Assembly (NCBI RefSeq): GCF_025398255.1
Contig: NZ_JAODNW010000004.1
Location: forward strand, 1 to 64,000
Direction: 5' to 3'
DNA length: 64,000 bases
DNA from: Chelativorans intermedius
GTDB taxonomy: Bacteria; Pseudomonadota; Alphaproteobacteria; Rhizobiales; Rhizobiaceae
Numbering within the stretch: position 1 is the stretch's first letter; each line of letters opens with the position of its first letter. Below are positions 1 through 64,000 of this stretch, piece after piece. The notes below the pieces were generated by a model. That model saw only the letters and a list, made by a program, of their open reading frames with translations, had not been told where the DNA came from and made no database searches. Both the position numbers and the translations under genes were made by a program.

Positions 1-323
1 TCCAGCCAGCATGTTGAATCAGAATTCACCGCCAAAGGGAATCCCTGCCGATTCAGCCTCGTTTCATCCCGCTCTAGCACTACTTTGGCAGTCTCTCCGG
101 TGAGTACGAAGTGTCGGAGAAACCGTTCCTCATGTGGCACGAAATCGCCCGTTGGAGGCCATTTTTAGATGACCTATGAGGTATGATTTTCCCCATTTCG
201 TTGACCATCGACTAAGGTGCCAAAGTAGTGCTAGGGTCGGGATCTGTAATTTGCAGAGCTTGGCGGTGTTTCCCTCGAGGGTCTCAGGGATCTGGGTATT
301 GTCCAGAATCTTTCGCACATTTC
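1..323. other. Non-coding IS-flank debris
   Basis: No credible gene is visible here; short open frames on both strands lack family resemblance. The stretch lies beyond the 3' end of the truncated transposase. It is less GC-rich than the rest of the window and holds a pair of 17-bp inverted repeats (separate entry). One end of the IS256-type element probably lies at about 235-270, but I cannot define a terminal repeat because the opposite end is lost. Confidence 0.5.
74..234. repeat. 17-bp perfect inverted repeats flanking 127 bp
   Basis: The arm ctagcactactttggca at 74-90 is repeated in perfect inverted form at 218-234, enclosing 127 bp without a gene. The outer ends read CTAG. The size suits a miniature inverted-repeat element or two converging IS ends, but no target-site duplication is evident. 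It sits directly beside the IS256 remnant. Confidence 0.6.
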
Positions 324-611
324 TCACGCGACGGCTCCGGCGGTTGAGGTATGCTCCGCGTAGAGCGGGGCCATGTTCATGTATTTGCGGGTCGACCACT
401 GGGTTCCGGCAATGTGCCTCAACCTGGCCGCGGCCAGGTTGAGGCAGCTCTGCCCGTCGGGGAATGCGCCGACCACCCGCGTGCGGCGGCGGATCTCCTT
501 CATGATGCGTTCCAGCGGGTTGTTGGTCCGGATCTTGATCCAGTGGCTGTCCGGGAAGGCATAGAAGCTCAGCGTCTCGCCGATGCCGTCGGCAACCAGC
601 TCGGCGGCGCG
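324..611 (-). pseudogene. IS256-family transposase, C-terminal remnant
   Basis: About 95 codons of the C-terminal end of a Mutator/IS256-type transposase remain. The conserved tail is clear: SFYAFPDSHW, then RTNNPLERIMKEIRRRTRVV, GAFPDGQS and WSTRKYMNM, closing in a natural TGA stop at 324. Full-length members are about 400 residues, so the DDE catalytic core and the N-terminus are missing. Upstream of about position 611 the frame stays open to 731 but no longer resembles the family, so the break lies near 611-620. The remnant cannot be active by itself. It is followed within 100 bp by an unrelated gene on the opposite strand, which suggests a deletion or replacement next to an old insertion. 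Confidence 0.85.
415..446. repeat. 32-bp perfect palindrome inside the transposase remnant
   Basis: The 16-base half-site tgcctcaacctggccg is followed directly by its exact reverse complement, with no loop. On the minus strand it encodes part of the conserved CLNLAAARLRH segment of the transposase, so the symmetry arises within coding sequence. It could extrude as a cruciform. Confidence 0.8.
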
Positions 612-703
612 CGAGTTTGTCGATCCTCGCGCGGATTTCGGCTTCGCCGACTTACCGATCTCCTCCCGTGGAACTGGGAGGCGCAATCTGCAAGACTGGC
701 GGC

Positions 704-1348
704 ATGAGCAAATCCCCGCAGACCGCCGCATCCGACAGGATCAACGAGATCGCAACGGTCCGCATCGAACTGCGCGACACCGATCCCCTGATCTGGCGCG
801 AGGTCGAGGTGCCGACCTCGATCACCCTGAAGGTGCTGCACGATGTCATCCAGGCCGTGATGGGCTGGTTCGACTATCATCTCTGGGAGTTCACGGTCAA
901 CAAGCAGAGATACGGCCTGCCGATGGACGAGGATTGGGGGACGGAGCCGCGCAAGGAGGCGGCCAAGGTGCGTCTGCGCGAAGTCTTGAAGCCTCGCAAG
1001 ACGATGATCGACTACATCTACGACTTCGGTGACAGCTGGGAGCATCGGCTCACCGTGGCCGACGTCAGGATCGGCGATCCGGAGGCCTCCTATCCGCGCT
1101 ATGTCGGCGGCGAGAGAAACGCGCCGCCGGAGGATTGCGGCGGAATCCCCGGCTTCTACGACATGCTCGACGCGCTGGCAGATCCGGACCATCCCAACCA
1201 CGCCGACGCAACTGAATGGGCCGACGATTACGATCCGGACACCATCGACGAACTCCCGATCAAATACGCCCTCTCGCGCATCGCGAACCGCCGCAACGCC
1301 GCCAAGGCACGATTGGTCAAGAAGACCCAGCCGAAACCCAGCAATTGA
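704..1348 (+). CDS. Plasmid pRiA4b ORF-3-like protein
   Basis: This 214-residue protein belongs to the PF07929 family, named after an open frame on the Ri plasmid pRiA4b; its biochemical function is not established. Family features visible are the N-terminal ELRDTDPLIWREVEVP segment, HDVIQAVMGWFDYHLWEF, then YIYDFGDSWEHRLTV and an acidic PPEDCGGIPGFYDML stretch. The reading frame is open further upstream, but the ATG at 704 begins the family-like sequence. Such genes are often found near mobile DNA, and here the gene starts less than 100 bp from a broken transposase, so its promoter may lie in IS-derived DNA. It is probably cytoplasmic, as there is no signal peptide or membrane segment. Confidence 0.85.
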   Translation: MSKSPQTAASDRINEIATVRIELRDTDPLIWREVEVPTSITLKVLHDVIQAVMGWFDYHLWEFTVNKQRYGLPMDEDWGTEPRKEAAKVRLREVLKPRKTMIDYIYDFGDSWEHRLTVADVRIGDPEASYPRYVGGERNAPPEDCGGIPGFYDMLDALADPDHPNHADATEWADDYDPDTIDELPIKYALSRIANRRNAAKARLVKKTQPKPSN

Positions 1349-1382
1349 TCAAGCCGTCAGCGCCGCGGTGCTCACCGCGGAT

Positions 1383-1467
1383 GGCTACCCCGCACATGCG
1401 GGGATAGCCCCCGGAGGCGCACCGAACAGCGGCGTAAGTCTGGGGTTCCCCCGCATGCGGGGATACA
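1383..1467. CRISPR. Two-repeat relic of a type I-E-like CRISPR array
   Basis: Two related palindromic units occur 61 bp apart at their starts: one at 1383-1409 (core ccccgcacatgcgggg) and one at 1444-1466 (core ccccgcatgcgggg). Both begin ggYt and continue ggggata. The 61-bp period equals a 29-bp repeat plus a 32-bp spacer, as in type I-E arrays, and the core matches the usual I-E stem. The spurious translation gives YPAHAGI and FPRMRGYS, a signature often seen in mis-annotated I-E arrays. The second unit lacks two bases and the outer repeat ends have diverged, so this is at most a decayed remnant. No cas gene is in the window. Confidence 0.5.
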
Positions 1468-1543
1468 GTTTGCTCGCAGCCCCTCTTGAACCTGTCTACA
1501 GAAGTGGTATACACGGAAGTGGCCAATACGATGTAAGTGTTTG

Positions 1544-1600
1544 AAAAAAAATGGTCTTGTGGGGCGTCTTCGGGCCTCCCCTCAGCTCCACCATTTTCCC
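1544..1600 (-). terminator. Possible intrinsic terminator downstream of gapR
   Basis: Read on the minus strand, arms aaaatggt (1590-1597) and accatttt (1548-1555) enclose a further gggg/cccc pairing, and the 3' arm runs into eight T. It lies about 160 bp beyond the gapR stop codon, in the correct orientation to end the DUF1244-gapR transcript. Confidence 0.45.
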
Positions 1601-1756
1601 TGAGGTTCGTTTCTTCGGAAGATCCGCGCCGGCTCGATGGTTGCCCGTGTGGGCGGGCGCATTGGGGGCGGGTGTCGCGGGGCGGGGTTGCCGCTTCCGC
1701 CCGGCGCTGAGGCCTGCTGGGCGGCGCGCCATGCCGGGCAGCCGCCGGCAGTGCGG

Positions 1757-2020
1757 TCACGTCATGCCGAGGGCGGCCTTGTAGAGGTCGATCATCGCTT
1801 CCTCTTCCTGGCGTTCGGCCTGGTCCTTCTTGCGCAGGCGCACGATGGTGCGCACGGCCTTGGTGTCGAAGCCGTTGGCCTTCATCTCCGCATAGACCTC
1901 CTTGATGTCCTCGGAGATCGCCTTCTTGTCCTCCTCGAGCCGCTCGATGCGCTCGACGAAGGCGCGCAGTTGCCCGGCAGCCACGGTCTGGGCGGTTTCG
2001 TTGGTGATGTCGTCGGCCAT
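1757..2020 (-). CDS. gapR: GapR family nucleoid-associated protein (DUF2312)
   Basis: This 87-residue protein matches the DUF2312 family, which includes Caulobacter GapR. GapR is a small coiled-coil protein that clamps overtwisted, AT-rich DNA ahead of replication and transcription and supports chromosome segregation. The sequence shows the family layout: [20 protein letters not shown], a charged helix [20 protein letters not shown], and a basic segment [20 protein letters not shown] that ends in YKAALGM. Length and start fit family members of about 85-90 residues. It acts in the cytoplasm on the nucleoid. It follows the DUF1244 gene on the same strand with a 129-bp gap, an arrangement I recall from other Rhizobiales. 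Confidence 0.9.
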
Positions 2021-2149
2021 GGTTCACTCCGGCTGGGAAGGGCGCCCGCGAGTCGGGGCGTGCAGGAAAAGATGCGGTTCGATGCCCCAGCCGCGATCCG
2101 AGGTCAAGACGCTCGGGCCCGGCTTTCGCCCGGCCGCGTGAAAGGCGCC

Positions 2150-2458
2150 TCAGTGGTCGGCCGGGCGGTTCTTCCCGAAGGCGGCCTTCTGGGCCTCGCT
2201 CGCCTCGGTCTGGTGCCGGCGCTTCCATGCCTCATAGGGCATGCCGTAGATGATCTCGCGCGACTCGTCCTTCGTCAGCGCGATGCCCGCCGCCTCCGCG
2301 GCCTCGCGGTACCAGTTTGACAGGCAGTTGCGGCAGAAGCCGGCAAGGTTCATCAGGTCGATGTTCTGCACGTCGGGGCGTGCGCGCAGATGCGCCACCA
2401 GGCGGCGGAAGGCGGCGGCCTCCAGGTCGCGCCTCTGCTCGTCCGAAAGGTCGGTCAT
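2150..2458 (-). CDS. DUF1244 family protein
   Basis: This 102-residue cytoplasmic protein carries the DUF1244 signature NLAGFCRNCLSNWYREAA followed by EIIYGMPYEAWKRRHQTEAS. The paired cysteines in FCRNCL are a family hallmark and could bind a metal, although the function is not established. Structural-genomics members are small helical proteins. The ATG at 2458 gives the usual family length. It lies 15 bp downstream of the N-formylglutamate amidohydrolase gene on the same strand, so the two are probably co-transcribed. Confidence 0.85.
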   Translation of the reverse strand: MTDLSDEQRRDLEAAAFRRLVAHLRARPDVQNIDLMNLAGFCRNCLSNWYREAAEAAGIALTKDESREIIYGMPYEAWKRRHQTEASEAQKAAFGKNRPADH

Positions 2459-2473
2459 GAAAGCCTCCTTGCC

Positions 2474-3271
2474 TCACAGCGGGCCGGTGCGCGAGCCGGC
2501 CATCCTCACCTCGTGCATATCGGGCCGGGCGTTGATGGCGTCAAGGATGGGCGCCAGGCGCTCCGCCCACTCGGCCGCCCCCGCCTCGGCGACGATCAGA
2601 TCCTGGCGCAGCTCGATCAGCGCGTGGGCAAGGCCCCTGGTGGTGCAGTGGCGGAACATGGTGTCGCCCCTGAGGGCCCCGTCATAGGGCTCGTTGTCGC
2701 CCACCACCAGGCCGCGCTCGGCCTGAAGGGCGGCGCGCAAAGGGCGTATGGCGCGCTCGTCGCTGTCCCACAGCAGGCCCACATGCCAGGGGCGCTCCCG
2801 CCCCTGCATGAAGGGGGTGAAGGAGTGGATGGAGATGACGAGCGGTGCTGCACCCGAGGCCCGGGCCACCGCCTCGATGAGTGCTGCGACGGCGTCGTGA
2901 TAGGGATTGTAGAAGCGCTCGATCCGCCGCTTCCGCTCCGCCGCCGTCATCGGATAGTTGCCGGCGATCACGGTACCGTCATAGAGCTGCCGTATCAGCG
3001 TCGGATCGTCCGGCCCGCGATTGGGGTCGATGAGCAGCCGCGAGAAGCGCGCCATGACGGCCGGCGCGCCAGTGAGCGCGGCAAGCCGCCGTGTCACCGC
3101 CTCCACCCCGATGTCATAGGCGATGTGACGCTCGAATTCGGCCGCCGGCAGCCCGAGATCGCCATACTCTTCGGGCAGGGCATTGCAGGCGTGGTCGGCG
3201 ACGAGCACGAGCCCCTTGGCGCGGTCGCCTTCCACCAGCTCGTAGGGTGCGAAGGAAGTGTTGCGTGTCAT
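2474..3271 (-). CDS. N-formylglutamate amidohydrolase family protein
   Basis: This 265-residue protein belongs to the N-formylglutamate amidohydrolase family (HutG-like), metal-dependent enzymes that release formate from N-formylglutamate in one branch of histidine degradation. Family signatures are VLVADHACNALP near the N-terminus, RLLIDPNRGPDDP, a central VISIHSFTPF, and GDNEPYDGALRG. The His and Asp/Glu residues of these motifs would form the metal site. I chose the ATG at 3271, which starts just before the family-like sequence; the upstream open frame to 3418 is GC-rich and unlike the family. No other hut gene is nearby, and many rhizobial members occur as lone housekeeping genes, so the true substrate may differ. 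Confidence 0.8.
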   Translation of the reverse strand: MTRNTSFAPYELVEGDRAKGLVLVADHACNALPEEYGDLGLPAAEFERHIAYDIGVEAVTRRLAALTGAPAVMARFSRLLIDPNRGPDDPTLIRQLYDGTVIAGNYPMTAAERKRRIERFYNPYHDAVAALIEAVARASGAAPLVISIHSFTPFMQGRERPWHVGLLWDSDERAIRPLRAALQAERGLVVGDNEPYDGALRGDTMFRHCTTRGLAHALIELRQDLIVAEAGAAEWAERLAPILDAINARPDMHEVRMAGSRTGPL

Positions 3272-3405
3272 GACCCGGAGATGCGAGGTGACGAATGCCC
3301 CCTCTTCCCACGAAGGGCGGGCCGGTGCAACGGGGGCGCGTTGACACGGGCGGCCAGTTTGCCGAAAAGGATGACGATGTCGATTTCTCTTTGCCGGACC
3401 TGACG

Positions 3406-3885
3406 ATGCCGTTCGCAAGGCTGCATGGGATGTTGTGGACGGGTGCCGCCCTTCTAGCGCTGGCGGCGGGGCTCGTCTTCGCCGGGGCGGCGCCGGCGCT
3501 GGCGGATCTGCGCGTGTGCAACGCGACGCAGAACCTGGTCGGCGTGGCGATCGGCTACCGCGCCCGGGAGGGCTGGATCAGCGAGGGCTGGTGGCGTATA
3601 GAGGCGTCGAGCTGCACGACCCTCATCTCCGGGCCGCTGCAGTCTCGCTACTATTATCTCTACGCCGAGGACGCCACCCGCGGCGGCCGCTGGGACGGGC
3701 CGGTGCAGATGTGCGTGGCGGACGAGGAGTTCAAGATCGTCGGTGTCAAGGACTGCTTCGCACGCGGTTTCCAGCGCGCCGGCTTCCAGGAACACGATAC
3801 GGGGGAACAGGAGAATTGGATGGTGCAGCTTACCGACGGCCCCGCAACCGACGGCTCGGCCGTGACGGGAACGGCCAATCCATGA
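3406..3885 (+). CDS. Secreted DUF1036 family protein
   Basis: A 159-residue exported protein. Residues 1-32 form a signal peptide with a hydrophobic core (LLALAAGLVFAGAAPALA) and an Ala-x-Ala-type cleavage site. The mature part is DUF1036: RVCNATQNLVGVAIGYR, EGWISEGWWRIEASSC, and YYYLYAEDA, with cysteines spaced as in the family. DUF1036 proteins are small periplasmic proteins of unknown function. The stop codon overlaps the pyk start (ATGA, 3882-3885), so the two genes are translationally coupled; this DUF1036-pyk pairing seems conserved in Rhizobiales. The start could also be the ATG at 3430, which would still leave a usable signal peptide. Confidence 0.8.
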   Translation: MPFARLHGMLWTGAALLALAAGLVFAGAAPALADLRVCNATQNLVGVAIGYRAREGWISEGWWRIEASSCTTLISGPLQSRYYYLYAEDATRGGRWDGPVQMCVADEEFKIVGVKDCFARGFQRAGFQEHDTGEQENWMVQLTDGPATDGSAVTGTANP

Positions 3886-5318
3886 AACGAACCCGCAAGG
3901 TCAAGATTCTCGCCACCCTGGGGCCGGCCTCCTCCGAGGAGGAGATGATCGCCAAGCTCTACCAGGCGGGCGCGGACGTGTTCCGAATCAACATGAGCCA
4001 CACCGACCACGCCTCGATGCGCACCCTGGTGGAGCGCATCCGCGAGGTGGAAAAGCGTGTCGGCCGGCCCATCGGCATTCTCGCCGACCTGCAGGGGCCG
4101 AAGCTGCGCGTCGGCACCTTCGCGCAGAAAAGCGTGCGCCTGAAGGTGGGCCAGCAATTCATCCTCGACGACAATGCCGCGCCGGGCGACGAGACGCGCG
4201 TGCACCTGCCCCACCCGGAGATCCTGAAGGCGGTCGAGCCGGGCCACCGGCTGCTGATCGACGACGGCCGGCTGCAGCTCGAAGCGGTGAAGACCGACGG
4301 GCACGCCATCGTCTGCAAGGTGGTGGCCGGCACCGTCATTTCCGACCGCAAGGGGGTGAGCCTGCCCGACACCGACCTTCCGCTCGGCGCGCTGACCGGC
4401 AAGGACCGCAAGGATCTCGAGGCCGTTCTCGCCACCGGCGTGGACTGGATCGCGCTGTCCTTCATCCAGCGTCCCGAGGACCTGGCCGAGGTGCGCAAGG
4501 TGGTGCGCGGGCGCGCCTGGCTGATGGCCAAGATCGAGAAGCCGCAGGCGGTGAGGCGCCTGCCGGAGATCATCGAGCTTGCCGATGCGCTGATGGTGGC
4601 GCGCGGCGATCTGGGCGTCGAGATGCCGCTGGAGGCGGTGCCCGGCATCCAGAAGCAGATTACGCGGGCCTGCCGGCGCGCCGGCAAGCCCGTGGTGGTG
4701 GCCACGCAGATGCTCGAATCGATGATCTCGGCGCCGGTGCCGACCCGCGCCGAGGTCTCCGACGTGGCGACCGCCGTGTTCGAGGGCGCCGACGCGGTCA
4801 TGCTTTCGGCCGAATCGGCGGCCGGCAGCTATCCGGTCGAGGCGGTGGCGACGATGAACGCCATCGCCGACCGCGTGGAACGCGACCCCACCTATGGCGG
4901 GGTGATCAACGCCCAGCGCAGCGAGCCGGAGGCGACGGGGGCTGATGCCATCTCGCTTGCCGCGCGGCAGATCGCCGAGACGCTGAAGCTGTCGGCCATC
5001 ATTACCTACACCGCTTCCGGCACCACCGGCCTGCGCGCGGCGCGCGAGCGCCCGCACGTGCCCATCATCGCCCTTTCCCCGGTGGTGGAGACGGCGCGGC
5101 GGTTGAGCCTGGTGTGGGGCACCCATTGCGTGGTTTCCGACGACGCGACGGACCTCGACGACATGGTGGACCGCGCCTGCCGCATCGCCTATGAGGAGCG
5201 CTTCGCAAAGCCCGGCGACCGGGTGATCATCACCGCCGGCGTGCCGCTGCGCACGCCCGGCTCCACCAACATGCTGCGCATTGCCTATATCGGCTCGGAC
5301 GGGCTGGGCGGGCTTTAG
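3882..5318 (+). CDS. pyk: Pyruvate kinase
   Basis: Pyruvate kinase converts phosphoenolpyruvate and ADP to pyruvate and ATP, the last step of glycolysis. The 478-residue protein begins KVKILATLGPASS and carries the substrate and metal motifs FRINMSHTDH, the core MAKIEKPQAVRRLPEI with the catalytic lysine, and VARGDLGVEMPLEAV, with ATQMLESM and TRAEVSDVATAVFEGADAVM in the barrel and a C-terminal allosteric domain. The length is typical of type II bacterial enzymes. The ATG overlaps the DUF1036 stop codon. Its own stop codon TAG (5316-5318) is formed by the first three bases of a 105-bp intergenic repeat, so the protein ends exactly where the repeat starts. Confidence 0.97.
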   Translation: MKRTRKVKILATLGPASSEEEMIAKLYQAGADVFRINMSHTDHASMRTLVERIREVEKRVGRPIGILADLQGPKLRVGTFAQKSVRLKVGQQFILDDNAAPGDETRVHLPHPEILKAVEPGHRLLIDDGRLQLEAVKTDGHAIVCKVVAGTVISDRKGVSLPDTDLPLGALTGKDRKDLEAVLATGVDWIALSFIQRPEDLAEVRKVVRGRAWLMAKIEKPQAVRRLPEIIELADALMVARGDLGVEMPLEAVPGIQKQITRACRRAGKPVVVATQMLESMISAPVPTRAEVSDVATAVFEGADAVMLSAESAAGSYPVEAVATMNAIADRVERDPTYGGVINAQRSEPEATGADAISLAARQIAETLKLSAIITYTASGTTGLRAARERPHVPIIALSPVVETARRLSLVWGTHCVVSDDATDLDDMVDRACRIAYEERFAKPGDRVIITAGVPLRTPGSTNMLRIAYIGSDGLGGL

Positions 5319-5420
5319 ACCGGTTCATCGTTTCAATGAAACGCTGATCCGGTCCATCTATTTGTTTTTGCGGCATTTGTGCGACGCCAGATGATTCCAT
5401 CTGGTTGCAAAATGCTGTAG
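5316..5420 (+). repeat. 105-bp two-palindrome intergenic repeat, copy A
   Basis: Copy A of a 105-bp family that recurs at 39642-39746 (inverted) and 55629-55733. It holds an imperfect 37-bp palindrome (5318-5354, centred on cgtttcaatgaaacg) and a second one, ccagatgattccatctgg, at 5387-5404. By my alignment it differs from copy B at 7 positions and from copy C at 9. It lies between convergent genes (pyk and the TPR gene), and its first three bases are the pyk stop codon. Size and two-palindrome layout recall the rhizobial RIME elements; identity with them is not verified. Confidence 0.9.
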
Positions 5421-5471
5421 GCGCTACCCCGCGCCCGGCCGCATGTCGCGGCGCGCCCTTCCCGCGGGTTC

Positions 5472-6050
5472 CTACAGCCGCTCGTCGGTCCGCTCTTCGA
5501 CGATGCGCATGACGGCGCGCTGGGCGCTGCGCTGCATGGGATAGATTTCCAGCATCCGGCGATAGACCGCCAGCGCCTCCTCCTCTCGCCCCACGGCGCG
5601 CAGGATGCCGGCCAGACCGCTGAGCGCGCCGAAGTGGCGCGGCTCGATGGCCAGCGCGCGCGACAGGTCGGCCATGGCGCGGTCGTAGTCGTCCATCATC
5701 AGATGGACGAGCGCGCGGCTGCTCCAGCCCTCCACGAAATCGGGATAAAGAACCGTCACCTCGTCGAGCAGGTCGAGGGCGACGTGATACTTCTCTTCGG
5801 AGACGGCCGCGCGCGCCCATTCGATGAGGAGATCGGCCGTCTCGCCGCCCGAGCGAAGCCATTCCTCGCGGATACGTTCGGCGATGCGGCGGGCGGCTGC
5901 CTCGTTGGTTTCCTGCTTCAGATCGGCAAAGAGCTGCTCAAGCCGGTCCGACGCGGGAATCCTGACCGTCGCCTGGCGCGGCTCATCGGCGGCTGCCGGA
6001 GCGGCCAGCAGCAGGAAACAGAGACATGCGGAAAGGACGCAATGGCGCAT
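5472..6050 (-). CDS. Exported tetratricopeptide-repeat protein
   Basis: A 192-residue protein with a signal peptide (residues 1-21, LCFLLLAAPAAA before ADEP). The mature protein is helical. Tetratricopeptide repeats are readable from about residue 80 to 175, for example HVALDLLDEVTVLYPDFVEG, YDRAMADLSRALAIEPRH and EEEALAVYRRMLEIYP, each with the alternating small and large residues of the TPR consensus. TPR proteins serve as interaction scaffolds; no enzymatic domain is visible and the partner is unknown. It is convergent with pyk, separated by repeat copy A and 51 bp of other sequence. It is probably periplasmic. Confidence 0.8.
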   Translation of the reverse strand: MRHCVLSACLCFLLLAAPAAADEPRQATVRIPASDRLEQLFADLKQETNEAAARRIAERIREEWLRSGGETADLLIEWARAAVSEEKYHVALDLLDEVTVLYPDFVEGWSSRALVHLMMDDYDRAMADLSRALAIEPRHFGALSGLAGILRAVGREEEALAVYRRMLEIYPMQRSAQRAVMRIVEERTDERL

Positions 6051-6107
6051 GGGGCAAGCCTATCCGCCCCCGCGGCCGGAGAAAAGTGAAATCCGCGTGA
6101 GGAGCGC

Positions 6108-6233
6108 TCAGCCCTGGCGTGCCTTGAAGCGGGGATTCGACTTGTTGATGATATAGACGCGGCCCTTGCGGCGAACCATGCGGTTCTCGCGGTGGCGGCT
6201 CTTCAGCGCTTTGAGCGAATTCTTGATCTTCAT
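6108..6233 (-). CDS. rpmJ: 50S ribosomal protein L36 (bL36), zinc-free type
   Basis: A 41-residue ribosomal protein beginning [19 protein letters not shown] and ending [10 protein letters not shown]. It has no cysteines, so it is the C-minus form of bL36 that lacks the zinc ribbon, like E. coli YkgO and the standard form in many alphaproteobacteria. bL36 binds 23S rRNA in the large subunit. The frame is open to 6323, but the ATG at 6233 gives the conserved N-terminus. It lies 147 bp downstream of purK on the same strand. Confidence 0.95.
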
Positions 6234-6380
6234 GGTCTTGCCCGTCGCAGGACCCTCAGGCCCGAATGAAGGTGATGGCCTTGCGGCCCGAAACGAAAGA
6301 CGCGCCCACCCGGCGCGCCGCAACTTGCGTGCGGCACATAGACGAGGAAGCCGCGTCGTGTCAACCTTCCTGCGCGCCGG

Positions 6381-7478
6381 TCAGGCGGGGCTCTTGTCGC
6401 CGAGGGGGAAAAGGCGCGTGTAGTGCCCCATCTTGCGGCCCTGCCGGGCCTCGCGCTTGCCATAGAGATGGAGCACCACATCCGGCTCGCTCAGAAGGGC
6501 GGGCGCCTCGTCCTGCTCGCGACCCAGCAGGTTCGTCATGATGCAGTTGGCATGGCGGGTGGTGCTGCCGAGCGGCAGGCCGGCAACGGCACGGATGTGC
6601 TGCTCGAACTGGGAGACGCGGCAGGCGGCCTCTGTCCAGTGGCCGGAATTGTGCACCCGCGGGGCGAACTCATTGGCGATCAGGCTGCCGTCCGCCATGA
6701 CGAAGAATTCCACGCCGATGACGCCCACATAGCCGAGCGCCGCCATCAGGGCGAAGGCCGCGGTCCTTGCCGCCTCTTCCGTTTGCGGGGAAATCCGCGC
6801 CGGCACGATGGAACGGTGCAGGATGCCGTTCCGATGGATGTTCTCGGCCGGATCGTAGCTGGCCATGGAACCGTCGCGCCCGCGCACCGCGATCACCGAG
6901 ATTTCGCGCTCGAAGGGCACGAAACCCTCCAGGATGAGGGAGCGGCCGCCCATCGCCGCGCACACGCCCTTCGCCTCCTCCACGGAGGCGCCGCGAAAGA
7001 CGTGCTGGCCCTTGCCGTCATAGCCGAAGCGGCGCGTCTTCAGCACGCCGTTGCCGTCGAACCTGGCAAGGCCGCGCGTCACGTCGGCATCCTTGTCCAC
7101 AGAAAAGAAGGGTGCTGTGGACAAGCCGGTGGAATTCAGGAAGATCTTTTCCTCAAGCCGGTCCTGCGAGAATTCCAGCGCTTCGGGCGGCGGAAAGACC
7201 GGTACCCGCTCGTTGAGCAGGCGGGCGGCCCCCACCGGAACGTTTTCGAACTCGTAGGTCACGACGTCGCAGGCGTCGGCGAGCCGTTCCAGGGCCTCGT
7301 TGTCGTCATAGGGGGCGGCGATGTGCCGCCCCGCCACCTGGGCAGCGGGGCACTCGGCCTGCGGTTCGAGAATGACGGTGCGATAGCCCAGCCGCGCGGC
7401 CGCCATGGCGAGCATGCGGCCAAGCTGGCCGCCGCCCATGATGCCGATGGCCGCCCCCGGCGCAAGCGGCGTCTTCAT
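6381..7478 (-). CDS. purK: N5-carboxyaminoimidazole ribonucleotide synthase
   Basis: PurK uses ATP and bicarbonate to convert aminoimidazole ribonucleotide to N5-CAIR in purine synthesis. The 365-residue protein begins with the nucleotide-binding [20 protein letters not shown] and has an ATP-grasp fold: [42 protein letters not shown] and [14 protein letters not shown], the last carrying the metal-binding Glu and Asn. The length is typical. The start ATG overlaps the purE stop by four bases (ATGA), so purE and purK are translationally coupled and the product passes directly to PurE. Confidence 0.96.
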
Positions 7479-7969
7479 GCCTTCTCCGGCCGCTCGGCCA
7501 CCCTTTCCGCCTGCGCCGCGCGCCAGGCGTCGAGCCGCCCGGCAAGCGCGGTGTCGGAAAGGGCGAGAACGGCAGCCGCCAGAAGCGCCGCATTCACGGC
7601 GCCGGCCCGGCCGATGGCCAGGGTGCCGACGGGAACGCCGGCCGGCATCTGCACGATGGAAAGCAGCGAATCCTGGCCGGACAGGGCATGCGATTGCACC
7701 GGAACGCCGAACACGGGCAGCGGCGTGAGCGCCGCCACCATGCCCGGAAGATGGGCCGCGCCGCCGGCCCCGGCGATGATGACGCGGAAACCCTCCGCCC
7801 GCGCGCCCCTGGCGAAGGCATAGAGCCTGTCGGGCGTGCGGTGGGCGGAAACGATGCGCGCTTCGTGGCTGATTTCCAGCGCTTCCAGCGTCTCGGCAGC
7901 GTGCCGCATCGTCTCCCAGTCAGACTGGCTTCCCATGACGATGGCGACATCGGCGCGCTGGCTGTTCAT
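7475..7969 (-). CDS. purE: N5-carboxyaminoimidazole ribonucleotide mutase
   Basis: PurE rearranges N5-CAIR to 4-carboxyaminoimidazole ribonucleotide in de novo purine synthesis. The 164-residue sequence shows the class I motifs [24 protein letters not shown] with the catalytic histidine, [17 protein letters not shown], and [20 protein letters not shown]. It forms an octamer in characterised bacteria. It is the first gene of the purE-purK pair. The preceding 69 bp up to the next gene are GC-rich and show no clear purine-box. Confidence 0.96.
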
Positions 7970-8038
7970 GACGATGGTCCGCTTTGCTTCACGGCACCGC
8001 CTGTAGACAATCGCGCCGCCGACCGCAAGCCCGCCCGC

Positions 8039-8242
8039 TCAGGCGATGATGTCGGGTATCAGTCGGTCTTCGAGTTCCTTGAGGCGGTCCTTCAGCGCCA
8101 GCTTCTTCTTCTTCATGCGCTGGATGCGCAGCGGATCGCAGCCCGACGCAATCATCGCGTCGATGGCGGCGTCGAAATCGGCATGGTCCTGCTTCAAACG
8201 GGCAAATTCGCGGCGAATTTCGGCCTGTTCCTGTTCCGACAT
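8039..8242 (-). CDS. DUF465 (YdcH-like) small protein
   Basis: A 67-residue, highly charged helical protein of the DUF465 family. The signature is QEQAEIRREFARLKQDHADF, then DAMIASGCDPLRIQRMKKKK and LALKDRLKELEDRLIPDIIA. Such proteins form short helical hairpins; their function is unknown. The frame remains open upstream to 8356, but the ATG at 8242 gives the family length and N-terminus. A second DUF465 gene lies divergently at 8498, so the pair may have arisen by duplication. It is cytoplasmic. Confidence 0.8.
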   Translation of the reverse strand: MSEQEQAEIRREFARLKQDHADFDAAIDAMIASGCDPLRIQRMKKKKLALKDRLKELEDRLIPDIIA

Positions 8243-8497
8243 GTTCACGTCTTTATCGTCTCCGGCGCAGGAAACCCCTTCCGCGCGCCGGAACGCGTGG
8301 ACACGGGCACCAAGGCCGTTCCCGAATCTCGGGAACAGCGTAGCCTCATACCACATTTCAGGGCTGCGATAAATGCTACCGAAAGGCGTTCGACAAGGGC
8401 GCGGGAGAGTGGCAGACTGTCATCGTACCGTCATGGAAAGAGGGTGGGGCTGTGTTCCAGGGCGGTCTTGCGAGGAACCCATTTGAGGAGATGCACC

Positions 8498-8677
8498 ATG
8501 TCGCTTGAATCCCATCTTGCAGAGCTGCAGCGCAAGCACGGCGACCTTCAGCGCAAGATCGACGATGCGATGGCGCATCCTTCCGTGGATGCGCTTGAAA
8601 TTGCCGAGCTCAAGAGACGCAAGCTGGCCATCAAGGACGAGATGCAGAAGCTTCAGGCCGAGCGAACCAGGCACTGA
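8498..8677 (+). CDS. DUF465 (YdcH-like) small protein, second copy
   Basis: A 59-residue DUF465 protein beginning MSLESHLAELQRKHGDLQRK, with the conserved ALEIAELKRRKLAIKDEMQK segment and ending in a basic tail. A strong ribosome-binding site (gaggag) precedes the ATG at 8498. It is transcribed divergently from the other DUF465 gene across a 255-bp interval. Compared with its neighbour it is shorter at the N-terminus and has a different charge pattern, so it is a distant paralogue. It is predicted to be a cytoplasmic coiled hairpin of unknown role. Confidence 0.85.
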   Translation: MSLESHLAELQRKHGDLQRKIDDAMAHPSVDALEIAELKRRKLAIKDEMQKLQAERTRH

Positions 8678-8708
8678 CACCCGACATTCCAGGCGGCAAC
8701 GCCTGCCC

Positions 8709-8736
8709 GCCGTCCCGGCCTGTCCGGCCGGGCGGC
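8709..8736. terminator. GC-rich hairpin between convergent genes
   Basis: The arm gccgtcccggcc (8709-8720) pairs with ggccgggcggc (8726-8736) with one bulged base. It lies 31 bp after the second DUF465 stop and just before the MFS gene stop. There is no T run, so intrinsic activity is uncertain. Confidence 0.45.
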
Positions 8737-8747
8737 GCCGTGCTGCC

Positions 8748-10022
8748 TCAGGCTCCCGGCTCGCGGGTATCCTCTGCCGCCGGATCGTCCGTCTCGGAGC
8801 GCGGGTCGAGCATGATGGTCTGCGGCGTAACCGTGCGCTCCGATGGCAGCGTCTTGAACGCCTCCCTTTCCTCGAACGGCACCGGGGCGCGCAGCGTCAC
8901 GCGCAGCACCGCATAAAGGGCGACCCCCAGATGCGCGCCCGCCGTCACCAGAAACAGGCTTTCCGGGCGCATTCCCTCCATGGCAAGGCCGGCGAAGACG
9001 GGGCCGGCCATGGTTCCCACGCCATAGAGCAGCAGCAGCCCGCTCGACACCCGGGCGAAGGCGGCCGGCGGGGCATGGTCGTTGGCATGCGCCACGACGA
9101 TGGAGTAGAGCGTGTAGGCCAGCAGGCCGTAGACGGCGGTGAGCCCGATCACGATGATGCCCGTCCGCGGCGCGGTGAGATACAGCACAAGCCCGATGAG
9201 GGCGGAGACGAAGGCGCCGCCGGCGAGCACGAAGCGGCGGTCCGTATGGTCGGACAGGCGGCCGACCGGCATCTGGGCCGCAGCCCCGGCCAGAACGGCC
9301 AGGCTCATCATCACGGCGATCTCGAAGGTGGAGATGCCGATCTCGGCGCCGTAGACGGCGCCCAGCGTGCCCCAGGCCCCGTTCGCGACGCCGATCAGCA
9401 GGCAGCCCACGAAGGCCACCGGCGAATTGCCGTAAAGCTCCTTGAGGTCGATGGAGACGTCGGCGAGCGGCGCCGGCGTGATGGCCGTCGAGACGGCGGT
9501 GGGCAACAGCGCCAGGCAGAACAGGATGCCCGTGGCCATGAACAGCGTGGCGCTGGAGACGTCACCCAGCGTCACCACCATCTGCCCCGCCGTGATGGCC
9601 ACATGGGTGACCATCATGTAGAGGCCGAAGATGGTGCCGCGCGTCTCGTTGGTGGCGCGCTCGTTGAGCCAGCTTTCGATGACCATGAAGGCACCGGCCA
9701 TGGTGAAGCCCGTGCAGGCGCGCAGCAGCAGCCAGACGCCGACATTGATCCACATGCCGGCAATCAGCGCGACGATGGCGCCGGAGGCCGCGAATGCGGA
9801 GAATGCGCGCACGTGGCCGACGCGGCGCACCAGCCGCGGAGCGAACAGGCAGCCGGCGATGAAGCCGGCCGCCCAGGCGGTGCCCAGAAGGCCGAGGGCG
9901 GCCAGCGAGAAGCCTTCCACCTCGCCGCGCAGCGGCAGCAGCAGGCCGTAGAGGCCGGAGCCGGACAGCAGGAACGCCGTTCCGAGCAACAGGGCGACGA
10001 TGGAACCGAAGGATGAAAGCAT
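8748..10022 (-). CDS. MFS transporter, YcaD-like
   Basis: A 424-residue inner-membrane protein with about 12 transmembrane helices. Major-facilitator features include an N-terminal helix SIVALLLGTAFLLSGSGLYG, the cytoplasmic loop APRLVRRVGHVRAF, the family-typical GFTMAGAFMVIESWLNERA in helix 4-5, and a mid-loop GRLSDHTDRRFVLAGG that is the second A-like motif. The sequence resembles the YcaD subfamily, whose substrates are not known. The C-terminal 60 residues are hydrophilic and acidic. The ATG at 10022 follows an agagg ribosome-binding site. It is convergent with the second DUF465 gene. Confidence 0.85.
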   Translation of the reverse strand: MLSSFGSIVALLLGTAFLLSGSGLYGLLLPLRGEVEGFSLAALGLLGTAWAAGFIAGCLFAPRLVRRVGHVRAFSAFAASGAIVALIAGMWINVGVWLLLRACTGFTMAGAFMVIESWLNERATNETRGTIFGLYMMVTHVAITAGQMVVTLGDVSSATLFMATGILFCLALLPTAVSTAITPAPLADVSIDLKELYGNSPVAFVGCLLIGVANGAWGTLGAVYGAEIGISTFEIAVMMSLAVLAGAAAQMPVGRLSDHTDRRFVLAGGAFVSALIGLVLYLTAPRTGIIVIGLTAVYGLLAYTLYSIVVAHANDHAPPAAFARVSSGLLLLYGVGTMAGPVFAGLAMEGMRPESLFLVTAGAHLGVALYAVLRVTLRAPVPFEEREAFKTLPSERTVTPQTIMLDPRSETDDPAAEDTREPGA

Positions 10023-10124
10023 GAAGCGGGTCCGCCTCTTTAAAGCCTTGGCCGTTTCAAATGTCGTCTTCGCGTCAGCCGCGCGCGGCGCGTGCGCGCA
10101 GGGGCCCGTTCGACGCGGCGCGCC

Positions 10125-10310
10125 TCACTGGCGCCGGAACAGGGCCTCCGCTGCGGCCTTGGTCGTGTCCTTGGCCTGAAGCTCCCCCTCCAGCCGTCCG
10201 ATCTCTTCCCTCAGGAGGGCAACCGTGCTTATCAATTCCTCGACGGAGAATGTCGAAACATCCTGGCCGATGGTATATGCCGGCCGTGCCGCCGGAAGCT
10301 CCTCCTCCAT
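10125..10310 (-). CDS. DUF1192 family protein
   Basis: A 61-residue protein of the DUF1192 family, common in Rhizobiales. The body reads YTIGQDVSTFSVEELISTVA then LLREEIGRLEGELQAKDTTK, a short segment plus an amphipathic helix ending AAEALFRRQ. I take the ATG at 10310; the frame continues to 10418 but the extra residues are cysteine-rich and unlike the family. Function is unknown. It is divergent from the quinone oxidoreductase gene across 132 bp. Confidence 0.85.
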   Translation of the reverse strand: MEEELPAARPAYTIGQDVSTFSVEELISTVALLREEIGRLEGELQAKDTTKAAAEALFRRQ

Positions 10311-10442
10311 CGTGCCCAATCCCGATCCGTTGCCACAATTCGAAACCACAATACATAAACGACACACCGGCCGGCAATTCCCGCCGCCGGCCATTGTTCT
10401 CGAATCAACAGATTCCAACTGCCCCCGGAAGAAGGCTCAAAC

Positions 10443-11453
10443 ATGGCACACAAGGACTCTCTGCCCGACAGGATGACGGTTGTTGCAATCAGCGAATATG
10501 GCGGCCCCGCGGTGCTGAAGCCGGAGGAGCGGCCGGTGCCGGCGCCAGGCGAGGGGGAGATCCTCGTCAGAGTGCGGGCGGCCGGTGTCAACCGCCCGGA
10601 TGTCGCGCAGCGCAAGGGCATCTATCCGCCGCCGCCCGGCGCTTCCAAGCTGCCGGGGCTCGAAGTGGCCGGCGAGGTGGCGGCCGTGGGCGCCGGCGTC
10701 GGGCGCTGGCAGGTCGGCGACCGGGTGACGGCGCTGACGCCGGGCGGCGGCTATGCCGAATATTGCATCGTGCACGAATCGAACGCGCTGCCCATCCCCG
10801 CGGGCTTCACCTTCACCGAGGCGGCCGCCCTGCCGGAGACCTTCTTCACGGTCTGGCACAATGTCTTCGAGCGCGGCGGACTGAAGGCCGGCGAGACGCT
10901 TCTCGTGCATGGCGGCACCTCCGGCATCGGAACCACGGCCATCCAGCTCGCCGTCGCTTTCGGCGCCAGGGTGGTGGCGACTGCCGGCTCGCCCGAGAAA
11001 TGCGCCGCCTGCACGGCGCTCGGCGCCGAGCGCGCCGTGAACTATCGCCAGGAGGATTTCGTGCAGGCCGTCAAGGAGCTGACGGAGGGGCACGGCGCGG
11101 ACGTCATTCTCGACATGGTGGGCGGCGACTACGCGCAGCGCAACTACGACGCGGCGGCGGTGGACGGCCGCATCGTGCAGATCGCCATGCTGGGCGGGGC
11201 CACGGCGACGGTCGACCTCGGCAAGCTGATGGTGAAGCGGCTCACCCACACCGGCTCGACGCTGCGGCCCCGCTCCGTGGCCTTCAAGGCACGCCTCGCC
11301 GCCGAGCTGGAGGCCAGGGTGTGGCCGCTGCTCGCAGCGCGCAAGGTTGCGCCGGTGATGGACATGATCTTCCCCCTGCGGGAGGCGTGGCGCGCGCATG
11401 AGCGCATGGAGGAAGGCTCCCATATCGGCAAGATCGTGCTCGACGTGGCGTGA
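10443..11453 (+). CDS. NAD(P)H quinone oxidoreductase, zinc-free MDR family
   Basis: A 336-residue member of the medium-chain dehydrogenase/reductase superfamily, PIG3/QOR branch, which reduces quinones with NADPH and lacks catalytic zinc. It shows the GroES-like N-domain (VRVRAAGVNRPDVAQRKGIY), PGLEVAGEVAAVG, and the nucleotide-binding loop ETLLVHGGTSGIGTTAIQLA, then ILDMVGGDYAQRN. The ATG at 10443 is preceded by a good ggaagaagg site; a second ATG ten codons on begins MTVVAISEYGG and matches family N-termini as well. It is followed by a strong GC hairpin at 11459-11478. Soluble and cytoplasmic. Confidence 0.9.
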   Translation: MAHKDSLPDRMTVVAISEYGGPAVLKPEERPVPAPGEGEILVRVRAAGVNRPDVAQRKGIYPPPPGASKLPGLEVAGEVAAVGAGVGRWQVGDRVTALTPGGGYAEYCIVHESNALPIPAGFTFTEAAALPETFFTVWHNVFERGGLKAGETLLVHGGTSGIGTTAIQLAVAFGARVVATAGSPEKCAACTALGAERAVNYRQEDFVQAVKELTEGHGADVILDMVGGDYAQRNYDAAAVDGRIVQIAMLGGATATVDLGKLMVKRLTHTGSTLRPRSVAFKARLAAELEARVWPLLAARKVAPVMDMIFPLREAWRAHERMEEGSHIGKIVLDVA

Positions 11454-11458
11454 AAAAG

Positions 11459-11478
11459 CCCCGGCCCTTGGGCCGGGG
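11459..11478. terminator. Hairpin between convergent genes
   Basis: A perfect 9-bp stem, ccccggccc (11459-11467) with gggccgggg (11470-11478), with a two-base loop lies 6 bp after the oxidoreductase stop and 33 bp before the stop of the convergent phytase-like gene. It may end transcripts from both sides; the T run is missing, while a run of five A precedes it on the plus strand and helps the minus-strand transcript. Confidence 0.6.
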
Positions 11479-11510
11479 AGCTTCATGGGCAAGGCGGTTC
11501 CCGAAGAGGC

Positions 11511-13712
11511 TCAGTTCACCGCGTCGAGCGGGCCGAGCCGCATGAAGACGGTCTCGCCCGACGAATCGTCCACACCGTCATTGTCGGTGACGAAATAGGC
11601 CTCGCCCGCCGCGTCGACGGCAAAGCCCTCGATCTTGTCGACCACATAGCCGTTGGTGGCGGTGCGCATGTCCTCGATCAGGTCGCGCACCAGCACCTTC
11701 TCGACGATCGGCAGCGCGCCGTCCAGCGGGGCGGGGCTGAACCCGTCGAGCGCCACGCCATAGAGGCGCTTGATGCGGGCGGCGGTGCCGATCTGGTTGT
11801 CGCGCTCGACGATGTAGAGCGTGCCGTCGTGGGCGGTGATCTCGGAAAGGCCCACCCAGCCCGTCTCCGCCTCGTCCAGGCGATAGCGGACGGCCGACCA
11901 CTCGCCGGTGGCGGGCTTGTAGGCGACGAGCTTCACCTGCCCTTCCGGATCGTCCTTCCAGGGGCGTTGCATGGCCATGACCAGCATGCGCTCCTCCCCA
12001 TCGCCCACGCGCGTGATGCCCTCCATGCCGAAGCGGATCTCGTGGGCGAGAAGCTCCGGCGGCAGGGCGATCTCCTGGGTGATCTCGCCGTCGGCATCAA
12101 CATGCAGGAGGGCATGTGGGACGAGCCGGTCCGTGCGGCCCTCGGAGGCCAGCCAGAAACCGCCCTCGCCATCGGCGACGATGCCTTCGAGGTCCAGCTT
12201 CTGGGCGGGCTGGCCGCCGCGTCTGACCACGATCTTGCGGCTGATCCGCGCCGGCGCCGTGCGTGCGTCGATGACGAAGATGGCCGGCTCGGCACCGTAG
12301 AAGGAATCGGAGACGGCATAGAGGCGGCCCGGCTGCGCGGGATCGGCGGCCAGGCCGGAAAGGGCGCCCCAGCCGATGGGCCGGCCGTTCTCCATGACGG
12401 AGCGGATCGTCGGATAGGCGGGCGCGTCTTCCGACAGCGCGTAGATCATCACATGCGAGCGGGCGCCGCCGTCCTCCACCATGTCCTCCTCGTTGGCGGT
12501 CACCAGCAGGTTGCGCCCGGGGATGGCCAGCACGCCTTCCGGGCCGACGCCGGAGGGCAGCACCTGCACGAATTCCGGGTCGGCGCCGGTGTCGCGATAC
12601 ACACCCACCAGCGAGGCACGCTCCAGCGCCACGAAGAGGTAGGACGCGTCGCCATAGGCGGCCGCCTCCAGGCCCTCCGGCTCGGCGCCCTTGGCATCGG
12701 AGCGCTTGTCGGGATAGTGGCCGGCAAGGGCCGCCTGATGTTCGAGCCGGGCGCCCGAATCGTAGAGAACGTCGCCGCCTTTCGAGAAGATGGTGAAGCT
12801 GCGCGCCCCGCCCTCGTAGTCGCCCTCGTTGGCGACCACCAGGCGCTCATCATCCAGCCACTTCACGGCGTCGGGCTCGCGCCGCAGATCCCCGGCCGCC
12901 TGGTCGAAGCGCAGCGCCCCGTCGTCCAGAAGGTCGACATTCTCGACGCTGCCGGCGCCGGCGGAAAAGTGGCCGGTCACTTCGCCGGTCTCGGCGGAGA
13001 CGATGACGACATGGTTGTTTTCCTGCAGGGTGACGGCAATCTCTCCGGCGGCGTTGAAGTCCACGAACTCGGGCTCGGGGTCTTCCGGGGCCACCTCCGC
13101 CAGGCCCGTCAGGTCCACGGTCCTGGCGCTGTCGCAATCGGGAACGCCGGCGGCGAGCGCGAAAATCTGCAGCGTGCCGGCCGGCATCTGCGGCAGCGCG
13201 CCATCGTTCAGGTCCTCGTCGCGCTCGTTCTCGATGGCAACGGCCAGGAAACGGCCGTCCCTGCTGACGGCCACCGAGTCGGGCTGGCCGGCAAGCGCGC
13301 AGGAGGGCTCGCCCGTCCTGTCCGCGATGTCGAGGAGAACAAGCCTTCCCGAGGGCTCCGTGTAGCTTTCGGAGGTGTTGACGGCGGCGATTGCCTTCGC
13401 GCCGGCGACCGCCACCGAGGTCGGCTCGCCTTCCACCTCGATCAGCCCGCCGGCGCGGGGCGCGCGCGGATCGGCGATGTCGACGAAGCCGATGGCCCCC
13501 AGCGGGCTGTCGGAATAGATGAGCGTGTTGCCGTCCTCGCTGGCGGCGATGATCTCCGCGGAGGTCACGCTCTGCGCATCGGTGCCGGCGGGCAGATTCT
13601 CTGCCACCGGAAAGGTGGCGATGCGGTTGAAGGCCATGTCGGCAAGCGCCGGCATGGCGGTGGCCGTCGAAAGCGCTGCGGCAAGCGCGCCCAGAAGCCG
13701 GTATCGAGCCAT
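11511..13712 (-). CDS. Secreted protein with phytase-like esterase domain
   Basis: A 733-residue exported protein. A signal peptide (ALAAALSTATAMPALA) covers residues 1-24. The first half, to about residue 410, has the repeated blades of a beta-propeller (SVAVAGAKAIAAVN, SVAVSRDGRFLAVAIENE, KWLDDERLVVANEGDYEGGA). The second half, from about residue 440, matches the esterase-like activity of phytase domain: LSGLAADPAQPGRLYAVSDS, KLDLEGIVADGEGGFWLASE, EGITRVGDGEERMLVMAMQR and KIEGFAVDAAGEAYFVTDND. Acidic loops suggest calcium binding. Such proteins may release phosphate from organic esters in the periplasm, but activity is not shown by sequence alone. The last domain ends in DNDGVDDSSGETVFMRLG. 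Confidence 0.8.
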   Translation of the reverse strand: MARYRLLGALAAALSTATAMPALADMAFNRIATFPVAENLPAGTDAQSVTSAEIIAASEDGNTLIYSDSPLGAIGFVDIADPRAPRAGGLIEVEGEPTSVAVAGAKAIAAVNTSESYTEPSGRLVLLDIADRTGEPSCALAGQPDSVAVSRDGRFLAVAIENERDEDLNDGALPQMPAGTLQIFALAAGVPDCDSARTVDLTGLAEVAPEDPEPEFVDFNAAGEIAVTLQENNHVVIVSAETGEVTGHFSAGAGSVENVDLLDDGALRFDQAAGDLRREPDAVKWLDDERLVVANEGDYEGGARSFTIFSKGGDVLYDSGARLEHQAALAGHYPDKRSDAKGAEPEGLEAAAYGDASYLFVALERASLVGVYRDTGADPEFVQVLPSGVGPEGVLAIPGRNLLVTANEEDMVEDGGARSHVMIYALSEDAPAYPTIRSVMENGRPIGWGALSGLAADPAQPGRLYAVSDSFYGAEPAIFVIDARTAPARISRKIVVRRGGQPAQKLDLEGIVADGEGGFWLASEGRTDRLVPHALLHVDADGEITQEIALPPELLAHEIRFGMEGITRVGDGEERMLVMAMQRPWKDDPEGQVKLVAYKPATGEWSAVRYRLDEAETGWVGLSEITAHDGTLYIVERDNQIGTAARIKRLYGVALDGFSPAPLDGALPIVEKVLVRDLIEDMRTATNGYVVDKIEGFAVDAAGEAYFVTDNDGVDDSSGETVFMRLGPLDAVN

Positions 13713-13932
13713 CGTCGTCTCCCTCTCGCTGATCGGAAAGGGCCTTAATGGAAGAGTACGATTGCAGGCGCGTGACGCGGCGATGACGTTTCGGTGACGG
13801 CGCGTGCATTGCCTGTCCGACAGGCGCCTTGCCTCGCCTGGCGTTTGCCACTATATAGCCGGGCAATTCCCAAAACGGTGGTAAGGACCACCGCCCGCGC
13901 CAGGGACGCGGGCGAGGACAGGATGTTTTGCA

Positions 13933-14649
13933 ATGGCCAACACGCTTCTCATGCCCAAGGCGACTGCCGTCTGGCTGGTGGACAACACGGCGCTGACCTT
14001 CGATCAGATCGCCGAGTTCTGCAATCTCCACCCGCTGGAGGTGAGCGCCATCGCCGATGGCGAGGCCGCGCAGGGCATCAAGGGCATGGACCCGGTGATG
14101 ACCGGGCAGCTCACCCGCGAGGAGATCGCCCGCGGCGAGGCCGATCCGAACCACAAGCTGAAGCTGTCCGAGCCGAAGGTGCGGGTGCCGGAGACGAAGC
14201 GCAAGGGGCCGCGCTACACCCCGCTTTCCAAGCGGCAGGACCGGCCCAACGCCATTTTGTGGCTGGTGCGCAACCACCCCGAGCTGAAGGATGCGCAGAT
14301 CTCGCGTCTCGTCGGCACCACCAAGTCGACCATCGAGCAGATCCGCAACCGCACCCACTGGAACTCGGCCAATCTGGTGCCGATGGACCCGGTGACCCTC
14401 GGCCTGTGCTCGCAGATCGAACTCGACATGGAGGTCAGCCGCGCCGCGCGCTACGCGCCGCCGCAGGCGCCGGCCGGCGACACGCTGCTGCCGGCCTCGG
14501 AGACGGAGAACATGCCCGTCGAGGAGGGCGCGTCCAGGGTGCCTGAGGAAGAGGAGGAGAAGGAGCTCGACGCCGACGCGGTGTTCGCCAAGCTCTCCTC
14601 CCTCAAGTCCTCGCGCGACGAGGACGAGGAAGACGACGACAGGCGCTAA
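13933..14649 (+). CDS. trcR: TrcR family cell-cycle transcriptional regulator (DUF1013)
   Basis: A 238-residue protein of the DUF1013 family, found almost only in alphaproteobacteria and named TrcR for its cell-cycle role in Caulobacter. It begins with a helix-turn-helix-like ATAVWLVDNTALTFDQIAEF, followed by HPLEVSAIADGEAAQGIKGM and a second DNA-binding-like unit AQISRLVGTTKSTIEQIRNR. The C-terminal 40 residues are strongly acidic (EEEEEKELDADAVF and a final EDEEDDDRR). The ATG at 13933 starts the conserved MANTLLMPKATAVWL. Its TAA stop overlaps the stop codon of the convergent nuclease gene, so the two transcripts must run into each other. Cytoplasmic. Confidence 0.9.
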   Translation: MANTLLMPKATAVWLVDNTALTFDQIAEFCNLHPLEVSAIADGEAAQGIKGMDPVMTGQLTREEIARGEADPNHKLKLSEPKVRVPETKRKGPRYTPLSKRQDRPNAILWLVRNHPELKDAQISRLVGTTKSTIEQIRNRTHWNSANLVPMDPVTLGLCSQIELDMEVSRAARYAPPQAPAGDTLLPASETENMPVEEGASRVPEEEEEKELDADAVFAKLSSLKSSRDEDEEDDDRR

Positions 14650-15092
14650 CGGCAGGCGCTTTCGCGCCGTCCGCCGCGATAGGGACGCGCAAGCGCATCC
14701 GCGAGCAGGCGTTCGGCCACGGCCTCTCCCGTCTCGGTCGTCACATCGGCCAGCACGCGGCCGTAATATTTGCCGCCGGCGATGTTGCGCATGCGCACGG
14801 TGGCGCCGCCGATCATGCCTTCGAGGGCAGCCCGCGCCCGCTCTCCCGCCGCCTTCTCCGCCGCGCAGCGGCTGCGAATCTCCGGCGCGTCGATGCCGCG
14901 CAGGCGCACGCGGACACGCAGCGTCTGGCCCGGCCAGATGTGCGCCTGCGCATCGAATGTGTCGCCGTCGATCACCCGCACCACCCGCGCCTCCACCGGC
15001 CCCGCAAACAGCTCGCCGGCAGGGGCCGGCCGACAGCACGGCGCGACGAGGAGGGCGCAGAACAACAGACGGGTGGTCGGTCGAGGGCGCAT
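14646..15092 (-). CDS. Thermonuclease-like (SNase) exported protein
   Basis: A 148-residue staphylococcal-nuclease-fold protein with an N-terminal signal or lipoprotein-like region (LLFCALLVAPCCRPAPAG, with cysteines that could suit lipidation). The SNase core is visible as VVRVIDGDTFDAQ, VRLRGIDAPEIRSRCAAEK, then RVLADVTTETGEAVAERLLA and a final ALARPYRGG. The Asp and Arg residues of the calcium and phosphate site are present (DGDT, RLRGIDAPE). Such proteins cleave DNA or RNA outside the cytoplasm, although many rhizobial members are untested. The frame is open much further upstream over the phosphofructokinase gene, but the ATG at 15092 gives the natural signal peptide. Its TAG stop overlaps the trcR stop. 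Confidence 0.8.
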   Translation of the reverse strand: MRPRPTTRLLFCALLVAPCCRPAPAGELFAGPVEARVVRVIDGDTFDAQAHIWPGQTLRVRVRLRGIDAPEIRSRCAAEKAAGERARAALEGMIGGATVRMRNIAGGKYYGRVLADVTTETGEAVAERLLADALARPYRGGRRESACR

Positions 15093-15203
15093 AGAGAGGA
15101 ATTTATTCCTTTTCCTTTCGCCGCGCAAGCCCGGGCCGGCATCTTGTTTCGCTGCCCCGGCCTGGCTTATCGTGCGGGCGGGCGGCGAGAGGAGCGAGGC
15201 GCC

Positions 15204-16370
15204 ATGGCCGAGACATTCGTCATTGCACAGGGTGGCGGGCCCACCGCCGTCATCAACCAGACGGTGGCGGGTGCGACGCTTGAGGCCCGCCGGCGCTTTC
15301 CCGGCTGCAGGGTTCTGGGTGCCCTGCATGGCGTGCGCGGCGTGCGCGACGGCCGCTTTGTCGTCCTGTCGGACCTTCCGGAGGAGGCGCTGCGCGCCAT
15401 GGCGGCAACGCCCGGCGCCGCCCTCGGCTCGACGCGCGACAAGCCCGATGCGGCCTATTGCGACGCCATTCTCAAGGGGCTCAAGCAGGCCGGCGCCGAT
15501 GCCTTCATCTATATCGGGGGCAACGATACGGCGGGCACGCAGGGCATTCTCGCCGATGCCGCGGGCGGGCGCATCGCCTGCGTGCACGCGCCAAAAACCA
15601 TCGACAACGACCTGGTCGAGAACGACCATACGCCCGGTTTCATCTCGGCCGGAGCCTTCGTGGCCGGCGCGTTCCTGAGCGTCGATCTCGATTTCAGGGC
15701 GCTGCCGGGCGTCTATGTGGGAATCGTCATGGGCCGCCATGCCGGCTTCCTCACCGCCGCCGCCGCGGCGTGGCCGCTGGACGCGGCGGGCGCGCCGCAT
15801 CTCGTCTATGTGCCGGAGCGGCCGTTCGAGCGGGCGCGCTTCGCGGAGGATGTGCGCGCGGTGCTGGGTCGTCATGGGCGCTGCATCGTCGCCATGTCCG
15901 AGGGCGTGGCCGACGCGGAAGGGCGCTCGTTGGTGGAAACCCTGGTGCCGCGGGAGCTGCAGGAGCGCGACCCGCACGGCAATCTGCGCCTTTCCGGCAG
16001 CGATCTGGGCCAGGCGATCGAGCGCATCCTGGCCGAGGACCTGGCCGGCACGCGCGCACGCGTCGACACCTTCGGCTATCTGCCGCGCGGCAACATCGCC
16101 ACGATCGACGAGACCGACGCACGCGAGGCCCGCGAGGCCGGCGCCTTCGCCGTGGAGGCGGCGGAAAGGGGCGGCGGTTCGGTGGCGTTGCAGTTCGACG
16201 GCTCGGGCACCGTGTGCCGGCTGGTGCCGCTTGACGCGGTGGCCGGCAGGACGCGCCACATGCCGGCCGACTTCCTGCACCCGGAGGAAAACCGCATCTC
16301 GGATGCCTGCCGCGCCTATCTGGCCCGCCTGCTGCCGCGCAGGCATGCACCGGCGGTGCCCTTCGTGTGA
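15204..16370 (+). CDS. 6-phosphofructokinase, probably pyrophosphate-dependent
   Basis: A 388-residue phosphofructokinase, which phosphorylates fructose 6-phosphate to the 1,6-bisphosphate. Motifs are AQGGGPTAVINQTVAG at the N-terminus, IYIGGNDTAGTQ near residue 106, VHAPKTIDNDL with the catalytic Asp, and GVYVGIVMGRHAGFL. ATP-dependent enzymes have GGDG at the phosphate-donor loop and PPi-dependent enzymes GGDD; this one has GGND, closest to the PPi type but with Asn in place of the first Asp. The length fits the PPi group. The ATG at 15204 follows gagaggagcg. Many rhizobia lack a classical glycolytic PFK, so this enzyme could serve a reversible glycolytic or gluconeogenic step. Confidence 0.85.
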   Translation: MAETFVIAQGGGPTAVINQTVAGATLEARRRFPGCRVLGALHGVRGVRDGRFVVLSDLPEEALRAMAATPGAALGSTRDKPDAAYCDAILKGLKQAGADAFIYIGGNDTAGTQGILADAAGGRIACVHAPKTIDNDLVENDHTPGFISAGAFVAGAFLSVDLDFRALPGVYVGIVMGRHAGFLTAAAAAWPLDAAGAPHLVYVPERPFERARFAEDVRAVLGRHGRCIVAMSEGVADAEGRSLVETLVPRELQERDPHGNLRLSGSDLGQAIERILAEDLAGTRARVDTFGYLPRGNIATIDETDAREAREAGAFAVEAAERGGGSVALQFDGSGTVCRLVPLDAVAGRTRHMPADFLHPEENRISDACRAYLARLLPRRHAPAVPFV

Positions 16371-16401
16371 GCGCCTTGCCCCATCGGCCTTGCGCCGCGC
16401 C

Positions 16402-17298
16402 TCACACGAACAGCGCCCGTTCAGCCTCCACGATTTCGCCGATGAAGGCGGCGACCGCCTGGATGCGCCGGGTGGGGCGCATGGACTCGTGATAGACCAG
16501 CCAATAGCTGCGGCGGATGGGCCTTGCGAAGGGCACCGGCACCAGGTCCTCGTGGGCGCGGGCGATGAAGGTGTGCAGGATGCCGATGCCGGCGCCGGCG
16601 CGCACCGCCTCCACCTGGCCCATGGCAGAGGAGACGGCGAAGGCGGCATCCCAGCTTTCCGAGATCTCCGTGGCGTAGTCGAGCGTCGGGCTGATGACGA
16701 GGTCGGGCACATAGCCCACCAGGCGGTGGCGGGCAAGCGCCTGTGCGTCCTCGGGCAGGCCATGGGCGCGCGCATAAGCGCGCGAGGCGTATAGGCCCAG
16801 GGTGTAGTCCACCAGCTTGCCGGCCACCAGCCGGCCCTCCGTCGGCCGGTCGACGGTGATGGCGATGTCGGCCTCGCGCCGCGACAGCGAGAAGGAGCGC
16901 GGCACCGGGACGAGCTGGATGGCAAGGCCCGGATGGCGCTCGACGAGGCGGCCAAGCCGCGGGGCCAGGAAGACGGTGCCGAACCCGTCAGGCGCCCCGA
17001 TGCGCACCGTGCCCGACACCGCCTCACCCTCGCCGGCGATCGCAGCGCGGGCGGAGATCATGTCCGCCTCCATGCGTTCGGCCACGAGGAGCAGGCGCTC
17101 GCCCGCCGGCGTCAGCTCGCTGCCGGTGGTCAGCCGGTGGAACAGCCTGGCGCTGAGGGCCCGCTCCAGCGCCGCGATGCGGCGCGACACCGTCGCGTGG
17201 TTGAGGCCCAGCCGCCTTGCGGCGCCCAGAATCTGGCCGGCGCGGGCCACCGCCAGGAAGATGCGCACGTCGTCCCAGTTCACCGCCGCCTCATACAC
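16402..17298 (-). CDS. LysR family transcriptional regulator
   Basis: A 298-residue LysR regulator. The N-terminal winged helix-turn-helix reads VNWDDVRIFLAVARAGQILG, ARRLGLNHATVSRRIAALER, and ends SARLFHRLTTGSELTPAGE; the rest is a periplasmic-binding-like effector domain (SGTVRIGAPDGFGTVFLAPR). I chose the GTG at 17298, which gives the usual LysR length; an ATG at 17391 would leave only 32 bp to mmsA and add 31 atypical residues. It is divergent from mmsA across 125 bp, the classic layout for a LysR activator and its target. The intergenic region has an AT-rich stretch near 17320. Confidence 0.85.
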   Translation of the reverse strand: MYEAAVNWDDVRIFLAVARAGQILGAARRLGLNHATVSRRIAALERALSARLFHRLTTGSELTPAGERLLLVAERMEADMISARAAIAGEGEAVSGTVRIGAPDGFGTVFLAPRLGRLVERHPGLAIQLVPVPRSFSLSRREADIAITVDRPTEGRLVAGKLVDYTLGLYASRAYARAHGLPEDAQALARHRLVGYVPDLVISPTLDYATEISESWDAAFAVSSAMGQVEAVRAGAGIGILHTFIARAHEDLVPVPFARPIRRSYWLVYHESMRPTRRIQAVAAFIGEIVEAERALFV

Positions 17299-17423
17299 GA
17301 TTTTCCGCACGGCCTTTTTATCAATACTATAAAATCTGCACAACGGATGCGATTTTCCTCGCGTTGCATTCGGCGCGGGGACGCGGGACAATCCACCATC
17401 ACCAAATGCAGGGAGAGACTCTC

Positions 17424-18920
17424 ATGGAGGAGATCGGTCATTTCATCGGCGGCAAGCGTGTCGCAGGCCAGAGCGGGCGGACGCAGGACGTCATGCAGCC
17501 CATGGACGGGTCGGTGCGCGCGCATGTGGCGCTTGCCTCGGCCGCGGAGGTGCGCCAGGCGGTGGAGAACGCCAAGGCGGCACAGCCCGAATGGGGGGCC
17601 ACCAACCCGCAGCGCCGCGCGCGCGTGCTCATGAAGTTCCTGGAGCTCGTGCACAAGGAATATGACGCGCTTGCCGAACTTCTGGCGCGCGAGCACGGCA
17701 AGACCATCGCCGACGCGAAGGGCGACATTCAGCGCGGTCTGGAGGTCGTGGAGTTCTGCATCGGCGCACCGCACCTGATGAAGGGCGAATATACCGAAAG
17801 CGCGGGCCGGGGCATCGATACCTATTCGATGCGCCAGCCGCTCGGCGTGGTGGCCGGCATCACGCCCTTCAACTTTCCGGCGATGATACCGCTCTGGAAG
17901 ATCGCGCCGGCCATCGCCTGCGGCAACGCCTTCATCCTGAAGCCGTCGGAGCGCGACCCCGGCGTGCCCATGCGGCTTGCCGAACTGTTCGTCGAGGCGG
18001 GCCTGCCTGCCGGCATCCTCAACGTCGTCAACGGCGACAAGGAGGCCGTGGACGCCATCCTCGACGACCCGGACATCAAGGCGGTGGGTTTCGTCGGCTC
18101 GACGCCGATCGCCAAGTACATCTACGGCCGGGCGGCGGCCAACGGCAAGCGGGCGCAATGCTTCGGCGGTGCCAAGAATCACCTCATCATCATGCCCGAC
18201 GCCGACATGGACCAGACGGTGGACGCGCTCATCGGCGCGGGCTACGGCTCGGCGGGCGAGCGCTGCATGGCCGTCTCGGTTGCCGTGCCGGTGGGCAGGG
18301 AGACGGCGGAACGGCTGGTGGAGAAGCTGGTGCCGCGGGTGGAGAGCCTCAAGGTCGGCCCCTCCACGGACGCTTCGGCCGATTTCGGGCCCCTGGTCAC
18401 CAGGGAGGCGCTGGAGCGCGTGAAGGGCTATGTCGATCTCGGCGTGAAGGAAGGCGCCAAGCTGCTGGTCGACGGCCGGAACTTCAGGATGCAGGGCTAT
18501 GAGAACGGCTACTATATGGGCGGCTGCCTGTTCGACGAGGTGACGCCCGAAATGCGCATCTACAAGGAGGAGATCTTCGGTCCCGTCCTGTCCATCGTGC
18601 GCGCGGAGAACTACGAGGAGGCGCTCAGGCTGCCCACGGAGCACGAATACGGCAACGGCGTGGCCATCTTCACGCGTGACGGCGATGCGGCGCGCGATTT
18701 CGCGGCGCGCGTGGATGTCGGCATGGTGGGCGTCAACGTGCCGATCCCGGTGCCCATCGCCTACTACACCTTCGGCGGGTGGAAGGCCTCCGCCTTCGGC
18801 GACCTGAACCAGCATGGCCCGGATGCCTTCCGCTTCTATACCAAGACGAAGACCGTCACCTCGCGCTGGCCGAGCGGGGTGAAGGAGGGGGCGGAATTCG
18901 TCATCCCCACCATGCGATAG
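17424..18920 (+). CDS. mmsA: Methylmalonate-semialdehyde dehydrogenase (CoA-acylating)
   Basis: A 498-residue aldehyde dehydrogenase that oxidises methylmalonate semialdehyde or malonate semialdehyde to propionyl-CoA or acetyl-CoA with NAD and CoA, in valine, beta-alanine and inositol breakdown. MmsA marks are ITPFNFPAMIPLWK, GNAFILKPSERDPGVP, the diagnostic AQCFGGAKNHLIIMPDAD, and the catalytic cysteine in GSAGERCMAVS (about residue 281). The glutamate general base of other ALDHs is absent, as in this branch. The ATG at 17424 follows gggagag; an in-frame ATG at 17406 is less likely. It probably depends on the divergent LysR. A hairpin at 18970 follows it. Confidence 0.92.
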   Translation: MEEIGHFIGGKRVAGQSGRTQDVMQPMDGSVRAHVALASAAEVRQAVENAKAAQPEWGATNPQRRARVLMKFLELVHKEYDALAELLAREHGKTIADAKGDIQRGLEVVEFCIGAPHLMKGEYTESAGRGIDTYSMRQPLGVVAGITPFNFPAMIPLWKIAPAIACGNAFILKPSERDPGVPMRLAELFVEAGLPAGILNVVNGDKEAVDAILDDPDIKAVGFVGSTPIAKYIYGRAAANGKRAQCFGGAKNHLIIMPDADMDQTVDALIGAGYGSAGERCMAVSVAVPVGRETAERLVEKLVPRVESLKVGPSTDASADFGPLVTREALERVKGYVDLGVKEGAKLLVDGRNFRMQGYENGYYMGGCLFDEVTPEMRIYKEEIFGPVLSIVRAENYEEALRLPTEHEYGNGVAIFTRDGDAARDFAARVDVGMVGVNVPIPVPIAYYTFGGWKASAFGDLNQHGPDAFRFYTKTKTVTSRWPSGVKEGAEFVIPTMR

Positions 18921-18969
18921 GCCGCGCCCCGGCCGACCTGCGCGGGACACATGCCGCTCGCGCGAAATT

Positions 18970-19000
18970 GACGGCCTGCCCCTTGCCGGGGCGGGCCGTC
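18970..19000 (+). terminator. Hairpin downstream of mmsA
   Basis: The 13-base arm gacggcctgcccc (18970-18982) pairs with ggggcgggccgtc (18988-19000) with one G-U pair and a five-base loop, 49 bp after the mmsA stop. It lacks a T run, so it may be a weak or Rho-aided terminator. Confidence 0.5.
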
Positions 19001-19165
19001 GGCGCCATGTCTGCAACAGGGACATGCAGTCCCTGATGCCGGAACGCTGAAACGCAAAGGAGCGAAACGGTGATCGACAATCCGTCGAGCCCGTCGTCCG
19101 TTCCGGCAAGCTGAGGCGCCCGACCGCACCTCCGTTTGCCGGCGACGACGGCAAGGGAGGTGCCC

Positions 19166-19483
19166 ATGGCACGCAATTTCGTGAAACTTGCCCTGGCGGC
19201 GCTGCTTGCCACCGCCGCCGCCGCGGCCGCCGTCGCCCAGCCCATCCACTGCGGGGCGCGCGGCGAGATGGTGAAGGTGCTGAGCGAACGCTTCGAGGAG
19301 CGCCAGCGTGGCTATGGCCTGGTGGGCAACCGGGCCATCGTCGAGCTCTTCCTGTCGCCCGCCGGCACGTGGACCATCCTTCTGACAGGCCCCGACCGGC
19401 GCACGTGCATCGTTGCGGCCGGCACGGAGTGGGAGGAGATTCCCGTTCCGCCCGGTCATGATGTCGGCTGGCGGAGGAATTGA
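19166..19483 (+). CDS. Small exported protein, function unknown
   Basis: A 105-residue protein with a clear signal peptide ([20 protein letters not shown], residues 1-26). The mature 80 residues contain two cysteines, in IHCGARGEM and RRTCIVAAG, which could form a disulfide, and a central beta-rich stretch AIVELFLSPAGTWTILLTGP. A strong gggagg ribosome-binding site precedes the ATG at 19166. I do not recognise the family with certainty; similar short periplasmic proteins are common in Rhizobiales. It stands alone between mmsA and the GntR gene, with which it is convergent. Confidence 0.7.
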   Translation: MARNFVKLALAALLATAAAAAAVAQPIHCGARGEMVKVLSERFEERQRGYGLVGNRAIVELFLSPAGTWTILLTGPDRRTCIVAAGTEWEEIPVPPGHDVGWRRN

Positions 19484-19503
19484 GCGGGCCTGCCGCGGCC
19501 GCG

Positions 19504-20163
19504 TCAAGGGCGCACTGCGGCCTCCGCGTGTTCGCGCAACAGCCCCATCAGCGCCTCCGCCTCGCGGCCAGCCCTTTCGGCATCGCCGTCGAGAATGGCG
19601 GAGATGATGCGCACATGCTGCTCGGCGGCGCGGGCGAGGCCGCAATCGGCCTGATAGCGAAACCAGAAGCGGCGGCTGTGCGTCTGCAACGGAGCGGCGA
19701 CGCGGGCGGCAAACGGATTGTCGGCCGCCGCCGCCACGGCCTCATCCAGCTCCTTGTCGGCCTCCAGAAAGGCCAGCGCGCTGCCGCTCACCACCGCCTT
19801 CTCCATGGCCAGCGCGGCGGCGCGGAAGCGGGCCGCCGTCTCGGCGGTGCCAAAGCGTGCCGCAGCGCGCGCCAGGGTCGCCTCGACGCCGCGGCGCGCG
19901 TCGATCACCTTCAGCCAGTCGCCGGCGGCCAGGGGCGCGATGGCCAGGCCGGCGCGCGGGCGCACCTCCATCAGCCCCTCCCAGGCAAGCCGCTGGATCG
20001 CCTCGCGCACGGGCGTGCGGCCGAGCCCCAGCCGGGCGATCAGTGCGCCCTCCGTTGTCACGGAACCGGGTGCAAGCTCCAGCGTGACCACCATGCGCTC
20101 CAACGCACGATAGGCTTTCCCGGCAACGCGTTCGTTCGGCTGCTCTTTCAAATCGCCCGCCAT
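19504..20163 (-). CDS. GntR/FCD family transcriptional regulator
   Basis: A 219-residue regulator with an N-terminal winged helix (VAGKAYRALERMVVTLELAP, then RLGLGRTPVREAIQRLAWEG) and an FCD effector domain (RRGVEATLARAAARFG, ELDEAVAAAADNPF, AEQHVRIISAILDGDAERA), placing it in the FadR group. I chose the ATG at 20163; the upstream GTG/ATG frame to 20226 enters the operator region. It is divergent from the DapA-family gene across 105 bp, and that gap holds two TGATAT-containing inverted repeats that are probable binding sites. The context suggests it represses the hydroxyproline-type catabolic genes until a metabolite binds its FCD domain. Confidence 0.85.
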   Translation of the reverse strand: MAGDLKEQPNERVAGKAYRALERMVVTLELAPGSVTTEGALIARLGLGRTPVREAIQRLAWEGLMEVRPRAGLAIAPLAAGDWLKVIDARRGVEATLARAAARFGTAETAARFRAAALAMEKAVVSGSALAFLEADKELDEAVAAAADNPFAARVAAPLQTHSRRFWFRYQADCGLARAAEQHVRIISAILDGDAERAGREAEALMGLLREHAEAAVRP

Positions 20164-20172
20164 CCAACTGCC

Positions 20173-20251
20173 TTGATATTTCGTCCATATATCAACTCGA
20201 TCCCGCCATTGACAGGGCCTGTGCACATGTAATATATTACTGATATATCAG
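20173..20251. promoter_or_regulatory. Two probable GntR operator sites in a divergent promoter
   Basis: Between the GntR gene and the DapA-family gene lie ttgatat-N9-atatcaa (20173-20195) and the perfect 12-bp palindrome ctgatatatcag (20240-20251). Both share the TGATAT half-site, unlike the surrounding GC-rich DNA. The second lies 3 bp before the ggag ribosome-binding site of the DapA-family gene, so a bound repressor would block its transcription. Confidence 0.6.
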
Positions 20252-20268
20252 ATGGAGACGCATTGCCG

Positions 20269-21162
20269 ATGTGGAGTGGAATCCTTCCTGCCGTCACCAC
20301 CAAGTTCACGCCCGACGATGCGCTCGACCATCGGGAAATGGAGCGCTGCTTCGGGCTTCTCATGGATGCGGGCTGCGACGGGCTCATCGTTGCCGGATCG
20401 CTCGGCGAGGGGCCGATGCTCACCCATGAGGAGAAGCTCGAGGTGTTGAAGACGGCGCGCGCCGTGGCCGGCGGCAAGCCCGTGCTGCTGACCGTAAACG
20501 AGGCGGCCACCCGCGATGGCGCGGCCCTTGCCCGGCGCGCGGCGGCGGCCGGCGCCGACGGGCTGATGGTCGTGCCGAGCCCCATCTACCACACCGACGA
20601 GCGCGAGACCGTGGACACGCTCAAGGCGGTGGCGGCGGCCGGCGGGCTGCCGGTGATGATCTATTCCAACCGCGTCGCCTACCGCGTGGATGTGACGGTG
20701 CCGGTGATGGAGGCGCTGGCCGGCGACGAGCTGTTCGTCGCCATCAAGGAATCGAGCGACGACATTCGCAGGACCACCGAGATCATCAATGCCTTCGGCG
20801 ATCGCTTCGCGGTGTTGACGGGCGTCGACAATCTGGCCTTCGAGGCGCTCGTTGCCGGTGCGGTCGGCTGGGTGGCCGGCCTCGTGACGGCCTTCCCGCG
20901 CGAGACGGTGGCCATCCTCCGGCTGGTTAAGGCCGGGCGGCTTGAGGAGGCGCGTGCCATCTATCGGTGGTTCCGGCCGCTGCTCGATCTCGACGTTTCC
21001 ACCTATCTGGTGCAAAACATCAAGCTGGCCGAGGCAATCGAGATCGGCTCCAACGAGCGCGTGCGCATGCCGCGCCAGCCCCTCCAGGGGGAGAGGCGGG
21101 CGCAGGTGGAGAAGATCGTGCGTGCGGCAATCGCCAGCCGGCCCGAACTGCCGGCGACCTGA
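20269..21162 (+). CDS. DapA-family lyase, probable pyrroline-4-hydroxy-2-carboxylate deaminase
   Basis: A 297-residue class I aldolase-fold enzyme of the DHDPS/N-acetylneuraminate lyase family. It shows the substrate loop IVAGSLGEGPMLTHEEK (GSLGE in place of the GTTGE of DapA), VPSPIYH, the catalytic tyrosine in PVMIYSNR (Y132), and the Schiff-base lysine in FVAIKESSDD (K160). The neighbours are a FAD oxidoreductase and a hydroxyproline-epimerase-like gene, so I infer the role of HypD: deamination of 1-pyrroline-4-hydroxy-2-carboxylate to 2-oxoglutarate semialdehyde. A TTG at 20263 better fits the ggag site spacing; the ATG at 20269 is preferred by homology. True DapA activity is unlikely in this context. 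Confidence 0.8.
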   Translation: MWSGILPAVTTKFTPDDALDHREMERCFGLLMDAGCDGLIVAGSLGEGPMLTHEEKLEVLKTARAVAGGKPVLLTVNEAATRDGAALARRAAAAGADGLMVVPSPIYHTDERETVDTLKAVAAAGGLPVMIYSNRVAYRVDVTVPVMEALAGDELFVAIKESSDDIRRTTEIINAFGDRFAVLTGVDNLAFEALVAGAVGWVAGLVTAFPRETVAILRLVKAGRLEEARAIYRWFRPLLDLDVSTYLVQNIKLAEAIEIGSNERVRMPRQPLQGERRAQVEKIVRAAIASRPELPAT

Positions 21163-21174
21163 GAGGAGCGTGCG

Positions 21175-22446
21175 GTGGGGGGAAAGACGGCGCGGGACGC
21201 GCAGATCATCGTCATCGGCGGCGGCATCGTCGGCATCGCCGTGGCTGCCTATCTGGCCGAGGCGGGGCGCGACGTGCTGGTGCTCGACCGCTCGGGCATC
21301 TGCGAGGAGACGAGCTCCGGCAATGCCGGCGCGCTGGCCTTTCCCGACATCCTGCCGCTGGTGCACAAGGACATGCTCTCCCAGGTGCCGCGCTGGCTGG
21401 CCGATCCGCTGGGTCCGCTGTCCATTCCGCCCGCCTACATGCCGCGGCTTCTGCCGTGGCTGTGGCGGTTCCTGCGCGCCGGAAGGTCGTCCAACTTTGC
21501 CGCGGCGATGGCCGCGCAGGCGTCGATGATGCGCCTTGCGGAGCGGGAGTGGTCCGGCCTGATGATCCGATCCGGCACGGCCGACATGCTGCGCGAGGAC
21601 GGGGCGCTGGAGCTCTATGAGAGCGAGGAGGAGTTTCGCGCTGCCGAGGAGGGATGGGCGGCGCGCAGGCGCCTGCACATCCCCTTCCGGCATCTGGAGC
21701 GGGAGGAGATCGCCGCCTATCAGCCGGGTCTTTCGGAGTGCTTCGTGCGGGCCACCTTCATGCCGGGCTGGAAGACGGTGGCCGATCCGCAGCGCCTGGG
21801 CCAGGCGGTCTGGGCCTATGCGGAGCGCAACGGCGCCCGCTTCATGCCGGCCACCGTCGCCGCGGCCAGGGCGGAAGGGGAGGGCGTGGCCGTTCAGCTC
21901 TCCGGCGGGCGCAGGCTTCTCTGCGACAGGCTGGTGGTGGCCGCCGGCGCCTGGTCGCGGCCCTTCGCCGCCGCCTTCGGCGACCGGGTGCCGCTGGAAA
22001 CCGAGCGCGGCTACAACACCACCCTGCCGCCCGACGCCTTCGAGGTGAAGAGGCAGCTCATCTTCGCCCGCCACGGCTTTGTCGTCACGCCGCTCGAGGG
22101 CGGCCTGCGCATCGGCGGGGCGGTGGAGTTCGGCGGGCTGAAGCGTCCGCCCAACTATGCGCGCTCGCGTGCCATGCTGGAAAAGGCCGCCCGCTTTCTG
22201 CCCGGACTCAGGACGCAGGGCGGACGGCAGTGGATGGGCTATCGCCCGTCCCTGCCCGACTCGCTGCCGGTGATCGACCGCGCCTGGCGCGCGCCGCGCG
22301 TGCTCTATGCCTTCGGGCACGGCCATCTGGGGCTCACCCAGGCGGCGGCGACCGGGCGCTTGATTCGCGACCTGGTGCTGGAGCAATCTCCACCGATCGA
22401 CCTGCGCCCCTTCCGGGCGCGCCGCTTCAGGAGCCATGGGCTGTGA
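21175..22446 (+). CDS. FAD-dependent D-amino acid oxidoreductase (hydroxyproline dehydrogenase type)
   Basis: A 423-residue DAO-family flavoprotein. The FAD-binding motif IIVIGGGIVGIAVAAYLAEA is at the N-terminus, followed by CEETSSGNAGALAFPDILPL, and the C-terminal dinucleotide loop is YAFGHGHLGLTQAAATGRLI. It resembles DadA- and HypO-type dehydrogenases. In the hydroxyproline pathway, such an enzyme oxidises cis-4-hydroxy-D-proline to the pyrroline. The GTG start at 21175 follows gagagg at 8 bp spacing. It lies 12 bp after the DapA-family gene, and its stop overlaps the next start (TGATG), so the three genes form an operon. The electron acceptor is not determined by sequence; an association with the membrane or quinone is possible. 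Confidence 0.82.
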   Translation: MGGKTARDAQIIVIGGGIVGIAVAAYLAEAGRDVLVLDRSGICEETSSGNAGALAFPDILPLVHKDMLSQVPRWLADPLGPLSIPPAYMPRLLPWLWRFLRAGRSSNFAAAMAAQASMMRLAEREWSGLMIRSGTADMLREDGALELYESEEEFRAAEEGWAARRRLHIPFRHLEREEIAAYQPGLSECFVRATFMPGWKTVADPQRLGQAVWAYAERNGARFMPATVAAARAEGEGVAVQLSGGRRLLCDRLVVAAGAWSRPFAAAFGDRVPLETERGYNTTLPPDAFEVKRQLIFARHGFVVTPLEGGLRIGGAVEFGGLKRPPNYARSRAMLEKAARFLPGLRTQGGRQWMGYRPSLPDSLPVIDRAWRAPRVLYAFGHGHLGLTQAAATGRLIRDLVLEQSPPIDLRPFRARRFRSHGL

Positions 22447-23447
22447 TGGCGAGACACACTTTCTTCTGCATAGACGGGCATACCTGCGGCAACCCCGTGC
22501 GCCTGGTGGCGGGCGGCGGACCGCAGCTCCGCGGCGCCAGCATGATCGAGCGGCGCGCCCATTTCATGGCCGACCATGACTGGATCCGCACCGGGCTGAT
22601 GTTCGAGCCGCGCGGCCACGACATGATGTCCGGCTCGATCCTCTATCCGCCGACGCGCGAGGATTGCGACATCGGCGTTCTCTACATCGAGACGTCGGGC
22701 TGCCTGCCCATGTGCGGCCACGGCACCATCGGCACCGTCACCTTCGCCATCGAGCATGGGCTGGTTAAGCCGAAGACGCCGGGCGTGCTGCGCCTCGACA
22801 CGCCGGCCGGGCTGGTGGTGGCCGATTACCGGCAGGAGGGCGCGTATGTGGAAGAGGTGCGCATCACCAACGTGCCGGCCTTCCTGCTTGCCACGGATCT
22901 GGTGGTGGAATGCCCGGATCTCGGGCCCTTGCGCGTCGATGTCGCCTATGGCGGAAATTTCTACGCCATCATCGACGCGCAGGAGAACTTCCGCGACATC
23001 GCCGATCACGGGGCGAGCGACCTCGTGCGCTGGAGCCCGGTGCTGCGCGAGCGGCTCAACGCGATGCATGACTTCGTGCATCCCGAGGAGCCGTCGATTC
23101 GCGGTGTCAGCCACATTCTGTGGACGGGACGGCCCACCAGCGAGGCCGCACACGCCCGCAACGCCGTCTTCTACGGCGAGAAGGCCATCGACCGCTCGCC
23201 CTGCGGCACCGGCACCTCGGCGCGCATGGCGCAGCTTCATGCCAGGGGGCGGCTGAAGGCGGGGGAGCCCTTCGTCCACGAATCCATCATCGGATCGCTC
23301 TTCAAGGGGCGTATCGAGAAGGAGACGGAGGTGGCAGGCCGGCCGGCCATCGTGCCCTCCATCGCCGGCTGGGCGCGCGTGACCGGGCTCAACACCATCT
23401 TCATCGACGAGCGCGACCCCTTTGCGCGGGGCTTCACCGTGCGCTAG
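22446..23447 (+). CDS. Proline racemase family, probable 4-hydroxyproline 2-epimerase
   Basis: A 333-residue member of the proline racemase family. Both catalytic cysteines are present, C90 in LPMCGHGTIG and C253 in DRSPCGTGTSA. This separates it from trans-3-hydroxyproline dehydratases, where the second is Thr, and fits an epimerase that converts trans-4-hydroxy-L-proline to cis-4-hydroxy-D-proline. True proline racemases also have two Cys, but the neighbouring HypD- and HypO-like genes favour the epimerase. The N-terminus MARHTFFCIDGHTCGNPVR is typical. It is translationally coupled to the FAD gene. The operon lacks the last enzyme, 2-oxoglutarate semialdehyde dehydrogenase, which must be elsewhere. 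Confidence 0.88.
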   Translation: MARHTFFCIDGHTCGNPVRLVAGGGPQLRGASMIERRAHFMADHDWIRTGLMFEPRGHDMMSGSILYPPTREDCDIGVLYIETSGCLPMCGHGTIGTVTFAIEHGLVKPKTPGVLRLDTPAGLVVADYRQEGAYVEEVRITNVPAFLLATDLVVECPDLGPLRVDVAYGGNFYAIIDAQENFRDIADHGASDLVRWSPVLRERLNAMHDFVHPEEPSIRGVSHILWTGRPTSEAAHARNAVFYGEKAIDRSPCGTGTSARMAQLHARGRLKAGEPFVHESIIGSLFKGRIEKETEVAGRPAIVPSIAGWARVTGLNTIFIDERDPFARGFTVR

Positions 23448-23722
23448 CCTGTTGTCAGTGGGAGGTGGGAGACGCAACAATCTGGCTCATATGCAGAAAT
23501 CGGGGAAAAATTCTTCGAAACAATGTGAAAAAACTGGCACTCAAGGCAAGGACATTGCACAGTGCCGATGCTAGCTTCCGCGCCAACACGCAGCTCTGCG
23601 GGGAAGCCTAAGAACAAGATCGAGGGGGCGAGCCGGCCGATGCGGCGCCGGCGGCTCCGAACGGTCAAGGGGAACAACAACAAGGGATGCGCCCGTCGCG
23701 GCGACATTCCGGGGAGAACTGC

Positions 23723-24651
23723 ATGGAATATTTCCTCCAGCAGCTTATCAACGGGCTGACGCTGGGTTCCATCTACGGCCTCATCGCCATCGGCTACACC
23801 ATGGTCTATGGCATCATCGGCATGATCAACTTCGCCCATGGCGACATCTTCATGATCGGCGCCTTCGTCTCGCTGGCCATGTTCCTGGTGCTGACGGCCG
23901 TTCTGGGTTTTGCCTTCCTGCCGGTGGTTCTGCTGATCGTCGTCATCGTGGCCATGCTCTTCACCTCCGCCTGGGGCTGGACGGTGGAGCGCATCGCCTA
24001 CCGGCCGCTGCGCGGCTCCTTCCGCCTGGCGCCGCTCATCACCGCCATCGGCATGTCCATCGTGCTGCAGAACTTCGTGCAGATCACGCAGGGCGCGCGC
24101 GTCAAGCCGCTGCCGCCGCAGATCCAGGGTGGCATCACGCTCATGCAGGGCTCCACCGAGGCCGGGACCATCGTCGTGCAGCTTTCCTACATGCAGATCA
24201 TCATCATCCTGACCACCGTGGTGCTGATGGCGATCTTCACGCTGCTCATCGCGCGCACGCCGCTCGGCCGCGCCCAGCGCGCCTGCGAGCAGGACCGCAA
24301 GATGGCGGCGCTGCTGGGCGTCAATGTCGACCGCACCATCTCGCTCACCTTCGTCATGGGGGCAGCGCTGGCGGCGGTGGCGGGGCTGATGTTCCTGCTG
24401 CTTTACGGGGTGATCGACTTCTATATCGGCTTCCTGGCCGGCATCAAGGCGTTCACCGCCGCCGTTCTCGGGGGCATCGGCTCCCTGCCCGGTGCCATGC
24501 TGGGCGGGCTGCTCATCGGCCTCATCGAGGTGTTCTGGTCGGGCTATTTCACGGTGGAGTACAAGGACGTGGCGGCTTTCTCCATCCTCGCCATCGTGCT
24601 GATCTTCCTGCCTTCCGGCCTGCTCGGCAAACCTGAAGTGGAGAAGGTGTG

Positions 24652-24652
<1 letters not shown>
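23723..24652 (+). CDS. livH: Branched-chain amino acid ABC transporter permease LivH
   Basis: A 309-residue inner-membrane permease with about eight helices. LivH family motifs are QLINGLTLGSIYGLIAIGYT, YGIIGMINFAHGDIFMIGAF and AVLGGIGSLPGAMLGGLLIG, and the cytoplasmic EAA-like loop is RACEQDRKMAALLGVNVDRT. The ATG at 23723 follows ggggaga; an ATG at 23687 would add 12 polar residues. It pairs with LivM to form the channel for leucine, isoleucine, valine or related substrates. It is the first gene of a six-gene operon. The 275 bp upstream carry no gene and include an AT-rich stretch at 23505-23545, probably the promoter. Confidence 0.93.
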
Positions 24653-26069
<1,417 letters not shown>

Positions 26070-26070
<1 letters not shown>

Positions 26071-27067
26071 TGGTTGCGGCTGCCGGGAAAGAAGCACCGA
26101 CGGGGGGCGCTTCGGCGCGCTGGGAGAGCGATCCCATCCTGTCGGTGGAGCACCTGACCATGCGCTTCGGCGGGCTGGTGGCCGTGGGCGACCTGTCCTT
26201 CAACGCCGGGCGCGGCGACATCACCGCGCTCATCGGCCCCAATGGCGCCGGCAAGACGACCGTCTTCAACTGCGTGACCGGCTTCTACAAGCCGACGGAG
26301 GGGCGCATCGTCATGCGCCACGGTCCCGGCCGGCAGGCGGAGACGGTGGAAGAGGTCACCAACAGCGGGCTGCGCTGGAAGAAGGAGGGCGACAAGGGCA
26401 TCTTCCTGCTCGAACGCATGCCCGATCACGAGATCGCCCATCGCGCCAAGGTGGCGCGCACCTTCCAGAACATCCGCCTGTTCGGCGGCATGACGGCGCT
26501 GGAGAACCTTCTGGTGGCCCAGCACAACCCGCTGGTCGTCGCCTCCGGCTTCACCGTGGGCGGCATTTTCGGCCTGCCGAGCTACCGCAAGGCGGAGCAG
26601 GCGGCCATCGAAAAGGCCGTCTACTGGCTGGAGCGCACCCGCCTCATCGACCGGGCCGACGATCCGGCCGCCGACCTGCCCTATGGCGCGCAGCGGCGGC
26701 TCGAGATCGCGCGCGCCATGTGCACGGACCCGCAGCTTCTGTGCCTCGACGAGCCGGCGGCGGGGCTCAATCCGCGCGAATCGGCAGAGCTCAACGAGCT
26801 CCTGAAGTTCATCCGCGACGAGCACGGCACCTCGGTGCTGCTGATCGAGCACGACATGGGCGTGGTGATGGAGATTTCCGACCATATCGTCGTGCTCGAC
26901 TACGGCGTGAAGATCTCCGACGGCGATGCCGAGACCGTGCGCAACGATCCCAACGTGATCGCCGCCTATCTGGGTGTCGAGGAAGAGGAGGAGATCGACA
27001 TTCCCGAGGTGCTGGAAGACGTGTCTGCAGCCGCCGGCAAGGCCGGCACCGGAAAGGGAGGCAAGGC

Positions 27068-27071
<4 letters not shown>
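26070..27071 (+). CDS. livG: Branched-chain amino acid ABC transporter ATPase LivG
   Basis: A 333-residue ABC ATPase. It has Walker A in ALIGPNGAGKTTVFNCVTGF, a long insertion after it (RHGPGRQAETVEEV and DKGIFLLERMPDHEIAH), the Q-loop ARTFQNIRLFGGMT, signature ADLPYGAQRRLEIARAMCTD and Walker B LLCLDEPAAGLNP. E. coli LivG is 255 residues; the extra length comes from this insertion and from an acidic C-terminal tail (VEEEEEIDIPEVLEDV) found in rhizobial homologs. The signature has PYGAQ in place of SGGQ, as in LivG. It is cytoplasmic, paired with LivF. Start and end overlap the neighbouring genes. Confidence 0.93.
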
Positions 27072-27801
<730 letters not shown>

Positions 27802-27802
<1 letters not shown>

Positions 27803-28164
27803 TGGAGAACCAGAACGCGCTTCTGTGGGAAGTCACCTTCTGGGAGTTTCTCTTCGTCACCATCCTCCTGGCCGGCGGCGCGGCCTATCTGACGGGGCGC
27901 GCCATCGCGCGGGCCTGGCAATCCAACCTGCAGCTTGCCTTCTATATCGTGCTTCTGGCGGCGGCCACGCGCTTCATCCATTTCGCGCTTTTCAACGGCA
28001 CGCTGCTCAGCCTGCACTACTATCTGGTCGATCTCGCCGTGCTCCTGGTGATCGCCTTTCTCGGCAAGCGGATCACGCGCGCCTGGCAGATGTCCACACA
28101 ATACAACGCCTATTACGCGCGCAACGGCCTTCTCGGCTGGAAGGCGCGCGGACAGGGAGATTAA
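27802..28164 (+). CDS. Small membrane protein of the liv operon (DUF6867 type)
   Basis: A 120-residue protein with three predicted helices, FWEFLFVTILLAGGAAYLTG, LAFYIVLLAAATRFIHFAL and YYLVDLAVLLVIAFLGKRIT, and a short polar C-terminus with YNAYYARNGLLGWK. It matches a family known only as an uncharacterised protein encoded within liv operons of alphaproteobacteria. The start overlaps the livF stop by one base, so it is expressed with the transporter. It could be an accessory subunit of the permease complex, although E. coli Liv transporters have no such subunit. No catalytic residues are obvious. Confidence 0.75.
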
Positions 28165-28168
28165 CGAT

Positions 28169-28221
28169 TAACCGGCAGCAGGTCTTTATTTCCGGCCAAA
28201 ACTGGGATTTGATGCCGGTTA
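28169..28221 (+). repeat. Inverted repeat between DUF6867 gene and livK-type gene
   Basis: The 9-base arm taaccggca (28169-28177) is repeated inverted as tgccggtta (28213-28221), enclosing 35 bp. It begins 5 bp after the preceding stop codon, in the 148-bp gap before the binding-protein gene. A stem-loop here could stabilise or process the transcript so that the periplasmic protein is made in excess. Downstream the motif ccggaaagccg occurs twice (28250 and 28270). Confidence 0.5.
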
Positions 28222-28312
28222 GGCGGGGCAGGGCCCCGCATTGGCTCAACCGGAAAGCCGACACCATTTCCGGAAAGCCGTGGGAACCTCTGGTGTTGAT
28301 AGGGGAGAAGTC

Positions 28313-29413
<1,101 letters not shown>

Positions 29414-29440
29414 GCCGTCTTCCCGGTTCCGTTTGCTGGC

Positions 29441-29468
29441 GGCCCGGCGCATCGCGCCGGGCCGTTCT
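29441..29468 (+). terminator. Terminator-like hairpin after the liv operon
   Basis: A perfect 10-bp stem, ggcccggcgc (29441-29450) and gcgccgggcc (29454-29463), with loop atc and followed by gttct. It sits 27 bp after the binding-protein stop and separates the liv operon from pyc. Confidence 0.65.
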
Positions 29469-29642
29469 GCATGGTGCCCCGGCGCTGGCGCAAGAAGGTT
29501 TGCACTGCAGCAACGCGCGCGCTAATTATGAAACCCTCTCGGGGGGTTCAGGCATCGCCGCTGCCCATGCGTTCCGCCGGTGGCGCTGCGGGTGTCGAGC
29601 GGGCTTGGACCCCGGACAATTCTCTTTGCCCGGAGTCTGCCA

Positions 29643-32600
29643 GTGCCCATCAAGAAGCTCCTCGTTGCCAACCGTTCCGAGATCGCCATCCGCGTCTTCC
29701 GCGCCGCCAATGAGCTGGGCATCAAGACGGTTGCCATCTGGGCGGAGGAGGACAAATACTCGCTGCACCGCTTCAAGGCAGACGAGTCCTACCAGGTGGG
29801 GCGCGGGCCGCATCTGGAGCGCGATCTGGGACCCATCGAGAGCTATCTCTCGATCGAGGAGGTGATCCGCGTCGCCAAGCTGTCCGGCGCGGATGCCATC
29901 CATCCCGGCTATGGCCTGCTGTCCGAAAGCCCGGAATTTGCCGAAGCCTGCGCGCAGCACGGCATCATCTTCATCGGCCCGAAGCCGGACACCATGCGCC
30001 GGCTGGGCAACAAGGTGGCGGCGCGCAACCTTGCGGTGGAGGCGGGCGTGCCCGTCGTGCCGGCCACCGAGCCGCTGCCCGACGACCTGGCGGCGGTGGA
30101 GAAGATGGCGGCCGAGATCGGCTTTCCCCTCATGCTCAAGGCTTCCTGGGGCGGCGGCGGGCGCGGCATGCGCGCCATCCGCAGGCCGGAGGACCTGAAG
30201 CGCGAGGTAACCGAAGCCAAGCGCGAGGCCAAGGCGGCCTTCGGCAAGGACGAGGTGTATCTGGAAAAGCTGGTCGAACGCGCCCGCCATGTGGAGGTGC
30301 AGATCCTGGGCGACGGCCAGAACGCCGTGCACCTGTTCGAGCGCGACTGCTCCATCCAGCGGCGCAACCAGAAGGTCGTGGAGCGCGCCCCCGCCCCCTA
30401 TCTCGACGCGGAAAAGCGGGCAGAGCTGTGCGGCTATGCGCTGAAGATCGCGCAGGCCACGAACTATATCGGCGCAGGCACCGTCGAGTTTCTCATGGAT
30501 GCCGACACCGGCGCCTTCTATTTCATCGAGGTGAACCCGCGCATCCAGGTGGAGCATACCGTCACCGAGGAGGTGACGGGCATCGACATCGTCAAGGCAC
30601 AGATCCGCATCCTGGAAGGCAAGAAGATCGGCACGCCCGAGTCCGGCGTGCCCGCGCAGGCCGACATCAGGCTCAACGGCCATGCCCTGCAATGCCGCAT
30701 CACGACCGAGGACCCGGAGCAGAACTTCATCCCCGACTATGGCCGCATCACCGCCTATCGCGGCGCGACCGGCTTCGGCATTCGGCTGGACGGTGGCACC
30801 GCCTATTCGGGTGCGGTGATTACCCGGTACTACGACCCGCTTCTGGAAAAGGTGACGGCCTGGGCGCCGACGGCGGAAGAGGCCATTCAGCGCATGGACC
30901 GGGCGCTGCGCGAGTTCCGCATCCGCGGCGTGGCCACCAATCTCACCTTCCTGGAGGCCATCATCGGCCATCCGCAGTTCCGCGAAGCCTCCTATACGAC
31001 GCGCTTCATCGACGAGACGCCGGAGCTGTTCACCCAGGTCAAGCGCCGCGACCGGGCGACCAAGCTGCTCAACTACCTGGCGGACGTGACCGTCAACGGC
31101 CACCCGGAGGCGCGCGATCGCCCGCGCCCGAACCCGGACGCGGCGCCGCCGCGCGTGCCCTATATCGACGCGCCGATTCCCGACGGCACCAAGCAGCGCC
31201 TCGACGCGCTGGGCCCGGAGGGCTTTGCCAGGTGGATGCGCGACGAGACGCGCGTTCTCGTCACCGACACGACCATGCGCGACGGCCACCAGTCGCTTCT
31301 GGCCACGCGCATGCGCACCTTCGACATCGCGGCCATTGCGGGCGTCTATGCGCGGGCGCTGCCCGGCCTGCTGTCACTCGAATGCTGGGGCGGGGCGACC
31401 TTCGACGTGGCCATGCGCTTCCTGACCGAGGATCCGTGGGAGCGGCTGGCGCGCGTGCGCGAGGCGGCGCCCAACCTGCTTTTGCAGATGCTTCTGCGCG
31501 GCGCCAACGGCGTCGGCTACACCAACTACCCGGACAATGTGGTGCAGTACTTCGTGCGCCAGGCGGCGCGCGGCGGCATCGACCTGTTCCGCGTGTTCGA
31601 CTGCCTCAACTGGGTGGAGAACATGCGCGTGGCCATGGACACGGTGCGCGAGGAAGGCAAGCTGTGCGAGGCCACCATCTGCTACACGGGCGACATTCTC
31701 GACCCCGACCGCGCCAAGTACGATCTCAAGTACTACGTCAATCTCGCCAGGGAGCTGGAGGCGGCAGGCGCCCACATCATCGCCATCAAGGATATGGCGG
31801 GGCTTTTGAAGCCGGCGGCGGCGCGCGTGCTCTTCAAGGCGCTGCGCGAGGAGACGGACCTGCCGCTGCATTTCCACACGCACGACACCTCCGGCATCTC
31901 GGCGGCCTCGGTGCTGGCGGCGGTGGAAAGCGGCGTGGACGCGGTGGATGCGGCGATGGACGCGCTGTCGGGCAACACCTCGCAGCCCTGCCTCGGCTCC
32001 ATCGTCGAGGCGCTGAAAGGCAGCGAGCGCGATACCGGGCTCGATACGGAGTGGGTGCGCCGCATCTCCTTCTACTGGGAGGCGGTGCGCAACCAGTATG
32101 CCGCCTTCGAGAGCGACCTCAAGGGGCCGGCCTCGGAGGTGTATCTGCACGAGATGCCGGGCGGGCAGTTCACCAATCTGAAGGAGCAGGCGCGTTCTCT
32201 GGGGCTGGAGACGCGCTGGCACGAGGTGGCGCGCGCCTATCACGACGTGAACATGATGTTCGGCGACATCGTCAAGGTCACGCCATCCTCCAAGGTGGTG
32301 GGCGACATGGCGCTGATGATGGTGAGCCAGGACCTCACCGTGGCCGATGTCGAAAACCCGGACAAGGATATCGCCTTCCCCGATTCGGTGGTGGCCATGC
32401 TGCGCGGCGATCTGGGCCAGCCGCCGGGCGGCTGGCCGGCGGCACTTCAGAAGAAGGTGCTGAAGGGCGAGAAGCCGATCACGGTGCGCCCCGGCTCGCT
32501 TCTCAAGCCCGCCGATCTCGACGCCGACCGCAAGGAGCTGGAGGAGAAGCTCGGCCGCGAGGTCAGCGATTTCGAGTTCGCCGCCTGGCTCATGTATCCC

Positions 32601-33104
32601 AAGGTCTTTCTGGATTTCGTTTCCGCCGCGGAGAGCTATGGCCCCGTCAGCGTGCTGCCGACGCCGGTCTACTTCTACGGCATGGAGCAGGGAGACGAGA
32701 TCTTCGTCGATATCGAGCGCGGCAAGACCCTCGTCATCCGCTGCCTGGCCGTGGGCGAGCCCAACGACAAGGGCATGGTGACCGTCTTCTTCGAGCTGAA
32801 TGGCCAGCCGCGGCGCGCCAAGGTGCCCGACCGGCGCCACGGCGCGGCGGGTACGGCCGCGCGGCGCAAGGCGGAGGCCGGCAATGAGGGGCACATCGGC
32901 GCGCCCATGCCCGGCGTGGTCTCCTCCGTTACCGTCAGCGCCGGCCAACCGGTCAAGGCCGGCGACGTGCTCCTGTCCATCGAGGCGATGAAGATGGAGA
33001 CGGCCATCCATGCCGAGCGCGACGGCACGGTGGCGGAGGTGCTGGTCAAGGCGGGCGACCAGATCGACGCCAAGGACCTGCTGCTGGTCCTCGAAAATGG
33101 CTGA
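29643..33104 (+). CDS. pyc: Pyruvate carboxylase
   Basis: A 1153-residue biotin enzyme that carboxylates pyruvate to oxaloacetate with ATP and bicarbonate, refilling the TCA cycle. Domains in order are biotin carboxylase (about 1-455; KKLLVANRSEIAIRVFRAAN, MLKASWGGGGRGMRAI, EVNPRIQVEHTVTEEVTG), carboxyltransferase (about 535-810; VTDTTMRDGHQSLLATRMRT, LECWGGATFDVAMRFL) and biotin carrier (about 1080-1153; IEAMKMETAIHAE, with the biotinylated lysine at about residue 1117). I chose the GTG at 29643, which starts just before the conserved N-terminus; the frame is open to 29580. The length is normal. A liv-operon terminator lies upstream, so it has its own promoter, and the enzyme is cytoplasmic. 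Confidence 0.96.
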   Translation: MPIKKLLVANRSEIAIRVFRAANELGIKTVAIWAEEDKYSLHRFKADESYQVGRGPHLERDLGPIESYLSIEEVIRVAKLSGADAIHPGYGLLSESPEFAEACAQHGIIFIGPKPDTMRRLGNKVAARNLAVEAGVPVVPATEPLPDDLAAVEKMAAEIGFPLMLKASWGGGGRGMRAIRRPEDLKREVTEAKREAKAAFGKDEVYLEKLVERARHVEVQILGDGQNAVHLFERDCSIQRRNQKVVERAPAPYLDAEKRAELCGYALKIAQATNYIGAGTVEFLMDADTGAFYFIEVNPRIQVEHTVTEEVTGIDIVKAQIRILEGKKIGTPESGVPAQADIRLNGHALQCRITTEDPEQNFIPDYGRITAYRGATGFGIRLDGGTAYSGAVITRYYDPLLEKVTAWAPTAEEAIQRMDRALREFRIRGVATNLTFLEAIIGHPQFREASYTTRFIDETPELFTQVKRRDRATKLLNYLADVTVNGHPEARDRPRPNPDAAPPRVPYIDAPIPDGTKQRLDALGPEGFARWMRDETRVLVTDTTMRDGHQSLLATRMRTFDIAAIAGVYARALPGLLSLECWGGATFDVAMRFLTEDPWERLARVREAAPNLLLQMLLRGANGVGYTNYPDNVVQYFVRQAARGGIDLFRVFDCLNWVENMRVAMDTVREEGKLCEATICYTGDILDPDRAKYDLKYYVNLARELEAAGAHIIAIKDMAGLLKPAAARVLFKALREETDLPLHFHTHDTSGISAASVLAAVESGVDAVDAAMDALSGNTSQPCLGSIVEALKGSERDTGLDTEWVRRISFYWEAVRNQYAAFESDLKGPASEVYLHEMPGGQFTNLKEQARSLGLETRWHEVARAYHDVNMMFGDIVKVTPSSKVVGDMALMMVSQDLTVADVENPDKDIAFPDSVVAMLRGDLGQPPGGWPAALQKKVLKGEKPITVRPGSLLKPADLDADRKELEEKLGREVSDFEFAAWLMYPKVFLDFVSAAESYGPVSVLPTPVYFYGMEQGDEIFVDIERGKTLVIRCLAVGEPNDKGMVTVFFELNGQPRRAKVPDRRHGAAGTAARRKAEAGNEGHIGAPMPGVVSSVTVSAGQPVKAGDVLLSIEAMKMETAIHAERDGTVAEVLVKAGDQIDAKDLLLVLENG

Positions 33105-33126
33105 GCTGGTACAGGACCGAAACGAT

Positions 33127-33138
33127 TAAATCGATTTA
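33127..33138. promoter_or_regulatory. Palindromic operator-like site before the MFS gene
   Basis: The perfect 12-bp palindrome taaatcgattta stands in an AT-rich island in the 72-bp gap between pyc and the MFS gene. Its central TCGA with A/T arms resembles LacI-family operators. No LacI-type regulator gene is in the window, so the regulator, if any, is elsewhere. Confidence 0.4.
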
Positions 33139-33176
33139 GGTTAGGCTCGTTCGAGTGCCAGCCCCGGTGGATCGCC

Positions 33177-34349
33177 ATGTCTGAAAATCCTGCGCGTGCG
33201 GGCCGGTGGGCCGTCGCGGCCTGCTTCTTCGTCAACGGTTTCATGGTGGGAAGCTGGGCGCCGCAGATCCCGCTTCTGGTCGGGCGCTTCGGGTTCAGCG
33301 AAACGGTGCTGGGCCTGCTCATCCTTCTCTTCGGCGTCGGCGCGGTGGTGTCAATGCCGGTGTGCGGCTGGCTTATCGGCCGTCATGGTTCGCGGGCGGT
33401 TCTGCGCGTCTCCGGCCTGCTTTGCGCTGCCGCGCTCCTGCTCGTCGCCGCTGCGTCGGCCGTCCCGACGCTGATTGCCGCGCTTGTCTTCTTCGGCGTG
33501 TTCCTGGGCGCCATGGATGTCGCCATGAACTCCAACGCCGTGGTGGTGGAGCGGCGGCTGCAGCGGGCGATCATGTCTTCCTCGCATGGCTTCTGGAGCC
33601 TTGGCGGGTTCGTCGGCGCGGGCGTGGGCGGTGTTCTGGCCGAGCGCTGGGGGCATCTGGGCCATGCCGGCGCCGTCACGCTGGTGGCGCTGGCGCTGGT
33701 GCTTGCCGCCATGCCGAAGCTGATCGTCGAGCGCAAGCCGGCGGTGGCCGGCGGCGGCTTTGCCGGATTCCCGCGCAGCCCGCTCGTCTATCTCACCGGC
33801 ATCGTGGCGTTGTTTTCCATGGTGCCGGAGGGCGCGGTTCTGGACTGGGCAGCCCTCTACCTGCGCCAGGAGATGGGCGCCGGGCTGGCCGAGGCCAGCC
33901 TTGCCTTCACCGCCTTTTCCGGCGCCATGGCCTTGATGCGCTTTCTGGGCGACAGGGTGCGCAACCGGCTGGGCGCCGTGGCCACCATGCGGCTGTCGGG
34001 CGCGGTTGCGGCCGCCGGAATGCTGGGAGCCGGGATGGCGCCCTCGCCGCTGCTTGCCACGCTGGCCTTCGCGCTGGCCGGGCTCGGCATCGCCAACATG
34101 GTTCCCATCGCCTTCTCCGCGGCGGGCAACCAGCCGGGCATCTCCTCCGCCGCCGGCATGAGCGTGGCCACCACGGTGGGCTATTCCGGCCTGCTGGCCG
34201 CGCCCTCGCTGGTCGGCTTCGTCGCCGAGCGCACGGGCTTTGCGCCGATCTTCATCGCCTTTTCGGCGCTTCTGGCCGTGGTGTTCCTGATGGCCCATCT
34301 GGTGCGCCCGGCCGACGGGATCGCCTCGCAGCCGGCAGCCGGCACCTGA
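33177..34349 (+). CDS. MFS transporter
   Basis: A 390-residue inner-membrane protein with about 12 hydrophobic helices. It starts ARAGRWAVAACFFVNGFMVG and shows MFS features SETVLGLLILLFGVGAVVSM, the loop GWLIGRHGSRAVLRVSGLL with the A-motif, VFLGAMDVAMNSNAVVVERR and RFLGDRVRNRLGAVATMRLS. It is of the YbjJ/fucose-permease-like type. The substrate is not predictable. An operator-like palindrome precedes it by 38 bp. It is convergent with the RND pump gene, with 9 bp between the two stops, so there is no room for a separate terminator there. Confidence 0.85.
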   Translation: MSENPARAGRWAVAACFFVNGFMVGSWAPQIPLLVGRFGFSETVLGLLILLFGVGAVVSMPVCGWLIGRHGSRAVLRVSGLLCAAALLLVAAASAVPTLIAALVFFGVFLGAMDVAMNSNAVVVERRLQRAIMSSSHGFWSLGGFVGAGVGGVLAERWGHLGHAGAVTLVALALVLAAMPKLIVERKPAVAGGGFAGFPRSPLVYLTGIVALFSMVPEGAVLDWAALYLRQEMGAGLAEASLAFTAFSGAMALMRFLGDRVRNRLGAVATMRLSGAVAAAGMLGAGMAPSPLLATLAFALAGLGIANMVPIAFSAAGNQPGISSAAGMSVATTVGYSGLLAAPSLVGFVAERTGFAPIFIAFSALLAVVFLMAHLVRPADGIASQPAAGT

Positions 34350-34358
34350 CGGACATCG

Positions 34359-37300
34359 TCATTCCGCGGCTTTCGGGAAAGGCGTCTGCGCCGCGTCCCG
34401 CGCATCGTCCTCTTCGTCCTGCCGGCCTGCGCCACGGCGCACCAGCCGGGCGAGCAGGCTTCCACGCTTCTCGCCCGCCGGCCGCCGCTCGCGCGTGAAG
34501 ACCATCAGGGCGGCGGGCGTCACGATGAGCGTGAGCACGGTGGCGAAGCTCAGCCCGTAGACGATGGCGCCCGACAGCGAGATCCACCACTGCGTGGAGG
34601 GCGCGCCGATCGTCACCTCGCGGTCCAGAAGCTCCAGCCCGAGACCGAAGGCGATGGGCAGCACGCCGAGCACGGCGGAGATCGCCGTCAGCAGCACCGG
34701 GCGGGCGCGCTCGCGGCAGGTCTGGATGATGGCGTCATACTTGTTCATGCCTTCTTCGCGCAGCCGGTCGTAGGTGTCGATCAGCACGATGTTGTTGTTG
34801 ACCACCACGCCGGCAAGCGCGATGACGCCGATGCCCGACATGACGATGCCGAAGACCTGCCCAGTGATCAGCAGGCCGAGCAGCACGCCCATGGTGGCCA
34901 TCACCACCGTCATCAGCACCAGGAAGACGCTGGTGAACTTGTTGAACTGGGCGAGCAGCACCACGAAAATGAGGAAGATCGCCGCGCCGAACGCCTTGGA
35001 GAGGAAGGACGCGGCGGCATCGCTCTCTTCGCTGGAGCCGGCCAGCTTCCAGCGCGTGGCGCCAAGGTCCATCTCGTTCAGCGCCTGGATCACCTGCTGC
35101 TGCACCGCCGCCTCCTGGTAGCCGCTGGCGATGTTGGCCGTCACGGTGATGGTGCGCCGGCCGTCGATGCGGTTGAGGATGCCGGTGCTGCGCTGCGGCT
35201 CGCGGGTGACGAAGTTGAGGATGGGCACCGGGCCCTGTGCCGTCTGCACGCGAAGCTGGTCCAGCGTCGAAAGCGTGCGCCGGTCCTCCGGCAGGCGCAG
35301 GCGGATGTCCACCGCATCGTCCACGCCGGCGGGGCGGTATTCGGAAAGCTTCAGCCCATTGGTCACGAGCTGCACCACCGTGCCCACCGCGACGGGGCTC
35401 ACGCCATATTGCGCGGCCTTGGCGCGGTCCACCCGGATGGCCCAGTCGACGCCCGGCGGCGGCAGGCCGTCGGAAATGTCGATCACGCCGTCTATCCCCC
35501 GCAGCATTTCGGAAACCGCCCTGGCCTGTTCGTCCAGCCCCTGCGGATTGACGGCGGAAAGCTGCACCTGGATGGGCTGGCCCGTGGGCGGGCCGGCATC
35601 GGGCACGCGCACTTCCACCTCGACCCCCGGCATGCCGCCCATTTCGGCGCGCAGGTCGTCCAGGATCTCGCTTGCCGGCTTGCGCTGCCGCCAGTCGATG
35701 AACTCGTATTGCAGGACACCGATCACGTCCTCGTCGATGTCTTCGCCGCCGCCGCGCGTTTTGCCCACGCGGGTGTAGACGGTCTTGATGCCCGGCCAGC
35801 CGATCAGCTTCTCCTCGGCGGGGCGCACGAGGCGGTCCATCTCCTCAAGCGAGAGATTGCCGCGCGCATGCACATACATCAGGCCGTATTCGGGCTCGAC
35901 CTCGGGGAAGAACTCCACCCCCGCGCCATATCGCGTGTAGGCGAACTGCACGCCGACCAGCAGCGCGATGGTCAGAACCAGCACCGTCTTGGGAAAGCGC
36001 ACCACCTGCCGCACGAAGCGGATGTACCAGCCGTCGGGTTGCGGCTCCTCCTCGACATGCGCCTTGCCGAAGATGGCGCCCAGGCTCGGCGTGAAGACGA
36101 GCGCGTAGAGCATCGAGGCCGACAGCGTGACGATCAGCGTGATCGGCAGGTACTTCATGAACTCGCCGACGATGCCCGGCCAGAAGAGCAGCGGCGAGAA
36201 GGCGGCGATGCGGGTGAAGGTGGCCGCGGCCACCGGCCCGGCCATGCGCTTGGCCGCCAGCTCGAACGCCTGGGCGCGCGGCATGCCCTCGCTCATGCGC
36301 CGCTCTGCGAACTCGGTGACGATGATGGCGTCGTCCACCAACATGCCCACGGCGAGGATGAGGCTGAACAGCACCACCATGTTTACCGTGTAGCCGGCGA
36401 TGGCCAGGGCGAAGATGCCCATCAGGAAGGAGGCCGGCACGGCCAGCCCGATGAGAACCGAGGAGCGGCCCGACAGCATGTAGAGAACGACGATGAAGAC
36501 CAGGATCACGGCGATCATCACGTGGTTCTGCAGGTCGCTCAGCATGTCGCGGATGAAGACCGACTTGTCCTGGCTGAACGTGACCTCCGCGCCCTCGGGC
36601 AATGTGGCGACGAACTCCTGCGAGACGGCCTTCACCGCGTCGACCGTCTCGACGAGATTAGCGCCGACGCGCTTCTTCACCTCGATGGCGATCGCCTTGC
36701 GGCCGTCGAGCCGGGTGATCGTCTCGGCATCGGTGAAGGTGGAGCGGATGGCCGCCAGGTCGCGGGCGCGCACCACCGCGTCCTGCGTGGCCACGATCGG
36801 CAGGTTCGCGATGTCCTCCACATCCTCGATGAGCGACGGCACCTTGACCGCATAGCGGCCCTCGCCGCCCTCCAGCGCGCCGGCGGCCACCAGGCTGTTG
36901 GAGGCGTTGACGGCGGAGATGAGCTGGTCGAGCTGCAGCCCGTAGGAGGACAGCTTGACCGGGTCGATGATGATCTCCACCAGCTCCTCGCGCGCGCCCT
37001 GCAGGGAGCCTTCGAGAACGCCGGGAATCTCCTCGATGCGGTCGCGCAGCTCGCGCGCGGCGGTGGTCAGCGCCCGTTCGGGCAGGTCTCCCGAAAGGGT
37101 GACGACCAGCACCGGAAACTCCGAGACGTTCACCTCGTTGACCGTCGGCTCGTCGGCGCCCTCGGGCAGGTCGCGCTCGGCATCGGAAACCTTGGCGCGC
37201 ACGTCGTCTATGGCGTTGGAGAAGTCGTAGCCCGCCTGGAACTCGATCAGCACATAGCCGCCGCCCTCATAGGCCGCCGAGCGCATCTCCTTGACGCCCT

Positions 37301-37523
37301 CGAGTCCCTTGAGCGCCGTCTCGATCGGCCTCAGCAGCAGGCGCTCGGAATCCTCCGGCGAGATGCCCTGATAGCTGAGGCTGACATAGATGACGGGGAT
37401 CGGAACGTCCGGCTCCGCCTCCTTGGGAATGTCCATATAGGCGATGGCGCCGGCCACCACGAAGAACAGCAACATGGACAGCGTGAGCCGCGCGTTGCGT
37501 ATGGCAAGTCGAACTATGTCCAT
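34359..37523 (-). CDS. RND efflux transporter permease subunit
   Basis: A 1054-residue inner-membrane pump of the AcrB superfamily. It begins MDIVRLAIRNARLTLSMLLF, a TM1 as in RND proteins, followed by periplasmic porter domains (PVIYVSLSYQGISPEDSERL, EFPVLVVTLSGDLPERAL). The TM4 proton-relay motif is GMLVDDAIIVTEFAERRMSE near residue 395, with the paired Asp, and the second half repeats the scheme (IALAGVVVNNNIVLIDTYDR). It resembles the HAE1-like or unassigned RND group rather than the heavy-metal CusA group. It runs with the adaptor gene upstream (25-bp gap). Substrates are probably hydrophobic drugs or metabolites. A TetR gene is divergent from the pair, so induction is likely by such a substrate. 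Confidence 0.92.
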   Translation of the reverse strand: MDIVRLAIRNARLTLSMLLFFVVAGAIAYMDIPKEAEPDVPIPVIYVSLSYQGISPEDSERLLLRPIETALKGLEGVKEMRSAAYEGGGYVLIEFQAGYDFSNAIDDVRAKVSDAERDLPEGADEPTVNEVNVSEFPVLVVTLSGDLPERALTTAARELRDRIEEIPGVLEGSLQGAREELVEIIIDPVKLSSYGLQLDQLISAVNASNSLVAAGALEGGEGRYAVKVPSLIEDVEDIANLPIVATQDAVVRARDLAAIRSTFTDAETITRLDGRKAIAIEVKKRVGANLVETVDAVKAVSQEFVATLPEGAEVTFSQDKSVFIRDMLSDLQNHVMIAVILVFIVVLYMLSGRSSVLIGLAVPASFLMGIFALAIAGYTVNMVVLFSLILAVGMLVDDAIIVTEFAERRMSEGMPRAQAFELAAKRMAGPVAAATFTRIAAFSPLLFWPGIVGEFMKYLPITLIVTLSASMLYALVFTPSLGAIFGKAHVEEEPQPDGWYIRFVRQVVRFPKTVLVLTIALLVGVQFAYTRYGAGVEFFPEVEPEYGLMYVHARGNLSLEEMDRLVRPAEEKLIGWPGIKTVYTRVGKTRGGGEDIDEDVIGVLQYEFIDWRQRKPASEILDDLRAEMGGMPGVEVEVRVPDAGPPTGQPIQVQLSAVNPQGLDEQARAVSEMLRGIDGVIDISDGLPPPGVDWAIRVDRAKAAQYGVSPVAVGTVVQLVTNGLKLSEYRPAGVDDAVDIRLRLPEDRRTLSTLDQLRVQTAQGPVPILNFVTREPQRSTGILNRIDGRRTITVTANIASGYQEAAVQQQVIQALNEMDLGATRWKLAGSSEESDAAASFLSKAFGAAIFLIFVVLLAQFNKFTSVFLVLMTVVMATMGVLLGLLITGQVFGIVMSGIGVIALAGVVVNNNIVLIDTYDRLREEGMNKYDAIIQTCRERARPVLLTAISAVLGVLPIAFGLGLELLDREVTIGAPSTQWWISLSGAIVYGLSFATVLTLIVTPAALMVFTRERRPAGEKRGSLLARLVRRGAGRQDEEDDARDAAQTPFPKAAE

Positions 37524-37548
37524 CGGTCGCTGTTCCCGTCCATGCGGA

Positions 37549-38703
37549 TTAGCGCTGCATCGCCTTCTGAACGGCCGGGCCGCCGGCAAGGTCGCGCAGC
37601 GTCTCCTCGTCGGCCATCACGGCGTTCACGGTCTCGCCCTCGGTCACGAGGTCCTGGCCGGCCACGATGATGCGGGCATCGGCGGGAATGCCCGCCAGAT
37701 AGAGGGCGCCCGGCGTGTCGTCGACGATGTCGATGGGATAGAAGTGCACGACGCCCTCGGGGTCCACGGCGCGCACGCCCAGCTCTCCTTCGGCATTCAG
37801 GGTGATGACGGAGCGCGGCAGGGCGACCGTCTCCACGCTCTGCGTCAGCAGGTTGATCTCGGCCGTCATGCCGGCCGGAATGCGCCGGTCGGGATTCTCG
37901 ATCATCACCTCCACGCGGTAGGTGCGGGTCTGGGGCGAGGCGGCGCGGCTGACATGGCGGATCCGCCCGTTCAGCGTCGCGCCGGTCACCAGGCGCACCT
38001 CGGCCACGTCGTCGCGCCGGATGTCGCCGAGGTTGCGTTCGCTCACCTCGCCGACGGCCAGAATGGGATCGAGCTGAAGAAGCGTCGCCACCTTGTCGCC
38101 CTGCGTCAGCGCGGTGCCCTTTTCGGTGTGTACCGCGTCGATGACGCCGGAGAAGGGCGCGCGCACGCTGATGCGGTCGAGCTCGGCCTTCGCCGTTTCG
38201 AGCGCGGAGCGGGCGCTGGCCACGGCGGAGCGTGCCTCCCGCAGGCGCAGGCGGGCGATGTTGCCGCTGTCGGCCAGCCGCTCGGCGGCCTCGGCCTCGG
38301 CCTCGCGCTGTTCCAGCAGCTGGCGGGCCGACTCCACCGCCACATCCTTGCCTTGCGGGTCGAGCCGCATGATGAGGTCGCCCTCGGCCACCAGGTCGCC
38401 CTCGCTGAAGGGCAGCTCCTCGACAATGCCGGTGGCGCGCGCCGCCAGCACGGTCTCCTTGTGCGCCTCCGTGCGCCCGGAGATGCGGATGGTGCGCGCA
38501 TGTTCCAGGCGTGGCGGCCGCGCCACCTGCACGGTCTTGAGCGTGGCGGGGCGCTCAGCCGCCTTCTCGGCTTCGGCCTTGCGCGCAGCCTCGGCCTCCT
38601 GGCTGGCGCTGCCCACGGAGGAAAACTCCCCGGTGGCGATCCAGGCAGCGGTTGCGACCAGCACCAGGATGGCCGCAATTCTGTGGTACTTGATCTTGGG
38701 CAT
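37549..38703 (-). CDS. RND periplasmic adaptor subunit (HlyD/MFP family)
   Basis: A 384-residue membrane-fusion protein. It has an N-terminal anchor helix IAAILVLVATAAWIATG, then the biotinyl-lipoyl halves (ILAARATG-type VLAARATGIVEELPFSEGDL and RISVRAPFSGVIDAVHTEKG), a helical hairpin (QLLEQREAEAEAAERLADSG and SALETAKAELD), and a beta-barrel LDPILAVGEVSERNLG. Such proteins link the RND pump to an outer-membrane channel; no TolC-type gene is in the cluster. I chose the ATG at 38703, because the open frame upstream passes into the divergent promoter. It is the first gene of the pump operon, and shares its promoter region with tetR. Confidence 0.9.
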   Translation of the reverse strand: MPKIKYHRIAAILVLVATAAWIATGEFSSVGSASQEAEAARKAEAEKAAERPATLKTVQVARPPRLEHARTIRISGRTEAHKETVLAARATGIVEELPFSEGDLVAEGDLIMRLDPQGKDVAVESARQLLEQREAEAEAAERLADSGNIARLRLREARSAVASARSALETAKAELDRISVRAPFSGVIDAVHTEKGTALTQGDKVATLLQLDPILAVGEVSERNLGDIRRDDVAEVRLVTGATLNGRIRHVSRAASPQTRTYRVEVMIENPDRRIPAGMTAEINLLTQSVETVALPRSVITLNAEGELGVRAVDPEGVVHFYPIDIVDDTPGALYLAGIPADARIIVAGQDLVTEGETVNAVMADEETLRDLAGGPAVQKAMQR

Positions 38704-38946
38704 AGCGATTCCCAGTGCTCTGGATCCTTGCCGGAAAATCCGACCCGATATGGGGGCGGCGCGCGGGCAATTCAATCTCACCACAAAAGTGGCGTAATCC
38801 TTTACTGCGAGTGTGCATTGCAAAAAAGCGGCACGCCCCGTCACTCCTGACAACGGATTGTCACCATGGTTCCGGTCGCGGGTTCCGCTCGTGCACTGCC
38901 GCGCGAAAACGCTGCCCGGGGCAGGCCGCGCGCGAGCGGGGACAGA

Positions 38947-38971
38947 TTGACAAAATCCGTTATTTTGTCAA
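38947..38971. promoter_or_regulatory. Probable TetR operator
   Basis: The inverted repeat ttgacaaaat (38947-38956) and attttgtcaa (38962-38971), 10 bp each with a five-base centre, is exact. It lies 15 bp before the tetR start and 244 bp from the pump adaptor start. A perfect 25-bp dyad in an otherwise GC-rich gap fits a TetR-family binding site that controls tetR itself and probably the divergent pump. Confidence 0.7.
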
Positions 38972-38985
38972 CAACCAATTCAGCG

Positions 38986-39645
38986 ATGGTGATGAACAAC
39001 AGGCAAACGATAAAGAACGAGCGGGCGGAGGATCCGAGGCGGGCGCGCATCGTCGAGGCGGCGATGCCGGTCTTCCTGGCCTATGGCTTTTCGCGCACGA
39101 CGATGGACGACATCGCGCGGGCGGCGGAGATGTCGCGTCCGGCGCTCTATCTGTTCTTCCGCAACAAGGCCGACATCTTCCGCGCCGCCTGCATGGCCAC
39201 GCTGGAGCACGCGCGCGCAAGCGCCTGCGACGTGCTGGAGGGAGAAGGGCCGCTGGAGGCGCGGCTGATGCAGGCGCTCGACCAGGCGCTTTTCCGGCTC
39301 TTCCGGCAGATCGAGGATTCGCCGCATGGCGAGGAGCTGGTGGATGTCAACCACGCCATCGCCTCGGACGTGGTGGCGGCCTGGGTGCGCGAAATGGTGG
39401 CCTGCTTCGCCACGGCCATCGACAGGGAGGCGCGCCAGCGCGGCGTGCGGCTCGCGCGGCACGGCCTTTCCGCCGAGGCGCTGGCGGAAATGCTGTTAGA
39501 CGTGCTGGAGGGGTTGAAGTCGCGCGGCGTGTGCGGCACCGCCGCCGAAGCGCGCGCCGGCCAGTTCGTCACCCTCATCGGCATTGCGCTGCGGGCGCAG
39601 CCGCCGTCGGAGGCCCCGCCCGCAGAGGCCGGCGCGCCGTGCTAA
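38986..39645 (+). CDS. TetR family transcriptional regulator
   Basis: A 219-residue repressor. The N-terminal helix-turn-helix reads RRARIVEAAMPVFLAYGFSR, TTMDDIARAAEMSRPALYLF and FRNKADIFRAACMATLEH, and the remainder is an alpha-helical ligand domain. The start could be the ATG at 38986 or 38992; both fit. A 25-bp dyad lies just upstream. It is divergent from the RND efflux genes, which is the usual layout for a pump repressor. Its TAA stop (39643-39645) is formed by the edge of repeat copy B, whose boundary is at 39642, so the protein ends EAGAPC where the repeat begins. Confidence 0.88.
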   Translation: MVMNNRQTIKNERAEDPRRARIVEAAMPVFLAYGFSRTTMDDIARAAEMSRPALYLFFRNKADIFRAACMATLEHARASACDVLEGEGPLEARLMQALDQALFRLFRQIEDSPHGEELVDVNHAIASDVVAAWVREMVACFATAIDREARQRGVRLARHGLSAEALAEMLLDVLEGLKSRGVCGTAAEARAGQFVTLIGIALRAQPPSEAPPAEAGAPC

Positions 39646-39746
39646 AGCATTTTGCAGCCGGATGGAATCATCTGGCGTCGCACAAATACGGCAAAAACAA
39701 AGAGATGGACCGGATCAGCGTTTCAATGAAACGATGAACCGGTCTA
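39642..39746 (-). repeat. 105-bp two-palindrome intergenic repeat, copy B
   Basis: Inverted copy of the 105-bp family found at 5316 and 55629. It fills the whole space between the convergent tetR and bdhA genes. Its left edge (cta aag) supplies the TAA stop of tetR; its right edge supplies the TAG stop of bdhA on the other strand. It carries both internal palindromes; relative to copy A the central base of the first palindrome (cgtttcaatgaaacg) is changed. Both gene ends have therefore been set by the element, or the element inserted precisely next to existing stops. Confidence 0.9.
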
Positions 39747-40526
39747 GCGGGCGGTCCAGCCGCCGTCGACCGAAAGCGTGGTGCCGGTAATGAGCGCAGC
39801 ATGCTCCGAGCACAGGAAGACCGCTGCAGCGCCGATCTGCTCGACGGTGGCGAAGTCGCGGATCGGCTGCCTGGCGAGCATCACCTCGCGCACCACCGTG
39901 TCGCGGTCCATGCCGTGGGCTTCCATCTGCTCGGGGATTTGCGCCTCCACCAGCGGCGTGAGCACATAGCCGGGGCAGATGGCGTTGCAGGTGACGTGAT
40001 GGTCGGCAAGTTCCAGCGCCACCGTCTTCGTCAGGCCGACAATGCCGTGCTTGGCGGCGATATAGGCCGACTTGAAGGGCGAGGCGCGCAGACCGTGGGC
40101 GGAGGAAATGTTGACGATGCGCCCCTTGCCCTGGCGCTTCATGTGCGGCACGGCGGCGGCGATGGTGTGGAACGCCGAGGTGAGATTGATCGCCAGGATG
40201 GCGTCCCATTTCTCGACGGGAAACGCCTCGATCGGCGCCACATGCTGGATGCCGGCATTGTTGACGAGGATGTCGAGGGCGCCGAAACGCTCCACCGTTT
40301 CCTCCACGAGGCGTCGGCATTCCCCGCCCCTTGCCATGTCGGCGCGGATATAGGCCGTCTCGACGCCGAACTCGCGGGCGATGCCCTCGGCCAGCGCGCG
40401 CTCCTCCTCCCCCTCGGTGAAGGAGTTGAGAACCACGTTGCAGCCGTCGGCGGCGAGCGCGCGGGCGATGCCGAGCCCGATGCCCGAGGTGGATCCGGTA
40501 ACGATGGCGGTTCTTGTCTTGCTCAC
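39744..40526 (-). CDS. bdhA: D-3-hydroxybutyrate dehydrogenase
   Basis: A 260-residue short-chain dehydrogenase that interconverts 3-hydroxybutyrate and acetoacetate with NAD, in the PHB degradation pathway. It shows the NAD motif AIVTGSTSGIGLGIARALAA, NNAGIQHVAPIEAFP, the active-site serine in GRIVNISSAHGL, YxxxK in KSAYIAAKHGIVG and the family-typical NAICPGYVLTPLVEAQIPEQ, ending SVDGGWTAR. The length equals that of rhizobial BdhA. Its TAG stop comes from the edge of repeat copy B. It is upstream of no other gene; the 69 bp to the hydrolase gene has no clear promoter. Connects to phaA/phaB at 56.5-58.5 kb. Confidence 0.92.
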   Translation of the reverse strand: MSKTRTAIVTGSTSGIGLGIARALAADGCNVVLNSFTEGEEERALAEGIAREFGVETAYIRADMARGGECRRLVEETVERFGALDILVNNAGIQHVAPIEAFPVEKWDAILAINLTSAFHTIAAAVPHMKRQGKGRIVNISSAHGLRASPFKSAYIAAKHGIVGLTKTVALELADHHVTCNAICPGYVLTPLVEAQIPEQMEAHGMDRDTVVREVMLARQPIRDFATVEQIGAAAVFLCSEHAALITGTTLSVDGGWTAR

Positions 40527-40595
40527 GGAAAATCTCTCCCTGCCGAACGGCGGGGATGGTATTGCAACGCAGCATGGCTGCCAAGCTGCCTTGCC

Positions 40596-41837
40596 TCAGG
40601 CCGCAAGCTCCATGGCCGCGTGCATGAGCAGGCTGGCGCCCGCCTCGATGTCGGCCCAGTCGGTCTTCTCCTGCGGCGCGTGGCTGATGCCGCCCACGGA
40701 GGGCACGAAGAGAAGGCCGGCACGGGTGACGGACGCCATGACCTGCGCGTCGTGGCCGGCGCCGCTCGCCATCAGGGGCGCGTCGAGGCCGAGCTTGCCG
40801 GCCGCCCGCCGGAAGGCGGCGACCACGTCGGGGTGGCAGGGGGAGGGGGGCAGCCAGCTCGTCTCCTCGATGGAAACGGAAAGGCCGTACCGCGCCGCCG
40901 CGGCCTTCAGATGCGCCCGTGCGCCCGCCGCCAGCGCCCGCATCACCCGCTCTTCCATGTCGCGCGCCACGAGGGTGAACTCGGCCGCGCCCGGCACGGT
41001 GTGTGGGAAGTTCGGCTCCACCACCACCTTGCCGATGGTCACGCGGCTGGCCGCGCTGCCGTGCTGCCGTATCAGCTCGGGAATGGAATGGGCGAAATCG
41101 GCCAGTCCCATGAAGGCGTCGCGGCGCATCTCCATCGGCGTGGTGCCGGAGTGATTGGCCTCGCCGGACAGGTGCACCGTCCAGTTGAAGACACCCGAAA
41201 TTCCGCTGACGATGCCGACCGGCTTGCCCGCGGCCTCCAGGACCGGCCCCTGCTCCACATGCAGTTCCAGAAAGGCGTGGATGGAGCCTTGCGGCCGCTT
41301 CGCGTCGAGCGCGGCCAGCGGGTCGAGTCCCTGGGCGCGCATGGCATCGGCAAGCCGCGTCCCCGCCTCGTCTTGCGCCGTCTCCAGCCATTCGCGCGTC
41401 ACCTGGCCGGCCAGCGCCTGGGCGCCGAACATGCCACCGAAGCGTCCCTCCTCCTCGGCGGTGGCGATCACCTCGACGGGCCGGGCCGGGGCAAAGCCCG
41501 CCTCCCTCATGGCGCGCACGCTTTCAAGCGCGGCAAGCACGCCGAGCGCGCCGTCGAACATGCCGCCGTCGGGCACGCTGTCGAGATGCGAGCCCAGCAT
41601 GAGAACCGGCCCGCTGCCCGCTTCCCAGCGCCCCGAGAGATTGCCCGCCCCGTCCATGGAGACGGATAGCCCCGCCGCCTCCATCAACCCGGCGACGAAG
41701 CGCCGGCCTTCCATGTCGGCATCGGAAAAGCTCAGCCGGTCGATGCCGCCGGTCCTGGGATTGCGGCCGATCTGCCCCAACCTTTCGAGGTCGCCACGCA
41801 GGCGCGCAAGGTTAATGCGGGGGGCGGTGCCGGTCAT
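40596..41837 (-). CDS. M20 family hydrolase (N-carbamoyl-L-amino acid hydrolase/allantoate amidohydrolase type)
   Basis: A 413-residue zinc hydrolase. Metal ligands are in LGSHLDSVPDGGMFDGALGV (His and Asp), IATAEEEGRFGGMF (paired Glu), ELHVEQGPVLEAAG (His) and SGAGHDAQVMASV. This is the hydantoinase/carbamoylase subfamily of M20, which cleaves N-carbamoyl amino acids, allantoate or beta-ureidopropionate. The specific substrate cannot be chosen from sequence. It is divergent from a peptide-type ABC operon, with a perfect 16-bp palindrome in the 103-bp gap, so uptake and hydrolysis are probably controlled together by the GntR at 47447. Confidence 0.85.
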   Translation of the reverse strand: MTGTAPRINLARLRGDLERLGQIGRNPRTGGIDRLSFSDADMEGRRFVAGLMEAAGLSVSMDGAGNLSGRWEAGSGPVLMLGSHLDSVPDGGMFDGALGVLAALESVRAMREAGFAPARPVEVIATAEEEGRFGGMFGAQALAGQVTREWLETAQDEAGTRLADAMRAQGLDPLAALDAKRPQGSIHAFLELHVEQGPVLEAAGKPVGIVSGISGVFNWTVHLSGEANHSGTTPMEMRRDAFMGLADFAHSIPELIRQHGSAASRVTIGKVVVEPNFPHTVPGAAEFTLVARDMEERVMRALAAGARAHLKAAAARYGLSVSIEETSWLPPSPCHPDVVAAFRRAAGKLGLDAPLMASGAGHDAQVMASVTRAGLLFVPSVGGISHAPQEKTDWADIEAGASLLMHAAMELAA

Positions 41838-41874
41838 GCTGGGTTTCCTGCCGGGGCGAAATTCATCCTTGCAT

Positions 41875-41890
41875 ATTTATCATGATAAAT
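41875..41890. promoter_or_regulatory. 16-bp palindrome, probable GntR operator
   Basis: The perfect palindrome atttatcatgataaat lies midway between the divergent hydrolase and ABC transporter genes. It is AT-rich against a GC-rich background and resembles FCD-type GntR sites. The likely ligand-sensing regulator is the GntR gene at the far end of the transporter operon. Confidence 0.6.
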
Positions 41891-41940
41891 TACGATCTCA
41901 ATCCGCAATCCAACTCCGAGGGGAAACAGTGGAGGCTGTC

Positions 41941-43521
41941 ATGACAGGAATTTCGCGCGCGCTCAAAGGCGCGCTGGCGGCGCTGGCCATGGCCGGTTTC
42001 GCCGTCTCGGGCCTGCAACCGGCCGCGGCGCAGACCCCGCCGAACGTTCTGATCGTGGGCCAGATCGCCGAGCCGAAATCGCTCGATCCGCACGCCGTGA
42101 CGGCGGTCAACGATTTCCGCATCCTGATGAACGTCTATGACGGGCTGGTGCGCTATCGCGACGGCACGCTGGAGGTGGAGCCGGCGCTGGCGACCGGCTG
42201 GGACATCTCGGAGGACGGCAAGACCTATACCTTCCGCCTGCGCCAGGGCGTGACCTTCCACGACGGTTCCCCCTTCAACGCGGAGGCGGTGAAGTTCAAC
42301 TTCGACCGGATGCTCGACGAGAACCACCCCTATCACGACACGGGCCCGTTTCCGCTTGCCTTCTTCTTCTCCGCGGTGGAGGCGGTGACGGTGGAGGACG
42401 AGCATACGGTCACCTTCACTCTCAACGAGCCTTATGCGCCGTTCCTGTCCAACCTCGCCTATCCGACGGGTCTCATCGTCTCGCCGGCGGCGGTGGAGGA
42501 GCACGGCAAGGATTTCGGCCGCCATCCCTCCGGCACCGGGCCGTTCCGCTTCGTGGAGTGGCAGAGCAACACCCGCGTGGTGGTGGAGCGCAACCCGGAC
42601 TACTGGGACGGCGCTCCCGCGCTGGAGGCGGTGGTCTTCCGCCCCATCACCGATGCCAACACGCGGGTGGCGGAGATGCTGGCCGGCGGCATCGACCTGA
42701 TGGTCGAGGTCCCCCCGGACAACATCGCCCGCTTCGCCGAGGACCCGGCGTTCAAGGTCCATGAACAGGCCGGGCCGCATGTCTGGTTCCTGATCCTCAA
42801 CATGAAGGAGCCACCCTTCGACAAAAAGGCGGCGCGCCAGGCGGTGAACTACGCCATCAACAAGCAGGCGCTGGTGGAAAACGTGCTGCAGGGCACGGCC
42901 GAGATCGCCGCCGGCCCCACGCCGCCCGCCTTCGCCTGGGCCTATAACGAGGCGCTGGAGCCCTATCCCCACGATCCGCAGAAGGCCAGGGAGCTTCTGG
43001 AAGAAGCGGGCTACAACGGCGAGGAGGTCGTCTTCTATGTCACCGAAGGCGGCTCGGGCATGCTCGACCCGGTGGCCATGGGCACGGCCATCCAGGCCGA
43101 TCTCGCCGCCGTGGGCATGAATGTGAAGATCGAGACCTATGAATGGAACACCTTCCTCGGCGAGGTCAATCCGGGCCTGGAGGGCAAGGCGGACATGGCG
43201 GAGATGGCGTGGATGACCAACGATCCCGACACGCTGCCCTATCTTACCCTGCGCACCGACGCCTTCCCGGAAAATGGCGGCTTCAACTCCGGCTACTATT
43301 CCAACCCGGAGGTGGACACCATTCTGGAGCAGGCGCGCCAGGCCACCGAGCAGGAGGAGCGGGCCGCCCTCTACAAGCAGATGCAGGAGATCGTGCACGA
43401 GGACGCGCCCTGGGCCTTCGTCGCAAACTGGAAGCAGAACGCCGTCTCCACGGCACGGGTGGAGAACTTCGACCTGCAGCCGTCCTTCTTCCTCCTGCTG
43501 AAGGACGTCGCCAAGCCGTAA
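41941..43521 (+). CDS. ABC transporter substrate-binding protein, peptide/opine family (SBP_bac_5)
   Basis: A 526-residue exported binding protein of the DppA/OppA family. Signal peptide covers about residues 1-31 (ALAALAMAGFAVSGLQPAAA). Family motifs are AEPKSLDPHAVTAVNDFR, YDGLVRYRDGTLEVEPALAT, RLRQGVTFHDGSPFNAEAV and RHPSGTGPFRFVEWQSNT. The family binds peptides, nickel, opines or glycosides. With a carbamoylase-type hydrolase next to it, a carbamoyl or ureido amino-acid ligand is plausible. The ATG at 41941 follows ggagg. It is first in an operon with two permease units and two ATPases, encoded by the next three genes. Confidence 0.92.
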   Translation: MTGISRALKGALAALAMAGFAVSGLQPAAAQTPPNVLIVGQIAEPKSLDPHAVTAVNDFRILMNVYDGLVRYRDGTLEVEPALATGWDISEDGKTYTFRLRQGVTFHDGSPFNAEAVKFNFDRMLDENHPYHDTGPFPLAFFFSAVEAVTVEDEHTVTFTLNEPYAPFLSNLAYPTGLIVSPAAVEEHGKDFGRHPSGTGPFRFVEWQSNTRVVVERNPDYWDGAPALEAVVFRPITDANTRVAEMLAGGIDLMVEVPPDNIARFAEDPAFKVHEQAGPHVWFLILNMKEPPFDKKAARQAVNYAINKQALVENVLQGTAEIAAGPTPPAFAWAYNEALEPYPHDPQKARELLEEAGYNGEEVVFYVTEGGSGMLDPVAMGTAIQADLAAVGMNVKIETYEWNTFLGEVNPGLEGKADMAEMAWMTNDPDTLPYLTLRTDAFPENGGFNSGYYSNPEVDTILEQARQATEQEERAALYKQMQEIVHEDAPWAFVANWKQNAVSTARVENFDLQPSFFLLLKDVAKP

Positions 43522-43588
43522 GCCACGCGGGAAGCGGGGCGCGGCATCCGCGGATGCCGCCTCTGCGCCCGCCCAGCCGGAGGCGCCG

Positions 43589-44536
43589 ATGCTCGCCTAT
43601 TTCCTCAAGCGCATCGCCATGGCGGTGCCGGTGCTTTGGGGGCTTACCGTCATCGTCTTCCTCATCATGGCGTTGATCCCCGGCGATCCGGCCACCGCCA
43701 TTCTCGGCGCCTATGCCACGCCGGAGAATGTCGAGCGGCTGAACCGCCAGCTCGGCCTCGACCGCACGCTGCCCGAGCAGTATCTCATCTGGCTCGCCAA
43801 CCTGCTGCAGGGCGATTTCGGCCGCTCCTACTCGCTCAACAGGCCGGTCATCGACGAGGTGCTGGAGCGCTTCAACGCGACGCTGATTCTTGCCGGCGCG
43901 GCGCTTCTCCTGTGTACGGTCTTCGGGCTTCTCGCCGGCATCGTCTCGGCGGTGCGCCAGTTCGGCTGGACGGACCGCATCGTCACCTTCTTCGTGCTCA
44001 TCGGCATTTCCATGCCCTCTTTCTGGCTGGGGCTTCTGCTCATCCTCGTCTTCGCCGTCAATCTGCGACTCCTGCCGCCGTCGGGCATGTATGCGGTCTA
44101 TGGCGGGGGAGACCTGGCGGATCTGCTGCGCCATCTCGTCCTGCCCGCCGTCACGCTGGCGGTGGTGGCCACCGGCGTCATCGCCCGCCTGACGCGCGCC
44201 GCCATGCTGGAGGTGCTGCGGCAGGACTATATCCGCACCGCCCGCGCCAAGGGCTTGTCGGAGCGGCGGGTGATCTATCGCCACGCCTTCAAGGCGGCGC
44301 TCGTTTCCGTCATCCCGGTCATCGGCATCCAGGCCGGTTTCGTGCTGGGTGGCGCGGTCTATATCGAGACCGTGTTCCAGTGGCCGGGCATCGGGCGGAT
44401 GCTGGTGCAGGCCATCTCCACGCGCGACCTGCTTCTCGTGCAGGGCGGCGTGCTGGTGGTGGCGGCGAGCTATGTGCTGTTCAACCTGCTGGCCGATCTC
44501 GCCCAGCATGCGCTCGACCCGAGGCTGAAGACATGA
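43589..44536 (+). CDS. ABC transporter permease (DppB/OppB type)
   Basis: A 315-residue inner-membrane permease with six helices. DppB features are the N-terminal MLAYFLKRIAMAVPVLWGLT, the GDPATAILGAYATPENVERL loop, LNRQLGLDRTLPEQYLIWLA, and the coupling EAA motif RQDYIRTARAKGLSERRVIY, closing with YIETVFQWPGIGRMLVQAIS. It pairs with the next protein to form the channel. The gap to the binding protein is 67 bp and contains a GC-rich hairpin (ggcgcggcatccgcggatgc). It overlaps the next gene by four bases (ATGA). Confidence 0.92.
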   Translation: MLAYFLKRIAMAVPVLWGLTVIVFLIMALIPGDPATAILGAYATPENVERLNRQLGLDRTLPEQYLIWLANLLQGDFGRSYSLNRPVIDEVLERFNATLILAGAALLLCTVFGLLAGIVSAVRQFGWTDRIVTFFVLIGISMPSFWLGLLLILVFAVNLRLLPPSGMYAVYGGGDLADLLRHLVLPAVTLAVVATGVIARLTRAAMLEVLRQDYIRTARAKGLSERRVIYRHAFKAALVSVIPVIGIQAGFVLGGAVYIETVFQWPGIGRMLVQAISTRDLLLVQGGVLVVAASYVLFNLLADLAQHALDPRLKT

Positions 44537-46461
44537 GTGCTGCGGCGCAGGCGCGCGCCGCCGGCGGGCGGCCGGGGTTCCTCACGTTGCTGGTGGCCAA
44601 CCGGCTGGCCGCCTTCGGGCTGGCGCTGCTCGCGCTCCTTGCGCTGGCCGCGCTCCTGGCGCCCCTTCTGCCGCTGGCCCCGCCCGACATCACGGACCCG
44701 GCGAGGCGGCTGCTTCCGCCGCTGAGCAAGGGCCATCTCCTGGGCACGGACCAGCTCGGCCGCGACCTGTTGTCCCGCCTCCTGTGGGGCACGCGCGTCT
44801 CCATCGCCGTGGGCCTGTCGGCCACGCTGGTGGCAGCGGTGGCAGGCTCGGCCATCGGCCTTGTCGCCGGCTATGCCGGCGGGCGCACGGACAATGTCAT
44901 GATGCGCGGCATCGACATGCTGATGGCCTTTCCCTACATCCTGCTTGCCCTTGCCATCGTCGCCGTGCTCGGCCCCGGCCTCATGAACGCGCTCTATGCC
45001 ATCGCCATCGTCAACATCCCATTTTTCGCGCGCAACATCCGCGGCGTCACGATCTCGCTGGCGCATCGCGAGTTTGTGGATGCCGCGCGCCTGTCCGGCA
45101 AGGGGCATCTGCGCATCCTGCTTTCCGAGGTGCTGCCCAACGTGCTGCCGGTCATCGTCATCACCATGTCGACCACCGTGGGCTGGATGATCCTGGAGAC
45201 CGCGGGCCTCTCCTTCCTGGGGCTCGGCGCGCAGCCGCCGCAGGCCGATCTGGGATCGATGCTGGGTGAGGGGCGCAAGCTGCTCTTCAACGCGCCGCAT
45301 GTCTCCATCATTCCGGGCCTGATGATCTTCGCCCTCGTCATGAGCATCAATCTGGTGGGCGACGGCGTGCGCGACGTGCTCGACCCGAGGCTCAAGTCCG
45401 GCGCGCTTTCGCGCCCTTCGGCCGCCACCGCCGTCGAGCGCACGCACGTGCCGGCGATGCCGCAGGCGCCTTCCCCGGCGGCCCTCGACGTGCGCGACCT
45501 GCGCACGGAGTTCCACGTCGGCCGCGAGGTCTACAAGGCCGTGGGCGGGGTGAGCTTCGCCCTGCGCAGGCACGAATGCCTGGGCCTCGTGGGCGAGTCG
45601 GGCTCGGGCAAGTCCGTCACGGCCATGTCGCTGCTCGGGCTCGTTCCCACGCCGCCGGGGCGGATTGCCGGCGGGCGCGTGCTCTATCGGGGCCGCGACC
45701 TTCTGGAAGCCTCGCAAGCGGAGCTGCGCACCTTGCGCGGCGGCGCCTTCGCCTATGTGTTCCAGGACCCCCTGTCGACGCTGCATCCCCTGTTCACCGT
45801 CGGCGATCAGGTGGCCGAGGCCATCCGCGCACACCAGCCGCTTGCCTTTCGCGCGGCATGGAAGCGGGCGGTCGAGCTTCTGGAGCTGGTGCGCATCCCC
45901 AACGCCGCCGAGCGGGCAAACGCCTATCCGCACCAGCTTTCCGGCGGCATGCGCCAGCGCGTCTCAATCGCCATGGCGCTTGCCAACGATGCCGAGATCC
46001 TGGTGGCCGACGAGCCGACCACCGCGCTCGATGTCACCGTACAGGCGCAGATCCTCAAGCTCATGGGCGCGCTTCAGGAGGAAAAGGGCTCCGCGCTTCT
46101 CTTCATCACCCACGATTTCGGCGTGGTCTCGGAGATCAGCGACCGCGTGGCTGTCATGTATGCCGGCCGCATCGTGGAAACCGGGCCGACGGACGAGGTG
46201 CTGGCGGCGCCCGCTCACCCCTATACGCGCAAGCTCATCGACTGCGTGCCGGTGCTGGGCAGGCCCGAGCGGCGGCTCGACGCGATTGCCGGGCTGCCGC
46301 CGGCGGTCAACCGCCTGCCGGAGGGATGCGCCTTCGCGCCACGCTGCCCCCACGCGGAGGCACGCTGCCGGCAGGGCGACATCGCGCTGGAAGGCTTCGG
46401 GCCGGCCCGCGCGGTGCGCTGCATCAAGCCGCTGGGAGCGCGGAAGGCGGAGGTGTCATGA
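44533..46461 (+). CDS. Fused ABC permease (DppC type) and ATPase (DppD type)
   Basis: A 642-residue fusion. Residues 1-290 form a DppC-like permease ([60 protein letters not shown]). A linker of about 30 residues with Ala and Pro ([20 protein letters not shown]) leads to an ABC ATPase: Walker [19 protein letters not shown] near residue 355, signature [20 protein letters not shown], Walker [19 protein letters not shown], and the C-terminal oligopeptide-type [20 protein letters not shown] cysteine motif. There is no stop codon or new start between the parts. In most Dpp systems these are two genes. It overlaps the previous stop and the next start. Confidence 0.9.
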
Positions 46462-47450
46462 GCGCAACGGTGCTGGAAACGCATGGGCTTACCCGCATCT
46501 TCGGCGGCGGGCGCACGCTCCTCGGCAGGCCGAAGCCCGGCGTGCATGCCGTGCAGGGGGTGGACCTTGCGCTGCGCGAGGGCGAGACGCTCGGCATTGT
46601 CGGCGAATCGGGGTGCGGCAAGTCCACGCTGGCGCGCATGCTGGTGGGGCTCGACGCGCCCTCGGCCGGCACCATCCGCCTGAAGGGCGAGGACGTGACG
46701 ACGCTCGCCAGAACCTCGCCGCGCGGCCTTGCCCGCCGCATCCAGTATGTGTTTCAGGACCCGGTCTCCTCGCTCAACCCGCGCAAGACCATCCGCCGCA
46801 TTCTGGAGGCGCCGATGAAGCACCTGCTCGGCTATCCGGCCGGCAAGCGTCGCGAGCGGCTGGCGGCGCTGATGGACGCGGTGAGCCTCAGGGCCGAGTT
46901 CCTCGACCGCTACCCGCACGAATTCTCGGGCGGCCAGGCACAGCGCATCGGCATCGCCCGCGCGCTCGCCGCAGAACCGGAGATCCTGGTGCTGGACGAG
47001 CCGGTTTCGGCGCTCGACGTCTCGGTGCAGGCGCAGGTTCTGAACCTGCTCGATGACCTCAAGGCGCGCTTCGGCCTCACCTATGTCTTCATCAGCCACG
47101 ATCTGTCGGTGGTCGAAAGCGTCTCCGACCGGGTGGCGGTGATGTATTTCGGGCGCATCGTCGAGGAGGCGGCCGCCCATGCGCTTTTTGCATGCCCGCG
47201 CCATCCCTATACGAAGCTGCTGTTCGACTCCGCCCCGGTCCCCGGAAAAAAGGGCCTGACCGGCGAGGAGGGGCTGGCGGAGCTTCCCGATCCCTACAAT
47301 CCGCCGCCGGGGTGCGCCTTCGCGCCGCGCTGCCGGCGCGCGGCGGAGGACTGCCGTGCCTCCCGCCCACCGCTCGAAACGCGCGAGGCGGGCCGCCATG
47401 CGGCGTGCTTCCACCCGCTGGGCGACGACGCGCTGGAGCGTGCGCAATGA
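46458..47450 (+). CDS. ABC transporter ATPase (DppF type)
   Basis: A 330-residue ATPase, the second nucleotide-binding subunit. It contains an insertion typical of DppF (FGGGRTLLGRPKPGVHAVQG), Walker A GIVGESGCGKSTLARMLVG, Q-loop VFQDPVSSLNPRKTIRRILE, signature HEFSGGQAQRIGIARALAA, Walker B ILVLDEPVSALDVSVQAQ and the C-terminal [19 protein letters not shown] motif that binds an iron-sulfur cluster in some Dpp proteins. It overlaps both neighbours (ATGA), so it is coupled to the fused gene and the GntR gene. Confidence 0.92.
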   Translation: MSATVLETHGLTRIFGGGRTLLGRPKPGVHAVQGVDLALREGETLGIVGESGCGKSTLARMLVGLDAPSAGTIRLKGEDVTTLARTSPRGLARRIQYVFQDPVSSLNPRKTIRRILEAPMKHLLGYPAGKRRERLAALMDAVSLRAEFLDRYPHEFSGGQAQRIGIARALAAEPEILVLDEPVSALDVSVQAQVLNLLDDLKARFGLTYVFISHDLSVVESVSDRVAVMYFGRIVEEAAAHALFACPRHPYTKLLFDSAPVPGKKGLTGEEGLAELPDPYNPPPGCAFAPRCRRAAEDCRASRPPLETREAGRHAACFHPLGDDALERAQ

Positions 47451-48223
47451 CGGGCGTGGCCGAGAAGGGCAGGCCGCGGCCGCCGCGCGGGCCGAAACGG
47501 CCGGCGGCGATCTGCGAGGAGATCAAGGACTGGATCGTCGCCCAGCGGCTGAAGCCGGGCGATCCCCTGCCGCAGGAAAAGGCGCTCATCGAGCGCTTCC
47601 GCGCCTCCAAGGGCACCATGCGCGAGGCCCTGCGCTCGCTGGAGGCGCAGGGGCTGGTGACGACGCGCACCGGCCCGCGCGGCGGCATCTTCGTCGCGGC
47701 CCTCGACGAGACCCACGCGATGGAGCTTCTCGGCAACTATTTCTTCTTCCGCCAGCCCTCGGTGGCCGACATCTATGCGGTGCGCTGCCAGCTCGAGCCG
47801 GAGCTTGCGGCGAGCCTGGTGGGGCGGCTGGCCGAGGAGGACTATCAGCGGCTCGAAGAGACCATGCGCGTCTACGACCATCCACCCGAAACGGTGGGCG
47901 AGGAATACCGCCAGCGCATGGCGGAGCTCGATTTCCACGCCGTGCTGGCGGCGCTCAGCCCCAATCCGGTGCTGGGTTTCATGTGCGGATTCCTGCAGAA
48001 CCTCCTGCGCAACCTCGCCGTCTGCCGCCGCATCTACGACCGCCCCAACCCGGCGCTGCGCGAGAGCGGGCTTTCCTACCAGACGCGGCTCATCGCGGCG
48101 CTGCGGGCGGGCGACAGCGAAAGCGTGCGTGCCATCATGTATCAGCACATGCTCGCCGCCTGGCGCTACATGGAAGCCTGCGAGGCCGAGGTGAGGGCGG
48201 ATTTCCTGCGCGTCAGAAGATAG
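47447..48223 (+). CDS. GntR/FCD family transcriptional regulator
   Basis: A 258-residue FadR-group regulator. The winged helix is EEIKDWIVAQRLKPGDPLPQ, EKALIERFRASKGTMREALR and SLEAQGLVTTRTGPRGGIFV, and the FCD domain has RCQLEPELAASLVGRLA, AELDFHAVLAALSPNPVL and SLSYQTRLIAALRAGDSES-type helices with His residues that often hold a metal. The start overlaps the ATPase stop, so it is encoded at the end of the transporter operon, and would be induced with it. It probably acts at the 16-bp palindrome at 41875, controlling both the hydrolase and the operon (autoregulation). It differs from the other GntR in the window, at 19504. Confidence 0.85.
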   Translation: MTGVAEKGRPRPPRGPKRPAAICEEIKDWIVAQRLKPGDPLPQEKALIERFRASKGTMREALRSLEAQGLVTTRTGPRGGIFVAALDETHAMELLGNYFFFRQPSVADIYAVRCQLEPELAASLVGRLAEEDYQRLEETMRVYDHPPETVGEEYRQRMAELDFHAVLAALSPNPVLGFMCGFLQNLLRNLAVCRRIYDRPNPALRESGLSYQTRLIAALRAGDSESVRAIMYQHMLAAWRYMEACEAEVRADFLRVRR

Positions 48224-48298
48224 GGGCCGGCATTGACATTTGCCCGCCGTTTCGCCACCTCACGGGGCGCGACAGGTTTGAACACGGGACACGGGGCC

Positions 48299-49564
<1,266 letters not shown>

Positions 49565-49568
49565 GCGC

Positions 49569-52067
49569 TCAGGCCGTCGCGAGCGCCGGGTCCCTTTCCC
49601 GCCACTGGTCGATCTTGGCCGACAGTTTCTGCGGCGAGATGGGCTTCGACAGGTAGTCGTCCATCCCCGCCTCCAGGCATTTCTCGCGGTCGCCGGTGAG
49701 CGCATGGGCGGTGATGCCGATGATCGGCGTGTGGCGGCCGAGCGCCCTTTCCGCCTCGCGGATGGCCGCCGTCGCCTCCAGCCCGTTCATCTCCGGCATG
49801 GACACGTCCATCAGCACCAGCCTGGGCTGCAAGGCCCGGTGCATCTTCACCGCCGTGCGCCCGTTGCTGGCGATGCGGTAGGTCAGGCCGAGCTGGTCGA
49901 GCACCTGGCTGAAGACAAGCTGGTTGACTTCGTTGTCCTCGGCCACCAGCACGTCGAGCGGCGCAGAGGAGGTGCGGGGCGCCGCCGCCTTCTCGCCATC
50001 GGCGACGAGGCGCGGGCGCGGCGCCGGCTGCGGCGGTGTTTCGGCGGGCTGGTCGGTGGCCGCCTTTGCGGCCTGCATGGCCGCCACCAGCGCCTCCAGA
50101 AGCGCGGAGGAACGGGCGGGCTTGTTGAGCTGCTGGGAGATAACGCCTTCGGCCACCAGGCGCCCGGTCTCCGACTGGTCCACGGAGGTGAGCAGGACGA
50201 TCGGGATGGCGGCGCTTGCCGGATCCGCCTTCAGGCGGCGGGCTACCTCCGCACCGTTCATGTCCGGCATCTGATAGTCCAGCACGATGCAGTCGACCGC
50301 CGCGCCGAGCTCGGCGGAGCGGCGCACGAACGCCATCGCCATCTCGCCGCCGCTCACCGCCGCACAGTCGAAACCCCAGCTCCTGAGCTGTTCGAGCAGG
50401 ATGTCGCGGTTGATCGGATTGTCGTCGACGGCCAGCACCCGCGCGCCGGAAACGTCGATGGGGATGGGCCGTGGGCGGGCCTCGGCGCTGTCGATGTCGA
50501 GCGTCAGGGTGAACCAGAAGGTGGAGCCCTTGCCGGGCGTGCTTTCCACGCCCATCGTGCCGCCCATCAGCTCGACGAGGCGCGAGGCGATGGCAAGGCC
50601 GAGCCCCGTGCCCTCGTGGCGGCGCGTGGAGGAGGAGTCGACCTGGGCGAACTTCTCGAACACCGCTTCGAGCTTGTCCTCGGGAATGCCGGGTCCGGTA
50701 TCCTCGACACGCACGGTGATGTCCGCCTTTTGCGCGTGCACCGTGCCGGACACGTCCACCAGCACATGGCCGCGCTCGGTGAACTTCACCGCATTGCCCA
50801 TCAGATTGGTGACAATCTGGCGGAAGCGGCCCATGTCGCCGACGAGAGAGGGCGGCAGGGCGGGGTCCACACGCACGATCAGCTCCAGATCCTTCTCGGC
50901 GACGCGCGGCGAGATCAGCGTGGCCACGTCCTCGATCACCTCGCCGAGACGGAAGGGGGCGGGGTCGAGCGTGAGCTGGCCCGCGTCGATTTTCGAGAAG
51001 TCGAGAATGTCGTTGATGATGGTGAGCAGTGCTGCACCCGACTTGATGATGACATCCACGAACATTGCCTGGCGCTGATCGAGCTCGGTGCGGGCGAGCA
51101 GCTCGGCCATGCCCATCACGCCGTTCATCGGCGTCCTGATCTCGTGGCTCATATTGGCCAGGAACTCGGATTTTGTCTTGTCCGCCGACTGGGCGCGCAG
51201 CTTCTCCGCCGCCAGCGAGACATTGGCGTCATGAAGCTCCTGGTGCGCCTCGTGGATGCGCTGGATCATGGGAAGCAGAATGCGCGCCCCCACCATCACC
51301 GTCGCCAGGATCATGGCGAGGCCGGCGAAGACGAGGGTGAGCTGCAGCGTCCCGTAGGTGGCCACGGTCTCGGCCTGTAGCGTCTGGGAGACGGCGTGGA
51401 TGTGCGGCCTGATCTTCTGGTTGGCCAGCACCTGCAGCTCGGCGAACACCCGGCGGGCGGCGGGAGCGGAGTAGTCGTTGAAGATGTCGAGCCGGTTGGC
51501 CAGCGTGAGGACGCTCTGCACCTCCGCCTTGAGCGAAGCGTGGCCCTCGCCCCCCTCCCAGACGACGCGCACGGCGGGCGGAACCGTCAGCCCGGCTATG
51601 CCGGCGATCACCGGTGCCTGCCGGGCATTCTGGCCGGGCCGGGCCGCAGCGGCCGCCAGGCGCTGGCTTTCCAGCGTGGTGATGTCGCCGCTGGCTGCCA
51701 TTTCCATCGCGTTGTAGCCTTTCTCCAGGCGTTCCAGCGCCGCGGCGAGGGCGGCGCGGGCCTGCTCCATGGAGGAGGGTCCTCCCCGCTCCTGGCGCGG
51801 CGCGGCATAGCCGTGCAGCCCAGCCGCATGGGCGGAATGCCGGGGCGCCAGGTGCAGGCTGCTGTGTTCAAGCCGCAGGGCGCTGTAGAGAACGTCGCCC
51901 GCGGCATCGGCCATATAGTCGAGCAAGGCGCCGAAGCGGACCTGGTTCTTGGCGCGCTCCATCTGCCAGAGCACGACCCCCGTTCCCAGCATCACGGCCA
52001 GCACAAAGCCCACCAGCACGGTGATCATCCGTCCGCGCATGTAGCGGCGTGTCACGACAGTAGACAT
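49569..52067 (-). CDS. Hybrid sensor histidine kinase with two receiver domains
   Basis: An 832-residue inner-membrane kinase. TM1 ([20 protein letters not shown]) is near residues 14-35, followed by a periplasmic sensor region of about 190 residues, TM2 ([20 protein letters not shown]), and then the kinase core: H-box [18 protein letters not shown] with phospho-His about 308, N-box [18 protein letters not shown] and G-boxes [11 protein letters not shown] and [17 protein letters not shown]1 has [15 protein letters not shown] (Asp about 597) and REC2 [17 protein letters not shown] (Asp about 754) with [20 protein letters not shown]. There is no Hpt domain, so a separate phosphotransferase is needed. 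The preferred start is the ATG at 52067; an ATG at 52082 is possible. The signal is unknown. Confidence 0.88.
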
Positions 52068-52231
52068 GAACGGTGCCCCCATCCGTTTCCCTGTTTCCTT
52101 AAAGATCGGACAGACCGCTTAAGCAGCGATTAACGATGAAGAAGCAGCAGAGATCTTCGCAGCCCCGGCACGGTTCTTGACGGGGGCGGCTTTACATCTC
52201 AACCTTGCTTCATGTTTCTGGAGAGGACGGA

Positions 52232-52696
52232 ATGAAAGGCAGGAAGGCCCCGCTGGCCCGCGAGCTGAGCGTCGGGGAGGTGGCGCGGCGCAGCGGTCTC
52301 GCCGTTTCGGCGCTGCATTTCTACGAGGCAAAGGGGCTGATCGCCAGCCGGCGCACGGCGGGAAACCAGCGCCGCTATGGCCGCGACGTGCTGCGCCGGG
52401 TTGCGATCATCAAGGTGGCGCAGCGGCTCGGCATTCCGCTGGCGACCATCGGCGAAGCGCTGAAGACGCTGCCAGAAGCACGCCCGCCCACGGCCGCGGA
52501 CTGGCGCAGGCTTTCACAGCACTGGCGCGCCGATCTCGACGAGCGCATCCGCAAGCTGACCCGGCTTCGCGATCATCTGGACGAATGCATCGGCTGCGGC
52601 TGCCTGTCGGTGGAGACCTGCCCTCTCCGCAACCCCTTCGACACGCTGGCGGAAGAGGGGCCGGGCGCGAGGTTGCTGGAGGGGGATGGTGGATAG
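52232..52696 (+). CDS. soxR: Redox-sensitive transcriptional activator SoxR
   Basis: A 154-residue MerR-family regulator. The N-terminal helix-turn-helix is [20 protein letters not shown] and [20 protein letters not shown], and the dimer helix leads to the [2Fe-2S] cysteine cluster C119, C122, C124 and C130 in [13 protein letters not shown]. SoxR senses redox-cycling agents; outside enterics, it directly activates efflux and oxidoreductase genes. The ATG at 52232 follows gagagga. Its TAG stop is the first three bases of a TAGNGAR heptamer array. No clear SoxR box is visible immediately upstream. Confidence 0.93.
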
Positions 52697-52770
52697 CGAG
52701 TAGCGAATAGTGAATAGTGAATAGTGAATGGTGAATGGTGAATGGTGAATGGTGAATGGTGAATGGCGAA
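52694..52770 (+). repeat. Heptamer array starting at the soxR stop codon
   Basis: Eleven tandem 7-bp units fill 52694-52770: two tagcgaR, three tagtgaa, five tggtgaa and one tggcgaa, followed by a degenerate tgggata. The first TAG is the soxR stop. Because 7 is not a multiple of 3, the TAG and TGA triplets come round in every reading frame. It is matched by an inverted array at 52839-52885, so the transcript can form a long hairpin with a loop of about 68 bases. Confidence 0.9.
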
Positions 52771-52838
52771 TGGGATATAGATCAGAAAAATTTGTAAATA
52801 CCGCTCACCTTTTCTTGTCTCTACACCCGCATATATAG

Positions 52839-52885
52839 TTCACTATTCACTATTCACTATTCACTATTCACTATTCACTATTCAC
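52839..52885 (-). repeat. Inverted heptamer array at the end of the polyprenyl synthase gene
   Basis: Six tandem ttcacta units (tagtgaa on the minus strand) followed by ttcacca, which reads tggtgaa and supplies the TGA stop of the polyprenyl synthase gene at 52882-52884. It faces the soxR array (52694-52770). The 68 bp between them are AT-rich (cagaaaaatttgtaaatacc), and together the arrays form the whole convergent intergenic region. Confidence 0.9.
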
Positions 52886-53799
52886 CACTCCCGTTCCGCC
52901 ACGAAACGTGCCGCCAGCCGCAGGACGGCGGCCTTTTCTCCGAAGGGTTCGAGAAGCTCCTCCGCCTGCTGGACAAGGCCGGCAAGCTGCCGGCGCGCCC
53001 ATGCCTCGCCGTGCAGGCCGGCGAGCGTCGCCTTTCCGGCGGCCGCGTCTTTGCCCGTGGCCTTGCCCAGGGCCTCGGGGCTCGCCGTCATGTCCAGCAG
53101 GTCGTCGGCAAGCTGGAAGGCAAGGCCAATGGCATCGCCGAAGGCGCAAAGCCGTTCGCGATCGGCCGTGTCCGCCCCTCCGATCACCGCGCCCGCCTCG
53201 CAGGCATAGCGGATGAGGGCGCCGGTCTTCATGGCCTGCAGTGCGATGATGCCCTTCTCGTCGGGCGGCGTGCGTTCGGCGGCGATGTCGAGTGCCTGGC
53301 CGCCGGCCATGCCGCCCATCCCGGCGGCACGCGCCAGACGACTGATCAGCTCCAGCCGGGTGTCGGGCGGCAGCGCGGTGCGCCGGTCCGCGATGATGTC
53401 GAAGGCGAGGGTGAGCAGGCTGTCGCCGGCCAGGATGGCCGTCGCCTCGTCGAAGGCCCGGTGCACCGTCGGCCGGCCGCGGCGCAGGTCGTCGTCGTCC
53501 ATGGCCGGCAGGTCGTCATGGATGAGCGAATAGCAGTGCAGGCATTCGAGCGCCGCCGCCACGCGCAGCGCCGCCTGGCTGGCCGCGTCGAAAAGGCGGG
53601 CGCTCTCCATCAGCAGGAAGGGACGCAGCCGCTTGCCGCCGCCCAGCACGCCATGCCGCATGGCCGCCAGAAGGCCGGCGGGGCGCGCCACCTCGCCGTC
53701 CAGCGGGCGCGCGTCCAGAAGCTCGCGCAGCATGGCCTCCACGGCCTCGGCGCTTTCGGCCAGCAGCGCCTCGAAGGTCTGTTTCGTCGTCTCGTCCAT
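52882..53799 (-). CDS. ispA: Polyprenyl diphosphate synthase (farnesyl/geranylgeranyl type)
   Basis: A 305-residue short-chain prenyl transferase that condenses isopentenyl and allylic diphosphates. It has the substrate loop [16 protein letters not shown], the first Asp-rich motif [38 protein letters not shown] and the second motif [18 protein letters not shown]. The residues before the first motif fit a farnesyl diphosphate synthase of the IspA type; geranylgeranyl synthesis is not excluded. I chose the ATG at 53799; a TTG start at 53835 would add 12 residues. The TGA stop lies in the heptamer array. It would use the IspG-derived precursors for quinones and undecaprenyl phosphate. Confidence 0.88.
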
Positions 53800-53910
53800 G
53801 GCGCGAGCGATGGCCTTATTCGCCGCCACGGTCAAGCCTTTCGGCAGGCTGCCCGTTGCCAGTGCGGCCGGCGATGGGTATTTCGGGGCGCAGTCGCAGG
53901 GGAGAAGCAG

Positions 53911-54660
53911 GTGCCGGCGCCAAGGGTGGACGGTCAGAAACGGTCGGATGCGGCGCGCCGGCGGGGGCGCCGGGCCGGGGCCGGGCTGTGGCGGCGCTGG
54001 CTGCGCCGGCTTGGCGTCCTCCTTCTCGTCGTGGCGCTGCTGCCTCTGGCGCTCACGCCGCTTTACCGCCTTTCCTCAGTGCATCCGGTCTCGACGCTGA
54101 TGCTGGCGGATCTTGCGCGGCTGCAGGGCTATGAGCGCCGGTGGGTGGGCCTCGACGAAATGGGTGCGGCCGTGATCCACTCCGTCATGATGTCGGAAGA
54201 CGGCCAGTTCTGCTCCCATGCCGGCGTCGACTGGCAGGCGATCAACACCGTGGTCAACGATGCCCTGTCGGGCGAGCGCCCGCGCGGCGCCTCCACCATC
54301 CCCATGCAGACGGTGAAGAACCTTTTCCTCTGGTCCGGGCGCTCCTATCTGCGAAAGGCGCTGGAGGCGCCGCTGGCGCTCTATTTCGACGCCCTGGTGC
54401 CGAAGCGGCGCATCATGGAGATCTACATGAACATCGCCGAATGGGGCCCCAATCTCTATGGCGTCGAGGCGGCGGCGCAGCACTATTTCGGCCGTCCGGC
54501 AAGCAGCCTCACGGCACGTCAGGCCGCTCTTCTGGCCGTCACCCTGCCCAATCCGTATGCGCGCAACCCGGCCAGCCCGACGGCAGGGCTCAGCCGGCTT
54601 GCCGCCATCATCGAGGGCAGGGCGCGCAAGGCCGGCGCCTATGTCGGCTGCCTGGGATAG
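53911..54660 (+). CDS. mtgA: Monofunctional biosynthetic peptidoglycan transglycosylase
   Basis: A 249-residue GT51 glycosyltransferase that polymerises lipid II into glycan strands. It has an N-terminal basic region, one membrane anchor ([19 protein letters not shown]) and the GT51 motifs: [20 protein letters not shown] with the catalytic Glu, [37 protein letters not shown] and [20 protein letters not shown]. In [11 protein letters not shown] replaces the SQ of E. coli MtgA. There is no transpeptidase domain. GTG start at 53911, preceded by ggggagaagcag. Divergent from the polyprenyl synthase (111 bp). Confidence 0.92.
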
Positions 54661-54673
54661 GGGGAAGAAGGCC

Positions 54674-55078
54674 ATGGTCAGGCGCGGCACCGCCCTCGGC
54701 TTCTTCGGCATCTTCGGCCGCTCGCAGGATCTGCGCCGGCTCGATGCGGCGCTGCGTCTGGCCGGCCTCCACCCCGCGCAGGTGCCGGAAGGGGTGAAGC
54801 TCGCCGCTGTCGGGCTGATGGCGGGGGATGGTGCGGAGGAGCCGCCGCCCGCCGCCTATCCGCCGGTGGGCCTGTTGATGGCGTTCCTGGCGCTGGGGCC
54901 GGACGGCTTCGCGCGGGAAAACGACGAGGCGCAGCTTGCCGCCGCCACGCAACGGCTGGAGGCGGCGCTGGAGGCGGGCGAGGGGCGGGACGCGCAAATC
55001 GTGCTCCTGATGCTGCATGCGGGGCTTGCGCACCCCGCGCTCGTCCGCGACTATGCGCTGCGGGCGGAGGAGGAATGA
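54674..55078 (+). CDS. Hypothetical protein
   Basis: A 134-residue soluble protein, with no signal peptide and no domain I recognise. It is rich in Ala, Leu and Glu with predicted helices (LRRLDAALRLAGLHPAQVPE, QLAAATQRLEAALEAGEGRD, IVLLMLHAGLAHPALVRDYA), and a pro-rich centre EEPPPAAYPPVG. It lies 13 bp after mtgA, with a ggggaagaagg site before ATG 54674, so it is likely co-transcribed with mtgA. Codon use is like its neighbours, and a true gene is likely. The context suggests a cell-envelope or regulatory role, but that is inference. Confidence 0.65.
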   Translation: MVRRGTALGFFGIFGRSQDLRRLDAALRLAGLHPAQVPEGVKLAAVGLMAGDGAEEPPPAAYPPVGLLMAFLALGPDGFARENDEAQLAAATQRLEAALEAGEGRDAQIVLLMLHAGLAHPALVRDYALRAEEE

Positions 55079-55240
55079 GCGGCGTGCGCCTTCGCCGGCG
55101 CAAAAAATCGCCGTGCCCCACTGGCCAAACAGCAAAGAGGCGTGTATAGGCGGCGCGAATTCCAGATTGCCCGGCCGTACCGTCAAGGGCCCTCGATCAT
55201 CAGGGCCGCAGGAGCGGCTGACCGAACAGCGGAGAGTACC

Positions 55241-55423
55241 ATGGCTGTACCGAAGAGAAAGACGACGCCGTCGAAGCGCGGTATGCGCCGCTCGGCCGAC
55301 GCCCTGAAGAAGCCGACCTATGTCGAGGACAAGGATTCCGGCGAGCTGCGCCGCCCGCATCACATCGATCTGAAGACGGGCATGTATCGCGGCCGCCAGG
55401 TTCTGGAGCCGAAGGAGGCTTAG
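55241..55423 (+). CDS. rpmF: 50S ribosomal protein L32 (bL32)
   Basis: A 60-residue ribosomal protein, [20 protein letters not shown] followed by [20 protein letters not shown] and ending in [14 protein letters not shown]. There are no cysteines, so it has no zinc site, as in alphaproteobacteria. bL32 binds 23S rRNA near the peptidyl transferase centre. An ggagag site precedes the ATG at 55241. It is followed by two hairpins at 55432 and 55551, then repeat copy C. Confidence 0.97.
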
Positions 55424-55628
55424 GGGCATCTTGCCGGGCAGGCGGAACCGCCTGCCGGCGCCGGATGCACCGATCACGCATTGGAGCGGATGCGCGAAGA
55501 GATGTGAGCGCCTTCCGTTTCAGGCTTCCCCGGATCTCAGGCAACATGTGGAAGGGCTGGCCTCGTGCCAGCCTTTCCCTTTTTGTTTTGGCGATCCGCC
55601 TTGCGGCGGCGGCCTTTCCTCCGGCCGC
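55424..55628 (+). other. rpmF downstream region with two hairpins
   Basis: This 205-bp stretch has no protein-coding gene. It starts with a GC-rich hairpin (gccgggcaggcgg at 55432 paired with ccgcctgccggc by 55459, one bulge), continues through about 90 bp of mixed sequence and ends in a strong intrinsic terminator at 55551-55590. The rpmF 3' UTR or a small RNA released from it could be held here. Confidence 0.45.
55551..55590 (+). terminator. Intrinsic terminator downstream of rpmF
   Basis: The stem ggaagggctggc (55551-55562) with gccagcctttcc (55568-55579), one G-U pair and a five-base loop, is followed by ctttttgtttt. This is the clearest Rho-independent terminator of the central part of the window. 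It lies about 128 bp after rpmF. Confidence 0.85.
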
Positions 55629-55733
55629 CAGACCGGTTGATCGTTTCATTGAAACGCTGATCCGGTCCATCTATTTGTTTTTGCCGCATTTGTGCGACGC
55701 CAGATGATTCCATCTGGCTGCAAGATGCCCTAA
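55629..55733 (+). repeat. 105-bp two-palindrome intergenic repeat, copy C
   Basis: Third copy of the family, in the same orientation as copy A, between rpmF (with its terminator) and the convergent phaR gene. Its right edge (gccctaa) supplies the TAG stop of phaR on the minus strand (55730-55732). Its left edge does not touch a gene; rpmF ends 205 bp earlier. The first palindrome is centred on cgtttcattgaaacg and the second is intact. Confidence 0.9.
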
Positions 55734-56326
55734 TCCTTCGACATGGCGTCGATCTTGCGCTGCATCTCCGCCACCTGCTCGCGCAGCTCCTTCAGGTCGC
55801 GGGTCTCGCCGGCCCTGTCGCGCCCGGCGGCCGGATCGGAGGGCGGGACCGGGGAGAACATGCGCATGGCCTCCTGGAACATCTCCATGTTGCGCCGCGT
55901 CTGCTCCTCGATCATCTTCATGGGCGCGCTCACCTGCATCATGTCGCCCATCGGGGTCTTGCCGAAGGCCTGGGTCATCTGCTCGCGCAGGCGCTCCTGC
56001 TCCCTGGCGAAGGCGAGCATGGACTGCTCCAGAAAGCTCGGCACCACCATCTGCATCTGGTCGCCATAGAAGGAGATGAGCTGGCGCAGGAAGGACACGG
56101 GCAGCATGTTCTGTCCGTTCTTGTCGTTCTCCAGTTCGAAGATGATCTGGGTGAGAACGGAATGGGTGATGTCCTCGCCCGTCTTGGCGTCCTGCACCAC
56201 GAATTCCTCGTCGCGCTTCACCATCGCGGCCAGGTCTTCCAACGTCACATAGGTGCTTGTGCCGGTGTTGTAGAGGCGGCGGTTGGCATATTTCTTGATG
56301 ACCACCGGGTCGTCTTTTCCGGGCAT
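55730..56326 (-). CDS. phaR: Polyhydroxyalkanoate synthesis repressor PhaR
   Basis: A 198-residue regulator that binds DNA and PHB granules and represses phasin and related genes. The N-terminal PHB_acc_N domain is [20 protein letters not shown], then [20 protein letters not shown], and the central part is [20 protein letters not shown]; a coiled coil rich in Met and Glu forms the C-terminal half. The ATG at 56326 is conserved. It is divergent from phaA across 202 bp and could control it. The TAG stop lies in the edge of repeat copy C. Confidence 0.92.
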
Positions 56327-56528
56327 TCGCTCACCCCCTGCGCGGTGTCCTGGTCGGGCCGGCATCGGGCCCTGCCTGCCAGACAGGATATGCGAAAGAG
56401 AACCGCAAAAGAAAGGGGTTTTTGCTGCATGCGCTAAGCCGCCTACGCCGTTCTGGCCGCTTGACGCGATGCGGAATGAACGCGACAAAAGCGTATCGAG
56501 ACAATCCGCGTCCAGCAAGGAGAGAGCC

Positions 56529-57710
56529 ATGCCGTCCTCCAACGCCATCGTCGTCGCCAGCGCGGCGCGCACGCCCGTGGGGTCCTTCAACGGGTCCTTC
56601 GCCCAGATGCCGGCCCACGCGCTCGGCGCCGCGGTCATCCGCGCCCTGCTCGAACGGGCAAAGGTGGAGCCAGGCGAGGTGGACGAGGTGATCCTCGGCC
56701 AGGTGCTGACTGCCGGGCAGGGGCAGAACCCGGCGCGCCAGGCCGCGGTTGCCGCCGGCCTTCCGAAGGAGACGACGGCCTGGGGCCTCAACCAGGTCTG
56801 CGGTTCGGGCCTGCGCGCGGTCGCCATCGGCATGCAGCAGATCGCCTGCGGCGATGCCGACGTCGTGGTGGCCGGCGGCCAGGAGTCCATGTCGCTGTCG
56901 CCGCACTGTGCGCATCTGCGCGGCGGTGTGAAGATGGGCGACTACGCCATGATCGACACCATGATCCGCGACGGGCTCTGGGACGCCTTCAACGGCTACC
57001 ACATGGGCATCACGGCGGAGAATGTCGCCCGTGCCTTCCAGATCTCCCGCGAGGAGCAGGACGCCTTCGCGCTCGCCTCGCAGAACAAGGCGGAAGCGGC
57101 GCAGAAGGCCGGCCGCTTCAAGGACGAGATCATCCCCGTCACGGTGAAGACGCGCAAGGGCGACCTCGTCGTGGAGGAAGACGAGTATATCCGCCATGGC
57201 GCCACGCTGGAGGGGATGGCCAAGCTCAGGCCCGCCTTCGACAAGGAAGGCACGGTGACGGCCGGCAATGCCTCCGGCATCAATGACGGCGCGGCCGGCG
57301 TGGTGCTGATGCGCGAGGAGGAGGCCGCCCGCCGCGGCATCGAGCCCCTGGCGCGCATCGCCTCCTGGGCGACGGCCGGCGTCGACCCGGCGGTGATGGG
57401 CACCGGCCCCATTCCCGCCTCGCGCAGGGCGCTGGAGAAGGCCGGCTGGCGGGTCGAGGATCTGGATCTTGTCGAGGCCAACGAAGCCTTCGCCGCCCAG
57501 GCCTGCGCGGTCAACAAGGACTTGGGCTGGAATCCGGACATCGTCAATGTCAATGGCGGCGCCATCGCCATCGGCCACCCCATCGGCGCCTCCGGTGCGC
57601 GTGTGCTCAACACGCTGCTCTTCGAGATGCGCCGGCGCGGCGCTAAAAGGGGGCTTGCCACGCTGTGCATCGGCGGCGGCATGGGCGTGGCAATGTGCGT
57701 GGAGAGATAG
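56529..57710 (+). CDS. phaA: Acetyl-CoA acetyltransferase (beta-ketothiolase)
   Basis: A 393-residue thiolase that joins two acetyl-CoA to acetoacetyl-CoA, the first step of PHB synthesis. Motifs are [20 protein letters not shown], the nucleophilic cysteine in [20 protein letters not shown] (about residue 89), [50 protein letters not shown] and the second cysteine in [15 protein letters not shown]. The ATG at 56529 follows aaggagag. Its TAG stop is the first three bases of a degenerate heptamer array. It is in an operon-like order with phaB, 106 bp downstream. Confidence 0.95.
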
Positions 57711-57756
57711 CGAACGGGGAACAGGGAATAGTGAGTAGGGAGTAGGGAGTAGTTGG
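57708..57756 (+). repeat. Degenerate heptamer array at the phaA stop codon
   Basis: Seven 7-bp units in tandem (tagcgaa, cggggaa, cagggaa, tagtgag, tagggag twice, tagttgg) begin with the phaA stop codon TAG. Their consensus, TAGNGAR, is that of the soxR array. About 20 bp further, 57776-57796 contains three inverted degenerate units (ctcccca, ttcgctg, ttcacgc), so the same hairpin design is seen here, between co-directional genes. Confidence 0.75.
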
Positions 57757-57816
57757 CAGGCCCGCCCTCTTTATGCTCCCCATTCGCTGTTCACGCATCA
57801 CAACGGGAGGAAAGAC

Positions 57817-58539
57817 ATGGCCAGAACCGCACTCGTGACGGGGGGAACCCGGGGCATCGGCGCGGCAATCGCGGTGGCGCTTAGGGACGCCGGATACAAG
57901 GTGGCGGCAAACTATGCCGGCAACGACGAGGCGGCCAGCCGCTTTGCCGAGGAGACGGGCATTCCCGTCTATCGCTGGTCGGTGGCCGATTACGATGCCT
58001 GCGCGGCAGGCATTGCCAAGGTGGAGGCGGAGCTCGGGCCGGTCGATGTGCTCGTCAACAATGCCGGTATTACCCGCGACGCCATGTTTCACAAGATGAC
58101 GCCCGAAGAGTGGCGCGCCGTCATCGACACGAACCTCACCGGCGTCTTCAACATGACGCACCCTGTCTGGCCTGGCATGCGCGAGCGCCGCTTCGGCCGC
58201 ATCATCATCATCTCCTCCATCAACGGCCAGAAGGGGCAGATGGGCCAGGCCAACTATTCGGCCGCCAAGGCGGGCGACATCGGCTTCACCAAGGCGCTGG
58301 CGCAGGAGGGTGCGCGCGCCGGCATCACCGTCAATGCGGTGTGCCCCGGCTACATCGCCACCGACATGGTGATGGCCGTGCCGGAGGCGGTGCGCGAGAA
58401 GATCGTCGCCCAGATTCCCGTCGGCCGCCTGGGCGAGGCGGCGGAGATCGCCCGTTGCGTCGTCTTCCTCGCTTCCGAGGAGGCCGGCTTCATCACCGGC
58501 TCGACGCTGTCGGCCAATGGCGGTCAGTACATGGCCTAG
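57817..58539 (+). CDS. phaB: Acetoacetyl-CoA reductase
   Basis: A 240-residue short-chain dehydrogenase that reduces acetoacetyl-CoA to (R)-3-hydroxybutyryl-CoA with NADPH, the monomer for PHB. Motifs are RTALVTGGTRGIGAAIAVAL, NNAGITRDAMFHKMTPEEW, the serine in IIISSINGQKGQMGQAN, with YSAAKAG as the YxxxK box, and VNAVCPGYIATDMVMAVPE. It starts at an ATG with a gggagg site. PhaA, PhaB and PhaR are together here, but the synthase gene phaC is not in the window. Confidence 0.94.
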   Translation: MARTALVTGGTRGIGAAIAVALRDAGYKVAANYAGNDEAASRFAEETGIPVYRWSVADYDACAAGIAKVEAELGPVDVLVNNAGITRDAMFHKMTPEEWRAVIDTNLTGVFNMTHPVWPGMRERRFGRIIIISSINGQKGQMGQANYSAAKAGDIGFTKALAQEGARAGITVNAVCPGYIATDMVMAVPEAVREKIVAQIPVGRLGEAAEIARCVVFLASEEAGFITGSTLSANGGQYMA

Positions 58540-59067
58540 CGCCCGCCGCCCGCCTGTGCGCCGGAATGGCACAGCTTCGTTAACCGCCATGCCCCGCCGC
58601 CTGTGGACAGGCTGTGAAGCATCTGTTCGCAGGCTGTGGAAACCACAATATCTGGTATGGAACATACATGGAACATCGGCCGATCAGCGATTCGTCGCCG
58701 ATTCGTTCCGGGTTTGGCCGAAAGGTTAACGCCGGCGCGCCCGTCCGTGGCGCTGGGCTTAACCACGCGTTCAGAAAGCTTAATGAAATCCGAATCCTGG
58801 GCGAGCCCGGGCCCTGGCCGGCCCGGGCCGGCGGCGGAAAGGTTAACGCCGGGGCAGACCCGCGCGCGGCGGTGGAGAACGGCGATTCATCATGTGGAAG
58901 CGGGAGCCGCCGCCTACCCCATATCTTGGGGTGAACAAAGAAAGAATCTCGGCGAGTCAGTGATTCGTCGCTGATTCGTTCCAGACTCGTTCCAAAGATT
59001 AACCGCCGGCGCTTTTTGCCTTTCGTTCCACCCGTCATTTCCTATATGTCTGACGGGCGGCGGCGGG
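58540..59067. other. 528-bp intergenic region with GANTC cluster and duplication
   Basis: No gene is supported between phaB and the helicase. Between 58689 and 58988 are nine GANTC sites (starts 58689, 58700, 58792, 58884, 58944, 58954, 58962, 58973 and 58984). Two related blocks of about 65 bp, at 58674-58738 and 58945-59011, share gattcgtcgccgattcgttc and end in an aaaggttaacgccgg-type box; that box also occurs at 58838. Near the left end are ctgtggacag and ctgtggaaac, weak DnaA-box-like motifs, and at 58805-58828 a 9-bp GC hairpin. It may be a methylation-sensitive regulatory region. Confidence 0.7.
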
Positions 59068-62000
59068 ATGTCGCTCAAGGGGCACGCGCGCAAGATCAGG
59101 CTGCGGATGAACATTCAGCCAAGAAACAGCGAAGCTGCCGCCCTCGACGGGCGCGGCGTGACGGCGGTTCTGGGGCCGACCAACACCGGCAAGACGCATT
59201 TGGCCATCGAGCGCATGGTGGCGCATGAATCGGGGCTCATCGGGCTGCCGCTGCGCCTGCTGGCGCGCGAGGTCTATGGGCGGGTCGCCGCCCGGGTGGG
59301 CGAGCGGAACGTGGCCCTCGTCACCGGCGAGGAGAAGCTCGTGCCGCCCGGCGCCCGCTATGTCGTGTCCACCGTGGAGGCGATGCCGCGCCAGACCGAT
59401 GCCGCCTTCGTGGCCATCGACGAGGTGCAGCTCGCCGCCGATCTCGATCGCGGCCATATCTTCACCGACCGCCTGTTGCATCTGCGCGGGCGCCAGGAAA
59501 CCCTGCTTCTGGGGGCGGCCACCATGCGCGGCATCCTGGAGCGGCTCCTGCGCGGCATCTCCGTCGTCACGCGCCCGCGCATGTCCGTGCTCTCCTATGC
59601 CGGCTCCAGGAAGATCACCCGCCTGCCGCGGCGTTCGGCCGTTGTCGCCTTCTCCGCCGACGAGGTCTATGCCATCGGCGAGCTGATCCGCCGCCAGCGC
59701 GGCGGCGCGGCCATCGTGCTCGGTGCGCTGTCGCCGCGCACGCGCAACGCGCAGGTCGCGCTCTATCAGTCGGGCGATGTCGACTATCTGGTGGCCACGG
59801 ATGCCATCGGCATGGGCCTCAACCTGGACGTGGACCATGTGGCCTTCGCCCAGAACCGCAAGTTCGACGGCTTCCAGTACCGCGAGCTGACGGCCGCCGA
59901 GCTCGGGCAGATCGCCGGGCGGGCCGGCCGCCACGTGCGCGACGGCACCTTCGGCGTCACCGGTCAGGTCGATCCCCTGCCCGACGCGCTGGTGGAGCGC
60001 ATCGAGACACACCAGTTCGAGCCGGTGAAGATGCTGCAGTGGCGCTCTGCCGCCATCGACCTGTCGAGCATCGACGCGCTGAAGGCTTCGCTGGAGGCCG
60101 CCCCGCCCCTGGAAGGGCTGACGCGGGCGCTGCCGGCGGCCGATCTGCGCGTGCTGGAACGGCTGTCGAAGGACGAGGACATCCGTGCGCTCGCCACCGG
60201 CGAGAGCCGGGTGGCGCTGCTGTGGGACGCCTGCGCGCTGCCCGACTATCGCAAGATCGCGCCGGCCCAGCATGCCGAGCTCGTCGCCGCCATCTTCACC
60301 GATCTGGCGCGCCACGGCCATGTCAACGAGGATTACGTGGCCGATCAGGTGCGCCGCGCCGCCTCGACGGAAGGCGAGATCGACACGCTGTCGGCGCGCA
60401 TTGCGCAGATCCGCACCTGGACCTTCGTTTCCAACCGCCCGGGTTGGCTGTCCGATCCGACACACTGGCAGGAAAAAACGCGCGAGATCGAGGATAGACT
60501 GTCGGATGCCCTGCATGAACGATTGACGAAACGCTTCGTTGATCGCAGGACTTCCGTGCTCATGAAGCGCCTGAGAGAGAACGCGATGCCCGAAGCCGAA
60601 ATCAGCCCCGCCGGAGAGGTCCTGGTCGAGGGGCACCATGTGGGGGAGATGCAGGGATTCCGCTTCACCGCCGACAAGACCGCCGAGGGCGAGGATGCCC
60701 GCGCCGTGAAGGCTGCCGCGCAGAAGGCACTGGCGGCCGAGTTCGAGACGCGCGCCGAGCGCTTCGCCGCCGCGCCCAATGGCGATCTGGCGCTCGGCTC
60801 GGATGGCGTGCTGCGCTGGCTCGGCGCGCCGGTGGCCACGCTCACGGCGGGCGACGATGCGCTGCGCCCGCGCGTGGTGCTGCTTGCCGACGAGCAGCTC
60901 ACCGGGCCGGCGCGTGACAGGGTGGCGGCGCGGGCCGAGCGTTTCGTCGCCTACCAGATCGAGACCCATCTCAAGCCGCTCCTCGACCTGAAAGCGGCCG
61001 ACACGCTCACGGGCATGGCGCGCGGGCTGGCCTTCCAGCTCGTGGAGAATTTCGGCCTGCTGAACCGCCGCGACGTGGCCGAGGAAGTGCGCGCGCTCGA
61101 CCAGGAGGCGCGTGGGGCCATGCGCCGGTTGGGGGTGCGCTTCGGCGCCTATCACATCTTCGTGCCGGCGCTCATCAAGCCGGCGCCGGCCGGGCTTGCC
61201 ACGCTCCTGTGGGCGCTCAGGCACGACGCGAAGGACAGGCCCGGCTATGGCGACGTGGTGGCGGCGCTCGCCGCCGGGCGCACGTCCATCGCCACCGATC
61301 CCGCCTTCGAGCGTGCCTTCTATCGCCTGGCCGGCTTTCGCAATCTGGGCCGGCGCGCCGTGCGCGTCGACATTCTGGAGCGGCTGGCCGATCTCATCCG
61401 CCCAGCGCTCAACTGGAAGCCGGGGGCCGGCAAACGGCCGGATGGCGCCTATGACGAGGGCGCCTTCGTGGTTACCCCGGCCATGATGTCGATCCTGGGC
61501 GCCACGGCGGAGGACATGGAGGCCATTCTCAAGGGGCTCGGCTATCGCGGCGAGGAGAAGCCGGCGGAAGAGGTGGCCGCCCGTCTGGAGGCGCTGGACA
61601 GGGCTGCGGAGGCCGAGCAGGCCGCGCCCGCGGACGGCCCGGCGCAGGACGTGGCGCAGGCCGCCCCGCAGGTTCCCTCCGGGCCGGCGGCGGAAGCGGA
61701 GGAGCCGGCCCCCGCGCCGGCGCAGCCCTCCGGCGAGGCGGAGGAGGGCAGTGGCGGGAAGGACGCTGGCGCCGACGGCGCCGCGGCCCCGCAGTGTGCC
61801 CAGTCCGCTCCTCCTGCCGAGTCTTCCGCGGCACAGGCCGACGAGGCGCCCAAACCCGTCATGGTCTGGCGGCAGGCCCGCGTCGAGCGGCACCAGCGCC
61901 CGCGCGGCCGCGACCGGCAGGAAGACCCGCGCCGCGCCCGCGGCAAGGGCCGCCCTCCGCAGGCGGGCGAGGGCCGGCGCAAGGACAAGGGCAAGGACGC

Positions 62001-62100
62001 AGCACCCCGCAAGGGGCCGCGTCCCGAGCGCCCGACAAGGGTGGACCCCGATTCGCCCTTCGCCAAGCTTGCCGCGCTCAAGGAGCAGCTCACCAAATAG
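59068..62100 (+). CDS. SUV3-like DExH-box helicase with basic C-terminal tail
   Basis: A 1010-residue helicase resembling the mitochondrial RNA helicase SUV3. Walker A is TAVLGPTNTGKTHLAIERMV, the DExH-type box is AFVAIDEVQLAADLDRGHIF, motif III LLGAATMRGILERLL, and the RecA-2 motifs DYLVATDAIGMGLNLDVDHV and QIAGRAGRHVRDGTFGVTGQ. After about residue 500 comes a region with no clear domain, and from about residue 840 a low-complexity tail rich in Ala, Pro, Glu, then Arg and Lys (RQARVERHQRPRGRDRQEDP), which may bind RNA. The start is ATG 59068 or 59107; the first gives MSLKGHARKIRLRM and fits the ggcggg site. It overlaps no gene and lies 15 bp from the S4 gene. Confidence 0.88.
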   Translation: MSLKGHARKIRLRMNIQPRNSEAAALDGRGVTAVLGPTNTGKTHLAIERMVAHESGLIGLPLRLLAREVYGRVAARVGERNVALVTGEEKLVPPGARYVVSTVEAMPRQTDAAFVAIDEVQLAADLDRGHIFTDRLLHLRGRQETLLLGAATMRGILERLLRGISVVTRPRMSVLSYAGSRKITRLPRRSAVVAFSADEVYAIGELIRRQRGGAAIVLGALSPRTRNAQVALYQSGDVDYLVATDAIGMGLNLDVDHVAFAQNRKFDGFQYRELTAAELGQIAGRAGRHVRDGTFGVTGQVDPLPDALVERIETHQFEPVKMLQWRSAAIDLSSIDALKASLEAAPPLEGLTRALPAADLRVLERLSKDEDIRALATGESRVALLWDACALPDYRKIAPAQHAELVAAIFTDLARHGHVNEDYVADQVRRAASTEGEIDTLSARIAQIRTWTFVSNRPGWLSDPTHWQEKTREIEDRLSDALHERLTKRFVDRRTSVLMKRLRENAMPEAEISPAGEVLVEGHHVGEMQGFRFTADKTAEGEDARAVKAAAQKALAAEFETRAERFAAAPNGDLALGSDGVLRWLGAPVATLTAGDDALRPRVVLLADEQLTGPARDRVAARAERFVAYQIETHLKPLLDLKAADTLTGMARGLAFQLVENFGLLNRRDVAEEVRALDQEARGAMRRLGVRFGAYHIFVPALIKPAPAGLATLLWALRHDAKDRPGYGDVVAALAAGRTSIATDPAFERAFYRLAGFRNLGRRAVRVDILERLADLIRPALNWKPGAGKRPDGAYDEGAFVVTPAMMSILGATAEDMEAILKGLGYRGEEKPAEEVAARLEALDRAAEAEQAAPADGPAQDVAQAAPQVPSGPAAEAEEPAPAPAQPSGEAEEGSGGKDAGADGAAAPQCAQSAPPAESSAAQADEAPKPVMVWRQARVERHQRPRGRDRQEDPRRARGKGRPPQAGEGRRKDKGKDAAPRKGPRPERPTRVDPDSPFAKLAALKEQLTK

Positions 62101-62115
62101 GGATGGCATGACCAC

Positions 62116-62493
62116 GTGACCGCCGACGGACGCCAGCGCATCGACAAGTGGCTGTTCTTCGCGCGCGTGGTCAAGTCGCGGTCGTTGGCGGCCAAGCTCG
62201 CCCAGGCCGGGCGGGTGCGTGTCAACCGCGCCAAGATCGACCAGGCATCCCACCAGGTGCGTCCGGGCGACGTGCTCACCATCACGCTCGACCGGCGCAT
62301 TCTCGTCTACCGCGTCCTGGAGCCCGGGGTGCGGCGTGGCCCGGCGGCGGAGGCGCGCCTTCTCTATGAGGATTTGAGCCCGCCCGCCCCGCCGATCGAG
62401 CCGGCGGCGGCGGCGCCGCTGCGCGAACGCGGGCGCGGCCGGCCCACAAAGAAGGAAAGGCGGGCGCTCGACCGCTGGAAGGGCGGGGAGTGA
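62116..62493 (+). CDS. S4 RNA-binding domain protein (Hsp15-like)
   Basis: A 125-residue protein with an N-terminal S4 domain, QRIDKWLFFARVVKSRSLAA then LAQAGRVRVNRAKIDQASHQ and GDVLTITLDRRILVYRVLEP, as in the Hsp15/HslR group. E. coli Hsp15 binds free 50S subunits with a stalled nascent chain. The C-terminal part, from residue 85, is Pro- and Ala-rich and ends in a basic RGRGRPTKKERRALDRWKG stretch. GTG at 62116 is the only suitable start, because an ATG at 62107 is out of frame. It follows the helicase by 15 bp and is probably co-transcribed, in line with an RNA-metabolism pair. Confidence 0.88.
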   Translation: MTADGRQRIDKWLFFARVVKSRSLAAKLAQAGRVRVNRAKIDQASHQVRPGDVLTITLDRRILVYRVLEPGVRRGPAAEARLLYEDLSPPAPPIEPAAAAPLRERGRGRPTKKERRALDRWKGGE

Positions 62494-62614
62494 GCGGCCG
62501 GGCGACGAAAAGCTGTTTCCCCGCAGCCCCAGCCGACGCAACGGCAGACCTTGCCACGGCCTCGCAAAGGGGCTACCTCACCCGCCGACATCATAGACGA
62601 CCCGAGGCCGGAAG

Positions 62615-62953
62615 ATGACCTATGTCGTGACCGACAACTGCATCAAGTGCAAGTACATGGACTGCGTCGAGGTGTGCCCGGTCGACTGCTTCTACGAAGG
62701 CGAGAACATGCTCGTCATCCATCCCGACGAGTGCATCGATTGCGGCGTGTGCGAGCCGGAATGCCCGGCCGAAGCCATCAAGCCCGACACCGAGCCGGGC
62801 CTCGAAAAATGGCTGCAGATCAACACCGAATATGCCGAGAAGTGGCCGAACATCACGGTCAAGAAGGAGCCGCCCGCCGACGCCAAGTCGTTCGACGGGG
62901 TGGAAGGCAAGTTCGAGAAATACTTTTCGCCGGAACCCGGCGAAGGGGATTGA
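62615..62953 (+). CDS. fdxA: Seven-iron ferredoxin
   Basis: A 112-residue ferredoxin, with a [3Fe-4S] and a [4Fe-4S] cluster. Ligands are in [20 protein letters not shown] (C9, C17, C21) and [20 protein letters not shown] (C40, C43, C46, C50). The C-terminal extension, [20 protein letters not shown], is that of the FdxA/Azotobacter FdI group. It is a small electron carrier in the cytoplasm. The partner is unknown. An ATG start at 62615 follows gaggccggaag. The helicase, S4, fdxA and carD order is conserved in many Rhizobiales. Confidence 0.95.
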
Positions 62954-63323
62954 CAGGACATGCGGTCCGTGGTTGCTGCGGTCCGCGTCATGATGCCGCA
63001 GTTTTGCCACGGGCGGGAGACCGCCCGGTAATCCTCTTGTGCACCTGCGGCAAATTGTTGATTCTTTCAACTTTTTATGCTAGCTTTCATCGACATGCCG
63101 GTGACAACACGTCTTTTGATGGCGCAGACAAACAATCACTAAAGGTGGGGCTTAAATCGGACCAGGGCAACTTGGGCCTGGACAGCGTGCGTAAAGCGTC
63201 GGGCTCTCCAGGCTGTCCGAACTCCTCTCCTGCGATCTGACGCCTGTCAACAGCGGACCGGCCTTTTTGCTTGGGCGGGGCGCAGGCGGACTTCGCCCCA
63301 AAAAGAACAGGAGTTTGAAGCGT
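62954..63323 (+). other. 370-bp carD leader and promoter region
   Basis: No gene is supported in this interval. An AT-rich stretch at 63047-63085 (caaattgttgattctttcaa, then ctttttatgctagc) contains a -35-like ttgttg and a -10-like tatgct about 15 bp apart, giving a leader of about 240 nt for carD. Near 63239-63280 the sequence ends in gccggac-type repeats with a short T run (cggcctttttgc), which may pause or attenuate transcription. No known riboswitch is recognised. Confidence 0.4.
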
Positions 63324-63896
63324 ATGGCAAACCAGCAGAAGAAGTCGGCACAGCGTCAGGGGTTCAAGACCGGCGAGTACATCGTCTACCCCGCTCACGG
63401 GGTCGGGCAGATCGTCACGATCGAGAACCAGGAAGTGGCCGGGCACAAGCTGGAACTGTTTGTCATCGATTTCCAGAAGGACAAGATGCGCCTCAAGGTG
63501 CCGGTCGCCAAGGCGGCCTCCATCGGCATGCGCAAGCTGTCGGAGACCGATTATGTGGACCGCGCGCTGAAGGTCGTCCAGGGCCGCGCCCGCGTCAAGC
63601 GCACCATGTGGTCGCGCCGCGCGCAGGAGTATGACGCCAAGATCAATTCCGGCGATCTCATCTCCATTTCCGAGGTGGTGCGCGACCTCTACCGCGCCGA
63701 GAACCAGCCCGAGCAGTCCTATTCCGAACGCCAGCTCTACGAGGCCGCGCTCGACCGCATGGCGCGCGAGATTGCCGCGGTCAACCGCGTCTCCGAGACC
63801 GAGGCCATCCGCCTCATCGAGATGAATCTCGCCAAGGGGCCGCGGCGCGGCGCCAAGGCCGACAACGAGGAAACCGAGAAGGAAGAGGCGGCATAA
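63324..63896 (+). CDS. carD: CarD family transcriptional regulator
   Basis: A 190-residue protein with the CarD/CdnL N-terminal domain, residues about 14-75: FKTGEYIVYPAHGVGQIVTI, ENQEVAGHKLELFVIDFQKD and KMRLKVPVAKAASIGMRKLS. The C-terminal helical part contains RRAQEYDAKINSGDLISISE and DLYRAENQPEQSYSERQLYE, which contacts promoter DNA in CarD. CdnL homologs bind the RNA polymerase beta subunit and stabilise open complexes at rRNA and growth genes, and are important for growth in alphaproteobacteria. The ATG at 63324 is conserved. It has a long leader and its own terminator at 63923. Confidence 0.93.
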   Translation: MANQQKKSAQRQGFKTGEYIVYPAHGVGQIVTIENQEVAGHKLELFVIDFQKDKMRLKVPVAKAASIGMRKLSETDYVDRALKVVQGRARVKRTMWSRRAQEYDAKINSGDLISISEVVRDLYRAENQPEQSYSERQLYEAALDRMAREIAAVNRVSETEAIRLIEMNLAKGPRRGAKADNEETEKEEAA

Positions 63897-63922
63897 CGGC
63901 CCATCTTCCGGCACGCGCTTCA

Positions 63923-63955
63923 GGCCCGGCCGCACGGCGGCCGGGCCTTCTTTTT
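63923..63955 (+). terminator. Intrinsic terminator downstream of carD
   Basis: A perfect 10-bp stem, ggcccggccg (63923-63932) with cggccgggcc (63938-63947), and a five-base loop are followed by ttcttttt. It lies 26 bp after carD. The remaining 45 bp of the window show no feature I can support. Confidence 0.9.
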
Positions 63956-64000
63956 GGGCGCCTTCACACGACGATCACTGTTTCGTTCAGACGGAACTTT

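Follow-up and report, generated by a model that had tools for sequence, protein, structure and literature searches.

The 64,000-nt window (the whole stretch of DNA that was analysed; G+C content 67.5%) harbors three copies of a non-coding repeat (body about 100 bp) that folds as two hairpins with a T-rich linker between them and whose edges coincide with the stop codons of four genes, the names of which agree with the family searches (pyruvate kinase for pyk, TetR_N for tetR, 3-hydroxybutyrate dehydrogenase for bdhA and PhaR for phaR). Copy A occupies 5316..5419 on the forward strand, the flanking TA dinucleotides at 5316-5317 and 5418-5419 included (body 5318-5417, 100 bp); copy B lies at 39643..39746 on the reverse strand, likewise with the TA on both sides included (body 39645-39744), and both of its edges are stop codons; copy C spans 55629..55732 on the forward strand and has a TA at its 3' edge (55731-55732), its 5' edge reading CAG, without a TA. 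According to RNA folding, hairpin 1 of copy A (5318..5354, forward strand; GACCGG...CCGGTC) includes the third base of the stop codon, hairpin 2 (5369..5419, forward strand) is preceded by the T-rich linker, and the whole element of copy A folds with a z of −8.0, the values for four element folds ranging from about −5.0 to −8.0. The pyk stop (TAG, 5316..5318, forward strand) is made up of the TA of the target and the first base of the element, the tetR stop (TAA, 39643..39645, forward strand) of TA and the outermost base at the 3' end of the element, and the bdhA stop (TAG, 39744..39746, reverse strand) of TA and the base with which the element begins at its 5' end; in copy C, the 3' edge doubles as the phaR stop (TAG, 55730..55732, reverse strand). 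Within the element, the alignment of the three copies is gap-free, and the TA of every stop sits at an identical register, so that the initial annotation, which had placed these four stops at fixed positions of the repeat edges, is borne out by both the sequence and the ORF calls, as is its count of four stops among the six edges in the window with copy B supplying two of them; the two edges without a stop are the 3' edge of copy A (GTAG, reading TAC inwards) and the 5' edge of copy C (CAG). Searches with the repeat retrieved nothing from Rfam at gathering scores and no match from a phage collection.

The host assembly (4.18 Mb in 101 contigs) holds at least 55 copies by the hairpin-1 pattern, these 55 being the ones fetched and analysed, and at least 73 loci by a covariance model at E below 1e-9 (deletion variants included; 150 of the 1751 candidates scored). 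With genes called by a home-made codon-usage caller trained on the host genome, the 5' TAG coincided exactly with the stop of the gene that reads into the copy at 24 of the 55 listed copies (TAG in all 24), the 3' edge was an exact stop at 11 (TAG 7, TAA 3, TGA 1), and at least one edge was an exact stop at 33 (60%), the respective numbers for the covariance set of 73 being 31, 14 and 42. When the distances between edges and gene ends are considered, the offset is exactly zero for 24 of the 41 copies whose 5' edge has the 3' end of a gene nearby (no farther than 160 bp on the outside or 40 bp on the inside), and for 11 of the 43 having a nearby gene 3' end at the 3' edge, while the non-zero offsets are scattered. 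The coincidence of stops and edges is, hence, genuine and genome-wide, and chance, which the initial annotation had considered unlikely, is excluded. No called gene spans an entire copy among the 55 listed; at one locus (L008) a called gene overlaps the copy by about 30 bp, and at another (L086) one edge stop is TGA, and hence not TA-based. The 300-bp flanks of the 55 copies share a single pair of similar stretches, 34 bp long, and the copies thus look like independent insertions.

A TA is present at both edges of 34 of the 55 listed copies, and the predicted empty sites of these 34 read CTAG in 22 cases, TTAG in 7, CTAA in 4 and GTAG in 1, which makes 33 of 34 conform to YTAR. All 34 of the TAA/TAG edge stops follow a C or T, as compared to 30 of the 101 background stops of this type within 400 kb (L185-L204; p about 1e-18), and many copies reside at YTAG sites which are no stops; judging by the pyrimidine that precedes every one of these edge stops, the element recognises TA within YTAR (mostly CTAG) rather than stop codons as such. 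Of the two options given in the initial annotation, replacement of the native stop or targeting of stop codons, the latter thus came nearer to the truth, but what is targeted is a sequence. Overall stop usage in the same 400 kb is TGA 257, TAG 81 and TAA 20, with TAG well above TAA. Among the 3' edges, those with a pyrimidine before the TA (YTA) are stops in 10 of 13 cases and those ending in GTA in 0 of 27, a zero that is forced by the genetic code, because the inward reading TAC can encode no stop. At the L013 locus, where the three closest genomes show TAG followed by 6 nt and CTAC, the host has TAG[element]TAG followed by 6 nt and CTAC, an arrangement that would fit a duplicated TA or TAG. 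A seemingly faster decay of the TA at non-stop edges (10/15 versus 24/68, p 0.026) vanished once the comparison was restricted to stop-capable edges, among which the difference is not significant (10/15 versus 24/41, p 0.41).

The reading that we favor, and hold to be quite probable, is that a MITE-like two-hairpin element inserts at the TA of YTAR and re-forms the stop codon with its own end base, the protein being left unchanged; it starts from the position and register of the copies, the TA on both sides and the YTAR rule, all directly seen, to which the mostly conserved C-termini and the recurrence of the same pattern in relatives are added below. The element would be a small non-coding mobile repeat, one of a modular-repeat family of Hyphomicrobiales, whose insertion at the TA of YTAR (mostly CTAG) would leave a TA on either side, and, wherever that TA happens to open a TAA or TAG stop, the gene would retain its TA and receive the third base of the stop from the element. 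The 5' end of the element begins with G and would yield TAG; the 3' end, read inwards, has G or A first in one subfamily and would yield TAG or TAA, and in the common subfamily, where the 3' end reads TAC inwards, the 5' edge alone could serve as a stop. With the stop re-formed at the same codon, the protein would stay as it was, and a single CTAG common to two convergent genes would provide both of them with a stop, as presumably happened at copy B. We infer the act of transposition itself, a candidate transposase moving the element in trans, and selection, insertions inside genes or at promoters having probably been lost; as YTAR is scarce in the G+C-rich host genome, and many of the tolerable sites are stops, the surviving copies would then pile up on stop codons.

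How much of the excess such a target choice explains can be gauged from the background sites, counted with element-like stretches masked first: CTAG coincides with stops at 15 sites, with coding sequence at 9 and with intergenic sequence at 27, and CTAA/TTAG at 7, 17 and 64, respectively. Random non-coding YTAR insertion, weighted to the elements' own sites, predicts a stop share of 27% versus the observed 60% (p 3e-7), and confining the insertion to the 150 bp after gene ends raises the expectation to 48% (p 0.046), which means that target choice by itself falls short of what is observed in either case. As 54 of the 55 listed copies have a gene 3' end no more than 320 bp away and 36 lie between convergent ends, the YTAR target and retention near gene ends explain most of the stop excess, leaving a modest remainder. 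This remainder, the crowding near gene 3' ends and the stable folds are also what one would expect if the host simply kept the element after stops, its hairpin and T-rich stretch acting as a terminator or 3' stabiliser independently of any target choice, an explanation that we nevertheless deem rather unlikely, as it accounts for neither the exact register of zero nor the pyrimidine rule, and a terminator scan gave nothing at copy B.

Insertion at the TA of YTAR may also be viewed against the relatives of the repeat. A BLAST search with the repeat matched 11 of 41 genomes, the host being one of them and all 11 belonging to the 16 genomes of the genus, and 20 related loci fetched from genomes G004, G005, G009 and G011 show an edge stop in 10 instances (four at the 5' and six at the 3' edge). 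The related copies of G004 and G005 end in TAGAGC...GCTCTA in 11 of 15 cases, a short terminal inverted repeat that is not preserved in the window's copies. In G001, G003 and G004, a sister repeat has hairpin 1 and the linker in common with the window repeat and differs in the distal hairpin (read by eye), and the two together display a mosaic build of exchangeable palindromic modules; among 30 of its loci (drawn from 100 hits to its pattern across four genomes, a few being chance hits), the TAGAGC edge provides a stop in 14 and the far edge in six more. Any base may precede the TAG stop of the sister repeat in these three genomes, so the preference for a pyrimidine is not common to it. The junction of tetR and bdhA carries a repeat on a stop in four genomes, on both genes in the host, on bdhA in G003 and G004, and on tetR in G001. 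Outside these assemblies, the window repeat is found in 11 plasmid records (Sinorhizobium, Nitratireductor and Rhizobium) and the sister repeat in 458, mostly of Rhizobium and Sinorhizobium. Four of the 11 were fetched, and in the two that carry NCBI annotation (Nitratireductor kimnyeongensis and S. meliloti) a stop forms the edge in both; for the sister repeat, of which 16 records were fetched, chosen from 60 among the 458 for coverage and organism variety (four being without annotation at the place in question), a stop lies at the edge in 6 of the 12 annotated places, two of these being one locus in related species. One S. meliloti plasmid record (L489, pB 161672-164742) presents three adjacent CDSs annotated as tail fibre proteins, one of which ends exactly on the 3' edge of a related repeat.

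Y1 (HUH) enzymes cut beside a short tag, YTAG or GTAG for instance, and duplicate no target sequence. A REP-type transposase of this kind, for which the 5' TAG would be the native target and the 3' GTAG an internal part of the element, has the hairpins at both ends and the TAG termini in its favor, along with the published statement that REPs tagged with GTAG frequently supply TAG stops from their termini (PMC3733652), yet it appears improbable, as the L013 copy has TA(G) on both sides with the spacing unchanged, stops at native positions are also met at the 3' edge (phaR and the closest L087 orthologs), the G004 and G005 copies bear a terminal inverted repeat, and the unit measures about 100 bp rather than 20-40. 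As far as the accessible text of that paper goes, GTAG-tagged REPs are hairpins of 20-40 bp with GTAG at one end whose termini often supply the TAG stop to flanking ORFs, and the window repeat resembles them in being palindromic, mostly intergenic and close to gene 3' ends (PMC3733652). It differs from them in that it comprises two hairpins over about 100 bp, has a TA to either side and provides stops at its 5' as well as its 3' edges, which sets it apart from a GTAG-tagged hairpin of 20-40 bp. That REP termini supply TAG stops is, in any case, already published, the statement in PMC3733652 being the one of its kind retrieved among open-licence papers on repeats that supply stop codons.

The favored reading, a stop re-formed at the same codon, predicts that orthologs should keep that codon, and this was looked at in as many as 15 further genomes of the genus, the stop position being taken from translated alignments and identical results being merged (which may have joined different genomes): 15 loci gave 12 distinct results for pyk, 9 gave 8 for bdhA, 15 gave 15 for phaR, 28 gave 14 for the L013 gene, 22 gave 13 for the L087 gene and 12 gave 12 for tetR, L021 being left out as too diverged. 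The closest orthologs at copy sites share about 72-90% of their DNA sequence with the host and belong to other species. The same stop codon is used by Pyk in 11 of the 12 distinct results (the remaining one is a codon longer), by BdhA in 8 of 8, by PhaR in 14 of 15 (the remaining one is a codon shorter) and by the L013 gene in 14 of 14; the L087 gene shares it in 6 of 13, among them the three closest, with five ending one codon earlier and two later. The TetR stop position differs in 12 of 12 orthologs, none of which shares the codon, although some of these alignments ran through a stop, which makes the individual differences unreliable; read by eye, the TetR tail of the host exceeds that of the three closest genomes (G001, G003 and G007) by 12-14 residues, none of them encoded by the element. 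As the bases beside the two TAs at this site join to TGC TAG CGG, the simplest reading would be that the tetR stop was already at the same place before the insertion. A related copy in G004 (L211/L381, C1:3700331-3700412) is located at the site orthologous to L021, where its gene ends GKF-stop versus GKFx-stop elsewhere, and may have trimmed one residue of that gene.

Since the orthologs mostly share the stop codon, trimming or extension of proteins by the element is no general rule, and the suggestion of the initial annotation that adjacent proteins might be trimmed or extended by a few residues finds no support at pyk, bdhA, phaR and L013, the exceptions being the L087 gene, tetR and possibly the one residue in G004. 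The same annotation had named two findings that would together speak against its reading, namely, orthologs keeping the same stop and distances from copies to stops spread at random, of which the former was largely encountered and the latter was not, given the offsets of zero at both edges. That the element would insert anywhere near gene 3' ends, its built-in terminal TAG replacing the native stop and thereby trimming or extending a few residues, is very improbable, for the shorter gene end in G004, the longer host TetR tail and the L087 gene with its same end codon in just 6 of 13 orthologs are outweighed by the shared codons of pyk, bdhA, phaR, L013 and the three closest L087 orthologs, and by YTAR being already there in the predicted empty sites of 33 of 34 copies.

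Returning to an element inserting at the TA of YTAR, several traits of a MITE are present: the repeat is short, non-coding and numerous (about 100 bp; at least 55 copies by pattern and at least 73 by the covariance model), and a target-site duplication is seen in the TA at both edges of 34 of the 55 listed copies and in the L013 spacing compared with three empty sites, the duplicated unit being either TA or TAG. A partner transposase with element-like ends was not found among 14 of the 19 PF13340 (IS5-type) hits in five genomes; three PF13340 hits do have TA-flanked inverted repeats, but of a sequence other than that of the element. A PF13340 transposase fragment in G005 (L383, C23:171592-171991) has a copy of the element about 140 bp away, and was considered as its partner and dropped, as no structural link between the two was found. 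The target rule itself has a precedent in IS711 of Brucella, an 842-bp IS that carries ORFs as well as inverted repeats of 20 bp and that, in the accessible parts of the sources, is described as duplicating TA at YTAR target sites (PMC2266754, PMC3163539), which is the rule inferred here; unlike IS711, the window repeat is short and devoid of ORFs, and no such IS partner was found for it among the PF13340 hits examined. Similar in size and in their palindromes, and likened here by description only, are Bru-RS1 and Bru-RS2 of Brucella (103 and 106 bp), given as putative IS711 insertion sites, with no edge stop codons mentioned in the portions of these papers that were available (PMC10800456, PMC3163539). 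The 107-bp non-autonomous RUP of pneumococcus resembles the window repeat in size and in its TA-containing targets and differs in having a proposed partner, IS630-Spn1, the available portion of its description mentioning no stop-codon register (PMC2229807).

The Rhizobium-specific intergenic mosaic elements (RIME), which the accessible descriptions present as intergenic mosaic repeats of rhizobia, are brought to mind by the sister repeat of rhizobial plasmids, in which one hairpin module is common with the window repeat and the other is swapped, although this likeness, too, is by description only. RIME1 is about 108 bp long and has two palindromes. It is tempting, if still speculative and somewhat doubtful, to think of stop codons as a general “safe harbor” for the whole class of Hyphomicrobiales mosaic repeats: the ends would be kept such that TA and the end base make a stop, different repeats would reuse the same stops (in four genomes at tetR/bdhA, for example), and every insertion would silently supply a 3' hairpin that alters termination or the decay of the mRNA while the protein remains untouched. 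Be that as it may, the single-base precision with which palindromic repeats may sit at gene ends would need no stop-seeking machine, a TA target and a purine end being enough; for annotation, the warning is that many gene stops in these bacteria are common to a gene and a repeat, and the rewiring of 3' ends by mobile repeats becomes testable in rhizobia.

Lastly, some of the host copies depart from the usual structure at their 3' side. In L008, L065 and L073, the 3' tail is longer or altered (TGTCTTATGACTCTAG-like), reaching about 5-12 bp past the usual edge, and the gene stop (TAG or TAA) is found at the outer TA in each of them. In L202 (around 12129-12543) and in the 3' flank of L022, the element is succeeded by an extra palindromic module (TAGTGGTGCGATCCC...), and in L202 the gene stop lies at the outer edge of that module.
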